NCBI GenBank assembly: GCA_028683955.1
Contig: JAQUGR010000001.1
Span: forward strand, 124,001-188,000
DNA: 64,000 nucleotides
Direction: 5' to 3'
From: Bacillota bacterium
GTDB lineage: Bacteria > Bacillota > TC1
Position numbers and translations under genes: made by a program
The notes under the pieces: generated by a model
The model's input: the letters and a program-made list of their open reading frames with translations, nothing else
Told to the model about the DNA's origin: nothing
The model's database searches: none
Shown here: positions 1 through 64,000 of the stretch, in pieces
Numbering within the stretch: the stretch's first letter is position 1
Layout: every line of letters begins with the position of its first letter

Positions 1-617
1 ATAGTAAAAGTGATTTAAAGGTAGAGAGTCGCTATGCTATTGGATACATGTATGCTGAGTCTTTTTCATGTGATGAAACTGGTACATTAACAAATGGAGA
101 ATTGAAAGTATCAGGTAGAGCATTTGATCCTGCTGATTTTGGTGATGAAAGTGTTTTGAATGGAAGACTGTATGACAATACAATAAACAAAAATTCTAAT
201 ATGAATCTTGAATTGTCTAATGGTAGTAAAGTTGATAATTTTTATGCAAAATATTTTAATCCATTAAATATTGATTTAAATGAATACGAATTTGATGATA
301 TTGATGAAAATAATGGGCAGATTACATATGCGCAAACTGATGTGCAAAATAGCATTGAGAATGGACAGACTATATTTATTTATGATTATATATATTATTA
401 CTTTGTTGGGGATAAAAGAGATTATAGTATAAGTCATGGTGAAATAAATGAAATAACTATTAAAAGTTATATTGATATTTCAGATAAAATGGATGAGTTT
501 ATAAATGCTGATTTTGGTAGCAGATTTATTCTTGCAGATACTATTAATCAAACATTAGGGGATGATTTTTTAAAAGGTATTTATTTGGTAGATGAATTCA
601 TGGCAGATTTTAAATAG
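1..617 (+). CDS. Hypothetical protein, 5' end outside window
   Basis: The reading frame is open from base 3 and ends with TAG at 615-617, so the start lies upstream of the window; the ATG at 48 is only the first internal methionine. About 204 residues are visible. The visible part is acidic (many Asp and Glu), has no obvious membrane segment or cysteine motif, and I do not recognise a family. It reads like the soluble or extracytoplasmic C-terminal part of a larger protein, but that is a guess from composition. A strong terminator follows at once and is shared with the convergent lyase gene. Confidence 0.6.
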   Translation, partial: SKSDLKVESRYAIGYMYAESFSCDETGTLTNGELKVSGRAFDPADFGDESVLNGRLYDNTINKNSNMNLELSNGSKVDNFYAKYFNPLNIDLNEYEFDDIDENNGQITYAQTDVQNSIENGQTIFIYDYIYYYFVGDKRDYSISHGEINEITIKSYIDISDKMDEFINADFGSRFILADTINQTLGDDFLKGIYLVDEFMADFK

Positions 618-660
618 AAAAGGTGCACTTATATAAGTGCACCTTTTCTATTTGTTTTTT
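618..660. terminator. Bidirectional intrinsic terminator
   Basis: A 30-base perfect palindrome at 618-647 (arms AAAAGGTGCACTTAT and its complement) is followed by a T-rich run to 660. It lies between convergent genes and overlaps the stop codon of the minus-strand lyase, so it can end transcripts from both sides. Confidence 0.85.
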
Positions 661-2107
661 ATAAGCTATCTCCAAAATCTTCTTTATATTTAGCAACCAG
701 TTTATTTTGCCAATCACCTTTAGCGGTAAGTTTACCAAAAAAGAAACGTAGTAATTTAGGCTCTTCAACAAATTCTAAACCACCAATCAATTTTCTGTTT
801 TCATATAACCATTTTAAACGATCAACAGCATAATCTATTTGAGACATTGTAAATACTCTTCTCGGTAAGGCCAATCTTAGCAATTCCATATTAGCATAAT
901 GATCACTGCCATCTGGATTTCTTTCTTCAGAAACTGTTCCTCTTTCCATACCTCTAATACCACTAGCAATATACATGGCTGAAGCTAAGGCCCCAGCAGG
1001 ATATTCATTTTGTGGTACATGGTCAAGAAAGGCCATTGCATCAACATGACAACCAAGGCCACCAGCTGGAGTTACAACTGGAACACCAGCTTCTACTAGT
1101 TTTTCCACCATGTATTGAGTGAATAATGGGCCTTGACTAATCATATCCTCGTCCATAGTTTCTTCAAGACCTATTGCTAAAGCTTCAATTTCTCTAACAC
1201 TCATTCCTCCGTAAGTTAGGAAACCTTCATAAAGAGTAATTAGCTCTCTCATTTTCATATATGCATCTTTACTATTAGTGATTATTCCACCACCTCTAGC
1301 GTGTCCTAATTTCCTAGCTGAAAAATAGATTATATCACAAAGATCAGATATTTCTTTATTTAATTCTCTAATGCTTTTATCCTTGTATTCAGCTTCTCTT
1401 GTTTTAATGAAGTATAGATTATCAGCAAGTAGGGAAGAATCCATTACCAACATTATTCCATGTTTATCACAAACACTTCTAACTTCCTTCATGTTTTTAA
1501 GAGAAATTGGTTGTCCACCAATTAAATTTGTTCCAGCTTCTAGTCTAACAAAGGCTATTTTATCAGCTCCATTTTTTGCAATAAGATTTTCTAATAACCC
1601 AATATCCATATTCCCTTTAAATGGCTCATCACTTGTTATATTTAGGCCATCTTTTGTTATTATTTCTTCTACAATGCCACCATTAAGTTGGATGTGAGCT
1701 TTTGTTGTAGTAAAGTGATAGTTCATTGGAACTATTTGCCCCTCTTTAACAAAAACTTGAGAAAGTATGCTTTCGCAAGCTCTTCCTTGGTGCGCTGGTA
1801 GAAAATATTCTTTATGGAAAAGTTCTCTAATTTTATTTTCTAGTTTTGTATATGTAGCTGAACCGGCATAACTATCATCAGCTTCTAGCATGGAAGCAAC
1901 TTGTTTGTCGCTCATAGCATTGACTCCACTATCTGTTAACATATCAAGATAAACGTCTTTGTTTAAAAGTAAAAAGGTATTATTACCAGCTTCCTTTATA
2001 TGTTCAAGTCTTTCTTCCACTGGTGGTAGATTTAGTTTTTGAACGACTCTTACTTTGTGCATTTCTAATGGTGCAGTTTTACCATAGAAAAATTTTACAT
2101 TGGCCAT
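659..2107 (-). CDS. Tyrosine phenol-lyase-like beta-eliminating lyase (PLP)
   Basis: A 482-residue PLP enzyme of the tryptophanase/tyrosine phenol-lyase family, which cleaves aromatic or related amino acids to pyruvate, ammonia and the side chain. Matching to Citrobacter tyrosine phenol-lyase (TPL) from memory gives a steady offset of about 8-9 residues: Tyr80, Arg109, Thr133, Asn194, Asp223 and the PLP lysine Lys266 (SARK motif) are all in place. Thr133, Arg389 and Phe455 follow TPL rather than tryptophanase, which has Asp, Ile and His there. Leu226 replaces the conserved Arg (Arg217 in TPL, Arg226 in TnaA) that contacts the PLP 3'-oxygen, and the Lys-Asp after the cofactor lysine is Lys-Leu. 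The substrate may therefore be neither Trp nor Tyr. The gene is monocistronic, has a good AGGAG site, and shows no tnaC-like leader. Confidence 0.8.
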   Translation of the reverse strand: MANVKFFYGKTAPLEMHKVRVVQKLNLPPVEERLEHIKEAGNNTFLLLNKDVYLDMLTDSGVNAMSDKQVASMLEADDSYAGSATYTKLENKIRELFHKEYFLPAHQGRACESILSQVFVKEGQIVPMNYHFTTTKAHIQLNGGIVEEIITKDGLNITSDEPFKGNMDIGLLENLIAKNGADKIAFVRLEAGTNLIGGQPISLKNMKEVRSVCDKHGIMLVMDSSLLADNLYFIKTREAEYKDKSIRELNKEISDLCDIIYFSARKLGHARGGGIITNSKDAYMKMRELITLYEGFLTYGGMSVREIEALAIGLEETMDEDMISQGPLFTQYMVEKLVEAGVPVVTPAGGLGCHVDAMAFLDHVPQNEYPAGALASAMYIASGIRGMERGTVSEERNPDGSDHYANMELLRLALPRRVFTMSQIDYAVDRLKWLYENRKLIGGLEFVEEPKLLRFFFGKLTAKGDWQNKLVAKYKEDFGDSL

Positions 2108-2154
2108 CTAAACAACTCCTATTCATTTATTACTTCTTTTATTGTATGCATATT

Positions 2155-2183
2155 ATTGTATAATTAAATAAAGTATAATTCAA
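2155..2183 (-). promoter_or_regulatory. Probable promoter of the lyase gene
   Basis: On the minus strand TTGAAT (2183-2178), a 17-base spacer and TACAAT (2160-2155) lie about 50 bases upstream of the ATG. Spacing fits a vegetative promoter. No operator is obvious. Confidence 0.5.
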
Positions 2184-2251
2184 TAATTGTTATATTTATT
2201 TTGTGTAATTTATGATTTTTTAATAAAAAGGTATTCAATAAATAAATTCTA

Positions 2252-2260
2252 TGTTATAAT
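2252..2260 (+). promoter_or_regulatory. Extended -10 promoter of small zinc-ribbon gene
   Basis: TGTTATAAT at 2252-2260 is an extended -10 element with no good -35. It predicts a leader of about 85 bases before the ATG at 2352. Confidence 0.5.
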
Positions 2261-2292
2261 GCGCGTATAAGGAATGTAATTTTAATCAGTAT

Positions 2293-2346
2293 CTCCATTA
2301 TTAGAGAATCATGTATTAAAAAAACAAGTCCCAAATATAATGGAGG
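2293..2346 (+). promoter_or_regulatory. Leader helix masking the Shine-Dalgarno site
   Basis: CTCCATTAT at 2293-2301 is the exact complement of ATAATGGAG at 2337-2345, which contains the ribosome-binding site of the gene at 2352. A flanking T-G wobble would extend the helix to 10 pairs. If formed it would block translation; a thermometer or translational switch is inferred. Confidence 0.45.
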
Positions 2347-2351
2347 TAAAG

Positions 2352-2516
2352 ATGAGCGATAAAACATTAGTTTGTTCTGATTGCGGAGCTGAATTTGTTT
2401 TCACTGAAGGCGAGCAAGAATTCTACGCTGAAAAAGGTTTTACAAACGAACCTAAAAGATGTCCAGAGTGCAGAAGACAAAAGAAACAACAAAGAAGAAC
2501 AAGTTACAACGATTAA
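2352..2516 (+). CDS. Small zinc-ribbon protein (zf-trcl-like), 54 aa
   Basis: A 54-codon gene with start ATG at 2352 and a strong GGAGG six bases upstream. The protein has two Cys-X2-Cys knuckles (VCSDC near residues 8-11 and RCPEC near 37-40) and a basic, Gln/Arg/Lys-rich tail. It resembles the probable zinc-ribbon family (zf-trcl, PF13451) common in clostridia, whose members carry a similar FVFTEGEQEFYAEKGF core. The role is unknown; the basic tail suggests nucleic acid or ribosome contact, which is inference. It has its own promoter and terminator. The leader can hide the ribosome site (see separate entry), so expression may be controlled at translation. Confidence 0.88.
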   Translation: MSDKTLVCSDCGAEFVFTEGEQEFYAEKGFTNEPKRCPECRRQKKQQRRTSYND

Positions 2517-2518
2517 TT

Positions 2519-2547
2519 AAAAAAAGTGCCTATGGCACTTTTTTTTT
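2519..2547 (+). terminator. Intrinsic terminator after zinc-ribbon gene
   Basis: Stem AAAAAGTGCC / GGCACTTTTT with loop TAT, then a run of T. It sits just after the stop codon at 2514-2516. Confidence 0.85.
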
Positions 2548-2584
2548 GTATGTGCTATCATTATCAACGTAAGCATTAATATAG

Positions 2585-2826
2585 TTTTTAGTAATGTACG
2601 GGAAAACAGTTAAAATCTGTTGCAGCCTCCGCTACTGTAAGCACTGATTAGTTTCTAAAATGTCACTGTCGCAAGATGGGAAGACAGAAACTAAGTTTTA
2701 GGTGTAAGCCAGGAGACCGATTACTGAAAAAATGCGGTTATATTTCGGAAGGAGGTATATTCCTATGGCAAAAGTGTATAATCTAAGGCTGTAGACCCTC
2801 TTTTCTTAAGAAGAAAAGAGGGTTTT
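2585..2826 (+). ncRNA. Cobalamin riboswitch with terminator platform
   Basis: The 373-base gap between the zinc-ribbon gene and the DUF4430 gene is filled by this element. Conserved cobalamin-aptamer blocks are visible: ACGGGAA (2598-2604), TTGCAGCCTCCGCTACTGTAA (about 2620-2640, the B12-box core) and AAGCCAGGAGACC (2706-2718). AGTAAT (2590-2595) pairs with ATTACT (2720-2725) as P1. Downstream is a strong terminator with arms 2795-2807 and 2811-2823 followed by TTTTT. GGAAGGAGG at 2747-2755 can pair over nine positions (two G-U) with the terminator 5' arm at 2797-2805, giving a ready antiterminator. It should switch the two genes downstream off when cobalamin is abundant. Confidence 0.9.
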
Positions 2827-2889
2827 TTAGTTTTGTAGAGAAAGTAATGAAAAAACCAAGATTTGTAAAATTGTAGAGGAGTGAAAAAA

Positions 2890-3285
2890 ATGAGCAAAAA
2901 GATGAAAATAATTTTAGGTATAGTGTTTGTAGCTATCGTAGGAGGTTTGTTTGGAGTTTATCAATTAGTTAAACCTCAACCAGTTGAAGGAGCTAAGTCA
3001 TTGTCTATTACAGTAGTAAGTGATAGAGATACATATAAGAAGGATTTTATAGTTCATACTGATGAAGAGTTCTTAGGTAACGCTTTAGTCAATGATGGCA
3101 TTGTAGATGCTAAAGAGTCTGATTTTGGAAGATACATCACCACTGTTAAAGGCATGAAGGATGACCAAGCTAATGAATACTGGTGGGGCATTGAAGTTAA
3201 TCATGAAATGGCAGCTACAGGTATGGATGATATAGCCATTAAAGATGGAGATTTGGTTACTTTGACTCTTAATCAAGGTTATTAG
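2890..3285 (+). CDS. DUF4430 (transcobalamin-like) membrane-anchored protein
   Basis: The start is taken as ATG 2890, because the AGAGGAG site at 2875-2881 is correctly spaced for it and overlaps the alternative GTG at 2881. The 131-residue product has a basic N-terminus and one hydrophobic segment (about residues 5-25) that looks like an uncleaved signal anchor; there is no lipobox cysteine. The rest matches DUF4430, a fold shared with the C-terminal domain of intrinsic factor and transcobalamin (EYWWGIEVN and DGDLVTLTL motifs). It follows a cobalamin riboswitch and is eight bases from an ECF-type membrane protein, so a surface cobalamin-capture role is likely. That function is inferred from context and fold. 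Confidence 0.82.
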   Translation: MSKKMKIILGIVFVAIVGGLFGVYQLVKPQPVEGAKSLSITVVSDRDTYKKDFIVHTDEEFLGNALVNDGIVDAKESDFGRYITTVKGMKDDQANEYWWGIEVNHEMAATGMDDIAIKDGDLVTLTLNQGY

Positions 3286-3293
3286 GAGTTAAT

Positions 3294-3797
3294 ATGAATA
3301 GCAAGAGACTTGCTAGGATAGCAATATCAGCTCTATTAATGTTTGTAGTACATGTTGGTTTAGCAGGTCTACCTAATATTGAGTTAGTAAGTTTGTTAAT
3401 TCTTTTATATTCTAGGGTATGGAGTAAAGATGTTTTATTTATAACTATAATTTATGTCCTATTTACAGGAATATATTGGGGTATGGGTCTTTGGTGGGTT
3501 ACATATTTATTTGTATGGCCTGCCTTTGGTCTTTTTTGCAACTTGATTCTTAAGAGAGTTAATGATTGGTTCTTACTAGCTATAATATTGGGCATGTTTG
3601 GTTTAACCTTTGGGTTTTACTTTGCAATACCATATGCTTTATATGATCCAGTCTATGCATTTAATTATTGGATAATGGGAATTCCATTTGATGTAATGCA
3701 TTCTATAAGTAACTTTGCAGGTGGTATATTCCTAGGGTATCCTTTAAGTAAGGTTTTTATAAGGATAAGAGACAATAGTTATGTTCATAATGATTGA
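3294..3797 (+). CDS. ECF transporter S component, probable cobalamin/precursor
   Basis: A 167-residue integral membrane protein with about five or six hydrophobic segments and a short charged C-tail, the size and shape of an energy-coupling factor (ECF) substrate-binding subunit. A conserved-looking NWIMGIPFDVMHSISNFAGG stretch near residues 120-140 resembles the family's last helices. It sits directly behind the DUF4430 gene under the same cobalamin riboswitch, so the likely substrate is cobalamin or a precursor. No ECF ATPases or EcfT are in the window, so it would share a housekeeping ECF module. Family call good, substrate inferred. Confidence 0.75.
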   Translation: MNSKRLARIAISALLMFVVHVGLAGLPNIELVSLLILLYSRVWSKDVLFITIIYVLFTGIYWGMGLWWVTYLFVWPAFGLFCNLILKRVNDWFLLAIILGMFGLTFGFYFAIPYALYDPVYAFNYWIMGIPFDVMHSISNFAGGIFLGYPLSKVFIRIRDNSYVHND

Positions 3798-3920
3798 TGT
3801 TGCAAATACAATATATAATGTAATAAGTTGGCCTATCTATTTGTAGTGTATATATTGTTTAAATAAATTAATACTTATATAATTGTCTTAATAGTACTTT
3901 AATTTATAGGAGGATTTAAG

Positions 3921-4316
3921 ATGGATGAGTTTAGTTTATCTTTCCCAGGAGGGAAAAAAATCGAAATTGACTATGGTAATCATAAGCTACTAACTGATCA
4001 AAAAATAGAAGATGGTGGTAATGATGAGGGAATGTCACCTTTCGATCTATTTCTTGCTTCAATAATAGCTTGTAGTGGAAGTGTAACTTTAGGATTTTTG
4101 AGAAAAAGAAATATTAGTACAAATGATCTTAAAATCAGAATGTATCCAGATTACGATGAGGCAGAAAATAGGGTGAATAAAGTTAGAATAGAAATTGATG
4201 TACCAGATGATTTTCCGGAAAAGTATCTAGGTGCATTAGAAAAAGTATTAGATACATGCACAGTTAAAAAACATTTGGCTAAGCCACCAGAATTTGAAGT
4301 AGTGGTAAAGAAATAA
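3921..4316 (+). CDS. OsmC/Ohr family protein
   Basis: A 131-residue OsmC-type protein. The family reduces organic hydroperoxides with two cysteines; here they are in the SIIACSGS segment (about residue 51) and the LDTCTVKKHL segment (about residue 115). The N-terminal half holds the usual beta strands and the SPFDLFLASI helix. A clean GGAGG precedes the ATG. It is monocistronic, with its own upstream AT-rich promoter region and a terminator after it. Substrate is not predictable; many YhfA-type OsmC proteins have no proven role. Confidence 0.85.
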   Translation: MDEFSLSFPGGKKIEIDYGNHKLLTDQKIEDGGNDEGMSPFDLFLASIIACSGSVTLGFLRKRNISTNDLKIRMYPDYDEAENRVNKVRIEIDVPDDFPEKYLGALEKVLDTCTVKKHLAKPPEFEVVVKK

Positions 4317-4328
4317 GATTTTAAGTAT

Positions 4329-4354
4329 AGCGTAGAGTGATCTACGCTCTTTTA
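4329..4354 (+). terminator. Intrinsic terminator after osmC-like gene
   Basis: Stem AGCGTAGA / TCTACGCT with GTGA loop (4329-4348) followed by CTTTTATTT. Confidence 0.8.
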
Positions 4355-4410
4355 TTTCAGGTTTTAGATTTAATTATTATTTAGATATGGACTTAAAGAG
4401 ATTATTATTA

Positions 4411-4441
4411 TATAATCAAATTGACCTACCTTACGGTAGGT
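4411..4441 (+). promoter_or_regulatory. -10 box with TetR-type palindromic operator
   Basis: TATAAT at 4411-4416 is followed eight bases later by the inverted repeat ACCTACC-TTAC-GGTAGGT (4424-4441). A palindrome over the transcription start just ahead of a TetR gene is the usual autoregulation site. Confidence 0.7.
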
Positions 4442-4464
4442 AGTTTTATGTAAGGAGCCTAATG

Positions 4465-5025
4465 ATGGAAACAAAGAAAAAAATTATTGAAACAGCAGTA
4501 AGTTTGTTTGCTGAAAAAGGAACAAGTTTTTCTATTTCTGAGGTCACTAAAGAAGTTGGTATTCAAAAAGCTTCTTTTTATGCACATTTTTCAAGTAAGG
4601 AAAATCTCCTTTATGAAATAATTGATAAAGAAATAGATAATTATTTTTTTGAAGTTAAAGAAGAAAATAGAGAACTTAAAACAATATTTTTTTCAATTTT
4701 AAATTACTATGAAGGAGCAGAAACAAAACTATACTTTTGGAAAAGACTATTGCTCTTTCCCCCACAAATATTTAAAAATACTTTATTAAAAAAAATAGAT
4801 AAATTATCAATACAAAGACTTGAAATCATTAAAGAAATTTTCAAGAAATATATTGATGAGGATCTAATACCATCACAGAATATAAAAAATTCTGCTATTG
4901 CTTTTCTGGCTTTAATACATGGATTGTTATCAAGTAAAATCATATATGATTTTAGAAATGAAAATAATGAGTACAATTATATTTGGGAAGATTATTGGAG
5001 AGGAATAGGAGGGAAGAATAAATGA
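4465..5025 (+). CDS. TetR/AcrR family regulator
   Basis: A 186-residue TetR-type repressor: an N-terminal helix-turn-helix (residues about 1-50, with the typical TKEVGIQKASFYAHFSSKEN recognition region) and a divergent helical ligand domain. ATG 4465 is preferred over ATG 4462 because it gives seven rather than four bases from AAGGAG. Its stop overlaps the start of the SulP transporter (ATGA), so the two are translationally coupled. The palindrome in its own promoter suggests it represses itself and the transporter until an unknown ligand, perhaps the transported anion or a toxic compound, binds. Confidence 0.9.
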   Translation: METKKKIIETAVSLFAEKGTSFSISEVTKEVGIQKASFYAHFSSKENLLYEIIDKEIDNYFFEVKEENRELKTIFFSILNYYEGAETKLYFWKRLLLFPPQIFKNTLLKKIDKLSIQRLEIIKEIFKKYIDEDLIPSQNIKNSAIAFLALIHGLLSSKIIYDFRNENNEYNYIWEDYWRGIGGKNK

Positions 5026-6701
5026 TGATGCCAAAACTTTTTTCACTATTAAAAGATAATAGGCAAGAGTTTACAAAAAAAAGAATAATAAGAGATATTA
5101 TGTCTGGAATAATAGTTGCTGTAATTGCCTTACCTTTATCAATAGCATTAGCTATTGCTTCTGGGGTATCACCAGAAAAGGGTCTGATAACTGCTATAAT
5201 TGGTGGATTTATAATTTCTTTTTTTGGTGGGAGCAGAGTACAAATAGGTGGACCGACTGGTGCCTTTGTTATTATAATTTATGGAATTATTCAAAAATAC
5301 AGCTTTGAAGGATTGGCAGTTGCTACTGTTATGGCTGGAATAATATTAATAATTTTTGGCTTGGTAAAATTTGGTAGTGTTATAAAATATATACCTTATT
5401 CAATAACAACAGGGTTTACAGCAGGTATTGCGATTGTGCTATTCTCAACTCAAATAAAAGATTTCCTTGGTCTAAGGATGGTCCTTGTTCCTTCGGAGTT
5501 TTTTGAAAAATGGGGAGCGTATTTTTCCAGTATAAGTAGTATACAAATAGAAACTATTTTAGTTGGTATTATTGCCCTTTTAATTATTATATATATGCCT
5601 AAAATAAATAAAAAAATTCCTGGAGCACTTGTGGCTTTAGTAGTTACAACTGTAATAGTTCAGATTTTTCATCTTCCTGTTGAAACTATAGGTAGTCGTT
5701 TTGGTGAAGTATCTTCTACAATACCTATGCCTAACATACCAAACATCAACTTCAAGATGGTATCAGATTTAATTCAACCAGCAATTACGATAGCAATTTT
5801 AGCTGGTATCGAATCTTTATTGTCTGCTGTGGTTGCTGATGGGATGATAGGAAAAAAACACAATTCTAATATGGAACTTGTAGCTCAAGGTATTGCCAAT
5901 ATTGCTTGTGCCTTATTTGGTGGGATACCAGCTACGGGTGCAATAGCAAGAACGGCAGCCAATGTTAAAAATGGAGGAAGAACGCCAATAGCTGGAATAG
6001 TTCATTCAGTTTTCCTATTGTTGATAATGATGCTTTTAATGCCTTTCGCTAAGTTGATACCAATGACTACCTTAGCTGCCATACTTATTATCATCTCTTA
6101 CAACATGAGTGAGTGGAGAGCTTTTAAGGATCTTTTTAAATCAACAAAAAGTGATATAGCAGTATTATTAATAACATTTACCCTAACAGTTGTATTTGAT
6201 TTGGTAATAGCTATAGAAATGGGTATGATACTGGCGATGTTTCTGTTTATTAAGAAAAGCTCTGAAGCTACAAATATTAAAAAAATTGACTTTATGTATG
6301 GAGACTCTGCTGAAGAGGGAGAAAATAGTGATATAGATGAGGATCTTGATAGTATTATTAAAGATAATGAAAAGATCATAATATACGAAATAAATGGACC
6401 CTTGTTTTTTGGAGCAGCTAATACTTTTATGGATTTAGTGAATGAAATTGACATTAGAGCTGAAGTAATGATAGTACGAATGAAAAATGTATTAGTATTT
6501 GATGCTACAGCATTAAATGTTTTAAAGAGAATTAAAATTCAATGTAAAAAGCATAAAATAAAATTAATATTTACTGAGGTACAAGAAAAACCTAAGAAAT
6601 TGATGGAAAAATCAGGTTTTGTTGAATCTGTAGGAACTTGGTGTTTTTTCAATACTCTAGATGAGGGCATTGATAAAGCTAAAGAGTTAATTGAAAATTA
6701 A
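5022..6701 (+). CDS. SulP family anion transporter with STAS domain
   Basis: A 559-residue SLC26/SulP transporter. About the first 420 residues hold the membrane core with the family motifs (GLITAIIGG, GGPTGAFV, an IESLLSAVVADG segment with the conserved Glu near residue 267). An acidic linker leads to a C-terminal STAS domain (about 435-555). Such proteins move sulfate, bicarbonate or dicarboxylates; the substrate cannot be told from sequence. The start overlaps the TetR stop by ATGA and has AGGAGGG eight bases upstream, so it is the likely target of that regulator. Confidence 0.92.
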   Translation: MMMPKLFSLLKDNRQEFTKKRIIRDIMSGIIVAVIALPLSIALAIASGVSPEKGLITAIIGGFIISFFGGSRVQIGGPTGAFVIIIYGIIQKYSFEGLAVATVMAGIILIIFGLVKFGSVIKYIPYSITTGFTAGIAIVLFSTQIKDFLGLRMVLVPSEFFEKWGAYFSSISSIQIETILVGIIALLIIIYMPKINKKIPGALVALVVTTVIVQIFHLPVETIGSRFGEVSSTIPMPNIPNINFKMVSDLIQPAITIAILAGIESLLSAVVADGMIGKKHNSNMELVAQGIANIACALFGGIPATGAIARTAANVKNGGRTPIAGIVHSVFLLLIMMLLMPFAKLIPMTTLAAILIIISYNMSEWRAFKDLFKSTKSDIAVLLITFTLTVVFDLVIAIEMGMILAMFLFIKKSSEATNIKKIDFMYGDSAEEGENSDIDEDLDSIIKDNEKIIIYEINGPLFFGAANTFMDLVNEIDIRAEVMIVRMKNVLVFDATALNVLKRIKIQCKKHKIKLIFTEVQEKPKKLMEKSGFVESVGTWCFFNTLDEGIDKAKELIEN

Positions 6702-6716
6702 ATTAGTAAAGCTATA

Positions 6717-6745
6717 GTATTTTAGATTTATATATGCTAAAATAC
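6717..6745 (+). terminator. Possible weak terminator after sulP
   Basis: GTATTTTAG (6717-6725) and CTAAAATAC (6737-6745) form a perfect 9-bp stem just after the gene. There is no T run after it, so termination is uncertain. Confidence 0.35.
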
Positions 6746-6789
6746 AAGCGTATAAGATATTAAAAGTAAATATTAGAGTTAATTTAAAT

Positions 6790-7040
6790 TCGTTGAGCAA
6801 AGGTAAGTACTTGTTGTCAAACGACAATAGAGAGCTGATGATGGTGGAAATTCGGTGTTAGTAACAGTTAGGAATGGATTTGTGAGAAGCTGGTGGAAAA
6901 TGGAAACATAAGTATATCAAGCCGTATGTCCCACGTTATAGGGTCGGGGGTATGTTAGTACCTTTAAAGGAATTATGAAAATAATTTGAAATTGGGTGGC
7001 ACCACGAGTCAATCGTCCCTTGGATGATTGACTCTTTTTG
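6790..7040 (+). ncRNA. T-box riboswitch, tRNA-Trp specific
   Basis: The 359-base gap before trpE holds a complete T-box leader. Visible parts are the AGAGAGCTGATG...GGTGGAAATTC distal stem I motif (about 6828-6852), the specifier loop GAATGGATT with TGG (Trp codon) at 6875-6877, the T-box sequence TGGGTGGCACCACG (6993-7006) and the terminator GAGTCAATC/GATTGACTC plus T run (7006-7040). The TGGC in the bulge pairs with GCCA, the 3' end expected for bacterial tRNA-Trp, whose discriminator is G. Uncharged tRNA-Trp should promote read-through into the trp operon. Confidence 0.93.
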
Positions 7041-7060
7041 TTTAAGAAAGGATGTTTAAG

Positions 7061-8542
7061 ATGAATGAAAGAAACTTTTACCCTAGTCTAGAAGATGGAC
7101 GCAAATATCTAGATAATTATCACTATTTACCTATAACAACTAAGATGCTATATGATTCTAGCACCTTGGTTAATGTATTTCTTTCCTTGAAGGATGCACA
7201 TAAAAAAGCGCTTCTGTTAGAGAGTGTTGAAAATGGTGATAAATGGGGAAGATATTCATTTATTGCTTATGATCCTGAGGAAATAATAGAAGTTAGAGAT
7301 GCTAAAATTATCCATACCATAGGTAATGATAAAAAAGAAATAATTGGCATTAATCCACTAGAATATATTAATAATCTATTATTAATAAATAACAGTCCTA
7401 AAATAGAAGGTTGTCCAAAACTTTCAGGTGGATATATTGGGTATTTTAGTTATGATACTGTTAGATATATAGAAAACAAGTTAATAAATATACCGGAAGA
7501 TGATTTGCAAATACCAGATATAATGTTATTTAAATGTACTGAAATCATTGCTTTTGATCATTTAACCCATGAACTTAGTGTAACAATAAATCTATTAACT
7601 TCTGGTGATTATGAAAAGAATTATTTAGCTGGAATTAAAAAAGCGGATAAGATAATGGAAGAAATAACAAGATTCACCTATATGAACAGAGGTGAAAAAC
7701 ATATTGTGGAACCTGTTATTAATAGCAACATTACAAAAGAAGAATATATAGAAAATGTTATAAAAGCTAAAAAAAGAATTGTTGAAGGGGATATATTTCA
7801 GGTAGTACTATCAAATAGATTTGAAGTTGAAAACCCTCCTGAAGCTTTTAATATTTATAGAATGCTAAGATCTACTAATCCTTCACCATATATGTATTTT
7901 ATTCAAACTGAAGATTTCTCTATAGCGGGAGCATCTCCAGAAATGCTAGTTAATGTAGAAGAAGGCAGGATAACTACAAAACCAATAGCTGGGACTATAA
8001 AAAGAGGCAAGGATATGTATGAAGACAAACTGATGGAAAGTAAGTTGATGAATGATGACAAGGAAAAAGCCGAACATACTATGTTAGTAGATTTAGGTAG
8101 AAATGACATAGGTAAAGTTTCAAAGTTTGGAACAGTGGAGGTTCCTCAATTAATGGTTATTGAAAAGTATTCTCAACTTTTTCATATAACAAGTCAGGTT
8201 GAAGGAGAGTTAAGAGCTGATATGACCATGATAGATGCCTTAAAGGCTGTGTTGCCTGCAGGTACATTATCTGGTGCACCAAAAGTTAAGGCCATGGAAA
8301 TTATAGATGAATTAGAAAAAAATAAGCGTTGTCTATATGGTGGAACTATAGGTTATATATCATTTGATGGAGTTATGGATACGTGTATTGCTATAAGAAC
8401 AGTTTTAATAAAAGATAATAAGGCTTATATTCAAGCAGGCGCTGGTATAGTTCAAGACAGTGTTCCTGAAAAAGAATATTATGAATGTGAGACAAAAGCA
8501 AAGGCTTTAATAAAGGCAATAGAGGAGGCAAGCAAGCTATGA
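7061..8542 (+). CDS. trpE: Anthranilate synthase component I
   Basis: The 493-residue chorismate-binding subunit that makes anthranilate with TrpG. ATG 7061 is chosen because GAAAGGA (7046-7052) overlaps the earlier in-frame ATG at 7052. The N-terminal domain carries the LLES....GRYSF motif for tryptophan feedback. The C-terminal catalytic domain has KPIAGTIKRG, the DLGRNDIGKV region, and GTLSGAPKVKAMEIIDELE. First gene of the trp operon behind the T-box; it overlaps trpGD by ATGA, matching the need for equal subunit amounts. Confidence 0.97.
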   Translation: MNERNFYPSLEDGRKYLDNYHYLPITTKMLYDSSTLVNVFLSLKDAHKKALLLESVENGDKWGRYSFIAYDPEEIIEVRDAKIIHTIGNDKKEIIGINPLEYINNLLLINNSPKIEGCPKLSGGYIGYFSYDTVRYIENKLINIPEDDLQIPDIMLFKCTEIIAFDHLTHELSVTINLLTSGDYEKNYLAGIKKADKIMEEITRFTYMNRGEKHIVEPVINSNITKEEYIENVIKAKKRIVEGDIFQVVLSNRFEVENPPEAFNIYRMLRSTNPSPYMYFIQTEDFSIAGASPEMLVNVEEGRITTKPIAGTIKRGKDMYEDKLMESKLMNDDKEKAEHTMLVDLGRNDIGKVSKFGTVEVPQLMVIEKYSQLFHITSQVEGELRADMTMIDALKAVLPAGTLSGAPKVKAMEIIDELEKNKRCLYGGTIGYISFDGVMDTCIAIRTVLIKDNKAYIQAGAGIVQDSVPEKEYYECETKAKALIKAIEEASKL

Positions 8543-10194
8543 TTTTAATTATAGATAATTACGATTCTTTTACATATAATTTATATCAATATATTGGAGA
8601 ACTATATAGTGATGTAGTAGTAAGAAGAAATGATGAAATAACAATTAATGAAATTAAAGTTATAAATCCTGATGGTATTGTTATATCTCCAGGTCCAGGA
8701 AGACCTATTGATAGTGGAGTTAGTCTTGATGTTATAAGAGAATTTTATCAAGACACACCAATACTTGGAGTGTGTTTAGGACATCAAGCAATAGGCGAAG
8801 TATTTGGTGGAATTGTAACCTATGCAAAAGAAATTGTTCATGGTAAATCGAGTATTGTTAAAATTGATAACAGCAGTAAATTATATAAAGGTTTCCCAGA
8901 TAAAATTAATGTTGCAAGGTACCATTCTTTAGCTGTAGATAATAAATCTTTTCCAGATAATCTTATAATTACAGGGATTACTGAGGATGGCGAAATTATG
9001 TCAATGGAGGATAAAAACTTTCCTCTTTATGGATTGCAGTATCATCCTGAATCAATTCTAACAAAATATGGGAAATTAATTATTAAGAACTTTATTACTG
9101 AGGTTGTAGGTTTAAAGTTGAGCACTTTAAAAAATGTTGAAATAAATATACCTCAAAATGAGAAAAACCAACTAAAAGTTTTTATCAAAAAAGTTGCAGA
9201 AGGAATAAATCTTTCTGAAACAGAAGCTAGTGAAGCAATGGATATAATTATGAATAACTATTCTACAGATTCACAAATTGCATCATTTATAACTGCGCTT
9301 AGTATAAAAGGCGAAACCATAGAAGAAATAACTGGATTTGCTAAAACTATGAGGAAAAATGCTACATTAGTTGAAGGTTTGGAGTCGGCTATTGATATTG
9401 TTGGTACAGGTGGTGATTTACATCAAACTTTCAATATTTCAACTACATCTGCCTTTATTATTGCTGGAGCTGGAGCTAAAGTTGCGAAACATGGTAATAG
9501 GAGTGTTAGTAGTAAAAGTGGAAGTGCTGATGTTTTAGAGAAACTAGGGGTTAAAATAGATTTAAGCCCTGATAGAGTGAAAGAGATTGTTGATGAAGTA
9601 GGAGTAGCATTTATGTTTGCCCCTGTATTTCATAAATCAATGAGATTTGCTGCTACCCCAAGAAGAGAGGTTGGTTTAAGAAGTGTCTTTAATATTTTAG
9701 GACCATTGGCAAATCCAGCAGCTACAGACTATATTCTGATGGGAGTTTATGATGAAGCTCTTGTAGAACCTTTAGGTAATGTTTTACTTAATTTAGGTAT
9801 TAAAGGTGGTATGGTAGTCCATGGGCTAGATGGTCTTGATGAAGTATCAACAACTTCAGAGACTTTAGTTTGTGAGATAAAAGATGGGAAAATACGCAAA
9901 TACTTAATAAAAGGTGAAGACTATGGATTACAAAAAGCAGAGCTGACAATGTTAGTTGGAGGTGACAGCTTAGATAATAGTAGAATTACTTTAAATATAT
10001 TAGGTGGGCAAAAAGGTCCTAAGAGAGATATTGTTGTATTTAATAGTGCATGTGCCTTATATATTAGAGACATTGCTAAAACTATTGATGAAGGAATAAA
10101 ACTAGCTGAAGAATCAATTGATTCAGGGAAAGCTTTAAAAAAATTACAGGAACTGATAAAGGCCAGCAATGGAGGATCAGATGATATTAGATGA
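8539..10194 (+). CDS. trpGD: Fused glutamine amidotransferase / anthranilate phosphoribosyltransferase
   Basis: A 551-residue fusion. Residues about 1-190 are a class I glutamine amidotransferase with nucleophile Cys79 (GVCLGHQ) and the YHPES His/Glu pair; they supply ammonia to TrpE. Residues about 205-545 are anthranilate phosphoribosyltransferase with the PRPP-binding GTGGD motif, the KHGNRSVSSKSGSADVLE segment and RPPREVGLR-like substrate loop (written here as RREVGLRS). The linker is about 15 residues. The fusion is also seen in enterobacteria and several clostridia. Translationally coupled to trpE on one side and overlapping trpC on the other. Confidence 0.96.
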   Translation: MILIIDNYDSFTYNLYQYIGELYSDVVVRRNDEITINEIKVINPDGIVISPGPGRPIDSGVSLDVIREFYQDTPILGVCLGHQAIGEVFGGIVTYAKEIVHGKSSIVKIDNSSKLYKGFPDKINVARYHSLAVDNKSFPDNLIITGITEDGEIMSMEDKNFPLYGLQYHPESILTKYGKLIIKNFITEVVGLKLSTLKNVEINIPQNEKNQLKVFIKKVAEGINLSETEASEAMDIIMNNYSTDSQIASFITALSIKGETIEEITGFAKTMRKNATLVEGLESAIDIVGTGGDLHQTFNISTTSAFIIAGAGAKVAKHGNRSVSSKSGSADVLEKLGVKIDLSPDRVKEIVDEVGVAFMFAPVFHKSMRFAATPRREVGLRSVFNILGPLANPAATDYILMGVYDEALVEPLGNVLLNLGIKGGMVVHGLDGLDEVSTTSETLVCEIKDGKIRKYLIKGEDYGLQKAELTMLVGGDSLDNSRITLNILGGQKGPKRDIVVFNSACALYIRDIAKTIDEGIKLAEESIDSGKALKKLQELIKASNGGSDDIR

Positions 10195-10960
10195 TATAGT
10201 TGTAAAAAGAAAAGAACAATTAAACAGAGAAAAGTTAGTTATTAGTTTAGATGAAATAAAAAAAAAGATAGAGAAGCATGGGGACAAAAGTAAGGACTTT
10301 GCCTTTAGTAAAATATTAATAGCAAGAGGGCTTATCTTGATAGCAGAAGTAAAAAAAGGATCTCCTTCTAAAGGAATTATACTTGAAGATTTTAACCCAG
10401 TTGAAATTGCGATAAATTATGAAAAAGCAGGTGCAGGTGCAATATCAGTATTAACAGAAGAAAAATATTTTTTAGGTAGAAATGAATATTTAGAAAAAAT
10501 AAGAGAAAATGTTAATATTCCAATATTACGTAAAGATTTTATAATTGATGAATATCAAATTTATCACAGCAAATACCTAGGGGCAGCTGTTATACTTTTG
10601 ATAGTAGCTATACTTGATAAAAAATCATTAACTGATTATTTAAAGATTGCTCAAGATTTAGGATTAGATGTTATTGTTGAAGTACATACAGAAGATGAAA
10701 TTAAGACTGCTATTGAAGTTGGTGCTAAAATTATAGGAATAAATAATAGGAATTTAAAAACTTTTGAAGTTGATTTGAAAAATACTCAAAAGTTATTGCC
10801 ACTTATACCTGAAGGTATATTTGTTATTTCAGAAAGTGGTATTAAAACTGCTGCTGATATTATCTTCTTAAAGGATCTTGGTGTTTCTGGAGTTTTAATA
10901 GGAGAAACATTAATGAGATCTTCAGATATTGGTAGAACTATAGAGGGACTAGGATTATGA
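10181..10960 (+). CDS. trpC: Indole-3-glycerol phosphate synthase
   Basis: A 259-residue TIM-barrel enzyme that closes the indole ring. The start is set at ATG 10181, giving the family-typical MILDDIV opening and a GGAGGA site inside trpGD; the gene therefore overlaps trpGD by 14 bases. Catalytic features are visible: EVKKGSPSKG (Lys near residue 54), LRKDFIIDEYQ, the Glu of VEVHTEDE, INNRNLKTFEVD and SESGI. Stand-alone, not fused to trpF. Confidence 0.95.
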   Translation: MILDDIVVKRKEQLNREKLVISLDEIKKKIEKHGDKSKDFAFSKILIARGLILIAEVKKGSPSKGIILEDFNPVEIAINYEKAGAGAISVLTEEKYFLGRNEYLEKIRENVNIPILRKDFIIDEYQIYHSKYLGAAVILLIVAILDKKSLTDYLKIAQDLGLDVIVEVHTEDEIKTAIEVGAKIIGINNRNLKTFEVDLKNTQKLLPLIPEGIFVISESGIKTAADIIFLKDLGVSGVLIGETLMRSSDIGRTIEGLGL

Positions 10961-11571
10961 AATTAAAATTTTGTGGTTTTAAGAATAAACTAGATATTGA
11001 AAATGCCCTTACTTGTAATATAGATTATTTAGGTTTGATATTTGCAGAAAGTAAAAGAAAAATTGATAAAAATAAAGCATTTGAGATAGTGAAAGATTTA
11101 GATTTTGGTAATGTGAAATTAGTTGGAGTTTTTATGAATCAGAGTTTGAATGAGGTTTTAGAAATATCAGAATTTGTTAATTTGGATATCATCCAAATTC
11201 ATGAATCTGAATCGAATGAATTTTTAGAAGAGTTGAAAAATAAAACAGGAAAAGAAATATGGAGAGCAATTCCTGGAAATGAAAAATGTTTAGAGAGTTT
11301 TAATAATATTCCAGCAGACTTGGTTTTAATAGATAGTGCTAACGGTGGTGGTAGTGGAATTATTGCTGATTGGAATTTAATTAGTACTTATGAAAATAAA
11401 TTTAATAAACCATATATGTTAGCAGGGGGATTAGGCATAGATAATATTAAATATGCAATTAAAATGTTAAAACCTGTCGGGTTGGATATTTGTAGCGGTA
11501 TAGAACTTGATGGTGTTAAAAATTTAGAGTTAATGAGAAAAATTAGTAGGATGGTAAAAAACGATGGATAG
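10957..11571 (+). CDS. trpF: Phosphoribosylanthranilate isomerase
   Basis: A 204-residue TIM barrel for the Amadori rearrangement before TrpC. The general base Cys6 (KFCGF) and general acid Asp near residue 127 ([11 protein letters not shown]) are both present, and the phosphate-binding AGGLG and ICSGIE loops follow. It overlaps trpC by ATGA and trpB by eight bases, consistent with coupled translation. Confidence 0.94.
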
Positions 11572-12748
11572 AAAATTTGGCGAATTTGGTGGGCAATATG
11601 TTCCAGAAACTTTGATGGAAGCCTTGTTAGATATTGAAAAGGCTTTTTTGAAATATAGTAAAGAACCAGAATTTAAAAGTGAATTAAAGGAACTATATGA
11701 GAATGTAGCAAATAGACCTTCCAAATTGTATTATGCAAGTGAAATGACTAAAGACCTTGGGGGGGCAAAAATATATTTAAAGAGGGAGGACTTAAATCAT
11801 ACAGGTTCTCATAAGATTAATAATGTTCTAGGACAAATGCTATTAGCAAAAAAAATGGGCAAAAAGAAAATTATTTGTGAAACAGGAGCGGGTCAACATG
11901 GAGTAGCAACGGCTACAATAGCTGCACTTTTTAAAATGGAATGTCATGTATTCATGGGAAAAGAGGATGTTGAAAGACAAGCTTTGAATGTTTTTAGAAT
12001 GGAGTTATTAGGGGCAAAGGTTACAAGTGTTGATTCAGGAACAGGCACATTAAAAGATGCAGTTAATGAAGCCTTTAGACAATGGACAAGAGAAGTAGAT
12101 GACACATATTATTTGATGGGTTCAGTTGTAGGGCCCCATCCATATCCTGTTATGGTTAGAGATTTCCAAAAAATAATTGGTGAAGAAGTAAGAGAACAGA
12201 TTTTACTTACAGAAGGAAGATTGCCTGATACTATAATAGCTTGTGTTGGTGGGGGTAGTAATGCAATTGGAATATTTCATGATTTTATAAAGGATGAACA
12301 AGTAAGTTTGATTGGAGTAGAAGCTGCAGGTCAAGGAATAGAGACTGATTTTCATGCTGCCACAATAAGTAAGGGCAGTACTGGTATTTTTCATGGTATG
12401 AAATCTAAATTTCTTCAAGATGAGTATGGTAAGATTATGCCAGTTTATTCTATGTCTGCAGGACTTGACTATCCAGGTATAGGGCCAGAACATGCATACC
12501 TTTATTCAATAGGCAGAGCTAGTTATTTTCCTGTGACAGATGAGGAAGCTATAGTAGCTTTTGAATATTTATCTAGAATGGAAGGTATAATTCCAGCTAT
12601 CGAAAGTGCACATGCCATTTATTATGCAATGCATTTAGCAAAAAAAATGGATAAAGATAAAATCATTGTAGTTAATTTATCTGGTAGAGGGGATAAAGAC
12701 GTATATCAGGTAGCTAAGTTTAAAGGGGTGGAAATTAATGAACAATAG
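11564..12748 (+). CDS. trpB: Tryptophan synthase beta chain
   Basis: A 394-residue PLP enzyme joining indole and serine. The opening [15 protein letters not shown], the PLP lysine Lys84 in TGSHKINN, the phosphate-binding GGGSNAIG loop and the Glu of the ETGAGQHG segment are all standard for the TrpB1 class, which pairs with TrpA. It overlaps trpA by 11 bases. Confidence 0.97.
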
Positions 12749-13520
12749 AATTGATTTAAAGTTCAAGAAATTAAATGAATTAAATAAAAAAGCACTGATA
12801 ACTTTTGTAACTGCAGGAGATCCTAATCTTGAGACTTCATATAAAGTGATTGAAAAAATGATTGCTGAAGGAATAGATATTTTAGAAATAGGAATTCCAT
12901 TTTCAGATCCACTGGCTGAAGGACCAACAATTGAAAAAGCTAGCTATAGAGCATTGGAAAGTAATACTACAACTGATGATGTATTTACTTTAGTAAAAAA
13001 AATAAGAAAAGACTATGAATTACCAATTTTATTGATGTTGTATGTTAATTTGATCTATAAGTATGGTATAGATAAATTTATGGCTAAATGTGGGGAGGCT
13101 GGTGTTGATGGTTTAATAATACCTGACTTGCCAATAGAAGAGGTTCAAGAATTAAAAAGTAATGCAGCAAATAAAAATATCTATATTATTAATTTGGTTG
13201 CACCAACAACAAAGGATGATAGACTTTTAATGATTGCAAAAGAAAGTGAAGGGTTTATATATTGTGTTTCTTCACTTGGAGTAACTGGTGAACGTAAAGA
13301 AATAACAACTGATTTATCTGATTTCTATAATAGATTAAGAGGTATTACAAATTTACCTTTAGCATTAGGGTTTGGCTTATCTAATAAAACTCAAATAGAT
13401 GGGCTTAAAGGTGAGTGGAATGGTTTTATTGTAGGTAGTGCTATTGTAAATATTATTGCGCAATATGGAATAGATTCACCTAGCTATGTGGGGGAATTTA
13501 TAAGAAGTTTGAAGGATTAG
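12738..13520 (+). CDS. trpA: Tryptophan synthase alpha chain
   Basis: A 260-residue TIM barrel releasing indole from indole-3-glycerol phosphate. The catalytic Glu50 (EIGIPFSDP) is present. The second catalytic position, Asp60 in E. coli, is Glu61 here (FSDPLAEGP; codon GAA at 12918-12920). The phosphate loops ([16 protein letters not shown]) are intact. It is the last gene of the operon; the terminator overlaps its stop codon. Confidence 0.96.
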
Positions 13521-13546
13521 GTAAGAAATTACTTAATCCTTTTAAT
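13512..13546 (+). terminator. trp operon terminator
   Basis: AAGGATTAGGTAA (13512-13524) pairs with TTACTTAATCCTT (13529-13541) with one G-T wobble; TTAATTATT follows. The stem covers the trpA stop codon. Confidence 0.8.
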
Positions 13547-13621
13547 TATTAGGTCTTTTCCTAGAAAGGTGAAAAAATTGATATAATTTGCTATAATTAA
13601 TAAATGCTAAAGGAGTGAAAT

Positions 13622-14434
13622 ATGATTATTGGCAATAAAGCTTTTGATTTTGATAAAAAGGCCTATATTATGGGGATTTTAAATATCACACCTGATTCTT
13701 TCTCAGATGGGGGAGAATATTTTAATGTCCAAAAAGCTTTGACCAGGGCTCAAAAGATGCTTATAGAAGGGGCTGATATAATCGATATTGGCGGTGAGTC
13801 CACTAGACCTGGAGCTACTTTTGTTGAAGCTGAAGAGGAATTGAAGAGAATAATAGAACCTATAAAATTATTAGCAGAACAAATTGATATTCCAATATCA
13901 GTAGATACATATAAGGGTGAGGTAGCAGAAGCTTCTATAAAGGCAGGTGCTAGTATGATAAATGATATAATGGGGTTACAAGGTGATAAAAGACTAGGTG
14001 AAGTTGTTGCTTACTATGATGTACCTATTTGTGTTATGATGAATCGTAGAATTATGGAAACAACAGGGGACATTTTAAAAGATCTAGATATTTTCATAAA
14101 TAAATCCTTATTAAAAGCACAGGCGCTTGGTATTAAAGATGAAAGAATAATACTTGATCCTGGTATTGGTTTTGGAATAACGTCTGAACAAAGTTTCAAA
14201 CTAATTAGTAACTTGAATTGTTTAAAAAAATATGGGAAACCAATATTATTAGGTGCATCTAGAAAAAGAATTATTTGGCAAACTTTAAATGTAAGACCTG
14301 ATGAGGGCTTATCTGGAACATTGGCAACTACAGCTATAGGTATTTTAAATGGGGCAAATATAATAAGAGTACATGATATAAGAGAAAATGTTGAATGTTC
14401 AAGAATTGCCAAAGAAATATTAAGAAACAAGTAG
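13622..14434 (+). CDS. folP: Dihydropteroate synthase
   Basis: A 270-residue pterin-binding TIM barrel that joins 4-aminobenzoate to the pterin diphosphate in folate synthesis. Diagnostic motifs are MGILNITPDSFSDGG (residues about 17-31), DIGGESTRPGA, the DPGIGFG loop and GASRKR. No other folate genes are adjacent; it follows trp, whose pathway also draws on chorismate. AAGGAGTG precedes the ATG. Confidence 0.95.
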   Translation: MIIGNKAFDFDKKAYIMGILNITPDSFSDGGEYFNVQKALTRAQKMLIEGADIIDIGGESTRPGATFVEAEEELKRIIEPIKLLAEQIDIPISVDTYKGEVAEASIKAGASMINDIMGLQGDKRLGEVVAYYDVPICVMMNRRIMETTGDILKDLDIFINKSLLKAQALGIKDERIILDPGIGFGITSEQSFKLISNLNCLKKYGKPILLGASRKRIIWQTLNVRPDEGLSGTLATTAIGILNGANIIRVHDIRENVECSRIAKEILRNK

Positions 14435-14456
14435 AATATATAAGTGGAGGTTTTAA

Positions 14457-15071
14457 ATGGATGATTTATTAAGACTCAAACTTGACAGAGAATTAAATGT
14501 AAAAGAATTTTTGTCATTTTTGGATTTTCATCAATTTCAGTACAAAATAGAAGAAGAAGAAGTTTTGAATATTCAGACATTAGTAAATGAAAAAAGTATT
14601 ATTGTTTTAGTAAGCGAAAATAAACTTGAAGAATTTAAGGTTTTAGCCTTAGTTTATAAAGATCTTCTAGCAAATAAAAATCTCAGACAACTTAATATAC
14701 CAATGGGGAATAGTTTGATTGACTATGAAAACACTAGGAAAATAAATACCGTTGAACTAGTTAATGATGAAGAACCAGTTGGCGATGAATTATTTTCAAA
14801 GGCCAATAAAGGTGAGGCTCCAACTGAAAAGGATATGGAAGACTCTTTTTATGGTTATAAAAAAAGAAAGAAAAATGATAAGCCATTAGAATCTATTCAA
14901 GTGGTATTAAATAAAGAAGAATTTAAAGAAAATAATAAAGATGATATATTTGATGAAGATGAAAATAAAAATGATTATAATAAAAATGAATTTATAAAAG
15001 ATTTTTTCAAAACACTAGGATTACTAATATTTACAATAATACTTGTATTAATATTTTTATTAATTAGATAA
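14457..15071 (+). CDS. Tail-anchored hypothetical protein
   Basis: A 204-residue protein I do not recognise. The N-terminal 75 residues look folded (alternating hydrophobic), residues about 85-175 are rich in Lys, Asp, Glu and Asn and probably disordered, and residues about 180-204 form one hydrophobic helix at the very C-terminus. This suggests a cytoplasmic protein anchored by its tail. It lies between folP and a phosphohexomutase gene with short gaps, in the same operon, with a GGAGG site. Confidence 0.75.
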   Translation: MDDLLRLKLDRELNVKEFLSFLDFHQFQYKIEEEEVLNIQTLVNEKSIIVLVSENKLEEFKVLALVYKDLLANKNLRQLNIPMGNSLIDYENTRKINTVELVNDEEPVGDELFSKANKGEAPTEKDMEDSFYGYKKRKKNDKPLESIQVVLNKEEFKENNKDDIFDEDENKNDYNKNEFIKDFFKTLGLLIFTIILVLIFLLIR

Positions 15072-15081
15072 GGGGATAGGC

Positions 15082-16737
15082 ATGGATAAATGGTCTATTA
15101 AATATCAGAAATGGTTAGAAGATAAAGGAATAACCAAGGAAGATAAAGAAATACTAAAGGGGATGTCTTTAGAGGAAATCAAAGATAATTTCTATAAAGA
15201 TTTAGAATTTGGAACTGCTGGAATAAGAGGAATACGTGGACTAGGGACTGGTAGGATTAATAAATATTTGATTCGTTCTGTAACACAAGGATATTGTGAC
15301 TACTTAATTGAAAAAATTACTGATGCAAAAGGAATGGGAGTAGCTATAGCTTATGATACACGACATATGTCAAAAGAATTTGCCTATGAAGCAGCAAAAG
15401 TATTTTCTGGTAATGGGATTAAAGTTTATATGTATGACAGAATCAGATCTACACCGGAATTATCCTTTGCTATAAGAGCATTAAAGACTGCTGGTGGACT
15501 TGTTCTAACTGCTAGTCATAATCCTCCTGAATACAATGGCTATAAGGTATATAATCAACATGGATGTCAGTTGTCTACACAAGAGACTAATCAAATGACT
15601 AAAAAAGTAAAGATGATAACTAACTTTGCAGCAGTCAAATTAGATGAGAATATTAAAAATATTGAGTTTATTAAAGATCAACTCGAGGATATTTATGTTG
15701 AGAAAGTTAAAAAATTAAGTATAAATAAATTTAATAAAGATTTGAAAATCGTATATACACCATTATTTGGGGTCGGTCTCAAACCAGTAAAGAGAATATT
15801 TGATGATATTGGAGCAAAGTATTTTCTAGTAGAGGAACAGAGTCATCCTAATGGTGATTTCCCTACTGCTAAAAAACCTAATCCAGAAGAGTTAGAAGCT
15901 TTACAAAGAGTTATTGAGGAAGGACATAAAGTAGGCGGGGATATTTTGTTGGCAACTGATCCAGATGCTGATAGACTTGGAGTTATGGCTTTAGTTAATG
16001 GAGAATATGTATATTTAACAGGTAATCAAGTTGGAGCACTTTTAATTGATTATATCTTGAATAGTAAAATGGATTTGAAAAAAGATTCATTTATGATTAC
16101 TTCAATAGTAACCTCTGATTTTGGAGCTAAAATTGCAAGTTCCTATGGAGTAAAGACTATTAGAACATTTACAGGTTTTAAAAACTTAGGGAAAAAAATG
16201 GATGAAGTATTAGAACGGGGTGGAACTGTTCACTTTGTTTATGAGGAAAGTATTGGTTATTTATCTGAAGACTTTATCAGGGACAAGGATGGAATAAGTG
16301 CATGTTTTTTAATTGCTGAATTAGCAGGTTATTTAAAACTACAAGGCAAGACATTAATTGATAAGTTGGAAAGTCTATATAAAGTTCATGGCTATTATCA
16401 AGAAAAACAAATTTCTTATGTGATTCCTGGAATAGAAGGTATATTAAAAATAAAAGGTATAATGAAAGATTTAAGAGATGATGGACCAGGTGATTTTGAA
16501 GGTATATTAAATTTAGATAGGATTGATGACTACTTAGATATAAAAATAGATGGAGAAAATACAAATCTGCTTTACTATAAATTTGATGATGGCAGCTGGA
16601 TTGGTGTCAGACCATCTGGTACTGAACCTAAGTTAAAACTTTATATAAATGTTGTTGGAAGTAGTAAAGGTGATGCGACAAGTAAAATAGATGCTATTGA
16701 GAGCTGGTTTAAGAAAAGAGTGAATAATTGGTTGTGA
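15082..16737 (+). CDS. pgm: Phosphoglucomutase/phosphomannomutase
   Basis: A 551-residue alpha-D-phosphohexomutase of the long PgcA type, interconverting glucose-1- and glucose-6-phosphate. The phosphoserine loop LTASHNPPEYNGYKVY (about residues 149-164), the metal loop DPDADRLGV (about 293-301), the sugar-binding GFKNLGKK and EESIGY segments, and the phosphate-binding RPSGTEPKLK near the C-terminus are all present. It could feed surface glycolipid or polysaccharide synthesis. Sugar preference (Glc or Man) cannot be decided from motifs alone. Confidence 0.93.
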   Translation: MDKWSIKYQKWLEDKGITKEDKEILKGMSLEEIKDNFYKDLEFGTAGIRGIRGLGTGRINKYLIRSVTQGYCDYLIEKITDAKGMGVAIAYDTRHMSKEFAYEAAKVFSGNGIKVYMYDRIRSTPELSFAIRALKTAGGLVLTASHNPPEYNGYKVYNQHGCQLSTQETNQMTKKVKMITNFAAVKLDENIKNIEFIKDQLEDIYVEKVKKLSINKFNKDLKIVYTPLFGVGLKPVKRIFDDIGAKYFLVEEQSHPNGDFPTAKKPNPEELEALQRVIEEGHKVGGDILLATDPDADRLGVMALVNGEYVYLTGNQVGALLIDYILNSKMDLKKDSFMITSIVTSDFGAKIASSYGVKTIRTFTGFKNLGKKMDEVLERGGTVHFVYEESIGYLSEDFIRDKDGISACFLIAELAGYLKLQGKTLIDKLESLYKVHGYYQEKQISYVIPGIEGILKIKGIMKDLRDDGPGDFEGILNLDRIDDYLDIKIDGENTNLLYYKFDDGSWIGVRPSGTEPKLKLYINVVGSSKGDATSKIDAIESWFKKRVNNWL

Positions 16738-17390
16738 AAATTGATGAAATTGAAAAAATAATAATCAATGAGAATGATGAGTATTCCTTAGTAAAGAAAC
16801 TTTTTTTATTAGCTAATGAAGGAGATTATATAGTAAAACATAGATGTTATTATGTTTTAAAAGAAATAGGCAGTAAGTTTTCCATAGAGTTTATAGATAA
16901 TTTTGATGATTTAAATAAAATGCTGGAAGAAGATGTATTGCGTATAATTGATATAACTACTAAATTGGAAGTTGATTCACCCTTGCATCTTAAAAGATTA
17001 CTTAATTCTAAAAATCCATATTTAGTAAGAGGGGAAGCAATTGCTCTCGCTAAAAATGGATCAGTTAAATCATTAGATGTATTACTAGAATTTGCTGTTT
17101 CAAATAAAGGTAGAATCATTAGAAGAGAACTGTTTGGTGAGTTATTTGGATATATGATATATAGGATACCTGAATTGAAGGCTTATATTGAAAATAAAAA
17201 ATGGGATAATCAGAAAATAAGAGGTTATTTAAGGGATATGGAAATAAATAGTCCTAAATACAATCGTTTAAGCATTTATCCATCAAATGATTATTGGGCT
17301 TTAAAAGCAAGAGAACAAGGTTTTGAATATGGGGAATTTAAATATAGCGTTGAGAAGCAAATGTTCAAAAAAAATCATAAAGGACTTTAG
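16728..17390 (+). CDS. HEAT-repeat-like hypothetical protein
   Basis: About 220 residues, mostly alpha-helical, with repeating patterns such as YLVRGEAIALAKNGSVKSLD that resemble HEAT or PBS-lyase repeats; I do not recognise a named family. The start is uncertain: TTG 16728 has a weak purine-rich site seven bases upstream, and GTG 16734 gives a GTGA overlap with the mutase stop. Either way it is coupled to the preceding gene. Likely a protein-protein interaction scaffold, which is inference. Confidence 0.7.
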   Translation: MVVKIDEIEKIIINENDEYSLVKKLFLLANEGDYIVKHRCYYVLKEIGSKFSIEFIDNFDDLNKMLEEDVLRIIDITTKLEVDSPLHLKRLLNSKNPYLVRGEAIALAKNGSVKSLDVLLEFAVSNKGRIIRRELFGELFGYMIYRIPELKAYIENKKWDNQKIRGYLRDMEINSPKYNRLSIYPSNDYWALKAREQGFEYGEFKYSVEKQMFKKNHKGL

Positions 17391-17427
17391 ATATTTGCTG
17401 ATATATGAGATAATAGGAATATAAGTC

Positions 17428-18075
17428 ATGCTTAATAGTTTGTTTCTAAAGAAGAATAGTTGTTTTATTTGTCAGGCGCAAACAAAATCTTTTATTTGTA
17501 GTCATTGTAAAAAAGAACTAGACTTCTACCAAAATTTAAGGGGGCGATGTAATTTTAAAGAATTTAATTTACATTTTACTACACCCTATTACCAAAACTA
17601 TAAAAAAGTTTTATGGGATTTAAAGTTTGGTAAAAAAACAGGACTAGCAAAAGGCATGGCATATTTAATGTTGGAAGCTTATTTTAAAAAAAATAGTGAA
17701 ATACCTGAACTTTTAGGATATGTTCCTATGGGAATATTAAAAGAAAAGCAAAGAGGTTTTAATCAAAGTAAACTTTTAGCTGATGAGTTAGGAAAATTGC
17801 TTAATAAAAAAACGATTGATTTATTAAAAAGAAAAAATAATATTTCGCTTTATTTAAGTAAGAATATTGATAGACATTTATTGGTTAAAAACTCAATGAG
17901 TATTAAAACTGTAGTTGGAAAAAAGAGCATTCTTATAGTTGATGATGTAATGACTACAGGAGCTACAATAAGAGAAATAATAAGAATTCTAACAGTAAAT
18001 GGTTATAATGAGTTATCATTTCTACTCTTTGCAAGACAAGAAAACAAAGAAAACTTAGAAAGTTGGTTTACATAG
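17428..18075 (+). CDS. comF: ComF family phosphoribosyltransferase-like protein
   Basis: A 215-residue protein with an N-terminal zinc ribbon (Cys-X2-Cys at CFIC and CSHC, residues about 12-28) and a C-terminal phosphoribosyltransferase domain whose PRPP loop reads LIVDDVMTTGAT (about residues 171-182). ComF is needed for DNA uptake in naturally competent Firmicutes; in others its role is unclear. No other competence gene adjoins, which is usual; comF next to hpf is a common Firmicute arrangement. Confidence 0.9.
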   Translation: MLNSLFLKKNSCFICQAQTKSFICSHCKKELDFYQNLRGRCNFKEFNLHFTTPYYQNYKKVLWDLKFGKKTGLAKGMAYLMLEAYFKKNSEIPELLGYVPMGILKEKQRGFNQSKLLADELGKLLNKKTIDLLKRKNNISLYLSKNIDRHLLVKNSMSIKTVVGKKSILIVDDVMTTGATIREIIRILTVNGYNELSFLLFARQENKENLESWFT

Positions 18076-18107
18076 ATTTATGAATTTAATGTGTTGAAAT
18101 TAAGGAG

Positions 18108-18161
18108 TTATCCACAATATCAACATGAAAGTGAGTTCATTGCTGTGGAAACTGTGGATAA
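18108..18161. promoter_or_regulatory. Inverted pair of DnaA-box sequences upstream of hpf
   Basis: TTATCCACA at 18108-18116 and its exact complement TGTGGATAA at 18153-18161, plus the near match TGTGGAAAC at 18144-18152, lie in the comF-hpf gap. These are consensus high-affinity DnaA boxes. They could also base-pair in RNA as a 9-bp stem. Confidence 0.55.
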
Positions 18162-18184
18162 ATATACAAAAGGGAGTGAGTTTT

Positions 18185-18721
18185 ATGAGAGTAAATATCA
18201 GAGGAAAAGGTGTAGAAATTACAGAAGGTATGGAAAACTATATTCAAGAAAAATCTAAAAGTTTTACAGACAAATATTTTGGTGATTTTGATGGTGTAGA
18301 AATTCATGCACATTTAAAAGTAGAGAAACAAAAACATTTTGCAGAGTTTACTATATTTTTTCATAGTTATATGTTGAGAGGCGAAGCAGTTTCTCCAGAT
18401 ATGTATGCTTCTATTGATGAAGCATTTAAAAATATTGAAACACAATATAGAAAACATAAAGAACGTCTTTCAAGAAAAAATCTTAAGATGCATGGTATGA
18501 AAGAAGTACAAGAGTCAAATGTTGAAAAAGATGAAGATCAGTTAGAAATAATTAGAAGAAAGAGATTCACTTTAAAACCTATGAATGAGGAAGAAGCAAT
18601 TATGCAAATGGAATTGTTGGGACATAATTTCTATGTTTATTCAGATGATGAAACTAATAATATTCATGTAGCTTATAAAAGAAAAGAAGGTCATTTTGGA
18701 ATTATAGAAACAGAAAAATAA
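18185..18721 (+). CDS. hpf: Ribosome hibernation promoting factor, long form
   Basis: A 178-residue protein starting at ATG 18185 (AAGGGAGTGAG just upstream). An earlier in-frame ATG at 18125 would add residues unlike any HPF and lacks a spaced ribosome site. Residues 1-100 are the S30AE domain, opening MRVNIRGKGVEIT. Residues about 120-178 are the C-terminal dimerisation domain (FTLKPMNEEEAIMQMELLGH) that makes 100S ribosome dimers. A terminator follows, so it is probably a single gene. Confidence 0.95.
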   Translation: MRVNIRGKGVEITEGMENYIQEKSKSFTDKYFGDFDGVEIHAHLKVEKQKHFAEFTIFFHSYMLRGEAVSPDMYASIDEAFKNIETQYRKHKERLSRKNLKMHGMKEVQESNVEKDEDQLEIIRRKRFTLKPMNEEEAIMQMELLGHNFYVYSDDETNNIHVAYKRKEGHFGIIETEK

Positions 18722-18738
18722 CTTATTTATAAGACCTT

Positions 18739-18770
18739 GGATGTCCCTTGTAAGGGACATCCTTTTTTTT
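18739..18770 (+). terminator. hpf terminator
   Basis: GGATGTCCC (18739-18747) pairs with GGGACATCC (18754-18762), followed by eight T. The T run overlaps the next promoter's -35. Confidence 0.9.
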
Positions 18771-18797
18771 GACTATATAATGAAAATATTATATAAT
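18769..18797 (+). promoter_or_regulatory. Promoter of citrate synthase operon
   Basis: TTGACT (18769-18774), 17-base spacer, TATAAT (18792-18797): near-consensus vegetative promoter. Confidence 0.75.
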
Positions 18798-18832
18798 GAA
18801 AAAGATGTATTAAGGGGTATGGAGGTGTGGTT

Positions 18833-20176
18833 ATGTCGTATAGAAGATTAGATCAATTGATTGATAATTTAGCTAATGAAAATTACATTGATAATGAATT
18901 ATATAAGCTATATAACGTTAAACGTGGCTTGAGAGATGAACATGGCAAAGGTGTATTAGTCGGCTTAACAAAAATATCTGAAGTTCATGGTTATTTAGTT
19001 GATGAAGGAGAAAAAATTCCTGATGAAGGGAAATTATTATATAGAGGTATAAATGTAGCTGAACTTGTAAGAGGTTTTCAAAAAGACGGTAGATTTGGTT
19101 ATGAAGAAACATCATATTTATTGCTGTTTGGTAAATTGCCTAGTGATGAAGAATTAAATTGGTACTGTGCATATATGGCTGATAGAAGGACTTTAGTAAA
19201 AGGTTTTATTGAAGACTATATTCTGAAAAATCCTAGCATTAATATCATGAATGCAATGCAAAGATCTGTTTTAACCTTGTATGTATTTGATGAAAATCCA
19301 GATGCGGTTAATTTAGGGAATGTTTTAGTGCAATGTCTTGATTTAATAGCTAAAATACCATCATTGATGGCGTATGCATATCAAAGTAAAAAACATTGTT
19401 ATGAAAAAGAAAATCTTCATCTATATTCACCAAAAAGTGAATATAGCACAGCTGAAAATATTCTATACATGATAAGAGAAAATGGTTCATTTACTAGAAA
19501 AGAGGCTGAAGTTCTTGATTTGGCCTTAGTATTACATGCCGATCATGGTGGAGGTAATAACTCTTCATTTACTAATTATGTAATATCTTCAAGTGGAACA
19601 GATACCTACTCTGCAATAGCTGCTTCAATTGGCTCTTTAAAAGGACCAAAACATGGAGGGGCAAATCAAAAAGTATTGGAAATGATGGAATTTATTGCCA
19701 ATGAAATAGGAGATAATCCAACAGATGAAGAAATAAAAGATATTTTAAGAAGACTTATCAAAAAAGAAGCTTTTGATAAAAGTGGTCTTATATATGGAAT
19801 GGGACATGCAGTTTATACATCTTCTGATCCTAGAGCAAATTTGTTTAAAGAAAAAGCATTTGAGCTAGCAGAAGAGAAAGGTGTAGTTGAAGCATATTAC
19901 TTATTTTCTAGAATTGAACAATTGTCAAAAGAAGTTTTTAAAGAATTAAAAGGGCCAAATTTTGTTATATGTGCTAATGTTGATTTTTATTCTGGATTGG
20001 TTTATACAATGTTGGAAATACCACAGGAATTATTCACACCTTTATTTGCGGTAGCAAGAATAGTAGGATGGTGTGCACATAGGCTAGAACAAATAGTATC
20101 AGATAATAAAATAGTTAGACCAGCTTATAAAGGGATTAAGGGACGAATAAAATATACAAATATGGATGAGAGGTAG
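18833..20176 (+). CDS. gltA: Citrate synthase
   Basis: A 447-residue citrate synthase that condenses oxaloacetate and acetyl-CoA. ATG 18833 is chosen (GGAGG seven bases upstream) over GTG 18827. Active-site motifs are HADHGGGNNSSF and SLKGPKHGGANQKVLEMM (about residues 236-285), the GMGHAVYTSSDPRA histidine and Asp region, and the final NVDFYSGLVY segment. It is longer than the 370-residue type, in the style of clostridial enzymes. With the aconitase at 26.6 kb it would supply precursors for glutamate; no isocitrate dehydrogenase is in the window. A methylcitrate role cannot be excluded. Confidence 0.94.
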   Translation: MSYRRLDQLIDNLANENYIDNELYKLYNVKRGLRDEHGKGVLVGLTKISEVHGYLVDEGEKIPDEGKLLYRGINVAELVRGFQKDGRFGYEETSYLLLFGKLPSDEELNWYCAYMADRRTLVKGFIEDYILKNPSINIMNAMQRSVLTLYVFDENPDAVNLGNVLVQCLDLIAKIPSLMAYAYQSKKHCYEKENLHLYSPKSEYSTAENILYMIRENGSFTRKEAEVLDLALVLHADHGGGNNSSFTNYVISSSGTDTYSAIAASIGSLKGPKHGGANQKVLEMMEFIANEIGDNPTDEEIKDILRRLIKKEAFDKSGLIYGMGHAVYTSSDPRANLFKEKAFELAEEKGVVEAYYLFSRIEQLSKEVFKELKGPNFVICANVDFYSGLVYTMLEIPQELFTPLFAVARIVGWCAHRLEQIVSDNKIVRPAYKGIKGRIKYTNMDER

Positions 20177-20182
20177 ATTAAA

Positions 20183-20500
20183 ATGATTGAACATATCGAT
20201 GACAGTACATTTGAAAGTAAAGTTTTAAACTCAAAAGGACTTGTTTTAGTTGATTTTTGGGCTCCTTGGTGTGGACCTTGCAAAATGGTTGCACCAGTAC
20301 TTGAAGCTCTTGCAACTGAATTAGCAGGAGATGTTGAAATAAAAAAAATAAACACTGATGAAAACAGACACTCTGCAGAAAAATATGAAATCATGAGCAT
20401 TCCAACATTGATGATATTCAAAGATGGTAAACTTATTGATACAATTATTGGTTTTATTGGCAAAGAACAAATTAAAAATAGAATTATTGCAGCAAAATAA
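20183..20500 (+). CDS. trxA: Thioredoxin
   Basis: A 105-residue classical thioredoxin with the active site WAPWCGPCK (residues about 27-35) and the cis-proline SIPTLMIF segment. It lies six bases after citrate synthase and shares its stop region with the next gene's start. Thioredoxin is the electron donor for glycine reductase, and no thioredoxin gene lies inside the grd operon here, so this copy may serve it; that link is inference. Confidence 0.95.
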   Translation: MIEHIDDSTFESKVLNSKGLVLVDFWAPWCGPCKMVAPVLEALATELAGDVEIKKINTDENRHSAEKYEIMSIPTLMIFKDGKLIDTIIGFIGKEQIKNRIIAAK

Positions 20501-21171
20501 TGAATAAAAACTGGAATATAAGTGATAGTATATTAAGTTTTGCTATATTTTATCTCTTATTTAGCCTTGCTGATGTTTTAGCATCTAAGTTGAATATAAG
20601 TAAGGATTTAGTTTTTTTCATTAGTAGTGTTGTTGCTGTTATAAGTTTATTTACTATTTTGTATTTACAATTAAATAAAGGATCAGGAATAAAAAATAAG
20701 ATTGAAACAACATCCAAAAACAATAGTAAAGATTTTTTATTAGGTATTTCTACAGGCATATTACTAGGAGTAATTGTGCTTATTGGTGTTTTTAATGATG
20801 ATAAAGGTTTTTATTCATTATTATCAATCAAATATTTGAGGACATTCTTATATCCAAATGGGATATTTAATATGATCCTCTTTTTTCTTGTGTTTGTATT
20901 AGCAATACCTATAGCAGAAGAAATGTTTTTTAGAGGATTTATGTATCCGACAATTGAAATGCATTCTAATTTGATTATAGCAGCAATAGTTTCTAGCGTA
21001 TTTTCCGCAATATTTTTAAGCGGGTCAATATCATTCTTCTTATTATTTATATCAGGAATAGTTTTTGCCTTTCTTTATCAAAAGACCGAGGCAATTTTTT
21101 GTAGTATTGTATCACATATGACATTTAATTTAATAATTACATTGGTAATCTTTATAAAAGGAGGCAATTGA
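20500..21171 (+). CDS. CPBP-family intramembrane protein
   Basis: A 223-residue protein with about six membrane segments and the CPBP/Abi signature EEMFFRGF (about residues 141-148; EExxxR). The third motif, HMTFN (HxxxN), is present near the C-terminus. The second motif, normally FxxxH, reads FSAIF and lacks the histidine, so protease activity is doubtful. Starts within the stop of trxA (TAATG) and ends overlapping the next ATG by one base. Role unknown; members include CaaX-type proteases and bacteriocin immunity proteins. Confidence 0.8.
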   Translation: MNKNWNISDSILSFAIFYLLFSLADVLASKLNISKDLVFFISSVVAVISLFTILYLQLNKGSGIKNKIETTSKNNSKDFLLGISTGILLGVIVLIGVFNDDKGFYSLLSIKYLRTFLYPNGIFNMILFFLVFVLAIPIAEEMFFRGFMYPTIEMHSNLIIAAIVSSVFSAIFLSGSISFFLLFISGIVFAFLYQKTEAIFCSIVSHMTFNLIITLVIFIKGGN

Positions 21172-22265
21172 TGAGAAAATATTTAGTAGTTTCTCTTTCT
21201 ACAGGTGGAGGACATGCAACAGCAGGAAATTCCTTAGCAGAAAGATTGAGGGATAAAGGTCATGAAGTTTTAGTGATTGATTTATTTAAGGGAATCAACG
21301 CCAAAGGCTTACATAATTTTATTTGTGAAGGTTATAATTTTATTGCAACCAAAACACCACAATTGTATGAAACAATATATAGAGCTGGTAATAAACCTAT
21401 TATAGCTAAAGGATCTTTTGATTTAACCCGAAGGTTATCGCAAAGGAAAATTAAAGAATTTATAAATGTTTTTGATCCTGATGTTATTATTGCTGTACAT
21501 CCTATTGTTACTGATATATTAGGTGGGATGAAACAAAGAGGTCATCTTGAAAAACAAAAAATTGTATCAGTTATAACTGATTATTTAGCCCATTTTGTAT
21601 ATGTTCATAAACATAAATATATTGATGCTTACTTTGTTGGAAGCGATGTAACAAAAAGAGATCTTTTAAAAAGAGGAGTGGCTGAGGAAAAAATCTATCC
21701 ATTTGGGATACCAATTAAAAAAGAGTTTTACACTCCTGTAAATAAGTATAAAAATGGTAAATTTACAATTTTGGTTATGGGTGGAAGTTTAGGCAGTAGA
21801 AATATGTCTAGTGTCCTTATGCGTTTAATGAATGTTAAGGATAATCTTAAAATAATCGTAGTTTGTGGTAAAGATAGTGAATTGAAAATAAAAATGGATA
21901 AATTTATTAATATGAAACCAGATAAGGAAGTTTCTGTATATGGTTTTGTTACAGATGTCCAGAAGATGATGGATGAGGCTAATCTTTTAATCAGTAAACC
22001 TGGTGGAGCTTCAGTTACCGAAGCTTTACTTAGACGAATTCCTATGATAATACCTTATATGTTAGGTGGTCAAGAAAAAGAAAATAGAGACTATTTAATA
22101 GAAGAAAACGTAGCAATTTGGGTTAGTAATGTGAAAGATATAACTAAAATAGTTACTAAATTAATAAATGAACCTGAAATATTAGAGAAAATGGGCATGA
22201 ATATGGAACAAATAGCAGCAAATTTTTCAGTTGATAATGCAATTGAGGTTTTAGAAAATTTATAG
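21171..22265 (+). CDS. Diacylglycerol glycosyltransferase (MGDG synthase/UgtP-like)
   Basis: A 364-residue GT28-type enzyme that probably transfers sugar from a UDP-sugar to diacylglycerol. ATG 21171 has AAAGGAGG six bases upstream; the TTG before it is less likely. The N-terminal domain opens with STGGGHATAGN, the glycine-rich acceptor site of this family, and the C-terminal domain has VMGGSLGSRN and the nucleotide-binding SKPGGASVTEAL and PYMLGGQEKEN motifs. Peripheral membrane enzyme; MurG is more distant. Confidence 0.88.
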   Translation: MRKYLVVSLSTGGGHATAGNSLAERLRDKGHEVLVIDLFKGINAKGLHNFICEGYNFIATKTPQLYETIYRAGNKPIIAKGSFDLTRRLSQRKIKEFINVFDPDVIIAVHPIVTDILGGMKQRGHLEKQKIVSVITDYLAHFVYVHKHKYIDAYFVGSDVTKRDLLKRGVAEEKIYPFGIPIKKEFYTPVNKYKNGKFTILVMGGSLGSRNMSSVLMRLMNVKDNLKIIVVCGKDSELKIKMDKFINMKPDKEVSVYGFVTDVQKMMDEANLLISKPGGASVTEALLRRIPMIIPYMLGGQEKENRDYLIEENVAIWVSNVKDITKIVTKLINEPEILEKMGMNMEQIAANFSVDNAIEVLENL

Positions 22266-22295
22266 TAGCTTGAATTATGAATGGAGGAATTGAAA

Positions 22296-23540
22296 ATGGG
22301 CGAAGACTTATATATCCAAAAATTATTAGATAGTCAATTTTTGGATATACTATTGAAATTAGTAATTATTTACGGAGTTAGTGTGTTTTTTTCAATTTTA
22401 GCAAAAAGATTTAAACAACCAGCCGTTTTAGGATATATTATTGGTGGAATAGTACTTGGATTATTTTTAGGAGCGCGAACACAAATCACATTTTTCACAG
22501 ATTTATTTGGTGGTTTTACAATTGATGGTAAAACTAGAGTAATTTATGATTTGGCTCAAATAGGTGTAATCTTATTATTATTTTTGGCAGGATTAGGGAC
22601 AAATTTTAAATTATTAAAAGAAAATATTAGTAAATCGTCATTGGTGGCTATACTTGGTGTAATCTTTACGATTTCATTAACAATGGGAGCTTTGTTTTTA
22701 ATAAGTTGTGATTTTAAAGCATCACTTGCAATGGGGATAGTTCTTGCTTCAACAAGTATAAGCATCACAGTAGGCACTTTGAAAGAAATGGGTATGTTGC
22801 ATAAATTGACAAGTATTGTAATAACTGGTGCCGCAATAATTGATGATATTATCGGATTAATTTTAATTACCATATTAGGTATTTTTATGAATCCTAAATT
22901 TGATGGATTAAATATGGAATTTTATTTCATATTACTTAAGATAATAGGCCTATTTGCGGTTATTGGAATAATAGGATTTATTGTAATAAAAATGAATGTG
23001 AAAATTGAAGGGCATAATTTCTATAAAAAATATGGCGAACAGTTAATGATGGGTGTAATAGCTTTTTGTTTTGTTTTAGCATTTATGTCCCAATATTTAG
23101 GTGTATCAGTTATAATTGGTGCCTATTTTGCTGGATTAATGTTATCAATGACAAAATTAAAATCTTCAATAGAAAGACACTTAACAGGAATAGCAGAATT
23201 GTTTTTTGGACCTATATTTTTCATGTCAATTGGTTTAACTTTAGATTTAACTAATGTTACAAGTGTTGTTTTAACTGGTTTAATTATAGCGATTGTAACT
23301 GTAGCTGGTAAAGTATTAGGCTGTGGACTAGGAGCTAAAATTTCAGGTTTTGATTATAGATTATCAAAAAAAATTGGCTTTGGAATGGTTCCAAGAGGAG
23401 AAGTTTCATTTATTTCAGCAAGTCTAGCGGCTGGTATGGGTCTATTAAATGATAGTCATTTATCGATAGCTGTAATATGTATAATATTAACATCTATTCT
23501 AACACCAACTTTATTAAAAAAAGTTTATATAAAAAAATAG
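22296..23540 (+). CDS. Cation:proton antiporter (CPA2), first of tandem pair
   Basis: A 414-residue membrane protein with about 12 hydrophobic segments. ATG 22296 is chosen: GGAGGA is seven bases upstream and sits inside the alternative start at 22281. CPA2 features include FKQPAVLGYIIGGIVLGLF near the N-terminus and the paired aspartates of the ion site in AAIIDDIIGL (about residues 185-195). There is no C-terminal TrkA-N/RCK domain. The next gene is a paralogue of the same size, suggesting duplication and perhaps hetero-dimers. Confidence 0.88.
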   Translation: MGEDLYIQKLLDSQFLDILLKLVIIYGVSVFFSILAKRFKQPAVLGYIIGGIVLGLFLGARTQITFFTDLFGGFTIDGKTRVIYDLAQIGVILLLFLAGLGTNFKLLKENISKSSLVAILGVIFTISLTMGALFLISCDFKASLAMGIVLASTSISITVGTLKEMGMLHKLTSIVITGAAIIDDIIGLILITILGIFMNPKFDGLNMEFYFILLKIIGLFAVIGIIGFIVIKMNVKIEGHNFYKKYGEQLMMGVIAFCFVLAFMSQYLGVSVIIGAYFAGLMLSMTKLKSSIERHLTGIAELFFGPIFFMSIGLTLDLTNVTSVVLTGLIIAIVTVAGKVLGCGLGAKISGFDYRLSKKIGFGMVPRGEVSFISASLAAGMGLLNDSHLSIAVICIILTSILTPTLLKKVYIKK

Positions 23541-23560
23541 TTTTAAGTTAGGGAAAATGA

Positions 23561-24790
23561 ATGCAGGAAATTATAAATTCATCATTTATTAAATTAATAT
23601 TTGAACTAATAATACTTTATTCTTTTGGTTTATTATTCACTATTATAGCCAGGAAAACCAAGCAACCAGCATTTATTATTTATATAATTGGTGGGATTTT
23701 ACTTGGTTTTTTGCTTAGTCCAAGAACTGATTTTAAATTTATTATTGATTTATTTGGTGGTATAACTATAGATAGTAGAGTTGGAACTTTAAGAAATATT
23801 ACTCAAATTGGGCTTGTGTTTTTATTGTTTTTAACTGGACTTGAAACACATACAGATGAACTTAAAAGATATGGGAGGCATTCTATATTGACTGCTTTCT
23901 TTGGAGTTGTAACTCCATTTTCCCTTGTTTTTACAACAGTAATATTACTCGGATATGATTATAAGTTTGGAATTGTAATTGGAGCAGTAGTAATTGCTTC
24001 TAGTATTGGTATCACGAAAAATAAATTCATTAGTGTTGGACAAGAAAATTCTGATATGGATTGTGTAGTAAAGGGATCTACTATTGTAGATGATATTATA
24101 GGAGTAGTTGTAATTAGTTTATTAATTATTATTATACCAAGTAATGCTTTGACATATCATGATTGGTTAATAAGACTTATTATGACTTTGTCATCTTTTT
24201 TTAGTATTGTAGCTATAGGAATAGTAATTGTATATATTGATGCAAAATTAAGAACAAGAGATTTTAAAAATGCTCGATTTAATGAAATCATTATGGGATC
24301 AATAATTTTTATATTTATACTAACATTTTTTGTAAATATACTCGGTGTTTCTGCAATAATAGGTTCCTACTTTGCAGGATTAATTTTATCTTTAACTAGA
24401 TTAAAGAAAACGATATTAAAATTTTTAGTACCAATAGAAGGTATATTGATAGCACCAATTTATTTTATATCAAAAGGCTTAGCTATCGATGTAGTAGATT
24501 TTAAGTCAATTGTTGTAATTGGAATAATTATTGCTATAATGACTATTATAGGTAAGGTTGCTGGTGCTAGTTTTGGCGCAAAGCTTACTGGTTTAGATAA
24601 TGAAAGCTCATTAAGAGTTGGTTATGCAATGATACCAATAGGTGAAGTAGCCTATTTATTGGCAAGTATAGCTCGAGATGATGGGATTTTAGGGTACAGT
24701 GAACTTGGTAGTATTGTTATAGTTATTTTAATAACATCAATAGTTGGACCATTATTATTAAATAGTACATACAGGCATAAATTTAAATAG
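23561..24790 (+). CDS. Cation:proton antiporter (CPA2), second of tandem pair
   Basis: A 409-residue paralogue of the preceding gene, with the same TKQPAFIIYIIGGILLGF opening and the TIVDDIIGV ion-site aspartates (about residues 178-186). It likewise lacks a regulatory RCK domain. It diverges in loops and ends in a short basic tail. The 20-base gap from its neighbour supports co-transcription. Ion (Na+ or K+) unknown. Confidence 0.87.
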   Translation: MQEIINSSFIKLIFELIILYSFGLLFTIIARKTKQPAFIIYIIGGILLGFLLSPRTDFKFIIDLFGGITIDSRVGTLRNITQIGLVFLLFLTGLETHTDELKRYGRHSILTAFFGVVTPFSLVFTTVILLGYDYKFGIVIGAVVIASSIGITKNKFISVGQENSDMDCVVKGSTIVDDIIGVVVISLLIIIIPSNALTYHDWLIRLIMTLSSFFSIVAIGIVIVYIDAKLRTRDFKNARFNEIIMGSIIFIFILTFFVNILGVSAIIGSYFAGLILSLTRLKKTILKFLVPIEGILIAPIYFISKGLAIDVVDFKSIVVIGIIIAIMTIIGKVAGASFGAKLTGLDNESSLRVGYAMIPIGEVAYLLASIARDDGILGYSELGSIVIVILITSIVGPLLLNSTYRHKFK

Positions 24791-24804
24791 ATAGGGGTAC
24801 TTAA

Positions 24805-25209
24805 ATGAAATTTTATAGAAAAATTCAAGGATCAGTTTTAGGTGGAGTGTGTTTAGGAATAAGTGAAGAACTTAAAATTGACACTATGTTGGTGAGGTTG
24901 ATTGCAATTTTGGCTTTAATTATATCTGGTGGTTTTATAGGTCTTATTTATATTATTTTATGGGCTGTTTTACCTGCAATTGATAGTAATACTAATATTA
25001 AAGATGAAGTTATGGATAAGGTGAAACAATATAGCTTTCTAAAGGATAAGGTTAAGAATCCTAATATTATAGGAATAGGTTTAGTTGTATTTGGTTTATT
25101 AATATTGATAGATGTTATTTTACCTATTGATTTGATAATGAAATTTTTATTTCCAATTGCATTAGTAACAGGAGGAATTTACTTATTAATAGTAAATAAT
25201 AAAAAGTAA
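24805..25209 (+). CDS. PspC-domain membrane protein
   Basis: A 134-residue protein. Residues about 1-60 are a PspC domain (YRKIQGSVLGGVCLGISEEL, then a glycine-rich membrane helix ending WAVLPA). Residues about 90-130 add two more hydrophobic segments. PspC proteins sense or buffer envelope stress. It follows the antiporters by 14 bases, so may be co-transcribed. Confidence 0.88.
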   Translation: MKFYRKIQGSVLGGVCLGISEELKIDTMLVRLIAILALIISGGFIGLIYIILWAVLPAIDSNTNIKDEVMDKVKQYSFLKDKVKNPNIIGIGLVVFGLLILIDVILPIDLIMKFLFPIALVTGGIYLLIVNNKK

Positions 25210-25211
25210 AT

Positions 25212-25226
25212 TTATAATCATTATAA
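25212..25226 (+). promoter_or_regulatory. Perfect PerR box upstream of rubrerythrin
   Basis: TTATAATCATTATAA matches the Bacillus PerR consensus TTATAATNATTATAA at every fixed position. It lies 17 bases upstream of the -35. Confidence 0.75.
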
Positions 25227-25243
25227 ATATGTAAGAATTACTA

Positions 25244-25272
25244 TTGACATGATTTGTTTTCTATAATATAAT
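25244..25272 (+). promoter_or_regulatory. Rubrerythrin promoter
   Basis: TTGACA (25244-25249), 17-base spacer, TATAAT (25267-25272): perfect consensus hexamers. Confidence 0.85.
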
Positions 25273-25309
25273 TTTAATAGAATTAAACAAATATACAGGA
25301 GGAATTAAT

Positions 25310-25801
25310 ATGAGTACAAAAGATAATTTAATGGCAGCATTTGCTGGGGAATCACAAGCAAACAGAAAATATTTAGCATTTGCTAAGAAGGCTGATGCTG
25401 ATGGGTATAAATCAGCAGCTAGAATGTTTAGAGCAGCAGCAGAAGCTGAAACATTGCATGCACATGCACATCTTAATGCAGCAGATGGAGTTGGTTCAAC
25501 TGAAGATAACTTAAAAGCAGCAGTTAGTGGAGAGACATTCGAATTTGAACAAATGTATCCTCCTTATTTAGAAGAGGCTAAAACTGAAGGACAACAAAAA
25601 GCTATCCGTTCATTTTCTTACGCAATGGAAGCTGAGCAAGTACATGCAAAATTATTTGCAGATGTTCTTTCAAATCTTAGTAAAGAAGATGATAGTGTTT
25701 ATTATCTATGCCCAGTATGTGGCTATGTAGAGAAAAATGGTGCCCCAGATGTTTGCCCTATTTGTCAAGCAAAAGGAAGCTCATTTATAAAAGTAGAATA
25801 A
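25310..25801 (+). CDS. rbr: Rubrerythrin
   Basis: A 163-residue small rubrerythrin that reduces hydrogen peroxide in anaerobes. The N-terminal ferritin-like four-helix part carries the di-iron ligands (FAGESQANRKY, AEAETLHAHAH, and a later AMEAEQVHAKL helix). The C-terminal rubredoxin-like part has YLCPVCGY and DVCPICQA (about residues 130-155). A consensus promoter and a perfect PerR box precede it, so induction by peroxide is expected. A bidirectional terminator follows. Confidence 0.95.
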   Translation: MSTKDNLMAAFAGESQANRKYLAFAKKADADGYKSAARMFRAAAEAETLHAHAHLNAADGVGSTEDNLKAAVSGETFEFEQMYPPYLEEAKTEGQQKAIRSFSYAMEAEQVHAKLFADVLSNLSKEDDSVYYLCPVCGYVEKNGAPDVCPICQAKGSSFIKVE

Positions 25802-25823
25802 TTAGTTAATAAATAAAGATATA

Positions 25824-25859
25824 AAAAAAGAAGTTAATCATTTGATTAACTTCTTTTTT
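25824..25859. terminator. Bidirectional terminator between rubrerythrin and amidase
   Basis: A perfect 17-bp stem with a two-base loop; arms begin AAAAAAGAAGTTAATCA and end in a T run, so both strands have a terminator. Confidence 0.88.
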
Positions 25860-26617
25860 ATTGGTAATTCACATCTGATTTTATTTACATACTCTATATC
25901 TATATTTTGTAAGATGATACCTTCAGTATCATCCATTTCATTTAAAACTTTCCCCCAAGGATCAGTTACTAGGGAATGTCCATAAGGGCAATATTCAGCC
26001 TCCATATCATTAGCTGGAGAACATAAAGCCAGATAACTCTGGGTATCCAAAGCTCTTGACCTAGCTAATAATTGATAGTGGGCTGGACCAGATACCATAT
26101 TAAAAGCAGCAGGTACTATATATAAAAATGGATTTTCTTCTTCCAATTTTTGAAATAATGTGGAAAATCTTAAGTCGAAACAAATGGCAAGACCTATGTT
26201 ACCTAAACTTGTCTTAATGACAACTGGAGTATTACCGGCAGTTATAAATTCAGATTCGTGAAAACTTAAGCCATCATAATCAACATCGAAAAGATTTATT
26301 TTTCTATATTTACCTATTTCTATACCATTTTCAAAAGCATAAGTTGTATTATAAACTTTATTCCCATCAATTTCAGGAATACTTCCACCAATTAAAATTA
26401 TATCTTTGCTCTGGTCTTTAAGAAATTGGTATGTTTTACCTTTACCATATTCTGCATTATTAATTATGTATGATCTGGTATAGGGTGTATTAAACATTTC
26501 TGGAAGCACTATAATTTCTGCATCTGAAAGTTTAGCTCTTTCTATAAAGAGACTAGCCGTTTTTAAATTAATATCTTTTGATTTTGAGACCTTCATTTGA
26601 CATAAGGCTATTTTCAT
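25838..26617 (-). CDS. Nitrilase-superfamily amidase (carbon-nitrogen hydrolase)
   Basis: A 259-residue enzyme with the nitrilase Glu-Lys-Cys triad: VLPEMFN (Glu40), YRKINLFD (Lys) and ICFDLRF (Cys, about residue 145). The pattern and length resemble omega-amidase/Nit2-like enzymes that hydrolyse alpha-ketoglutaramate or small amides, but the substrate is not certain. It follows the aconitase by 15 bases on the same strand, so both probably come from one transcript; a 2-oxoacid amide substrate would fit there. Its end overlaps the shared terminator. Confidence 0.88.
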   Translation of the reverse strand: MKIALCQMKVSKSKDINLKTASLFIERAKLSDAEIIVLPEMFNTPYTRSYIINNAEYGKGKTYQFLKDQSKDIILIGGSIPEIDGNKVYNTTYAFENGIEIGKYRKINLFDVDYDGLSFHESEFITAGNTPVVIKTSLGNIGLAICFDLRFSTLFQKLEEENPFLYIVPAAFNMVSGPAHYQLLARSRALDTQSYLALCSPANDMEAEYCPYGHSLVTDPWGKVLNEMDDTEGIILQNIDIEYVNKIRCELPIKKKLIK

Positions 26618-26632
26618 CTTTTTACCTCTCTA

Positions 26633-28555
26633 TTAGATACCTTTAGTATAGTTTAATAAACCTCCGGCTGTTACAATGTCTTTTGCTCTATCTGATATAT
26701 CACAAAGCAATTCATATTCTTTGTTTTTAGTTTCATTTATTAATTTAATTTCATTGCCATTTTTCAAAGAAGATAGTAAATCTTTTAATGTTAAAATATC
26801 TCCTTGGTCTATATTTTCATAATCTGATTCGTTTTTAAAAGTTAGGGGCAATAATCCAAAGTTTACAAGATTAGCTTTGTGTATTCGTGCGAATGATTTA
26901 GTAATAACAGCTTTTACCCCTAAATACATTGGAGCAAGTGCTGCATGTTCTCTTGATGATCCTTGTCCATAATTATGACCAGCTACAATAAAACCCCCAT
27001 TTTTATCCAAAGCTCTTTGGCTGAAATCTTTATCTACTGAAGTAAATACATATTTTGCAATTTCAGGTATATTTGATCTTAATGGAAGTATTTTTGCACC
27101 TGCTGGCATTATATGATCAGTAGTTATATTATCTTCAACTTTGATTAATACCTCTCCTTTAATATTATTGTCTAAAGGATTATTTACTGGTAATGGCTTT
27201 ATATTAGGACCTCTTATTATTTTTACTTCACTTCCATCTGCTAGTGGAGGAATTATCATATTATCATCAATTAAGAAATGTTCTGGCATATTTGTCGAAA
27301 TATCTAATTTTTGTTTCGTTGGATTAGTAATAACTCCAGTCAAGGCACTAACAGCTGCAGTTTCTGGACTAACAAGATAAATTGAAGCATCTTTTGTTCC
27401 ACTGCGTCCAAAGAAATTTCTGTTAAAAGTTCTAAGAGATACTGCGTTAGTACTTGGTGCTTGGCCCATACCTATACATGGACCACAAGCTGACTCTAAT
27501 ATTCTTGCTCCTGATGAGATTAAATCAACTAAATATCCATCTTTGGCTAACATTTCGAATACTTGTTTTGAGCCAGGCGAGATTACTAAGCTTACTTCAG
27601 GATTAATTGTTTTTCCTTTAAGTATTTTAGCTACTTTAACTAAGTCGGTATAAGAAGAGTTAGTGCAACTTCCAATAGCAACTTGGTTAACTTTCATACC
27701 TTCTAGACTAGCAATTGTCTTAATATTATCTGGACTATGAGGTGCAGCAGCTAATGGTTCCAAATCATTTAAATTAATTTCTATAATTTGATCATATTTA
27801 CAATCATTATCAGCTAATAATTCTCTGTAAACAAAAACTCTATTTTGTGCTTCTAGAAATTTTTTAGTTATTTCATCACTTGGGAATATTGATGTAGTAG
27901 CGCCTAGTTCTGCACCCATATTAGTTATAGTTGCTCTTTCAGGTACAGTAAGGCTTTTTAGTCCTTCACCAAAATATTCTATTACTTTTCCAACTCCACC
28001 TTTGACTCCTAGTAATTCCAAAACTTTTAGAATAATGTCTTTAGATGTTACGAATGGTTTTAGTTGACCTGACAAATTAATTCCTATAACTTCAGGAGTT
28101 GCTAAATAAAATGGGCCACCTGCCATTGCAACAGCTACATCTAGACCACCGGCCCCTATGGCTAGCATGCCTAAACCTCCACCTGTAGGAGTATGGCTAT
28201 CTGAACCTAACAAAGTTTTACCAGGTTGACCAAAACGTTCTAGATGAACCTGATGACAAATACCGTTTCCTGGTCGCGAAAAATAGAGGCCATATTTAGC
28301 TGCTATTGATTGAAGAAATGCATGATCATCAGCATTTTCAAATCCAGTTTGTAAAGTATTATGATCTATATAACTAACGGAAAGTTCAGTTTTAACTCTT
28401 GGTAGACCAATAGCTTCAAATTGAAGATATGCCATTGTTCCAGTTGCATCTTGAGTCAGTGTTTGATCAATTCGAATTCCAATTTCTTGTCCTTTTTTTA
28501 ATTCTCCAACCATTAGATGATCGGTAAGTATTTTTTCTGTAAGGGTTTTACCCAT
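26633..28555 (-). CDS. acnA: Aconitate hydratase
   Basis: A 640-residue [4Fe-4S] aconitase, citrate to isocitrate. ATG at 28555 is chosen; GAGGTGA lies just upstream, and the GTG nine bases before it is part of that site. Cluster cysteines are in GSCTNSSYTD and ESACGPCIGMG; the swivel domain has HNYGQGSSREHAAL near residue 530. The shorter length is like the monomeric aconitases of clostridia. With the citrate synthase at 18.8 kb it forms the oxidative start toward 2-oxoglutarate. Divergent from trmL with a 107-base shared upstream region. Confidence 0.93.
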   Translation of the reverse strand: MGKTLTEKILTDHLMVGELKKGQEIGIRIDQTLTQDATGTMAYLQFEAIGLPRVKTELSVSYIDHNTLQTGFENADDHAFLQSIAAKYGLYFSRPGNGICHQVHLERFGQPGKTLLGSDSHTPTGGGLGMLAIGAGGLDVAVAMAGGPFYLATPEVIGINLSGQLKPFVTSKDIILKVLELLGVKGGVGKVIEYFGEGLKSLTVPERATITNMGAELGATTSIFPSDEITKKFLEAQNRVFVYRELLADNDCKYDQIIEINLNDLEPLAAAPHSPDNIKTIASLEGMKVNQVAIGSCTNSSYTDLVKVAKILKGKTINPEVSLVISPGSKQVFEMLAKDGYLVDLISSGARILESACGPCIGMGQAPSTNAVSLRTFNRNFFGRSGTKDASIYLVSPETAAVSALTGVITNPTKQKLDISTNMPEHFLIDDNMIIPPLADGSEVKIIRGPNIKPLPVNNPLDNNIKGEVLIKVEDNITTDHIMPAGAKILPLRSNIPEIAKYVFTSVDKDFSQRALDKNGGFIVAGHNYGQGSSREHAALAPMYLGVKAVITKSFARIHKANLVNFGLLPLTFKNESDYENIDQGDILTLKDLLSSLKNGNEIKLINETKNKEYELLCDISDRAKDIVTAGGLLNYTKGI

Positions 28556-28662
28556 AAATATCACCTCATAAATTTATTTATATTCTATTAATTATAGCAA
28601 AAAAAATGCTAATATAATAGAGGAGAGAGTTGTAGCAATCTGTTAAATATAAGGAGGAAAAG

Positions 28663-29121
28663 ATGAATATAGTACTTTATGAGCCTGAAATACATAGTAA
28701 CACGGGTAACATAGCTAGAACATGTGCAATTACTGGTTCAACCTTACACTTGATAAAACCCTTAGGCTTTAGTCTTGATGATAAGTATCTAAAAAGAGCA
28801 GGTCTTGATTATTGGGAATTTCTAGATTTAAAAATATATGAAAATTACCAAGAATTTCTAGATGCTAATAAAGGTGGTAATATGTACTATTTATCAACTA
28901 AAGGAGATGTTTCATATACAGATAAGGAATATAACGAAAAAGATTATTTAGTATTTGGACCAGAAACAAGAGGATTACCCTTAGAAGTTATGGAACCAAA
29001 TTGGGAAAATGTTTGTAAAATACCTATGGGTGAAAAATTCAGATCTTTAAACTTGAGTAATGCAGTAGCCATAGTACTTTATGAAGCGCTGAGACAAGGC
29101 GAATTTAAGGGGTTAAAGTAA
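28663..29121 (+). CDS. trmL: tRNA (cytidine/uridine-34-2'-O)-methyltransferase
   Basis: A 152-residue SPOUT enzyme, the minimal TrmL size, methylating the wobble ribose of tRNA-Leu. Motifs: PEIHSNTGNIARTC near residues 8-21, the AdoMet-knot sequences VFGPETRGLP and IPMGEKFRSLNLSNAVAIVLYE. AAGGAGG precedes the ATG. The next gene starts one base after its stop. Confidence 0.95.
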   Translation: MNIVLYEPEIHSNTGNIARTCAITGSTLHLIKPLGFSLDDKYLKRAGLDYWEFLDLKIYENYQEFLDANKGGNMYYLSTKGDVSYTDKEYNEKDYLVFGPETRGLPLEVMEPNWENVCKIPMGEKFRSLNLSNAVAIVLYEALRQGEFKGLK

Positions 29122-29625
29122 ATGTTGAAGATATTGGTTATTTCAGATACACATTTTCCTCATAAAAAAATACCGGGTAATTTTTATGATATACTGACAG
29201 ACAATCTGGGCAATATAATTTATGATGGAATAATACATTGTGGTGATATTCAAGAGATTGATTTTTATGAAGAATTATTAAGTTTGAATATTCCAATATA
29301 CGCTGTATTAGGAAATAATTATGATTTTTCTCTTCAACGAATACTGCCATTAAGAAGAATAATATTCTTGGAAGATATAACTATAGGTATTGTTCATGGT
29401 AATGGATCGTCTGCTAAGACAATTTTAAATGCACAAAAAGAATTTTCTGGTGAAAAAGTTGATATAGTTTGTTTTGGACATAGTCATATAGCTTCCATAG
29501 AAAAAAAAAGAGAAAAAATATATTTTAATCCAGGTTCTTTGACTAGTAGTAGAAGCACTTCAAATTCTTACGGAGTAATAGAAATTGATGGATACAACTT
29601 AAAAACATACATAAAGGAATTTTAA
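29122..29625 (+). CDS. YfcE/MJ0936-type metallophosphoesterase
   Basis: A 167-residue phosphodiesterase. The metal ligands are in VISDTHFP (residues about 6-13), HCGDIQ, LGNNYD, GIVHGN and FGHSH, in family order. Substrate unknown; relatives hydrolyse model phosphodiesters. It directly follows trmL. Confidence 0.9.
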   Translation: MLKILVISDTHFPHKKIPGNFYDILTDNLGNIIYDGIIHCGDIQEIDFYEELLSLNIPIYAVLGNNYDFSLQRILPLRRIIFLEDITIGIVHGNGSSAKTILNAQKEFSGEKVDIVCFGHSHIASIEKKREKIYFNPGSLTSSRSTSNSYGVIEIDGYNLKTYIKEF

Positions 29626-29627
29626 CG

Positions 29628-29656
29628 AGAGAAGATGAACAGCAGCTTCTCTTGAA
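29628..29656 (+). terminator. Possible terminator before dnaE
   Basis: AGAGAAG (29628-29634) pairs with CTTCTCT (29646-29652); only a weak T stretch follows. Confidence 0.4.
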
Positions 29657-29727
29657 TTATATTAAATAATAACTTTCATAACTTAAAAATGATATAATTG
29701 TATTAAGTAAAAAAAGGAGGGGGAAAT

Positions 29728-32700
29728 TTGGACAATCCATTTGTTCACTTACACCTGCATAGTGAGTTTAGTTTACTGGACGGAGCTATAAAAATTAACG
29801 ATTTACCTAAAGTTATTAAAGCTAAAGGTATGGATGCTGTTGCAATTACTGATCATGGTGCAATGTACGGTGTTGTCGACTTTTATAAAGCTTGCAAAAA
29901 AGAAGGGGTTAAACCTATTATAGGTTGCGAGGTATATTTATCAAAGGATAGACATAGAAGAGAAGTAGATGATGAAAGATATCATCTAATTTTGCTTGCT
30001 GAAAATAATATAGGCTATCACAATTTAATAAAAATAGTTTCTAAAGGGTATACAGAAGGTTTTTATTATAAACCTAGGATAGATAAAGAAGTTTTAATGG
30101 GATTTAAAGAAGGTATAATAGCTACAAGTGCTTGCATGGCAGGAGAGATACCAACTTTGATTAGAAAAGATAATTACCAAGGAGCAGTTATTGCTGCTAA
30201 GGAATATTTAGAGATTTTTGGTAAAAGCAATTTTTTTATAGAAATACAAGATCATCTTCTTGAAGAAGAAAAATTCTTAAATAGTCAACTTATAAAATTA
30301 AGTAGAGAATTAGAAATACCTTTAGTAGCTGCTAATGATTCACATTATGTAAATAAGGAAGATGCCTTTAGCCATGAGGTTTTAATGTGTATTCAAATGG
30401 GTAAAACTATAAAGGATGAACATAGATTAGAATTTCCTAATAGTGAATTTTATATTAAATCTTCAGAGGAAATGTGGGATATTTTCAAAGATATACCAAG
30501 CGCTATTGAGAATACTATAAAGATTAAAGATAGATGTAATGTTGAGTTCAAATTCGATGAAAATCATTTACCTTCATTTATAGTACCTGAAGGAGAGACT
30601 CTTGATAGTTATCTTAAACAATTATGTTATGAAGGTGCTAGGAAAAAATATAGCACAATTGAAGGTCCTGTAGAAGAAAGATTAGAATATGAGCTAGCTG
30701 TTATAAGCAAAATGGGTTATCCTGGATATTTTCTTATAGTCTGGGATATGATTAAATATGCAAAAGAAAATGATATTTATGTTGGACCAGGTAGAGGTTC
30801 TGCTGCTGGTAGCATTGTGGCTTATTCGTTAGATATTACAACTATAGATCCAATTAAATATGACTTGCTATTTGAAAGATTTTTAAATCCAGAAAGAGTT
30901 AGTCTTCCTGATATTGATACAGATTTTTGTTATGTAAGAAGAGGGGAAGTTATTAGTTATTTAGTTGAAAAATATGGTCATGATAAGGTTGCTCAAATTG
31001 TAACTTTTGGAACTATGGCGGCAAGGGCTGCAATTCGAGATGTTGGAAGAGCATTAGATATTCCACTATCAGAAGTAGATAAGATAGCTAAGTTAATCCC
31101 TAATGAATTAAAAATTACATTGGAATCAGCTATCGAGAAAAGTGTTGATTTAAAAGATGCCTATACGACTAAAAATGATATTAAAAAGTTAATAGATATC
31201 GCCATGAAATTAGAAGGGATGCCTAGACATTCTTCTACACATGCTGCAGCAGTTGTTATTTCACCTGGTGCAATTGATAATTTTTTACCAATCAAAATTG
31301 AGAGTGAGGGCAATTTAACAACACAATATACTATGACTACAGTTGAAGAGTTAGGTCTCTTGAAAATGGACCTTTTGGGACTTAGAACGCTAACTGTAAT
31401 AGGGGATGCAGTAAAGAAAATAAAAGAAAACAGAGGAATTGATGTAGACATTGAAACAATTCCTTTAGATGATCAAAAAACATATGATTTATTAAGTTCT
31501 GGAAAGACCAGTGGTTTATTTCAATTAGAATCTAAAGGAATGCAAAATATTATTAGAAACTTAAAACCTGATAATATTGATGACATAATCGCTTTAGTGG
31601 CACTATATCGGCCTGGCCCTATAGGTAGTGGGATGATAGATGATTTTGTAAATAGAAAACATGGAAAAATCGAGTTAACATATTTGCATCCTTTACTAGA
31701 ACCTATTTTAAAGGATACCTACGGAGTAATACTATACCAGGAACAAGTTATGAGAATCGCCAAAGAATTAGCTGGTTTTACTTTAGGAGAAGCTGATAAT
31801 TTACGAAAGGCTATGGGTAAAAAAAATGCGGCAATTCTAGAAAAAAACAGACAACAATTTCTTGATGGCTGTAAAGTTAATAATATTAATGAAAAACTAG
31901 CGGAGGAAATATTTACTTTAATTGAATATTTTGCTGGTTATGGATTTAATAAATCACATAGTGCGGCATATGGGATACTGGCATATCAAACAGCATATTT
32001 GAAAGCCAATTATCGTGAGGAGTTTATGGCTTCTCTTTTATCTAGTGTAATAATGTCATTTGATAAAGTGAATCAATATATAGCGGATTGCAAGAAAATT
32101 GGAGTAAAAGTATTGCCACCTGATGTGAATGAAAGTTTTGAAGATTTTAGTGTTAGGGGAAATACTATAAGATTTGGATTAAGTGCTATTAAAAACATTG
32201 GTTATAATTCAATAACAACTATTATTGAAGAAAGAAAGAATGGCCAATTTAAGGATATCGATGATTTTTGTAGAAGAGTAGACCTTAAAACTACTGGGAA
32301 AAAAGTAATAGAAAGTCTAGTATATAGCGGAGCTTTCTTAACTATGGGATATACAAGAAAAGGCTTATTATTAGCAATTGATTCTGCATACGATAAGGGA
32401 ATTAATTATCAAAGAGATTTATATAGCAATCAGGTTTCTTTATTTGATTTGGAAGATTTCGAAATGGACAGTAATACTCCAACTAATGTAGGTAATGAAG
32501 AATTTCCAATAGATGAAATTCTACTTAAAGAAAAAGAAATACTAGGTTTTTATATTTCAGGGCACCCACTAGCACAATTTGAAGTGCTAGAAAAAGTGGA
32601 AGGATTTACAGATATTGTTGATATAGATGAAGATTTTGATAATAGAAGAATAGTTGTTAGAGGAGTGCTAGAGAATTTAAAAGAAAGAAAGACTAAAAAA

Positions 32701-33168
32701 AATGATCTAATGGCTACTTTTAATGTTGAAGATGAAATAGGAAGTTTAGAAGTTGTTGCTTTTCCTAGAATTTTTACAGAAGCATATAATTTAATGATGA
32801 AAGGTAAAGTTATTCTTGTTGCTGGACGAATGCAAGTGACTGAAAGAGACACTAAAATATTAGCTGAGAAAATTGTAGCTCCTAATGATTGGCTGCAAAT
32901 AAAAGATTATCTAAAAAAACAAATAGTCAAAAATGATAATTGTGATAAAAATGAAAATCCAACAATTGAAGTAATCATTAATGATAAAATGAATAAAAGG
33001 GAAAAACTTATTAGTTTAAAGGAATATATTGTTAAAAACAAAGGGGATTTTCTTGTTAGATTATTTATTGAAAATAAAGAATATAATTTGGGCGCAAATT
33101 ATTTGTTAAATGATAGTAAAGAAGTAATTGAGTATTTAAAAACATATGGGGAGGTAGTCGTTAAATGA
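29728..33168 (+). CDS. dnaE: DNA polymerase III alpha subunit (DnaE)
   Basis: A 1146-residue C-family replicative polymerase. It starts with TTG at 29728 behind GGAGGGGG. Domains in order: PHP domain (HLHLHSEFSLLDG, residues about 6-18), palm with catalytic aspartates in LPDIDTDF (about 394-401), fingers, the helix-hairpin-helix region, and an OB fold near residues 970-1060 (VRGVLENLKERKTKK). There is no built-in exonuclease, so it is DnaE, not PolC. It overlaps coaD by ATGA. Confidence 0.96.
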   Translation: MDNPFVHLHLHSEFSLLDGAIKINDLPKVIKAKGMDAVAITDHGAMYGVVDFYKACKKEGVKPIIGCEVYLSKDRHRREVDDERYHLILLAENNIGYHNLIKIVSKGYTEGFYYKPRIDKEVLMGFKEGIIATSACMAGEIPTLIRKDNYQGAVIAAKEYLEIFGKSNFFIEIQDHLLEEEKFLNSQLIKLSRELEIPLVAANDSHYVNKEDAFSHEVLMCIQMGKTIKDEHRLEFPNSEFYIKSSEEMWDIFKDIPSAIENTIKIKDRCNVEFKFDENHLPSFIVPEGETLDSYLKQLCYEGARKKYSTIEGPVEERLEYELAVISKMGYPGYFLIVWDMIKYAKENDIYVGPGRGSAAGSIVAYSLDITTIDPIKYDLLFERFLNPERVSLPDIDTDFCYVRRGEVISYLVEKYGHDKVAQIVTFGTMAARAAIRDVGRALDIPLSEVDKIAKLIPNELKITLESAIEKSVDLKDAYTTKNDIKKLIDIAMKLEGMPRHSSTHAAAVVISPGAIDNFLPIKIESEGNLTTQYTMTTVEELGLLKMDLLGLRTLTVIGDAVKKIKENRGIDVDIETIPLDDQKTYDLLSSGKTSGLFQLESKGMQNIIRNLKPDNIDDIIALVALYRPGPIGSGMIDDFVNRKHGKIELTYLHPLLEPILKDTYGVILYQEQVMRIAKELAGFTLGEADNLRKAMGKKNAAILEKNRQQFLDGCKVNNINEKLAEEIFTLIEYFAGYGFNKSHSAAYGILAYQTAYLKANYREEFMASLLSSVIMSFDKVNQYIADCKKIGVKVLPPDVNESFEDFSVRGNTIRFGLSAIKNIGYNSITTIIEERKNGQFKDIDDFCRRVDLKTTGKKVIESLVYSGAFLTMGYTRKGLLLAIDSAYDKGINYQRDLYSNQVSLFDLEDFEMDSNTPTNVGNEEFPIDEILLKEKEILGFYISGHPLAQFEVLEKVEGFTDIVDIDEDFDNRRIVVRGVLENLKERKTKKNDLMATFNVEDEIGSLEVVAFPRIFTEAYNLMMKGKVILVAGRMQVTERDTKILAEKIVAPNDWLQIKDYLKKQIVKNDNCDKNENPTIEVIINDKMNKREKLISLKEYIVKNKGDFLVRLFIENKEYNLGANYLLNDSKEVIEYLKTYGEVVVK

Positions 33169-33641
33169 AGATAGGTATTTATCCAGGGACATTTGATCCA
33201 GTAACTAATGGTCATCTTGATATTTTAACAAGAGCAAGTAAATTATTTGATAAGATTATTGTTGGTGTAGCAGTTGATTCAGATAAGAATACATTATTTG
33301 ATATTAATGAAAGAGTAGGGTTTATGAAGGATGCCGTAAAAGACATTCCGAATATAGAAGTTGAGTCCTTTAGTGGATTATTAATGCATTTTACTGAAAG
33401 TAAAGGTGCAAAAGTAATAATTAGAGGGTTACGAGCAGTTTCTGATTTTGAATATGAATTTCAGTTAGCTTTGATGAATAAAAACCTTAATGATACAGTA
33501 GAAACAATATTTTTAACAACATCAAGTGAATATACTTTTTTAAGTTCAACAATAATAAAGAGTGTTGTTAAACTTGATGGTGAGATTAATGGCTTAGTAC
33601 CTAAAAAAGTTGAAGAAGCCCTTAAGGCAATATACAAATAA
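33165..33641 (+). CDS. coaD: Phosphopantetheine adenylyltransferase
   Basis: A 158-residue nucleotidyltransferase, the penultimate step of coenzyme A synthesis. YPGTFDPVTNGHLDI (residues about 5-19, containing the TxGH ATP site), IIRGLRAVSDFEYE and the FLSSTIIKSV tail are all standard. Start overlaps dnaE. Confidence 0.96.
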   Translation: MKIGIYPGTFDPVTNGHLDILTRASKLFDKIIVGVAVDSDKNTLFDINERVGFMKDAVKDIPNIEVESFSGLLMHFTESKGAKVIIRGLRAVSDFEYEFQLALMNKNLNDTVETIFLTTSSEYTFLSSTIIKSVVKLDGEINGLVPKKVEEALKAIYK

Positions 33642-33651
33642 GGAGTTAAAA

Positions 33652-35070
33652 ATGAGAAGAACAAAAATAATATGTACTTTAGGACCATCGGTTGATGACA
33701 TAGCTGTATTCCAGGAATTGGCTAAAACAGGATTTGATGTAGCACGTCTGAATTTTTCTCATGGTTCATTTGAGGAACATAATAAAAGAATTGAAATGAT
33801 TAAAGAGTATAATGATAAAAATGCTGAGAATATTGCAATATTACTTGATACTAAAGGACCTGAAATTAGAACAGGAATAGCTGATGAAAAAGTTGAATTA
33901 GAAAAAGATGAGCAAATTATATTAACAACCAAGAACGTTAAATCATCCAAAAAGATGATTAGTATTTCTTATGTTAATTTACCTAAAGAAGTAAGTATTG
34001 GTGATGAGATATTATTAGATGATGGTTTAATAGCTTTAAAAGTGTTAAGCGTTAAAAATGAAGAAATTATTTGTAAAATTCTTAATAGTGGTTTGTTAGG
34101 AAGTAAAAAAGGCGTAAATTTACCAGAAGTAGATGTAAAACTTCCTAGTATTAGCGAAAAGGATAAGCAAGATATATTATTCGGTATCGAGAAGGGTGTA
34201 AATTTTATTGCTTTATCTTTTGTACGAAGAGCAGAAGATATATTAGAAGTGAGAAAGATTATTGGTAAAGAAAACAAAAAGATTCAAATTATAGCTAAAA
34301 TTGAGTGTGGACTAGCTGTAAAAAATATCGACAGTATTCTTGAGGCTTCTGATGGAGTAATGATAGCTAGAGGTGATTTGGGTGTTGAAATACCAATAAA
34401 AGAGTTACCAGCAATACAAAAAAGTATAATACAAAAGGCTAGAATTATTGGGAAACCAGTAATAGTTGCGACACAAATGCTTGATTCAATGATTAGAAAT
34501 CCAAGGCCTACTAGAGCTGAAGTAAGTGATATAGCAAATAGTATTTTGGATGGGACAGATGCTATAATGCTTTCTGGTGAAACTGCATCAGGTTTATTTC
34601 CAATTGATAGTCTTAGAACAATGAATGAAATAGCTATTGAAATTGAAAAGGATTTACACATTCTGGAACCTATGCATTTTAAAAAATTAAAAAAATCAGA
34701 GAGTATTGTAGATTTAATTGCTTATAGTACTGTTGATATTGGTCGTAAAATTGATGCTAAATGTTTAGTAGTACCTACATCAAGCGGTGGTACAGCAAGA
34801 AGGGTTGCAAGACATAGACCTAATATTCCAATTATTGCTCTTGTGGCCAAAGATTACTTAATAAAACATTTGAAATTAGTATGGGGCGTAGAAACAATAT
34901 ATATGAAGGAAGATTATGAAGGAACTGATCAATTAATTACAAGAGGAGAGGAGGAATTATTGAAACAAGGGATATACAAAGAAAATGATATAGTAATTAT
35001 TACAGCTGGAATTCCACTAAAACAAGCAGGTACAACCAATTTAATAAAAGTACATTATTTGGGGGGATAG
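33652..35070 (+). CDS. pyk: Pyruvate kinase
   Basis: A 472-residue glycolytic enzyme. ATG 33652 is chosen (AAGGAG at 33640-33645; opening MRRTKIICTLGPS); upstream in-frame codons run into coaD. Motifs: LDTKGPEIRTG, AKIECGLAVKNID, MIARGDLGVEIP and VATQMLDSMIRNPRPTRAEV. The C-terminal allosteric domain is present but there is no extra PEP-utiliser-like tail. Confidence 0.95.
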   Translation: MRRTKIICTLGPSVDDIAVFQELAKTGFDVARLNFSHGSFEEHNKRIEMIKEYNDKNAENIAILLDTKGPEIRTGIADEKVELEKDEQIILTTKNVKSSKKMISISYVNLPKEVSIGDEILLDDGLIALKVLSVKNEEIICKILNSGLLGSKKGVNLPEVDVKLPSISEKDKQDILFGIEKGVNFIALSFVRRAEDILEVRKIIGKENKKIQIIAKIECGLAVKNIDSILEASDGVMIARGDLGVEIPIKELPAIQKSIIQKARIIGKPVIVATQMLDSMIRNPRPTRAEVSDIANSILDGTDAIMLSGETASGLFPIDSLRTMNEIAIEIEKDLHILEPMHFKKLKKSESIVDLIAYSTVDIGRKIDAKCLVVPTSSGGTARRVARHRPNIPIIALVAKDYLIKHLKLVWGVETIYMKEDYEGTDQLITRGEEELLKQGIYKENDIVIITAGIPLKQAGTTNLIKVHYLGG

Positions 35071-35080
35071 AGGTGAAAGT

Positions 35081-37420
35081 ATGCATGTGGTTAACGGTAA
35101 TTTAATAAACCGAATCAATGTAGAAAAAAAAGACTGGCTAGATAAAAAAACAATTGCAAGACTTATGGAAAAAAACTATATACCAATTTATAATTTGGAA
35201 GAGCTTTACGCATATTCACAAGGTAATCCATATTTAGTTAGCTATTATATGGATAACTTTAATGGTAAAGGAGAAGCTTTGACACTATTAAAAAACCACG
35301 TATTAGATATTTATGAAGATGAGTTTGAATTTAATTCAATAAATGAATACAATTTAATTGCTACATGTAGCTATCTTAAAAAAACTTCATTTTCATTATT
35401 TGCAAATCTAGCTTATCATTATAGACTTTCAAGTTATCAATTGAACAAGTTAATAAAGAATAAAACAATGTTTTATGAAAAAAATGGCTTTTATTTATTT
35501 TATCCATTCTTTTTGGATTATATAAATAAGAAAAATGCGCAAAGTATTTCAATGGAAACTAAGGAAAAACATAGATCGATTCTAGTAAGTAATTTAATAA
35601 TGGAAAGTAATTTTTTACTTGAATATTATCAATATGCGAAATCAAAAGTAGAAAAAATAGCTATGGAACAAAGAATTATTGAAACAATAAAAAATCAAAG
35701 TTGCCGTTACTATGGAAATGAATTGAAAAAATTCAATTATAATGATTTTGAAGATCAAGGTTTAAAATTACTTGTTATGATTATTTCGGGAATACAGGTT
35801 AAGTGCAAATCAATCAATTACTTTTTAGATGATCTTAGTAATAAACAGATATTTCCAATCTTACAACAAGAAAGTACTGTTTATTTAGGTAAAAAATTAA
35901 ATAAGGAAAAATTTATTTATAATCTGGAAAGTGATGAGGGTATATATTATACTTTGATACAAAATTGGCTAAGCGGTGATAAAATTAATTTGCAAATGAA
36001 AAATAGATTTTATGAAAAATATAGTTTTTTCAATGTGCCTGATCATTTGATTTATCAATTAGATGATAATCAACTTCTTAAAGAAAGTGACAATAGACTT
36101 AATTCTTTTTTAAGTAGAATTTCAGTCCTCTATAAATATTATTTAAAAGGAGAAGAACAAAAAAGTATTAAACTATTTCATTACATAATTAAATGGTATA
36201 AAAATTATTTGTTAAAAGATTATCCAGGTAGTTATTATTTTATATTAGCTTGGCATTATTATAATAAAAAATCCAATGATAAAGCATTATGGTACATTGA
36301 AGAGGGCTTGAAAAAACTAAATACTGATGTTAATAAAATTTTTATTTTGAAGTATTATAATCTTCAATTAAGAATTCTATTCGAAGAAAAAGATTCTAAT
36401 ACAATGGTAAAACTTTTATCTAATTGCAAAGAAAATCTTGGAACTGAAAAACCATTTCAAGTGTTTATTGAGTATATTAGAGGTTGTATAAGAATTATTG
36501 ATGGATTAGAATTAAAAGGTTGTTTAGATGAACCTATTTCTTTTTCAATGAATATTGGGGATGAAGTTTCTGCAGTTCAGTATTTAAGTTATTCATTAAG
36601 CGATAGTGAAAGAGATGAAAATAATCTTTTAAAAGTTCAAGAGGGACTATTGAGTAATGAACAACTAGCAATTTATCATAATACTTCACTTTTTGATAAT
36701 TATAAAAAAGTTGATGTGGAACTTAATTTCTTTGGGCCATTTGCTTTTAAAATTAATAAAGTAGATTACGCAAATGAGTTTTTGAATCGGAAAAAACTTA
36801 GAAAAATAATAAATTATCTAGTATTTAATAGTCCGGGCAAAGTCAGTAGAGAAGAAATAAAAAGGGTTTTTTGGGATAAAGAAAAATCTTTTGATATTGA
36901 TGCTAATTTGAGAGTTACAATTTGTAACATAAGGAAAATACTCGGCAAAATAGGCTTTTCTGATATGATTATTTGTGAACAAGCCAGAATTTATATTAAT
37001 AGTAGATATGCAATAAATAATGATTTTAAAAAATATATAAATTTATATAAAAAAGCAAAATTACTTTATACTAATAGAGAATTAATTCAGGCTGAAACAT
37101 ATTTGAAAAGAATAGTTTCATTAAATATTGATGTTGTCTTTAAAGATTTAAGTTGGGATTATCTTGAAAATAAAGTTAGAAATCAAGTTCAACTTATTAT
37201 CAGCAATTCATTTGAAATGTTATTAGCAATAGCTAAAAAAAATGAAAATTGGGATAAAGCTGAAACATATGCTAGGAAATTAACTGATATTAATAAAAAA
37301 CATGTAAATGAATTGATTTGTATTTTACAAAGAAATGGGCGTATTGATGAGGCAGATGATTTAATAAAAAATAAAGATAGAAAAGGCAGATCTTTAACTA
37401 ATATTTTTTTCCCTGAATAA
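35081..37420 (+). CDS. SARP/BTAD regulator lacking the STAND ATPase core
   Basis: A 779-residue protein. Residues about 543-645 form an OmpR-type winged helix (VELNFFGPFAF, NRKKLRKIINYLVFN, VSREEIKRVFW, NLRVTICNIRKIL), and residues 650-760 resemble the BTAD helical domain of SARP activators. The N-terminus (residues 10-150) resembles the winged-helix arm that follows the NTPase in MalT/STAND regulators (ELYAYSQGNPYLVSYY, then FYLFYPFFLDYI), but no Walker A or B is present. Residues about 150-540 look like helical repeats. It seems to be a STAND regulator that has lost its switch ATPase. It sits 10 bases after pyk with a GAGGTGA site. Confidence 0.72.
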   Translation: MHVVNGNLINRINVEKKDWLDKKTIARLMEKNYIPIYNLEELYAYSQGNPYLVSYYMDNFNGKGEALTLLKNHVLDIYEDEFEFNSINEYNLIATCSYLKKTSFSLFANLAYHYRLSSYQLNKLIKNKTMFYEKNGFYLFYPFFLDYINKKNAQSISMETKEKHRSILVSNLIMESNFLLEYYQYAKSKVEKIAMEQRIIETIKNQSCRYYGNELKKFNYNDFEDQGLKLLVMIISGIQVKCKSINYFLDDLSNKQIFPILQQESTVYLGKKLNKEKFIYNLESDEGIYYTLIQNWLSGDKINLQMKNRFYEKYSFFNVPDHLIYQLDDNQLLKESDNRLNSFLSRISVLYKYYLKGEEQKSIKLFHYIIKWYKNYLLKDYPGSYYFILAWHYYNKKSNDKALWYIEEGLKKLNTDVNKIFILKYYNLQLRILFEEKDSNTMVKLLSNCKENLGTEKPFQVFIEYIRGCIRIIDGLELKGCLDEPISFSMNIGDEVSAVQYLSYSLSDSERDENNLLKVQEGLLSNEQLAIYHNTSLFDNYKKVDVELNFFGPFAFKINKVDYANEFLNRKKLRKIINYLVFNSPGKVSREEIKRVFWDKEKSFDIDANLRVTICNIRKILGKIGFSDMIICEQARIYINSRYAINNDFKKYINLYKKAKLLYTNRELIQAETYLKRIVSLNIDVVFKDLSWDYLENKVRNQVQLIISNSFEMLLAIAKKNENWDKAETYARKLTDINKKHVNELICILQRNGRIDEADDLIKNKDRKGRSLTNIFFPE

Positions 37421-37421
37421 G

Positions 37422-37450
37422 TTGCTGTTGACAATAATGTATTATATAAT
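37422..37450 (+). promoter_or_regulatory. Promoter of serine acetyltransferase
   Basis: TTGCTG (37422-37427), 17-base spacer, TATAAT (37445-37450). Confidence 0.5.
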
Positions 37451-37482
37451 CAGTATATATAATTTAGATTAATTATAATTAT

Positions 37483-38076
37483 TTGAAAGTTAAGGTGGCT
37501 GTTATAAAAAGTATAATTAGATATTTAGATCATATTAAAGAGATGGATCCAGCCGCAAGGTCATATTTAGCAATTATTTTATTGTATCCTTGCGTTCATA
37601 TTATGTGGAATTATAGAATAGCAAATTATTTATATAAAAAAAATCTTATATTTTTAGCAAGTTATTTAGCATTGCGTGGAAGAAAAAAATGGGGAATAGA
37701 GATTCATCCAGGAGCTGAGATAGGAAAAAATTTCTTTATTGATCATGGTATGGGAGTTGTAATTGGAGAAACAACTATAATTGGAGATAATGTGACAATT
37801 TTTCAAGGTGTAACACTTGGGGGTACAGGTAAAGAAACTGGTAAGCGTCACCCTACCATTGAGGACAATGTAATTATTGGCGCAGGAGCTAAAGTTTTAG
37901 GACCTATAGTTATATCTAAAGGCAGTAAAATTGGAGCAGGAGCTATTGTGATTAAAGATACTCAAGAAAATTCTACAACTGTTGGACTAGCTGCTCATAC
38001 TATTAAAATTGGTAATAAAACATTTAGTCGACAAATTGTATATAAAGATGGAGAAAATAAATCAAGTCTTTTATAG
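37483..38076 (+). CDS. cysE: Serine O-acetyltransferase
   Basis: About 190-198 residues; first step of cysteine synthesis from serine. An N-terminal helical part ([16 protein letters not shown]) leads to left-handed hexapeptide repeats with catalytic [17 protein letters not shown] and [18 protein letters not shown]. The start is odd: the only good ribosome site, AAGGTGG at 37492-37498, lies inside the frame, and no ATG, GTG or TTG follows at proper distance; ATA 37504 (five bases away) would give the expected N-terminus. TTG 37483 has no ribosome site. No sulfhydrylase gene is adjacent. Confidence 0.9.
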
Positions 38077-38157
38077 ATATGGTAAATAAATAAATTTTTT
38101 GTTATAATGACTTTTGTGTCAATAATTATTAATAAGCTAAATACTAATGGAGGTAAT

Positions 38158-39561
38158 ATGTCTAATAAGTTTTATAAAAGAAGTGTTGTAAGAAACACTT
38201 TGTATTTTTTAGATTTTTTAATACTTAATATAGTATACTTCTCATCACTTTATTATCTTACCAGAGGTTTTGAATATCATGAGATAATTACCTTGATTAT
38301 GGTAGTAGCAATAACATTCTTAAGTTTTAGATTATATAATATGTACCAAGAATTAGAGCATATCAGATATAGAAAATTATTAGTCAAGTCATTTATTGCT
38401 AATGGAGTATCAGCTTTAGGAGCAGGTTTAGTATTTCTTTGGAGACAAAATTATGGGGAAAGAATGGTTCTTCGAGTATTTGTTATTACTTTTATAATAA
38501 CAACTTTAACTAGATTTTTTGCAAAATATTACATCTCTTTTAAATATAAAAAAGCTAATGTTTTAATTATTGGGTATGAAAATGATATTAAGGATATAAT
38601 CAAGAAGTTTTTTATTAAATATCATCTAACCTACAATATTTCTTATATAAGCCCAGAAAATATTGAAGAAGATGTATTTACAAATATAGATGAGGTGTTA
38701 GTTTCTCAAAATATTTTACCTAAGAAAAAAGAAGAAATAGTCTCATATATACTTGAAAATAATTTGAGTTATAAGATAATCCCGGGAAATTATGAAATTG
38801 TGGTAGCTACTGCGATGGAAGGTCAAATTTACGATAGCTTTATTTTTTATAAAATGTCTTCAAGAAGACTGGCTTATAAATTTTTCAAAAGATTAATAGA
38901 TATAGTTGGTTCATTAGCATTATTTGCAATTTCATGGCCTTTTATGATTATTGCAATTGTAGCTTTGAAAATAGAGAACATAAAAGCACCTATTTTTTAT
39001 ACACAAACAAGGGTAACAATTAATGAAAAGATTTTTAATGTATTGAAATTTAGAAGTATGATAGTAAATGCTGAAGAAATATCAGGTGCTGTTGTCGCAC
39101 AAAAAAATGACGCAAGAATTACTAGGGTAGGTTCTATTTTAAGGAAATTTAGAATAGATGAACTACCTCAAATATTAAATGTTTTAAAAGGTGACATGAG
39201 TCTCGTTGGTCCAAGACCAGAAAGACCAGAATTCACAAGTGAATATGAAAAGAAAATTCAGCTATATAGTTACAGGCATAGAGTTAAGGCGGGTTTAACT
39301 GGATTAGCACAAATTAGTGGATATTACAGTACTACAATCGAGGATAAATTGAAGCATGATTTATATTATGTTGAGAAGCATTCTATTCTTTTAGATGTTA
39401 AGATAATATTACTTACAATAGAAGTTATATTGGATCCATCTAAAGCAGAAGGACAAGGGGATTATGCAACACTTGAAGATATTTTAGATAAGTTCAGATG
39501 TAAAGTCGAAAAAATTGATAATTTATATAAAATTGTAAAAATAGGTAAGAAAATTAATTAA
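38158..39561 (+). CDS. Polyprenyl glycosylphosphotransferase (sugar transferase)
   Basis: A 467-residue initiating sugar transferase. ATG 38158 with GGAGG is chosen; the earlier ATG at 38107 overlaps a TTATAATG -10 box. Four or five N-terminal membrane helices are followed by a degenerate nucleotide-binding region and the C-terminal PglC-type domain (from about residue 240: KRLIDIVGS, KFRSMI, DELPQILNVLKGDMSLVGPRPERPEF). It would load the first sugar phosphate on undecaprenyl phosphate. No other polysaccharide genes adjoin, which is unusual. Confidence 0.88.
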   Translation: MSNKFYKRSVVRNTLYFLDFLILNIVYFSSLYYLTRGFEYHEIITLIMVVAITFLSFRLYNMYQELEHIRYRKLLVKSFIANGVSALGAGLVFLWRQNYGERMVLRVFVITFIITTLTRFFAKYYISFKYKKANVLIIGYENDIKDIIKKFFIKYHLTYNISYISPENIEEDVFTNIDEVLVSQNILPKKKEEIVSYILENNLSYKIIPGNYEIVVATAMEGQIYDSFIFYKMSSRRLAYKFFKRLIDIVGSLALFAISWPFMIIAIVALKIENIKAPIFYTQTRVTINEKIFNVLKFRSMIVNAEEISGAVVAQKNDARITRVGSILRKFRIDELPQILNVLKGDMSLVGPRPERPEFTSEYEKKIQLYSYRHRVKAGLTGLAQISGYYSTTIEDKLKHDLYYVEKHSILLDVKIILLTIEVILDPSKAEGQGDYATLEDILDKFRCKVEKIDNLYKIVKIGKKIN

Positions 39562-39577
39562 TAATAGAATAAAATAA

Positions 39578-39626
39578 AAAAGAGATGTGGAGTGCAGTTC
39601 ATTCAGTATTCCATTTCTTTTTTATT
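39578..39626 (+). terminator. Terminator after sugar transferase
   Basis: An imperfect stem (AAAAGAGATGTGGAGT with ATTCCATTTCTTTT) ends in a T-rich run. Confidence 0.6.
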
Positions 39627-39720
39627 TAATTTTAAGATTATTGTCAATTTACCTTTAAAATAATATTATAAATGTTATAATATTACTATATGATTAATCT
39701 AAGGAGGTATAAGAACTATT

Positions 39721-40185
39721 ATGTCTTTTGAAAAAAAAATTATTGAGTTAGGAATTACCATCCCAACACCTGCGAAACCTGCGGCAGCATATGAGCCAGG
39801 AGTACTTGTGGATGGGATTATTTATGTTTCAGGCCAATTGCCTATGGTTGAAGGAACACTTCAATATAAAGGTGTAGTTGGAGTTGATGTTACAGAAGAT
39901 GATGCTTATAAAGCTGCAAGAATTTGTGCTATAAATGCACTTGGTGTGGTTAAAAGTATTGCTGGTAGTCTAGATAATATTGAAAGAATTATTCAAGTTC
40001 AAGGATTTGTTAATTCTCAAAATAGTTTTACTGCACAACCAAAAGTGATCAATGGTGCATCAGATGTACTAGGTGAAATTTTTGGAGATGCAGGCAAGCA
40101 TGCCCGATTTGCAATAGGTAATAGCGGTCTTCCTCTTGGATCTTCTGTCGAAGTTGGAATGATTGTTAAAATAAAAAATAAGTAA
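39721..40185 (+). CDS. ridA: RidA family protein
   Basis: A 154-residue YjgF/RidA protein, likely removing reactive enamines such as 2-aminoacrylate. It has YVSGQLPM, NALGVVKS and the substrate-site arginine in HARFAIGNSGLPLGSSVEV. It belongs to the longer RidA subgroup of about 150 residues. It is 26 bases upstream of a serine-pathway operon, which fits: serine dehydratases and PLP enzymes make aminoacrylate. GGAGG present. Confidence 0.9.
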   Translation: MSFEKKIIELGITIPTPAKPAAAYEPGVLVDGIIYVSGQLPMVEGTLQYKGVVGVDVTEDDAYKAARICAINALGVVKSIAGSLDNIERIIQVQGFVNSQNSFTAQPKVINGASDVLGEIFGDAGKHARFAIGNSGLPLGSSVEVGMIVKIKNK

Positions 40186-40210
40186 GTTACTTAAAGGAGG
40201 AATTTAAATT

Positions 40211-41314
40211 ATGTCAATGCACACTCGTTTGTTCATACCAGGTCCTGTTGATGTAGCTGCAGATGTACTACTAAAAATGGCGACACCACAGATTGGTCAC
40301 AGAACCAAAGAAGCTAGTGTACTTCAAAAAAGCATTCATGATAAAATGCAAAAAGTGCTTTACACTGAAAATACAATTATGTTATCAACTTCTTCAGGAA
40401 GTGGTTTTATGGAAGGGGCAATACGTTCTTGCACAAGAAAAAGAGCGGCAGTTTTTTCTATCGGAGCTTTTGGAGACAGATGGTATAAAATGGCTGTTAC
40501 TAATAATGTGCCAGCTGATAAATTCTCACCAGAACCAGGACAACCAACTCTTCCAGCTGAAGTAGAAAAAGCTTTAGCTACAGGATTATATGATGTTGTT
40601 ACTGTAACTCATAATGAAACTTCAGTTGGCATACAAAATCCAGTTGAAGAGATTGGTGAAGTTATTAAAGCTTATAATGCTGACAAAGAAGAAGATGAAA
40701 AAGTTCTTTATTTGGTTGATGCAGTAAGTTCTGCTGCTGGAGCTAAAATAGAAGTGGATGCATGTGGTATAGATTGTCTTATCACTTCAACACAAAAAGC
40801 ATTAGGCTTACCTGCTGGATTAGCACTATGTGCTTTTTCAATAAGAGCTTATAATGCAGCTAAACAAGTTAAACATAGAGGTTTATATTTCGATATGGTG
40901 GAAATTTATGATACTATTCAGAAGAAAAATCATCAATATCCATCAACTCCTTCATTAGCACATATGTTTGCATTAGATTATCAATTAGATAGAATAATGA
41001 TTGAAGGAATTGAAAATCGTTTTGATAGACATACTGAAATGGCAAAATATGTTAGAGCATGGGCTAAAAAACATTTCGGTCTTTTAGTTGCTGAAGAAAA
41101 ATATTGTTCAAATACTTTAACAACAATATTGAAACCTGAAGGTTTTGATCTTAAAGAATTAAACAAAAGACTAGCTATGAGAGGCTATACTGTTTCTGAC
41201 GGATATGGCGTTATGAAAGATAAAACTTTTAGAATAGCACATATGGCTGATAATACTTTAGCAGATATTAGAGCCTTGTTATTTGAAATCGAAGATATTC
41301 TAGGTTTGAAATAA
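40211..41314 (+). CDS. Class-V aminotransferase, probable phosphoserine aminotransferase
   Basis: A 367-residue fold-type I PLP enzyme of the alanine-glyoxylate/serine-pyruvate group. The opening PGPVDVAADVL, the STSSGSGFMEGAI cofactor loop, the DAVSSAAGAKI segment with the PLP aspartate, and the PLP lysine in STQKALGLPAGL are visible. Being followed by serA, it probably works as SerC in serine synthesis, as described for several clostridia and Thermotoga; serine-glyoxylate activity is the alternative. Promoter-proximal partner is ridA. Confidence 0.87.
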   Translation: MSMHTRLFIPGPVDVAADVLLKMATPQIGHRTKEASVLQKSIHDKMQKVLYTENTIMLSTSSGSGFMEGAIRSCTRKRAAVFSIGAFGDRWYKMAVTNNVPADKFSPEPGQPTLPAEVEKALATGLYDVVTVTHNETSVGIQNPVEEIGEVIKAYNADKEEDEKVLYLVDAVSSAAGAKIEVDACGIDCLITSTQKALGLPAGLALCAFSIRAYNAAKQVKHRGLYFDMVEIYDTIQKKNHQYPSTPSLAHMFALDYQLDRIMIEGIENRFDRHTEMAKYVRAWAKKHFGLLVAEEKYCSNTLTTILKPEGFDLKELNKRLAMRGYTVSDGYGVMKDKTFRIAHMADNTLADIRALLFEIEDILGLK

Positions 41315-41339
41315 TTTAAATTAATATTAATTTAAGATT

Positions 41340-41370
41340 AATAGAACCAGAAAAAATTTCTGGTTCTATT
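41340..41370 (+). other. Strong hairpin inside the serine operon
   Basis: A perfect 14-bp stem (AATAGAACCAGAAA and complement, loop AAA) between the aminotransferase and serA. There is no T run after it, so it may stabilise or cut mRNA, or partly terminate. Confidence 0.6.
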
Positions 41371-41394
41371 AAATAATTATAGGAGGTATTACAA

Positions 41395-42303
41395 ATGATT
41401 AAAGTTTTGGCTAATGATGGAATAGAAAAAGGTGCTGCAGATGCTTTGGTTGCTGCAGGTTTTGAAGTTGATACAACTCATTATGATGGCGCTGATTTAA
41501 TTGCGAAATTAAAGGAGACTGATGCAATTGTTATTCGTTCTGCAACTAAATTAACTTCTGAAATTTTTGAAGGAATTTCAGGTGGTAAATTAAAACTAGC
41601 TATAAGAGCTGGTGTTGGAATTGATAATATTGATATTCCAGCTGGTGAAAAAGCTGGGGTAAAGGTAACCAATACTCCAGCTGCAAGTAGTGATTCTGTA
41701 GCTGAATTAGCATTAGCTCATATGTTTGCTGTTGCAAGACATATTGGAATTTCTAATGTTACTATGCGAGAAGGCAAATGGGAAAAGAAAAATTATGGTG
41801 GAGTAGAACTTTCTGGTAAAACTTTAGGCTTAATCGGATTTGGTAGAATAGCAAGATCTTTAGCAAAAAAAGCACAAGCTCTTGGAATGTCTGTCATTTA
41901 TACAGATTTTATAGGTGAAGTAGAGGGCTTCAGTGATTTTAAATTTATGTCAGAAAATGATGTTATAAAGAATTCTGATTTTATATCATTACATATACCT
42001 TTTGATAAAGCCAAAGGAGCTACAATTTCTAAAGCTCAATTCGATATGATGAAAGACGGCACATATTTAATTAATTGTGCTCGTGGAGGCGTTGTAGACG
42101 AAGCTGCATTACTTGATGCTTTAAATAGCGGGAAAGTAGCTGCTGCTGGAATTGATGTTTTTGAAAAAGAACCAACTGATAACATAGCTTTAATTAATCA
42201 TCCAAAAGTTTCAGTAACACCTCATATTGGTGCTTCTACAAGTGAAGCTCAAAAGAGAATTGGTGCTGAAGTTGTTGAATTGATTAAAAACTTTGCGTTT
42301 TAA
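41395..42303 (+). CDS. serA: D-3-phosphoglycerate dehydrogenase (short form)
   Basis: A 302-residue D-2-hydroxyacid dehydrogenase, first step of serine synthesis. Catalytic and NAD motifs: RAGVGIDNIDIPA, LIGFGRIARSLA, CARGGVVDEAAL, GIDVFEKEP and TPHIGAST. It lacks the C-terminal ACT domain, so serine feedback by that route is not expected. It sits between the class-V aminotransferase and a DUF1015 gene, a recurring serine-pathway cluster. Confidence 0.92.
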   Translation: MIKVLANDGIEKGAADALVAAGFEVDTTHYDGADLIAKLKETDAIVIRSATKLTSEIFEGISGGKLKLAIRAGVGIDNIDIPAGEKAGVKVTNTPAASSDSVAELALAHMFAVARHIGISNVTMREGKWEKKNYGGVELSGKTLGLIGFGRIARSLAKKAQALGMSVIYTDFIGEVEGFSDFKFMSENDVIKNSDFISLHIPFDKAKGATISKAQFDMMKDGTYLINCARGGVVDEAALLDALNSGKVAAAGIDVFEKEPTDNIALINHPKVSVTPHIGASTSEAQKRIGAEVVELIKNFAF

Positions 42304-42317
42304 TAAGGAGGATTATA

Positions 42318-43565
42318 ATGGCGGTAGTAAGACCTTTTAAAGGACTGCGTCCAAAGAATCAAGAAATTGCAGAAAATATGATTTCTTTACCTTATGACGT
42401 AATGAATAGAAAAGAAGCAAAAGACATGGCTGGTTCTAATCCTTTTTCATTTTTGAAAATAGTTAGATCTGAAATTAATTTAGATGATTCTGTAGATGCT
42501 TATTCAATGAAAGTATATGAAAAAGCTAAAGAAGTATTAACTAATTGGACAAAAGAAGGGGTTTTAGTTGAAGATAAGACACCGGTATTTTATATTTACA
42601 GACAAATCATGGAAGGTAGAGTACAAACTGGATTAGTTGGTTGTACAGCTATTGATGATTATATGAATAATATAATTAAAAAACATGAATTTACTAGAAA
42701 AGAAAAAGAAATAGATAGAATAAATCATTTTGATATAACAGATGCTAATACAGAGCCAGTATTTCTTACTTATAAAAAAAATGCAAGAATAAATGATATT
42801 GTAAGTAAGTGGGTTGATGAGAACAAAGCTACTTATGATGTTGTAACTGATGATGGAATAGCACATATTGTCTGGGTTTTAAATGATGCTAAATTAGTTG
42901 AAGAAATTATTTCTTTATTTGCTAATATTGAGTATCTATATATAGCAGATGGACATCATAGATCAGCTTCAGCTGTAGAAACAGGCAAAAAGAGAAGACT
43001 AGAAAAGCCTGACTATACAGGTGAAGAAGAGTTTAACAGATTTCTTGCTGTTATTTTTCCAGATGAAGATTTATATGTAATGGATTATAATCGAGTTGTA
43101 AAGGATCTAAATGGATTGTCTAAAGAAGATTTCATTGCAAAAGTAAGTGAGAGTTTTGTAGTTACTGAAGCTAAGGTTAGTCCATATAAGCCTAATAAAA
43201 AACATGAATATGGTATGTTTTTAGAAAGCAAATGGTATATATTGGCACCTAAAGAAGGTAGTTATCCTTCTGAAGATGCAGTATTAAGCTTAGATGCAGC
43301 TGTATTACAAAATAACTTACTTTCACCTATATTAGGTATAGAAGATCCTAGGACCGATAAAAGAATTGATTTCATTGGTGGAATCAGAGGTTTGAAAGAA
43401 CTTGAAAGAAGAGTAAATGAAGATATGAAAGTAGCTTTTGCTTTATATCCTGTTACTATTGATGATTTAATGGGAGTAGCTGATGCGGGGCAAGTTATGC
43501 CACCAAAATCAACTTGGTTTGAACCTAAATTAAGAAGTGGATTATTTGTACATAAACTTAGTTAA
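42318..43565 (+). CDS. DUF1015 family protein
   Basis: A 415-residue protein of the DUF1015 family, marked by the opening VVRPFKGLRP, the YIADGHHRSASA motif (about residues 210-221) and LLSPILGIEDPRTDKRIDF near residue 340. Biochemical role not established to my knowledge; the family repeatedly lies beside serA and serC, suggesting a serine-linked function such as a kinase or modifier. It is 14 bases after serA and ends the operon. Confidence 0.88.
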   Translation: MAVVRPFKGLRPKNQEIAENMISLPYDVMNRKEAKDMAGSNPFSFLKIVRSEINLDDSVDAYSMKVYEKAKEVLTNWTKEGVLVEDKTPVFYIYRQIMEGRVQTGLVGCTAIDDYMNNIIKKHEFTRKEKEIDRINHFDITDANTEPVFLTYKKNARINDIVSKWVDENKATYDVVTDDGIAHIVWVLNDAKLVEEIISLFANIEYLYIADGHHRSASAVETGKKRRLEKPDYTGEEEFNRFLAVIFPDEDLYVMDYNRVVKDLNGLSKEDFIAKVSESFVVTEAKVSPYKPNKKHEYGMFLESKWYILAPKEGSYPSEDAVLSLDAAVLQNNLLSPILGIEDPRTDKRIDFIGGIRGLKELERRVNEDMKVAFALYPVTIDDLMGVADAGQVMPPKSTWFEPKLRSGLFVHKLS

Positions 43566-43571
43566 TCGATT

Positions 43572-43603
43572 AAGCCTTCAAGTATAACTTGAAGGCTTTT
43601 TTA
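43572..43603 (+). terminator. Serine operon terminator
   Basis: AAGCCTTCAAGT / ACTTGAAGGCTT with loop ATA, then TTTTTTATT. The T run abuts the next promoter's -35. Confidence 0.9.
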
Positions 43604-43656
43604 TTGACAAATAAGTATAAAAAGGTATAATGATAATAGTATTATAATTATTCTAA
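43604..43656 (+). promoter_or_regulatory. perR promoter with PerR box
   Basis: TTGACA (43604-43609), 16-base spacer, TATAAT (43626-43631), then TTATAATTATTCTAA (43642-43656), 14 of 15 to the PerR consensus and covering the start of transcription. Suggests autorepression. Confidence 0.75.
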
Positions 43657-43672
43657 ACTGAAAGGCAGATAA

Positions 43673-44089
43673 ATGATAGATAATAATTTAAACTTAGTTT
43701 CAAAATTAAAAGAATTTAATATAAAACCATCAATTCAAAGAATTGAAATTCTTGAATATCTTATGGATAATCGGATTCATCCCAATATTGAAGGAATATA
43801 TTCAGCATTAGTTGATAAAATGCCTACATTGTCAAAGGCTACAGTTTACAATACTTTAGATTTGTTTGCAAAAAAAGGTCTTGCTAATAAACTTTATATT
43901 GAACCTAATGAGGTTAGATTTGATATAAGAACAGATGTCCATGGACATTTTAAGTGTGAAAAATGTAAGAAAATAGAAGATGTAGAAATATATAATTTGG
44001 ATACTGAAATAAGTAAAAACGGATATAAGGGCATAATATATGCTGAAGAAATAAATTATAGAGGCATATGTGAAGATTGTGCTAAATAA
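43673..44089 (+). CDS. perR: Fur family regulator, PerR-like
   Basis: A 138-residue Fur-family repressor. The N-terminal winged helix has the TVYNTLDLFAKKGLA recognition segment; the C-terminal half carries RFDIRTDVHGHFKCEKC and the second Cys-X2-Cys (CEDC) of the structural zinc site. Its place ahead of superoxide reductase and the PerR-type box in its promoter favour PerR (metal-catalysed peroxide sensing) over Fur or Zur. A rubrerythrin with a perfect box lies at 25.3 kb. Confidence 0.88.
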   Translation: MIDNNLNLVSKLKEFNIKPSIQRIEILEYLMDNRIHPNIEGIYSALVDKMPTLSKATVYNTLDLFAKKGLANKLYIEPNEVRFDIRTDVHGHFKCEKCKKIEDVEIYNLDTEISKNGYKGIIYAEEINYRGICEDCAK

Positions 44090-44112
44090 TTAAATGTTTG
44101 GAGGAAAATATA

Positions 44113-44484
44113 ATGACTAAAAAAAGAGGAATTTACTATTGTTCTGATTGCAAAGTAACATTAGAGGCATTATCAGATGGAACAGATGTTAAATGTTGTG
44201 GTAATGATATGGAGTTGCTTATAGAAAATGACAAAGAAGCTTCATTGGAAAAACATATACCTATAATTGAAAAAATTGACGGTGGGTTTAAAGTGACCGT
44301 AGGTAGCGTTTTACATCCTATGGAAGAAGCTCATTATATTCAGTGGATTGAATTAAATGAAGGGGATAAAGCTCAAATTAAATTTATGTCTCCTGGTCAA
44401 CAACCAATAGCTGATTTCAAAACTGATGCAACTGAAGTTACGGCTAGAGAGTTTTGTAATATTCATGGATTATGGAAATCATAA
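44113..44484 (+). CDS. dfx: Desulfoferrodoxin (superoxide reductase, 2Fe type)
   Basis: A 123-residue enzyme reducing superoxide to peroxide without oxygen release. ATG 44113 is chosen because GGAGGA at 44100-44105 precedes it. The N-terminal desulforedoxin domain has YYCSDC and KCCG; the catalytic domain has EKHIP, VLHPM, EAHYIQW and FCNIHGLW, giving the four-His one-Cys iron site. It follows perR by 23 bases and should be induced with it. Confidence 0.94.
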   Translation: MTKKRGIYYCSDCKVTLEALSDGTDVKCCGNDMELLIENDKEASLEKHIPIIEKIDGGFKVTVGSVLHPMEEAHYIQWIELNEGDKAQIKFMSPGQQPIADFKTDATEVTAREFCNIHGLWKS

Positions 44485-44505
44485 TTAAAAGTATATATAT
44501 TATTT

Positions 44506-44540
44506 ACAAAAGACTCATTTATGAGTCTTTTGTTTTTTTA
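44506..44540 (+). terminator. perR-dfx terminator
   Basis: ACAAAAGACTCAT / ATGAGTCTTTTGT with loop TT, followed by seven T. Confidence 0.88.
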
Positions 44541-44661
44541 TCGTTAAAATTAATATATAATTTAAGTTATAACTAATAAATATACATTGTAGGGATGCTA
44601 ATAAAGTAATATAATAATAGTTAGTATACATAATATTATATTTAATCTAGGAAGTGAGAAT

Positions 44662-46098
44662 ATGGAAATTTTCAGAATACTCTTTATAATAACACTTGTA
44701 CTTTATGTTTTATTTGTTTTATCTTTTATCTTTTTAGAAAAAAGAAAAGAGAATAGTTTGATTTCATGGTTACTTGTTTTCATTATATTTCCTTTTATCG
44801 GATTTTTAATATACTTGATTTTCGGAAGAGATATGAGTAAGAAAAAAGTGTTCAAATTGTTCAAAACAGAAGAAAATTTAATGGAAGAAATCAAGCATAA
44901 AGCCGAACATATATACTACATGAAAAAAAGTAATTTATATAGAGTACTTAAAGAGAGTATAGAATCTATGGAACTTACTTCTAGAATGTCAGAAACTGGT
45001 GTGCATTTTAATAATAAAGTTGAAGTTTTCACTGATGGGAAAAAAAAGTTTGATAAACTAATAGAAGATATTAAAAATGCAGAGAATGAGATTCATATAC
45101 TTTATTTTATTTATAAAAAGGATGAATTAGGTAAAAAAATAAGAGACTTACTTATTGAAAAGGCTGAACAGGGTGTGAAGGTACGCTTATTATTAGATCA
45201 TTTTGGATCTTTTAATTCAGGTGGAAGTTTTTTTAAGAAATTGAAAGATGCAGGAGGCAAAGTTTCATTTTCATTCCCTTTATCTTTTAAAAATTTTCAG
45301 TTAAACAATAGAAATCATAGAAAAATAGTAATTATTGATAGAAAAATTGCTTATATAGGTGGATTTAATATTGGAGATGAATACTTAGGTGACAATCCTA
45401 AGAGTGGTTACTGGCGTGATACTCATATTAGGATACAAGGTCCTGGAATTATAGATTTACAAGTTAGATTTTTTTTAGACTGGAGAAATGCTGGTAATGA
45501 TGATATAGTAATTGAAAAAAATCTATTTCTTGAAAATAATATAACGGGGACTGTACCAATACAAATATTGTCAAGTGGTCCGGATTCACAGTTAGAAAAA
45601 ATAAAATTAGCTTATATAGAAATGATAAATAATGCTAAAGACTTTATATTTATTCAAACACCTTATTTTGTTCCTGATGAAACTTTTGTTGATGCAATAA
45701 GACTAGCACTAATAAAAGGCGTTGACGTAAGAATAATGATACCCAATAAACAAGATCATATATTTGTTTATTGGGCTACATATTCATACATTGGAGATTT
45801 ATTGCCATTAGGATTAAAGGCATATACTTATGAAAATGGGTTTTTACATGCTAAAACTATATTGGTAGACAATAAAATAGCTAGTATAGGAAGTGCTAAT
45901 TTTGATAAAAGAAGTTTTAAATTGAGTTTTGAATGTAATGCCTTTTTATATGGAAGGAAATTTGGAGAAGAGATGAAAGCGATTTTTATTGAGGATATGA
46001 AATTTTGTGAACAATTAACTTTAGAAAAATACAATAAAAGATCATTATCAATTAGAATTAAAGAACCTATTAGTAGGATTATATCACCGATATTATGA
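44662..46098 (+). CDS. cls: Cardiolipin synthase
   Basis: A 478-residue phospholipase D-type enzyme. Two N-terminal membrane helices (residues about 5-55) are followed by two HxKxxxxD motifs: NHRKIVIIDRKIAYIGG (about 217-233) and HAKTILVDNKIASIGSANFD (about 395-415). It joins two phosphatidylglycerols to make cardiolipin. Its stop overlaps the next start by ATGA. Confidence 0.94.
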   Translation: MEIFRILFIITLVLYVLFVLSFIFLEKRKENSLISWLLVFIIFPFIGFLIYLIFGRDMSKKKVFKLFKTEENLMEEIKHKAEHIYYMKKSNLYRVLKESIESMELTSRMSETGVHFNNKVEVFTDGKKKFDKLIEDIKNAENEIHILYFIYKKDELGKKIRDLLIEKAEQGVKVRLLLDHFGSFNSGGSFFKKLKDAGGKVSFSFPLSFKNFQLNNRNHRKIVIIDRKIAYIGGFNIGDEYLGDNPKSGYWRDTHIRIQGPGIIDLQVRFFLDWRNAGNDDIVIEKNLFLENNITGTVPIQILSSGPDSQLEKIKLAYIEMINNAKDFIFIQTPYFVPDETFVDAIRLALIKGVDVRIMIPNKQDHIFVYWATYSYIGDLLPLGLKAYTYENGFLHAKTILVDNKIASIGSANFDKRSFKLSFECNAFLYGRKFGEEMKAIFIEDMKFCEQLTLEKYNKRSLSIRIKEPISRIISPIL

Positions 46099-46502
46099 TT
46101 TTAGTTATTTGGTTTTTAGTTATTTTTATTATTTTTATTGATTTACTGTATAATAGAATTTCAAATTTAATGAATATTTTACTTCTATTATCCTCTATTA
46201 TATTTATTATTAGTTATAATCTTTATAATAATGTGCTTGGTGCAATTGTAGGTTTATTTTTATTTTCATTAGTTTATTTACTTACATTTGGGAAATTAGG
46301 AGAAGGGGATATTAAACTAATTATATCATTTGGTTTGATTGTTGGATTTCCGAAAATATTATTTCTTATATTTAGTGCTTCGTGTTTTAGTTTAGGAATA
46401 TTTATATTTAATAAAAAAAGAAAGGTGCAAATATTACCATTTGCGCCTTTCTTATCTATATCATTCTTAACTATTTTATTATTACAAGGTACTTCTTACT
46501 AA
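46095..46502 (+). CDS. A24 prepilin peptidase-like protein (CpaA/TadV type)
   Basis: A 135-residue, almost fully hydrophobic protein. The two aspartyl-protease motifs of family A24 are present: FIDLLYNRISN (Asp16) and GEGDIKL (Asp72). There is no N-terminal methylase domain, as in CpaA/TadV. It starts inside cls and its 3' end overlaps the convergent gene at 46482 by 21 bases. No pilin gene is near, so its substrate is unknown. Confidence 0.8.
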   Translation: MILVIWFLVIFIIFIDLLYNRISNLMNILLLLSSIIFIISYNLYNNVLGAIVGLFLFSLVYLLTFGKLGEGDIKLIISFGLIVGFPKILFLIFSASCFSLGIFIFNKKRKVQILPFAPFLSISFLTILLLQGTSY

Positions 46503-46982
46503 TTTACCTTCTTTATCTTGAACTGCTTTGACAATTTTAGCAATCTTTTTTGTGCCTTCAGCATCTTTAGTACATTCAATTAATTGATAAGTTTTTGCTG
46601 CTTCTTTATTTGTTTTATAAACGTCACTTAATAATTTCATTACTGAAAAGCTGTGATCAGCATCTTTAATTGTTATTATACTAACCTTTTCATTTGAAAG
46701 TATATTTAATAAAAGTGATGGATAATCCACCTCTTTTAAGTCACCGATTAAATAGTAACTTGCTAAATCATCATTAAGGTCATTTTCTATATTTCTAACA
46801 GGTTTTAATTTACCAACGCCTTGAGCAACAGCTCCAAGTGTAGCTAATAATGGAAGAATACCATGTCCTCGATGTCCTGATATAATAATATTATCCTTAT
46901 TGGATATTGCAGTTTCAAGATATTCTGCTTGTGTTTCTGTCATAAATTGTTGATCAACCAATTTTTTTATCATTTGATTCAT
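46482..46982 (-). CDS. Degenerate GspE/CpaF-like secretion ATPase domain
   Basis: A 166-residue protein. Its layout follows CpaF-type ATPases: FMTETQAEYLETAISNKDN then IIISG (residues 31-35), a later IGDLKEVDYPSLLLNIL where CpaF has GEVRG, and ITIKDADHSFSVMKLL where CpaF has LHANS. The Walker A position reads SGHRGHGILPL instead of GxxGxGKT, so nucleotide binding is probably lost. Family tie is my inference from pattern. It is convergent with an A24 prepilin-peptidase gene, a striking pairing. Confidence 0.62.
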   Translation of the reverse strand: MNQMIKKLVDQQFMTETQAEYLETAISNKDNIIISGHRGHGILPLLATLGAVAQGVGKLKPVRNIENDLNDDLASYYLIGDLKEVDYPSLLLNILSNEKVSIITIKDADHSFSVMKLLSDVYKTNKEAAKTYQLIECTKDAEGTKKIAKIVKAVQDKEGKLVRSTL

Positions 46983-47186
46983 AATTTAGCCTCCCCTAAT
47001 TTTATTCCCAAATAATTATAACATAAAAGTAAGTATTGTGTAATTGAATTGTTGAGAAAATTATTTAATTATTGGATTGTGAAAATTGGCTGAAATTTAA
47101 GTGGAATGTTTATTGGACTGTTGAAATTATATTGCAAGTAATATATAATTAAGTTAGACCAAATCTATATAAGAAGGAGCGGGCAG

Positions 47187-47378
47187 ATGAAGAAGGAGAA
47201 AATCAAAGAAAAAAGATTGAAAATGGGTTTTTCTCAGGAAAGTCTTGCTAGAAAAATTGGTGTCACTAGACAGACTATTAATTTGATAGAAGCTGGCAAG
47301 TACAACCCAAGTTTAAAGATTTGCAAAGGCATTGCAAGAGAGTTAAATGCTACTTTAGACGAATTATTTGGAGATTAA
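47187..47378 (+). CDS. Small Xre-family regulator
   Basis: A 63-residue protein that is almost only a helix-turn-helix (FSQESLARKIGVTRQTINLIE, split here by family motif into SQESLARKIG and VTRQTINLIE). Such stand-alone Xre proteins usually control one nearby gene or operon. It has AAGGAGCGGG upstream and shares a bidirectional terminator with the convergent pair at 47454-49611; target unknown. Confidence 0.88.
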   Translation: MKKEKIKEKRLKMGFSQESLARKIGVTRQTINLIEAGKYNPSLKICKGIARELNATLDELFGD

Positions 47379-47393
47379 TTTAAACTAATTAAA

Positions 47394-47432
47394 CAGTAAA
47401 AAGGATGAAGATTATCTTCATCCTTTTTACTG
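47394..47432. terminator. Bidirectional terminator
   Basis: A perfect 18-bp stem (CAGTAAAAAGGATGAAGA and complement, loop TTA) between convergent genes, with T runs built into both arms. Confidence 0.85.
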
Positions 47433-47453
47433 TTCATATAAATTTTAAGGAGT

Positions 47454-48212
47454 CTAAATTGCATAAGCAATCAAAATCTCATTAACTTTTTCTTCCAAAA
47501 CTAAATAATCTATTGTTGGTAAGTCTAATAAAGTTATTTGAATCAATTTATTAAATTCTTCCAATGCTGAAATACAATTAATTCGAACTAATGTATTTGC
47601 GAGTAGTGTAATATATTGAAAAGGAGCTTTTTTTAAATTTAGATAACTAACCGCTTGAGTCTTAATGCTTTCTAAGTCATTTTTTTCCTCTAAATCTTTA
47701 GCAAGCTCAATTTTAATATCTTGTTGGTCGATAATTTGCTGTAATGAACTAAGAGATTCTAAATATGATCTTATAAAATAGTAAATTGCACTTCCATATT
47801 CTTTTTTTCTTTCTTGAAATAAGGCCATTACGTTAGTTATTTTGGATTCCATATAGAATAGTTCAGCTAAAGTAATAGTACCTTCATTTTGATAACCATA
47901 GAAAAGTTGTTTTATTTTCAAAAACTCCATCCAACCAGAATATTCCTGACCAGCTAATTGTAAATACATTGGATATTTTAATAATAAATCAAGTCTTTTC
48001 TCTTTATTTTTATACATTTTTTCTTGGGCGATTTGGAGAACCTGCGCAGATGTAGTGTATTGTTTATTAATCTTCAATCTTTCAGCCTCTTGAATCAATT
48101 CATTAATACTCAAAGCGTGATAAAAGGAATTAAGCATCTCATTATTCTGAAAAACGCCCCTATGCTTCTCAGATACTTTTTGGTTTATTAATGGTTTGTT
48201 GTAAACTGCCAT
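47454..48212 (-). CDS. Helical hypothetical protein paired with ATPase
   Basis: A 252-residue protein I do not recognise. It is predicted mostly alpha-helical with a TPR-like rhythm (for example NKQYTTSAQVLQIAQEKMYK) and no membrane segment or catalytic motif. It starts 19 bases after the ATPase gene at 48232-49611, so the two form an operon. A partner or effector role for the ATPase is inferred only from this. Confidence 0.68.
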   Translation of the reverse strand: MAVYNKPLINQKVSEKHRGVFQNNEMLNSFYHALSINELIQEAERLKINKQYTTSAQVLQIAQEKMYKNKEKRLDLLLKYPMYLQLAGQEYSGWMEFLKIKQLFYGYQNEGTITLAELFYMESKITNVMALFQERKKEYGSAIYYFIRSYLESLSSLQQIIDQQDIKIELAKDLEEKNDLESIKTQAVSYLNLKKAPFQYITLLANTLVRINCISALEEFNKLIQITLLDLPTIDYLVLEEKVNEILIAYAI

Positions 48213-48231
48213 CAGATTCTCCTTTCTTTCC

Positions 48232-49611
48232 CTAAGTTAATACAATAAAATGAATGTTTTTATCTATTTTCTGAAGATTATTTAAATCTTCAGTGATATT
48301 GATATTGATGATAAAATAATAGTCAGTGCTAATTCTAGGGTTATTTGTGTAAACTGCCGTGAAATGTTTTACTTCATTAATTTCATCTAGAGTTGGGACT
48401 CTATTATAGAAACATTTTCCACTTAATATATGTTCATCATCGACAAATCCAAATATTGGTAATTCAAGTTTGTCATTCCAGGTATTGCCTATATGTTCAT
48501 AATTATTAGCTAGATTACCATTATAATTTTGAGTCTTTAAATTTTCTATTCCTATAGATTGAAATTCTTTTTCGATGTAATTAGTTAATGTTGGTGCTAT
48601 TTTTTTATCATAGAAATCATTGGTATCAAGTTTTTCTAATGTTGATAAATTTGGAACCATATAATAGAAGTAAAACTTGAAAAATGGTTCTTTGAATAGA
48701 TACATGCTCCTATGCATATTAGCTTTTTCTGAAGGTAATAATAAAGGAACCTTCCTATATAGAATGTTTAATTGGATTAAACTTTTTAAATAAACATTAA
48801 TTTTTGTTTTATCAAGATTCGTAATTTTAGCAATTTCTTTAATTGTGTCTGCTCCTGATGCAATAGCACTTAATATTGCAAAATATGTTGATGGTTCTCG
48901 TAAATCTTCCCTCATTAATAAGTTTATTTCTTGATGAAGGGAAGAGTATTTATTTACCACCAATTTATTTAGGTTATCTTTTAAACTATTATTGCAATCT
49001 AAAGCTTTTAAATATCTAGGTATTCCGCCTAAAATTGAATAATAAGCTATTTGATCTGACAATGAGAAATCGTGTAATAAACTTTGTGTTTCTAAAAATG
49101 AAAGAGAGTCTAATTTTATTGTAGAAGTCATTCGTCCAAAAAGTGGACTATCTTCCCCTAGTAACTCGCTTTCCATGTATGATAAGGAAGAGCCGGTTAA
49201 AACGAACATTAATTTTCCATTTTCATGATTTTGGTCCCAAACTTTTTGCATAACTGATAAAATTTCTTTATTATTTTGTGCTATATAAGGGAACTCATCT
49301 ATAATTAGAAGTATTTTTTTTGATTTACTTTCATTTATTAAAAAAAGAAATGCCTTTTCCCAATTATCAAAAGAAGATATAAATTCTTTCACAGGATTAT
49401 CTTCTAGAATTTCTTCTGAAAATAATTTAATTTGTTCTGAATCTATAGTTTCTCTGCTTACGTAAAAGAAATGAGTTTTGTCCTTTGCAAATTCTTTTAA
49501 CAATGCAGTTTTACCAAGTCTTCTTTTTCCATACACAACGATTAGCTGTGGAGTATCTTCAGCATATCTGGATTCCAATTCAATTAGTTCTTTTTCTCTA
49601 CCTATAAACAT
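48232..49611 (-). CDS. AAA ATPase of the archaeal-ATPase/DUF234 family
   Basis: A 459-residue STAND-like ATPase. Opening FIGREKELIELE, Walker A YGKRRLGKTALL (GKT at about residues 33-35), Walker B KILLIIDEFPYI (about 100-112), sensor-1 FVLTGSSLSYM, then a winged-helix part and a C-terminal DUF234-type nuclease-like region (FYDKKIAPTLTNYIEKEFQ; later Glu, Asp and Lys suggest but do not prove a PD-(D/E)XK core). The family is patchy in bacteria and archaea and often moves between genomes. Forms a two-gene unit with the helical protein. Confidence 0.85.
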   Translation of the reverse strand: MFIGREKELIELESRYAEDTPQLIVVYGKRRLGKTALLKEFAKDKTHFFYVSRETIDSEQIKLFSEEILEDNPVKEFISSFDNWEKAFLFLINESKSKKILLIIDEFPYIAQNNKEILSVMQKVWDQNHENGKLMFVLTGSSLSYMESELLGEDSPLFGRMTSTIKLDSLSFLETQSLLHDFSLSDQIAYYSILGGIPRYLKALDCNNSLKDNLNKLVVNKYSSLHQEINLLMREDLREPSTYFAILSAIASGADTIKEIAKITNLDKTKINVYLKSLIQLNILYRKVPLLLPSEKANMHRSMYLFKEPFFKFYFYYMVPNLSTLEKLDTNDFYDKKIAPTLTNYIEKEFQSIGIENLKTQNYNGNLANNYEHIGNTWNDKLELPIFGFVDDEHILSGKCFYNRVPTLDEINEVKHFTAVYTNNPRISTDYYFIININITEDLNNLQKIDKNIHFIVLT

Positions 49612-49806
49612 ATTAGTATATTCCTAACTTATATAATAAAGAGTAATATAAACGTAATAAGTATAAACTAGATTATATAAAATATTGTTGTATTGATTAT
49701 ATAATTTTTAATTTATTAAGTCAATGAATTTGTTTGAAAAAAGAGCGAAAAAAATATATAATGTAAAAGGTAAGTTAACAGATAGTTTAAAAGGAGTAGA
49801 ATATAT

Positions 49807-50919
49807 ATGTGGCAGTGTAAAGAATGTGGAAAAAAATACGATATTGAACCGATTTATTGTGATTTTTGTGGAGCCACAGAAAATTTCATTGAACCAGTTG
49901 ATATAGTTGAAACTGAAAATTTTTATGCAGGCGTAGAACAAAATTATCGAAAAAAAATAGAAAATAAAAATTTTGATGATTATGATCAAATGATCAAAGA
50001 TTTTTTAAATGATGAATATCAACCAGTATCCAGAAAGGTAAAAGAACCTTTTGAGGATGAAATGAAGGAAAAGGCTAAAGAAAAACTGCGTAAAAAAAGA
50101 CTTGAAAGTCTTGATAATGAATATTACGAGTCTATCCAAACAGTAGTTGGGTCAAAAAGTATTGAAAAAGATGATTACTACAAAGATTTGGAAGATTTAT
50201 TTAAGGATCCTATACAATCAGGTGATCAAACTACTTTTAACGGAATATTTAAAAAAGATGATACAATGGAAAATACTTTTTTAAATCCTAGAAACAGAAA
50301 GGGCAGGATTCCTGCTTCTAATAGAGAAGGAATTTCAAAACAAAAACCGAAAAAAAATATTCCATTACCAACGTTGAATTTTGGTAAAAAAAATATAGAT
50401 GGTGTAAACAGAGAAGTAAAAGATGAAAAAAAACTTATTAAAATAGTTGTTGGATTAGGTAGCGTTTTTATTTTAATGATTGTACTAATGGCCTTAGTTA
50501 TTGGAAATATAACTAAATCTAGTGATGAAAGTGGGAAATTACCAAGTGAAGCAACCATGCTAGGCTTTTTTAATAGTATAGAACAACTCGATGAAACAGA
50601 ATTTATGGATAACCCGACTATGATAAGTTTTATGGCTTATGAAGGAACCAATGAAGAAAAACAACTAATGTTGAAAACTATTTTCGCAATGGTTAAATCT
50701 GGAGATATGGAAGTGCTTGGTGTAGATGAAATAGAGCAAAAAGGTATAAACAGAGTTAAGGTTACCTTTAACATTTCGGGAGATCCATTGTACAAGGATA
50801 CATTTGATCAACTGTTGTTTAGAACTGTTGATAATAAGACATATCAATTAGATTTTACAGATTTTGTTACTCAATATACGATAGCAAATGAGGATAATAA
50901 AGTGGAAAGCAAAATATAA
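49807..50919 (+). CDS. Zinc-ribbon single-pass membrane protein
   Basis: A 370-residue protein. Residues 1-20 form a zinc ribbon (WQCKECGKKY and YCDFCGA). Residues about 30-210 are charged and low in complexity, one hydrophobic helix lies near 222-243 (VVGLGSVFILMIVLMALVI), and the last 120 residues form an external domain starting after a Ser/Asp linker. The outside part is like a small NTF2 or DUF-type sensor fold, though I cannot name it. This N-in, C-out layout suggests a regulator linking cytoplasm and surface. It precedes the DUF4914 gene by 20 bases. Confidence 0.75.
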   Translation: MWQCKECGKKYDIEPIYCDFCGATENFIEPVDIVETENFYAGVEQNYRKKIENKNFDDYDQMIKDFLNDEYQPVSRKVKEPFEDEMKEKAKEKLRKKRLESLDNEYYESIQTVVGSKSIEKDDYYKDLEDLFKDPIQSGDQTTFNGIFKKDDTMENTFLNPRNRKGRIPASNREGISKQKPKKNIPLPTLNFGKKNIDGVNREVKDEKKLIKIVVGLGSVFILMIVLMALVIGNITKSSDESGKLPSEATMLGFFNSIEQLDETEFMDNPTMISFMAYEGTNEEKQLMLKTIFAMVKSGDMEVLGVDEIEQKGINRVKVTFNISGDPLYKDTFDQLLFRTVDNKTYQLDFTDFVTQYTIANEDNKVESKI

Positions 50920-50939
50920 TATACGAAGGAGGATGTAAG

Positions 50940-52826
50940 GTGAAAGATATTTTAGAAAGAATTAAGGTGCCCAAAGAGGTGCTAGAAATATTTGAAGCTA
51001 CAAATGTGGTATGGGCAAATAGCAGGGAAGATTTATTTAAGTTTTCTTTAGGCATTGAAAGTGGATATAGGGATTATTATGAAGTTTATTATACAATTAA
51101 AGGTATTGGGAAAGTTGTAGAATGTACTGTAGCTAAATGTAAAAATGGATTAGCTATAAATTATACTGATTCATATATGAGAAGAAGAGATCCTGATTGT
51201 ATGGTTATTGCAGATGACAAACCAACAGATAAAGAAACTTTCCAAAATAGATTTAGTGAAAGTTTTGATGGTTTAAGAGGCGATACAATAAAATGGTTTA
51301 AAGAGTTGGATACTGTAATTGCTATGCCTTTCATGTCTGGAGGCAAGGAATTCGGTTATCCATCATTAGTTTTGGTTCCAGCTAATGCTGCGTTTTTTGC
51401 AGCTGCATTAGGGGATATTCAAGACTTTATCCCAAGAGATGAAGTGGAAAATGGGTTTGAACCGAAGGCTATAATGTATGTTGCTCCACCTTTTAGACAT
51501 ACATATTTTAAAGGTAAACAAGTAGTGGTTCATAATAGAAAAGGAGATTTCCATGAAATTTTCTCCTATAATTTATATCCAGGTCCAAGTGCGAAAAAAG
51601 GTGTTTATAGTGTATTGTTAGACTTTGGTGAAAAAGAAGACTGGAATACTTTGCATGCCTCTACAGTTAAAGTTACAACACCTTATGAAAATAGATATAA
51701 TATTATGCATGAAGGTGCATCAGGTGGTGGTAAAAGTGAAATGCTCGAAAACACACAAAGAGAAGCTGATGGAAGAGTATTATTAGGAGAAAGTATAATA
51801 GATGGGAATAGAATACATATTGATTTACTTGCTAACTCTGATGTTATACCAGTAACTGATGATATGGCTTTAGCTCATCCTAAATTACAACACTCAGATA
51901 AATTAACGGTTACAGATGCTGAATCTGGTTGGTTTTTAAGGGTTGATCATATTAAAGAATATGGTACAGAACGTGAATTGGAAAGAATGACTATTCATCC
52001 AAAAGCTCCAATGTTATTTTTTAATATTGACGCTTCGCCAAAATCTACAGCGTTGATTTGGGAACATATTATGGATGCTCCAGGCAAGCCATGTTCTAAT
52101 CCTAGAGTTATAGTTCCAAAGGGACAGTTTAATGCTAAAAAAGGCGAAGTCGTAGAAATAGACTTAAGAAGTTTTGGCTTAAGAACACCACCTACTACTA
52201 AAGATAAAGTTAGCTATGGAGTTGTTGGTATGTTTCATGTTTTGCCTCCTGCTATAGCTTGGCTTTGGAGATTGGTAGCACCTCGAGGTTTTGCTAATCC
52301 TAGCATAACTGATTCCGATAAAATGGAAAGTGAAGGTGTTGGGTCATATTGGCCTTTTGCAACTGGTAAAAGAGTCGATCAAGCTAATATACTTTTAAGA
52401 CAAATGCAAAAAACACCTGGCACAAGATATGTGTTGATTCCTAATCAATATATTGGTTGTTATAAAGTCGGTTTTAAAGCTGAACATTTATCTAGAGAAT
52501 ATTTATCTAGAAGAGGACAAGCTCCATTTAAAATTGAAGAGTTGAAGGATTTAGGTTCACCTGTTCTAGGATATGCTATGAAAAGCGTTAAGTTAGATGG
52601 TAAAGAGATACCATCTAGAATGTTGAATGTTGCAGAGCAAAGGTATGTTGGTGAAGACGCATTTAAGGAAGGTGCTGATATTTTAACTAATTTCTTTAAA
52701 CAAGAATTGGTGCAGTTTTTAACTCCTGAACTAGATGATTTAGGAAGAAGAATAATTGAAAGTTTCATAGCTGGAGCAACAATTGAAGAGTTAAATTCAA
52801 TTATGCCTGGAAGGTACATTCAATAG
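50940..52826 (+). CDS. DUF4914 protein with PEPCK-like P-loop
   Basis: A 628-residue protein matching DUF4914. It starts with GTG behind AAGGAGG. A P-loop-like HEGASGGGKSEML (about residues 257-269) resembles the kinase loop of ATP-dependent phosphoenolpyruvate carboxykinase (GxSGTGKT), and PVTDDMALAHP plus FFNIDASPKSTALIW follow where that family has metal and substrate loops. A nucleotide-dependent enzyme is likely; substrate unknown. It is 12 bases upstream of plsY, possibly in one transcript. Confidence 0.78.
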   Translation: MKDILERIKVPKEVLEIFEATNVVWANSREDLFKFSLGIESGYRDYYEVYYTIKGIGKVVECTVAKCKNGLAINYTDSYMRRRDPDCMVIADDKPTDKETFQNRFSESFDGLRGDTIKWFKELDTVIAMPFMSGGKEFGYPSLVLVPANAAFFAAALGDIQDFIPRDEVENGFEPKAIMYVAPPFRHTYFKGKQVVVHNRKGDFHEIFSYNLYPGPSAKKGVYSVLLDFGEKEDWNTLHASTVKVTTPYENRYNIMHEGASGGGKSEMLENTQREADGRVLLGESIIDGNRIHIDLLANSDVIPVTDDMALAHPKLQHSDKLTVTDAESGWFLRVDHIKEYGTERELERMTIHPKAPMLFFNIDASPKSTALIWEHIMDAPGKPCSNPRVIVPKGQFNAKKGEVVEIDLRSFGLRTPPTTKDKVSYGVVGMFHVLPPAIAWLWRLVAPRGFANPSITDSDKMESEGVGSYWPFATGKRVDQANILLRQMQKTPGTRYVLIPNQYIGCYKVGFKAEHLSREYLSRRGQAPFKIEELKDLGSPVLGYAMKSVKLDGKEIPSRMLNVAEQRYVGEDAFKEGADILTNFFKQELVQFLTPELDDLGRRIIESFIAGATIEELNSIMPGRYIQ

Positions 52827-52838
52827 TAAGGGAAAAGA

Positions 52839-53456
52839 ATGAATATAATTTTAAGTATTTTAATTGGTTATTTAATAGGCTCTATCCCATTCGCCTTGAT
52901 TTTTGGTAAAAAAATTGGGGGCATAGATGTAAGAAAGTATGGTAGTGGTAATCTTGGCGGTACTAATGTTATTAGACTTCTAGGAGTAAAAGTTGGTATA
53001 CCGGTGATTATTTGTGACATAGGTAAAGGTTTTTTAGCTGCTTTTTTAGGTGTTCTAATTGGAGGGCAACTATTAGGTTTGATAGCTGGAATATTTGCGG
53101 TATTAGGTCATCTATATCCAATATTTGCAGGTTTTAAAGGCGGCAAGGGAGCTGCAACTGGAGCTGGAGTGTTTTTCTTTTTAGCTCCTATGCAAATGTC
53201 TATTGCTGCATCAGTATTTGTATTGGTTTTAGTTATTTTTGGTTATGTATCTTTAGCTTCAATTTTGGGATCTGTAACTGGAATTATTTTATTTATTCTT
53301 CCAGAGTTTATTACAGGGATGAACATTTATTTTGGTGTAAGGCTTGGTGGTATTCTGATAGGAGCATTCGTTATTTACAAACATAGAAGTAATATAAAGA
53401 AGCTAGCAATTGGGGAAGAAAAAAGGACCTTATACAAAAAAAGAGATAATAAATAA
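52839..53456 (+). CDS. plsY: Acyl-phosphate:glycerol-3-phosphate acyltransferase
   Basis: A 205-residue membrane enzyme starting phospholipid synthesis. About five hydrophobic segments and three family motifs are visible: GSIPFALIFGKK, KYGSGNLGGTNVIRLLG and GHLYPIFAGFKGGKGAATG. The C-tail is basic. A terminator follows. Confidence 0.95.
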   Translation: MNIILSILIGYLIGSIPFALIFGKKIGGIDVRKYGSGNLGGTNVIRLLGVKVGIPVIICDIGKGFLAAFLGVLIGGQLLGLIAGIFAVLGHLYPIFAGFKGGKGAATGAGVFFFLAPMQMSIAASVFVLVLVIFGYVSLASILGSVTGIILFILPEFITGMNIYFGVRLGGILIGAFVIYKHRSNIKKLAIGEEKRTLYKKRDNK

Positions 53457-53465
53457 ATAAACATT

Positions 53466-53500
53466 AAAAAGGAGGGAATTCATAACGCCCTCCTTTTATT
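53466..53500 (+). terminator. plsY terminator
   Basis: AAAAGGAGGG (53467-53476) pairs with CCCTCCTTTT (53488-53497), then TATTATT. Confidence 0.8.
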
Positions 53501-53510
53501 ATTAAAGGTT

Positions 53511-53519
53511 TGGTATAAT
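53511..53519 (+). promoter_or_regulatory. Extended -10 promoter of grd operon
   Basis: TGGTATAAT (53511-53519) is an extended -10. It predicts a leader of about 170 bases before grdX, with a CTAGA...TTCTAG hairpin near 53619-53641 and no recognised riboswitch. Confidence 0.5.
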
Positions 53520-53696
53520 ATCAACTTTATTATTAAAAAGTCTTCTGAAATCATTTACTTTTATAGTCGATTAGTGTAGTATTAAAAACAAGGGAATTAA
53601 GACATACTTTCTTTCAGGCTAGAGAACCTAAAGGATTCTAGAGGAGGGGAGTATTTATTTTACCTATGCTTGTAATATATTTCACAAGGTGGTTTT

Positions 53697-54104
53697 ATGA
53701 GAAAAAAAATTTTTATAGTAACAAACAATAAATTAGTGCTAATGGAATATCCAGCTTTAGAGATTACAGGAGATTTAGATTCTGTATTTTTAAAGGTAAG
53801 GGATTTAGTTCATGAAGGATATGTTATATTAACCCATCCTCTTTCAGGGAGTGTAAAGCCTCACGAAACTGAATTTAAATCAATTGTACTTGGAGAAGGT
53901 GAAGGTGAGATGGATTATGCATCACTTCAACTTATTGAAAATGCAATAATTACTAGCGCTAAGTTTAGAAGACCAAATAGAGACTATGGTAAAGATAATG
54001 AGCGAATTAAGAATGATTTTATGACTATAGACTTCAGCCTTTTAAAAACTGGTGTGGAAGGTCTAGGTAGTACATTATACAAGTTAGTTAAAGTAGATAT
54101 ATAA
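53697..54104 (+). CDS. grdX: GrdX protein
   Basis: A 135-residue protein of the GrdX family, found at the head of glycine and betaine reductase operons; its function is not established. It opens KKIFIVTNNKLV and has the conserved VLTHPLSGSVKPHETEFKS-type core (residues about 43-62). AAGGTGG lies eight bases before the ATG. Unlike the operons of Clostridium sticklandii or C. difficile as I recall them, no thioredoxin or thioredoxin reductase gene follows it. Confidence 0.9.
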   Translation: MRKKIFIVTNNKLVLMEYPALEITGDLDSVFLKVRDLVHEGYVILTHPLSGSVKPHETEFKSIVLGEGEGEMDYASLQLIENAIITSAKFRRPNRDYGKDNERIKNDFMTIDFSLLKTGVEGLGSTLYKLVKVDI

Positions 54105-54150
54105 CTTTATAAAGTTTATATAAATAATATGGTTTAAGGAGGTGAGGGTT

Positions 54151-55437
54151 TTGCAATTAAAAATTGGAAATATTTACATTAAGGATGTTCAGTTTGCTTC
54201 AACAACTGAAGTTAAAGATGGAGTTCTTCATTTGAACAAGGATGAGTTTTTAGCTGTAGCTGGGGATGATGAAAGAATAGCCTCTGTAGATGTTTATTTA
54301 GCAAAACCAGGAGAAGAGACTCGCATTATTCCTGTGAAGGATGTCATTGAGCCTAGAGTTAAAGTCGAAGGCGATGGTGGGATTTTCCCAGGATTTATGT
54401 GTGGTGTAGAGCAAGTAGGTAGTGGTACTACTCATGTTCTAAAAGGGGCGGCAATTGTTACTACAGGTAGAATTGTTGGATTCCAGGAGGGTATCGTTGA
54501 TATGAGCGGTCCTGGAGCGGAGTATACACCTTTTTCAAAAACCTACAACATTGTTCTAAAGGTTGAACCTATCGATGGAATCTTACAACACGAACATGAA
54601 GAGATTGTTAGGTTAGCAGGATTTAGAGCAGGAATATATGTTGGTAAAGCAGGTAAGGATGTTACTCCAGATGATTATAAAACGTTTGAAACTAAACCTT
54701 TAGTTCAACAAATCAACGAGTATCCAGATCTACCTAAAGTAGTTTATGTATATATGTTGCAAACTCAAGGCTTATTACATGATACATATGTGTATGGTGT
54801 AGATGCCAAGAAAATCATACCTACATTCCTATATCCAACAGAAGTATTTGATGGTGCTGTTGTTAGTGGAAACTGTGTTTCTGCATGTGACAAAAATCCA
54901 TCTTATGTTCATATGAATCACCCTGTTATAGAAGAACTTTATGCTAAACACGGTAAGGAATTCAATTTCTTGGGTTGTGTTGTTACAAATGAAAATGTTA
55001 CTTTAATGGATAAAGAACGTTCTTCAAATATGACTGCTAAATTAGTTGAGTTCATAGGAGCTGATGCAGTAATTATTTCCGAGGAAGGCTTTGGTAATCC
55101 AGATGCTGACTTAGTTATGAACTGTAATAAAATTACAAAAAAAGGCATTAAAACAGTATTGATTACTGATGAATATGCAGGACAAGATGGAGCATCTCAG
55201 TCATTAGCAGACTCAACACCAGTTGGTGATGCAGTTGTAACTGGCGGAAATGCAAATGAAATAATCAAATTACCAGTAATGAAGACTGTTATTGGGTACC
55301 CTGAAGTTGCTGAAGTAATAGCTGGTGGATTCCAAGGAAGTTTAGCTTCTGATGGAAGTATCATAGTAGAATTACAAGCAATTACAGGCGCAACTAGTGA
55401 AGTTGGTTATGGAAAATTGTCTGCTAGAACTTATTAG
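54151..55437 (+). CDS. grdE: Glycine reductase component B, proprotein GrdE
   Basis: A 428-residue proprotein that self-cleaves to give the pyruvoyl subunit binding glycine. TTG 54151 is chosen: AAGGAGG ends eight bases earlier and overlaps the alternative GTG 54142. With this start the cleavage cysteine in SGNCVSAC is residue 242, the number I recall for characterised GrdE. Other conserved parts include GGIFPGFMCGVEQVGSGTTH and VVTNENVTLMDKERSSNM. Confidence 0.96.
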   Translation: MQLKIGNIYIKDVQFASTTEVKDGVLHLNKDEFLAVAGDDERIASVDVYLAKPGEETRIIPVKDVIEPRVKVEGDGGIFPGFMCGVEQVGSGTTHVLKGAAIVTTGRIVGFQEGIVDMSGPGAEYTPFSKTYNIVLKVEPIDGILQHEHEEIVRLAGFRAGIYVGKAGKDVTPDDYKTFETKPLVQQINEYPDLPKVVYVYMLQTQGLLHDTYVYGVDAKKIIPTFLYPTEVFDGAVVSGNCVSACDKNPSYVHMNHPVIEELYAKHGKEFNFLGCVVTNENVTLMDKERSSNMTAKLVEFIGADAVIISEEGFGNPDADLVMNCNKITKKGIKTVLITDEYAGQDGASQSLADSTPVGDAVVTGGNANEIIKLPVMKTVIGYPEVAEVIAGGFQGSLASDGSIIVELQAITGATSEVGYGKLSARTY

Positions 55438-55473
55438 AAAATAAATATAATATAAATACAAGGAGGAATGGCT

Positions 55474-55917
55474 ATGTTAGAGGGTAAAAAAATTGTTATC
55501 CTAGGCGACAGAGATGGCGTACCTGGACAAGCAATAGAAGAAATGATCAATACAATAGCCGGCGCTGAAGTAGTATATTCTACAACAGAATGCTTTGTTT
55601 GAACAAGCGCTGGAGCTATGGACTTAGAAAATCAAGCAAGAATTAAAGGTTTTGCTGATCAATATGGTAAGGATTTAGTTATTGTATTAGGAGCAGGGGA
55701 AGCACAAGCTGCTGAACTAGCTGCTGAAACAGTTACACAAGGAGATCCTACATATGCAGGTCCATTAGCAGGAGTTCAGTTAGAACTTCCAGTTTATCAT
55801 GCATTCGAATTAAAAGACTCAGTAGATCCTGGGGTTTATGATGACCAAGCAGGAATGATGGAAATGGTATTAGACGTTGATGCCTTAGTAGAGTCAGTGA
55901 AAAAATTTAGAGCTTAA
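55474..55917 (+). CDS. grdA: Glycine reductase selenoprotein A
   Basis: A 147-residue selenoprotein carrying the carboxymethyl group between components B and C. It starts at ATG 55474 (AGGAGGAATGGCT upstream) and reads through TGA at 55600-55602 as selenocysteine 43, in the family motif [15 protein letters not shown]. The open frame continues to TAA at 55915. A conventional gene finder would call only the part after 55618. The opening [17 protein letters not shown] is typical. Confidence 0.96.
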
Positions 55918-55949
55918 TATTAGCTTAGACCATAAAGGAGGTCGTAACC

Positions 55950-57251
55950 TTGGGAATTAAAATAGTACACTACATAAACCAGTTTTATGGTGGAATTGGT
56001 GGAGAAGATAAGGCTGATTATGCTCCTGAGAAAATCAGTGGAGTTAAAGGTCCTGGTATGGGATTACAAGCTGCATTTGGTGACAAAGCTACTATTAGTT
56101 CTACTATAATATGTGGTGATTCATACTTCAATGAAAATATTGATGTAGCAACTGGAGTCATTCTTGAAATGATTAAAGAAGAAAATCCAGATGTATTTAT
56201 CGCAGGTCCTGCTTTTAATGCAGGACGTTATGGTGTAGCTTGTGGAGCTGTATGTAAAGCTGTATCTGAAAGTTTAAATATTCCAGTAGTAACTGGCATG
56301 TATATTGAAAATCCTGGTGCTGATATGTATAAAAAAAATGCTTATATGATAGAAACAACTAATTCAGCAGCAGGTATGAAAGACGCATTAGCAAAAGTAG
56401 CTGCTTTAGCTTTAAAACTTGGTTCAGGCGAAGCAATTGGCACACCTGAATTAGAGGGATACATGGCTAGAGGCGTTAGAAGAAATATATTCTGTGAAGA
56501 TAGAGGTGCTAAAAGAGCAGTTGATATGCTTGTACAGAAATTAAAAGGCGAAAAGATTACAACTGAATATCCAATGCCAACATTTGATAGAGTAGATCCT
56601 GCTGAGCCAGTTAAGGATGTTAGAAAAGCAAAAATTGCTATTGTATCATCTGGTGGACCAGTACCTAAAGGTAATCCGGATCATATTGAATCATCAAGTG
56701 CTTCAAAATTCGGAAAATATTCAATAGCGGGTATTGATGATTTAACTCCAGAAAATGGAGAAACTGCACATGGCGGATATGACCCTGTTTATGCAAATCA
56801 AGATTTAGACAGAGTTATACCAGTTGATATTTTGAAAGAAATGGAAAAAAGCGGAGAAATTGGCAGCTTACATGATTTCTATTATTCTACAGTAGGTAAT
56901 GGAACATCTGTTAATAACTCTAAAAAATTCGCAGCTGAAATAGCTAAAGATTTATTAGCAGCCAATGTTGATGCAGTAATTCTAACCTCTACTTGAGGAA
57001 CCTGTACTCGTTGCGGTGCAACGATGGTAAAAGAAATTGAACGTGCTGGATTCCCAGTAGTACACATGTGTACTGTAGTTCCAATTTCATTAACTGTAGG
57101 AGCAAATAGAATTATCCCTACAGTAGCAATTCCTTATCCTCTTGGCAATCCTGCCTTAACAGCAGTTGATGAAAAAGAGTTAAGAAGAAAATTAGTTAAG
57201 AAAGCTTTAAAAGCTTTAGAAACACCAGTTACAGAACAAACAGTATTTTAA
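55950..57251 (+). CDS. grdB: Glycine reductase selenoprotein B, gamma subunit
   Basis: A 433-residue selenoprotein that attacks pyruvoyl-bound glycine. It starts with TTG 55950 behind AAGGAGGT and reads TGA at 56994-56996 as selenocysteine 349 in TSTUGTCTRCG. The remaining frame continues without a break to TAA at 57249. A perfect stem-loop 13 bases after the TGA (57009-57023) is a good selenocysteine insertion element. Opening KIVHYINQFYGGIGGED is diagnostic. Confidence 0.96.
57009..57023 (+). promoter_or_regulatory. Probable bacterial SECIS stem-loop in grdB
   Basis: CGTTGC / GCAACG with loop GGT begins 13 bases after the in-frame TGA. The distance and a GGT loop resemble SelB-binding hairpins. 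Confidence 0.6.
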
Positions 57252-57259
57252 TGAAAAGG

Positions 57260-57282
57260 GGGATAGCCTTTTTGGCTATCCC
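57260..57282 (+). other. Hairpin between grdB and grdC
   Basis: GGGATAGCC / GGCTATCCC, 9 bp with a T5 loop, followed by TAATTTTA. Could be a partial terminator or mRNA-processing site that sets component ratios. Confidence 0.65.
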
Positions 57283-57306
57283 TAATTTTAAGGAGGGTAT
57301 TAAATT

Positions 57307-58842
57307 ATGAGTTTTCCGGTTATTAAAGGTGCTAGTTATAGCTTGTTTCATACACCAGAAATGACAGTTCATCAAGGAAGTAATCAAACAACAGAAAGGT
57401 TAACGAATCCAAATTCAGAACATTTTAAGAATCTACAAAAATCCTTGAGAAGTTTTGATGACTTTGTTAAATATCCACCAAACCAAGTATATATTGGTAA
57501 TATAAAACCAGACATGTTAAAGTGCCATAAAAGACCTTGGTACGAACATCCTATGGAAGTTGCATCTACTGATGGAGCTTTTGGTGCTATATATACAGAA
57601 GAAGAACTTATAGCATTAGTTAAAATTGTAGATGTATTTGATTTAGTGGTTCTGGAAGAAAGTTTTCAGGCTGCAACAAAAGTAAAGTTGGAAAAAAGGC
57701 AGGAATTGCAAATAATAGATAAGCTTCTTTTAAAACTAGATAGCAAAGGCGTTGAATTTGCTGAGTTAGAAAGAATGGTAAATGATGACCATGCTGAAGG
57801 TTTATATTACAGTGGCAGATTAGTTGGTTGTGTGAAAAAAGCTCATGCTTTTGACCCAGTGTTAACCGCACATGTAATGTTCGAAAATCTTGTAAGTAAA
57901 GCAACCGCTGCGGTAAATTTACTTCAAATGTTTACAAAAACAAAATTAAGACCAAGAGATATTGATTATATCATTGAAACATCAGAAGAAGCATGTGGAG
58001 ACATGAATCAACGTGGTGGTGGTAATATGGCTAAATCAATCGGAGAAATTTGTGGCTGTATAAATGCTACTGGTAGTGATACTAGAAGTTTCTGTGCTGG
58101 ACCTGTTCATGGTTTAGTACAAGCGGCAGCCTTGGTTCAGTCAGGGATTTATAAAAATGTTGTTGTAATCGCTGGTGGAAGTACTGCTAAACTAGGTATG
58201 AATTCTAAATCGCATATTGATAAAAATATGCCGGCTTTAGAGGATTGCTTAGGATCATTTGCAATACATGTATCGGAAAATGATGGAATCAATCCTATTA
58301 TTAGAACAGATGTAGTAGGCAGACACACCATCGGAGCTGGATCAGCACCACAAGCAGTTATAACTGCAATTGTAACTGATCCATTAGATAGGGCTGGATT
58401 AAAATTAAATGATATAGACAAATTTTCTCCAGAATTACAAAACCCTGAGATAACTGTTCCAGCTGGGGCTGGGGATGTAACCTTATCAAACTTAAAAATG
58501 ATAGCTGCACTAGGTGTTAAAAGAGGGGACTTCTTAAAAGAAGACATGGAGAGAATAGTTAATGAAAAAGGTATGCCTGGATATGCTCCAACTCAAGGAC
58601 ATATACCATCAGGTATTCCATATATAGGATTCGCTAGACAAGATATTATGAATAAAAAATTGAAGAAAGTTATGATAATAGGAAAAGGAAGCTTATTCCT
58701 TGGACGTTTAACTAACCTATTTGATGGAGTATCTTTTGTTATGGAAGAAAATACAGTTCCTGAAGAAACTACAACCGTAAGTAAAGAAGAAGTGAGAAGC
58801 ATTGTAGCTGAAGCCTTAAAGAATTTAGCACAAAGCTTATAA
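57307..58842 (+). CDS. grdC: Glycine reductase component C, beta subunit
   Basis: A 511-residue protein with ketoacyl-synthase (FabH-like) ancestry; with GrdD it turns Se-carboxymethyl-GrdA into acetyl phosphate. The typical opening is FPVIKGASYSLFHTPEM, and the catalytic cysteine region EEACGDMNQRGGGN and SFCAGPVHGLVQAA follow (about residues 226-270). The last 35 residues are acidic. AAGGAGG precedes the ATG. Confidence 0.96.
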   Translation: MSFPVIKGASYSLFHTPEMTVHQGSNQTTERLTNPNSEHFKNLQKSLRSFDDFVKYPPNQVYIGNIKPDMLKCHKRPWYEHPMEVASTDGAFGAIYTEEELIALVKIVDVFDLVVLEESFQAATKVKLEKRQELQIIDKLLLKLDSKGVEFAELERMVNDDHAEGLYYSGRLVGCVKKAHAFDPVLTAHVMFENLVSKATAAVNLLQMFTKTKLRPRDIDYIIETSEEACGDMNQRGGGNMAKSIGEICGCINATGSDTRSFCAGPVHGLVQAAALVQSGIYKNVVVIAGGSTAKLGMNSKSHIDKNMPALEDCLGSFAIHVSENDGINPIIRTDVVGRHTIGAGSAPQAVITAIVTDPLDRAGLKLNDIDKFSPELQNPEITVPAGAGDVTLSNLKMIAALGVKRGDFLKEDMERIVNEKGMPGYAPTQGHIPSGIPYIGFARQDIMNKKLKKVMIIGKGSLFLGRLTNLFDGVSFVMEENTVPEETTTVSKEEVRSIVAEALKNLAQSL

Positions 58843-58858
58843 TAAGGAGGTTCTTGAA

Positions 58859-60019
58859 TTGGAAGACAAAATAAAATCCTATATTAAAGAAACTCTTGAA
58901 GAAGTAGCTCAAGCCATAGAAACTGGTACTTATGGCAAAAAAACAAGAGTTGGGGTTACTACACTTGGCAGTGAGCATGGCGAAATGGAAGTTATTAGAG
59001 GTGCTGAACTAGCCAGTTATAGGAATAGACATATTGAAGTAGTAGTAATTGGTCATAATGTAACTACGGAACTTGAATTAGTTAAAGTTAATTCAGAAGA
59101 AGAAGCTCACGAAGTGATGGATAGAATGTTAGCTGAAGGTAGTTTAGATGCTGCAGTAACCATGCACTATAATTTTCCAATAGGAGTTTCAACAGTTGGT
59201 AGAGTAATAACACCTGGTAAAGGTATTAAGATGTTTATTGCTAATACTACAGGGACTAGCCATACTAATAGAGCAATTGCTATGATTAAAAATACAATAT
59301 CTGGTTTAGCTGTAGCTAAAGCAAGCGGAATAAAAAGACCAACAGTTGGTATTTTAAATATTGATGGTGCCAGGCAAGTAGAAAAAGCCTTGAAAAAACT
59401 AGCAGATAATGGATATGATATTGATTTTGTAGAATCTGCTAGAAGCGATGGCGGGGTAGTAATGCGTGGTAATGACTTGTTATTGGGTGTTCCAAATGTT
59501 ATGACAATGGATAGCTTAACTGGTAATGTAATGATGAAAATATTTGGAGCCTATGGTAGTGGTGGTGACTATGAATCAATCGGTTATGGTTATGGTCCTG
59601 GAGTAGGTGAAGGATATGACAAAATTATTTGCATTATTTCAAGAGCAAGTGGTTCAAATGTTATAGCTGGAGCTATTGGATATGCTGCAGTTTGTGCATA
59701 TGGGAATTTAACTGAAAAAGTTGATGATGAGTTCTATAAAGCAAACTTAGCTGGACTAAAGAAAGTCATAGAAGATATTTTAGCTAAAGAATCTAGTAAT
59801 TCTTCTAAAGATTTAGAAGTTAAGATGCCTGCTGCAAAACCGACTTCTGCTGATATAAGTGGTATTGAAATCTTAGAACTTGATGATGCAGTTTCTAGTT
59901 TATGGAAAGAAAATATCTATGCTACAAGTGGCATGGGCTGTACAGGTCCAATTGTAATGATAGCTGAAGAAGATGTTGCTAAAGCTAGAGAAATTCTTAA
60001 AGCTAAAGGTTTTCTTTAA
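58859..60019 (+). CDS. grdD: Glycine reductase component C, alpha subunit
   Basis: A 386-residue PlsX/phosphate-acetyl-transferase-like subunit that releases acetyl phosphate. It starts with TTG 58859 behind AAGGAGG. Visible features are RVGVTTLGSEHGE, IANTTGTSHTNRAIAM and, near the end, the conserved cysteine in SGMGCTGPIVM (about residue 361). Last gene of the operon; a terminator follows. Confidence 0.95.
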   Translation: MEDKIKSYIKETLEEVAQAIETGTYGKKTRVGVTTLGSEHGEMEVIRGAELASYRNRHIEVVVIGHNVTTELELVKVNSEEEAHEVMDRMLAEGSLDAAVTMHYNFPIGVSTVGRVITPGKGIKMFIANTTGTSHTNRAIAMIKNTISGLAVAKASGIKRPTVGILNIDGARQVEKALKKLADNGYDIDFVESARSDGGVVMRGNDLLLGVPNVMTMDSLTGNVMMKIFGAYGSGGDYESIGYGYGPGVGEGYDKIICIISRASGSNVIAGAIGYAAVCAYGNLTEKVDDEFYKANLAGLKKVIEDILAKESSNSSKDLEVKMPAAKPTSADISGIEILELDDAVSSLWKENIYATSGMGCTGPIVMIAEEDVAKAREILKAKGFL

Positions 60020-60036
60020 AATTAAATTTAAATATG

Positions 60037-60067
60037 AAGAAGGTTCTTTTAAGAGCCTTCTTTTTTT
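60037..60067 (+). terminator. grd operon terminator
   Basis: AAGAAGGTTCT (60037-60047) pairs with AGAGCCTTCTT (60052-60062) with one G-T, then T7. Confidence 0.88.
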
Positions 60068-60119
60068 GTGAAAAATTTAAATATGTAATCTATTTCAAAA
60101 GTTATTTATATAGTTTTTC

Positions 60120-60148
60120 TTGAAAAAAACTATAGTAAAAGATATAAT
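60120..60148 (+). promoter_or_regulatory. glyA promoter
   Basis: TTGAAA (60120-60125), 17-base spacer, TATAAT (60143-60148). Transcription would begin near 60155, which rules out the ATG at 60158 as a ribosome-bound start. Confidence 0.75.
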
Positions 60149-60190
60149 TAGAGAGTCATGGACAAATATTACAAGGTGGTGTATATAAAT

Positions 60191-61534
60191 ATGAGAAGAC
60201 TAGTAAATTATGACCCAGAAATAGCTAAAGTGTTAGAAGATGAAAGAAGCAGACAAACCGATAAAATCGAATTAATTGCTTCAGAGAACTTTGTTAGTCC
60301 TTGCGTAATGCAAGCACAAGGATCAGTACTTACAAATAAATATGCAGAAGGATATCCAGGAAAAAGATATTATGGTGGATGTGAGCATGTTGATGTTGCA
60401 GAAAATATTGCAAGAGATAGAGCTTGTAAATTATTCAATGCAGATCATGCAAATGTACAACCTCACTCAGGCGCAAGTGCTAACGAAGGTGTGTACTTGG
60501 CTGTTTTAAAACCAGGAGATACTGTTTTAGGTATGAGCCTTGCTCATGGTGGACATTTAACTCATGGTAGCCCAGTAAATATTTCAGGATTATATTTCAA
60601 CTTCGTTCATTATGGCGTTGATAAAGAAACTGAACAAATCGATTATGATGAAGTAGAAAGATTAGCTATAGAATCAAAACCTAAATTGATTGTTGCCGGT
60701 GCAAGTGCATATTCAAGAATTTTTGATTTTAAACGTTTTAGAGAAATTGCAGATAAAGTTGGTGCTTTATTAATGGTTGATATGGCTCATATTGCAGGAT
60801 TAGTTGCAGCAGGAGTTCATCCATCACCAGTTCCTTATGCTGACTTTGTTACAACAACAACACACAAAACATTAAGAGGACCTCGTGGTGGTATGATTCT
60901 TTGTAAAGAAGAATATGCTAAAGCAATTGACAAAGCAGTTTTCCCTGGTTTGCAAGGTGGACCTTTAATGCACGTTATAGCTGCAAAAGCTGTAGCTTTT
61001 AAAGAAGCTTTAGAGCCTTCATTTATAGATTATCAAAAGCAAGTTGTTAAAAATGCTGCTGCATTAGCAGAAGGCTTACAAAAAAATAGTATTCGTGTAG
61101 TTTCTGGTGGAACATCAAACCATGTTATGCTAGTTGATATGACAAGCTTAAATCTAACTGGTAAAGAAGCTGAACACAGACTAGATGAAATTGGTATTAC
61201 TTGTAACAAAAATGGAATTCCTTTTGATACAAAAAGTCCTTTCATTACAAGTGGTATTCGTTTAGGCGCTGCTGCTGCAACAACTAGAGGATTTAATGAA
61301 GTTCACATGGGAAGAATTGCTGATCTAATTAGCAGAACTTTAAGTGCAGAAGATTTTGATGCAGTTAAAGCTGGTATTGCTAAAGATGTTGATGTTCTTT
61401 GCAAAGAAGTTCCATTATATTCAGATTATAAAGCTTATACTGATTTAGTTGAAGATGTTATGGCTGGAAATCAAGTTGATAAAGACCTATATGCTAAAAC
61501 ACAAGACCCTAGTCAAGAAAAGTGGGTTAAATAG
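60191..61534 (+). CDS. glyA: Serine hydroxymethyltransferase
   Basis: A 447-residue PLP enzyme interconverting serine and glycine with tetrahydrofolate. ATG 60191 is chosen (AAGGTGG upstream; opening [11 protein letters not shown]). Motifs: [21 protein letters not shown], the PLP lysine in [14 protein letters not shown] (about residue 230). Placed right after glycine reductase, it links serine made by the serC-serA operon to glycine reduction. It has its own promoter and terminator. Confidence 0.97.
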
Positions 61535-61547
61535 TTTTTAATTTTAG

Positions 61548-61577
61548 AGAGCAGTCAATTTGGCTGCTCTTTTTTTT
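61548..61577 (+). terminator. glyA terminator
   Basis: AGAGCAG / CTGCTCT stem with a 9-base loop, then T7. Confidence 0.88.
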
Positions 61578-61591
61578 AAGGAGTAACTAAA

Positions 61592-61891
61592 ATGATGAAG
61601 TTTAGTAAATATTATATATTAGGGATTATTGGTACATTACTTACCTTATATTATTCTATTTTGGTTATTGGTTTATTTAATCAAAATGGGTTATTGATGT
61701 TTACTGCTGGGATTGCATCATTGTTAGCATTATTGATACTAATTGGATTTAGACGAGCTAAGAATTTATCTGCTGCTCTGTTCTTGTTAGTTTCTATAAG
61801 TAATTTAGTTATAAATAACAGTATATTAACAGCTGTTATACCTGCTATTTTAGGTATAAGCTTAATAATAGATAGGAATGCAAATGTTTAA
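61592..61891 (+). CDS. Small membrane protein
   Basis: A 99-residue protein with about four hydrophobic segments and few charges; I do not recognise a family. GGAG lies 10-13 bases upstream of ATG 61592 (ATG 61595 is also possible). Overlaps the next gene by 14 bases, so the two are coupled. Confidence 0.72.
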   Translation: MMKFSKYYILGIIGTLLTLYYSILVIGLFNQNGLLMFTAGIASLLALLILIGFRRAKNLSAALFLLVSISNLVINNSILTAVIPAILGISLIIDRNANV

Positions 61892-62306
61892 AGAGGAACG
61901 AATTCTATTAAAATTAAGTATATTGTTAATTTTGGCTTTAAGCACTACATTATATTTTGGTCAGCAAGAAACTATTCTTGCAACACTAAATTTATTTGGA
62001 TTGAATAGTAATCAAGCAATAAAATTTGTGGAAAACTTGTTCTTAATTGAACATGCCTTGTTTCCTGAGCAGTTTAACATTTATATGGGTATATTAGGAT
62101 ATATATCAACCTTGGTAGTTTTTATAGCTACACGTTTGTTAATTAAACCAAAAATGAAAAGAGTATTCATAGCTGGTATATCTCTTATAATTTTAGGCTT
62201 TATAGATATGATTATTCTTGATATAAGTGTGATCGGTTGGTTAGCTGGACCGATGATAATGATTGCTGGATTTTTAATATATAGAAAAAGTTATTATTAT
62301 TTGTGA
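61878..62306 (+). CDS. Small membrane protein
   Basis: A 142-residue protein with about four hydrophobic segments separated by short loops, family not recognised. ATG 61878 and ATG 61884 are both possible. It is coupled to the preceding membrane protein; together they may form one small complex, but nothing in the sequence gives a role. Confidence 0.7.
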   Translation: MQMFKEERILLKLSILLILALSTTLYFGQQETILATLNLFGLNSNQAIKFVENLFLIEHALFPEQFNIYMGILGYISTLVVFIATRLLIKPKMKRVFIAGISLIILGFIDMIILDISVIGWLAGPMIMIAGFLIYRKSYYYL

Positions 62307-62323
62307 AAATTTACACTAAACTA

Positions 62324-62351
62324 TTGCAAAATACCTGAGATTTATTATAAT
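62324..62351 (+). promoter_or_regulatory. Promoter of the tandem RNA
   Basis: TTGCAA (62324-62329), 16-base spacer, TATAAT (62346-62351). Predicted start near 62358, just before the first hairpin. Confidence 0.65.
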
Positions 62352-62357
62352 AAGAGT

Positions 62358-62547
62358 AACTAGATAAGCAATTGACTTAGGTGCTGGGAACTGAAGTCAC
62401 TAGTAATTGGAACATAGCCAGTAGATGATTTGGCGTATGTTCTTTTTTAATATAAAAAATATGAAATCTTGGCTTTGGAACTGGGAACTAGAGCCTTTAA
62501 ATGATAGAACAAAGCCAGGGAAAGTTTTGGCTTATGTTCTTTTTTTA
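62358..62547 (+). ncRNA. Tandem structured RNA with two terminators (candidate riboswitch)
   Basis: The 329-base gap before the amidohydrolase holds two related units. The hairpins at 62374-62398 and 62471-62495 share 17 of 25 bases, including GG..CTGGGAACT in the loop; the stem changes A-T to G-C and T-A to T-G, which is covariation. Each is followed by an intrinsic terminator (62410-62448 and 62506-62546). CTGG of each loop can pair with CCAG in the following terminator's 5' side, offering an antiterminator. It is not a purine, guanidine-I/II, TPP, SAM or glycine riboswitch as I know them. It may be related to a candidate RNA motif reported ahead of ssnA-type genes, which I recall but cannot verify. 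Confidence 0.7.
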
Positions 62548-62604
62548 TACAAAAAAATAACTGATAACGTATTCAGAAAATGATATCATATACAAAAGGT
62601 ATAG

Positions 62605-62613
62605 TGTTATAAT
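62605..62613 (+). promoter_or_regulatory. Second promoter, directly before amidohydrolase
   Basis: TGTTATAAT at 62605-62613 is an extended -10 with no clear -35. Transcripts from here would bypass the tandem RNA. Confidence 0.45.
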
Positions 62614-62635
62614 ATATATATAAGGAGTTATTAAG

Positions 62636-63943
62636 ATGTTAATTATTGTAAAAGGTAAATATGTTTTAACAAGTGAAGGTTTAAAAAATGACTACGCTGT
62701 AGTTGTTGAAGATGGAATTATTAAAGAAATTCTACCTTCAAGTCAACTTAAGAACATTGAAGGTGTTGAAGTTGTAAATGTCAAAAATGGTATTGTAACT
62801 CCTGGTTTTATAAATGCCCATACACATATGTATGGAACAGTTGCGCATGGAATTCATACAGAAAAAGTAATTAAAGATTTTACTGATTTTCTAGAAATAT
62901 TTTGGTGGCCAATGGTTGAAGATCAAATTGATAGTGAATTAATAAAAGCAACAACTGCTTGGGCTTGTGTGGAATCAATAGATTCAGGTGTAACTACAAT
63001 TGTTGATACATTAGAAGCACCTAATTCCTTAATGGGATGCTTAAATACCGAAAAAGAAGTGATTAATAAGTTTGGATTAAGAGCGTATTTATCATTTGAA
63101 GCAAGTCAAAGAAAAGATGAAGAAAATTCTTTAAAAGGCTTAGATGAAAATTATAGATTTGCTATAGATAATAAAGGAAATGAATTGATTAAAGGTTTTA
63201 TGTCTATACATACATTATTCACATGTGATAAAGAATATATTATGAAAGCTAAGAAAATGTCAGATGAAGCAGGATGTTTTTTCCATATGCATCTTTCTGA
63301 AAGCATATATGAGCCAACATGGTCACTAAATAAATATGGGAAAAGACCTGTTGAAGTATATGATGAACTTGGAATACTAGATAATAATATACTTGCATCA
63401 CAAGTTGTACAAATGTCAGAAAAAGAAAAAGAAATACTTCTAAATAAAAATGTCAATATGATTCATATGCCTTTATCTAATTGCGAAGTTGGTGGCGGTA
63501 TTGCCCCTTATCCAGATTTTATAGAAAAAAATGGAAATGTGGGACTTGGATCTGATGGTTATATAAATAACTTTTTTGAAATAATGAGAGGAGCATTCTT
63601 GATACATAAAGCTTTTAGACAAGATCCTCAAGTTATGAAAGGAAAAGAAGTCTTTGATATGGCAACAGTAAGTGGTGCTAAATCAATTGGCCGAAATGAC
63701 TTAGGGAAAATTGAAGTTGGTGCTAAGGCTGATTTAATTACAATAGAATTAGATACACCTACTCCAATAAATGAATACAATCTTTATGATCAACTTATTT
63801 TATTCAGAAATCCACATAATGTAAGCAATGTATTGGTAAATGGTATTCTTTTGAAAAAAGATGGTAAATTACTTAATATTGATGTTGAAAAGATAAAAAA
63901 AGATTTAAGAGATGTTACACAAAAACTTTGGGATAAACAATAG
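62636..63943 (+). CDS. Amidohydrolase of the SsnA/MtaD/TRZ-ATZ deaminase group
   Basis: A 435-residue metal-dependent hydrolase. The N-terminal beta part leads to the metal motif FINAHTHMYG (residues about 60-69), then MSIHTLFTC, the metal histidine in FFHMHLSES, the MIHMPLSNCEVGGG segment and the metal aspartate in GLGSDGYINN; a C-terminal beta part closes the fold. Relatives deaminate guanine, methylthioadenosine, adenosylhomocysteine or triazines; the substrate cannot be told here. A tandem RNA upstream suggests ligand control. In glycine-reducing clostridia, purine breakdown yields glycine, which makes a purine-like substrate attractive but unproved. Confidence 0.85.
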   Translation: MLIIVKGKYVLTSEGLKNDYAVVVEDGIIKEILPSSQLKNIEGVEVVNVKNGIVTPGFINAHTHMYGTVAHGIHTEKVIKDFTDFLEIFWWPMVEDQIDSELIKATTAWACVESIDSGVTTIVDTLEAPNSLMGCLNTEKEVINKFGLRAYLSFEASQRKDEENSLKGLDENYRFAIDNKGNELIKGFMSIHTLFTCDKEYIMKAKKMSDEAGCFFHMHLSESIYEPTWSLNKYGKRPVEVYDELGILDNNILASQVVQMSEKEKEILLNKNVNMIHMPLSNCEVGGGIAPYPDFIEKNGNVGLGSDGYINNFFEIMRGAFLIHKAFRQDPQVMKGKEVFDMATVSGAKSIGRNDLGKIEVGAKADLITIELDTPTPINEYNLYDQLILFRNPHNVSNVLVNGILLKKDGKLLNIDVEKIKKDLRDVTQKLWDKQ

Positions 63944-63960
63944 CTAAACAGAAAGGTATG

Positions 63961-64000
63961 ATGAAGATGTCATTATTTGAACATAACAATAACAAATATA
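63961..64000 (+). CDS. Start of a gene cut by the window end
   Basis: GAAAGG (63951-63956) is followed by in-frame ATG codons at 63958, 63961 and 63967, and the frame stays open to the end (reading MSLFEHNNNKY from 63967). It is 15-25 bases after the amidohydrolase and so is probably in its operon. Too little is visible to name it. Confidence 0.5.
   Translation, partial: MKMSLFEHNNNKY

Follow-up and report, generated by a model that had tools for sequence, protein, structure and literature searches.

The DNA analyzed here, a stretch of 64,000 nucleotides referred to throughout as the window, carries two successive RNA units, each composed of a P1 hairpin and an intrinsic terminator (unit 1, positions 62369-62451; unit 2, positions 62466-62548). 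A sigma-70/A-type promoter with the arrangement TTGCAA-16-TATAAT (62324-62351) lies immediately 5' of unit 1. The gene downstream, which is putatively regulated by these units, encodes an SsnA-type amidohydrolase (62636-63943) and stands at the head of a uric-acid (purine) degradation cluster; its top NCBIfam match was PRK07203/SsnA at 276 bits, under the cut-off of 444. It is followed by the start of a gene for an XdhA/XdhD-type molybdenum hydroxylase (63960-64000), which continues beyond the end of the window. The promoter, both units and both genes are on the plus strand. Two small open reading frames of 99 and 142 amino acids, probably membrane proteins, occupy positions 61592-62306 between glyA and the RNA and had no Pfam or NCBIfam match. 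Elsewhere in the window, a cobalamin riboswitch (2575-2739) and a T-box leader (6784-7023) were detected above the Rfam gathering score. A glycine/sarcosine-reductase-type reading frame (55950-57034) stops at an in-frame TGA directly followed by a SECIS_4 element (56997-57034); thus, this TGA is probably a selenocysteine codon, and the list of open reading frames splits one gene.

The two units share one plan. The putative aptamer part of unit 1 (62369-62409) consists of an outer helix P0, CAATT/AATTG (62369-62373 with 62405-62409), and the hairpin P1 (62374-62398), whose loop TGCTGGGAA is closed by GG/CT. The terminator, P2 (62410-62448), has the 5' shoulder GCCAG (62417-62421). A pseudoknot is predicted between CUGG of the P1 loop (62384-62387) and CCAG in the terminator (62418-62421). 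The corresponding elements of unit 2 are a putative aptamer part (62466-62506) with a short outer helix AUC/GAU, hairpin P1 (62471-62495) with loop AACTGGGAA, terminator P2 (62507-62546) with shoulder GCCAG (62514-62518), and pseudoknot strands CUGG (62481-62484) and CCAG (62515-62518). In both units the P1 loop has 9 bases, NNCUGGGAA, with closing pairs GG/CU, and its CTGG is complementary to the CCAG of the following terminator. The units form an 88-nt direct repeat of 73% identity, 97 nt apart. P1 together with the terminator folded better than shuffled sequence (z of -2.99 for unit 1 and -3.36 for unit 2), with 1/200 and 0/200 shuffles, respectively, folding equally well; folding of P1 by itself was not significant against shuffles. 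Two terminators were observed in the region, against 0.1 expected.

A covariance model built from the two window units only (R1) recovered tandem units ahead of the orthologous gene in three other species of the window's genus (two units in L002, two in L003 and three in L009). Tandem copies are confined to this genus, at 2, 2, 2 and 3 units. When R1 was searched across the phylum (399 genomes), one distant unit was found (L030/L077), in which CUGG of the loop is replaced by CCGG and CCAG of the terminator shoulder likewise by CCGG. The paired change played no part in detection; R1 aligned only the P1 of this unit. With the enlarged models R2 and R3, extended stepwise from R1, and an ssnA protein search, the total reached 18 units at 13 loci in 11 genomes of one phylum (the window's genome, G001-G004, G006-G009, G083 and G119), and homologues with the core kept and covarying stems were present in other genera and families. 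The promoter is found again in the two close relatives, and several other relatives have a comparable one; the hexamers of the window are identical in L002, L003 and L071 and similar in L098 and L099. The promoter scan on its own was not above chance. Matches without the core GGNNC(U/C)GGGAAC were inspected and then excluded; those given by R1-R3 at L019-L029, L031, L075, L078, L080, L081, L087, L088 and L090-L094 were generic terminators or coding sequence. The RNA was absent from Bacillota ssnA homologues in other families. Thus, the pathway does not need the RNA.

Conservation and covariation were examined across these relatives. The core GGNNC(U/C)GGGAAC was invariant in all 18 units. In a 16-unit alignment, standard pairs filled 93.1% of the cells of P1, the terminator stem and the pseudoknot, both sides had changed in some unit for 14 of the 19 pairs, and the covariation score was 0.615 compared with 0.251 for shuffled alignments, none of 500 of which scored as high. 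Pairing fell to 45% or less when the registers were slid. All pseudoknot cells were paired (64/64); three of the four pseudoknot pairs are invariant and one covaries. The alignments (A6/A7) were registered by hand, with linkers trimmed and N inserted, which biases them toward the named structure. In the raw genomic sequence, 9 units have CUGG with CCAG, 9 have CCGG with CCGG, and none is mixed. P0 recurs with differing letters in most relatives, for example as AUCCUA/UAGGAU in L071 and AAAUCUA/UAGAUUU in unit 3 of L009, and the mean outer-helix score of 11.4 exceeded that of shuffled flanks (9.4 +/- 0.46; 0/500). Sequence and covarying structure are shown; this RNA is real and conserved, and we regard its structure as nearly certain.

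The two pairings compete for one strand. The CC of the terminator shoulder has a second partner, an invariant GG in the 3' arm of the terminator, and since the same CC is used in both pairings, terminator and pseudoknot are mutually exclusive. When CC(A/G)G was barred from pairing, the terminator became 5-15 kcal/mol less stable. The exclusion is a shown property of the sequence; its regulatory consequence is inferred.

The RNA is associated with one pathway. Beyond ssnA, the cluster in the window's genome continues with Xdh-type subunits, a UacX-like ferredoxin protein of dihydroorotate-dehydrogenase fold, a PnrA-like ABC binding protein, YgeY (398.6 bits; cut-off 321) and a carbamoyltransferase, and later with a second deaminase-type amidohydrolase, a PLP enzyme, a hydantoinase and a carbamate kinase, the last two both exceeding their family cut-offs. 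These genes are components of the reductive uric-acid pathway (PMC12507026). All 13 loci adjoin genes of this pathway (ssnA, carbamate kinase, hyuA, ygeY), and no target gene outside it was seen among the loci found; the gene association is also shown. The commonest target is ssnA, an early step (8 of 13 loci), and in relatives the SsnA-type amidohydrolase holds the same position 3' of the RNA. The RNA lies 5' of ssnA and, where the flank is visible, 3' of carbamate kinase in G006-G009, between hyuA and carbamate kinase in G001 and G119, and between glyA and ygeY in G083 and G119. One G083 copy is 3' of hyuA at a contig end, with the gene beyond it out of view.

Several further features of these neighborhoods were observed. 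In L077 and L079, from another family, glyA is directly 5' of the RNA and ygeY is also present; in the window's genus, too, glyA lies 5' of the RNA, a neighborhood kept across families. In G003, three RNA units (L009, 2665-2954 and 3001-3270) precede a truncated ssnA whose reading frame stops after about 70 matching residues, an arrangement that counts against the reading proposed below; genes for a flavoprotein and an amino-acid ABC transporter come next. Here the cluster appears to have been lost and the switches retained; alternatively, the assembly may be wrong. In family f48 (L107, L108), ssnA is preceded by a different conserved hairpin leader, GGAAACAAGGTAAGAT...ATCTTGCTTTGTTTCC, possibly another attenuator of the uric-acid pathway.

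The original prediction had placed two hairpin-terminator units in series at this locus. All of its coordinates held, as did the hairpin and intrinsic terminator of each unit (by the direct repeat, folding against shuffles and the terminator scan), the competition of loop CTGG with termination through CCAG (by the fully paired pseudoknot cells) and the outer helix of unit 1. Compensatory change in the stem, which it had also claimed, held as well, although few such changes separate the two window copies and the strong covariation is supplied by the relatives. A lack of covarying homologues outside this genome would have refuted it; the covariance model from two copies that it proposed was run, and homologues with conserved loop and covarying stem exist outside the window's genome. 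The link to an amidohydrolase, with ssnA as a suggestion, held and is refined: the target is a reductive uric-acid cluster and not a stray amidohydrolase. It matched the RNA to no named riboswitch class and did not name guanidine-IV, whose architecture matches. The candidate motif near ssnA that it mentioned was found neither in Rfam 15 nor in the literature searched; when the window, relatives and sugE leaders were scanned with Rfam 15, no family matched the RNA, and the literature searched describes no ssnA motif, ssnA RNA or uric-acid riboswitch in such leaders.

We propose that the RNA is a small-molecule riboswitch, which is likely, although there are no ligand or binding data. It shows a general hallmark of riboswitches, namely conservation and covariation across genera in the leaders of functionally related genes. 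Each unit would be a complete transcription-terminating ON switch of an undescribed orphan class; this is likewise the probable reading, made without ligand, binding or expression data. In the proposed mechanism, the P0/P1 hairpin would display a loop with the invariant GG-NN-C(U/C)GGGAAC-U. Binding of ligand would stabilize the pseudoknot, in which loop C(U/C)GG pairs with CC(A/G)G of the terminator 5' shoulder, and the shoulder strand, sequestered from the invariant 3' GG, would leave the terminator weakened, such that polymerase would continue into ssnA and the purine-degradation cluster. In the absence of ligand, the terminator would form. Since the pseudoknot takes a strand from the terminator, an ON switch is inferred, and regulation is likely to be by antitermination, an inference for which there are no expression data. 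From the catabolic role of the target genes, we infer that the pathway is most likely induced by its own substrate, uric acid or a closely related purine. The best candidates would be uric acid or a near catabolic relative (xanthine, yanthine, guanine). We lean toward a purine, but the identity of the ligand is inferred, without binding data.

One rival explanation is that the RNA is a guanidine-IV riboswitch or a Gd4v variant, sensing guanidine or the unknown ligand of Gd4v. The layout is shared: a 5' hairpin, a 3' terminator, a loop-shoulder kissing pair and antitermination to ON. The guanidine-IV kissing pairs C30-G71 and A29-U72 match the register of C16-G54 and 15-55 in the window RNA, and the equivalent of the kissing G (G71 in C. 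botulinum, G66 in L. lactis) is G in 18/18 units, paired to the loop C. However, U72 and G77, which in guanidine-IV are 97% conserved and required for guanidine binding or kissing (PMC7736828, PMC11611296), are not conserved here: the equivalent of U72/U67 is U in 8, C in 7 and G in 3 of 18 units, and that of G77/G72, assuming equal loop length, is G in 7, U in 9 and A in 2. This comparison was based on published mutational data, not on guanidine-IV sequences. Further, the window's own genome lacks a sugE/Gdx (SMR) gene, and sugE, MATE, acetyltransferase or Gd4v transaminase genes adjoin none of the loci, all of which have uric-acid genes. Models R1 and R3 matched none of the sugE leaders tested, and Rfam 15 gave no guanidine-IV match anywhere scanned (window, relatives, sugE leaders). 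Because two required nucleotides are not conserved, sugE is missing from the genome and the gene set differs, membership is unlikely; the candidate probably works like guanidine-IV, with ligand binding inferred, and is not classed as a member.

The sugE leaders themselves showed other motifs. Plasmid sugE leaders carried guanidine-I or no motif. Three genomic leaders 5' of sugE-type SMR genes (L043, L051, L054) share a GCCG-GUA hairpin, a UAGGCC loop and a terminator; this shared motif had no Rfam match and could be guanidine-IV or another guanidine-gene-associated motif.

A second alternative is that the riboswitch senses a cofactor or a later product of the pathway (ureido compounds, diaminopropionate, glycine, carbamoyl phosphate) instead of the purine itself. 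In its support, the RNA also precedes late-step genes (carbamate kinase, ygeY), and some loci adjoin glyA. Against it, induced catabolic clusters are usually switched on by substrate, and the early-step gene is the most frequent target. We regard it as unlikely.

It is similarly unlikely that termination is prevented by a protein, rather than a small molecule, bound to the P1 loop in the manner of ANTAR, LicT or PyrR. In favor of this reading, such proteins usually recognize short hairpins that precede terminators, and GGGAAC in the loop could serve as a binding site. However, proteins with the LicT-type CAT_RBD domain were absent from 10/10 motif genomes, ANTAR proteins were absent from 7/10, the window's own genome included (present in 3/10), the P1 loop has 9 bases and is not a hexaloop, the co-change of loop and terminator points to RNA-RNA pairing, and no regulator gene was seen in the examined parts of the cluster.

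A further rival is a two-input gate in which the tandem units are two different sensors. In its support, unit 1 and unit 2 fall into separate clades, with all three species in each, and show fixed differences at positions 14-15 of the loop and 55-56 of the terminator, but the invariant core bases are identical in both units and in single-unit relatives, and the tandem units of L009 group apart, as if duplicated in their own line, which makes it unlikely. The clades with three species in each indicate that the pair is old and that both copies were retained with the same core. Because both units keep that core, a sharper response to one ligand is the likelier arrangement, and of the original "sharp, cooperative or two-input switch" the two-input part is unsupported. 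Two or three full units in series would act as successive checkpoints for one ligand and give a steeper response; such pseudo-cooperative steepening, which is inferred here, is known for tandem riboswitches (PMC9481103) and is likely the better fit.

A bolder form of the purine-riboswitch reading is that this RNA is a third specificity on a guanidine-IV-like kissing-loop scaffold, binding uric acid (or xanthine) and switching ON the reductive uric-acid pathway in anaerobic Bacillota, with 2-3 copies forming a near-digital switch. We hold this to be a serious possibility that falls a little short of an even chance; if true, induction of uric-acid breakdown by an RNA would be known here for the first time. 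The reductive pathway was elucidated as recently as 2025, and the authors of that work describe its gene regulation as poorly understood (PMC12507026). The candidate RNA offers a concrete, testable regulator for these genes. Were uric acid the ligand, it would be a natural ON sensor of a metabolite linked to gout and could be used in bacteria engineered to lower uric acid. Were the RNA related to guanidine-IV and Gd4v, one small kissing-loop scaffold would have been re-tuned to new ligands.

Of the known systems, guanidine-IV (GGAM-1, mepA motif; PMC7736828, PMC11611296), which binds guanidine at about 0.2 mM, is like the candidate in its hairpin-terminator form, kissing register and antitermination to ON. 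It differs in its targets, sugE/MATE there and uric-acid catabolism here, and was listed as never tandem in a 2022 survey, whereas tandem copies occur here. Gd4v (PMC9788692) is likewise a same-architecture variant, presumed ON, with a non-guanidine ligand suspected, but it precedes a PLP transaminase (PRK07324), acetyltransferases and MATE pumps rather than ssnA, hyuA, carbamate kinase and ygeY. It also has an extra hairpin on the terminator, of which there is no clear counterpart in the window units; loops are 3-8 bases in most units, and a small extra hairpin is possible in L071. Xanthine-I (NMT1 motif; PMC7373994) shares the theme of purine oxidation and binds xanthine and uric acid. However, it is a two-stem junction that acts in Proteobacteria as an OFF switch at the level of translation, almost never with a terminator, and neither the window nor the relatives gave an Rfam 15 match to its sequence and structure. 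Tandem TPP, glutamine and other riboswitches (PMC9481103) belong to other RNA classes and serve other pathways, but share with the present locus the arrangement of two to three full switches in series before one gene, every one of them equipped with a terminator.
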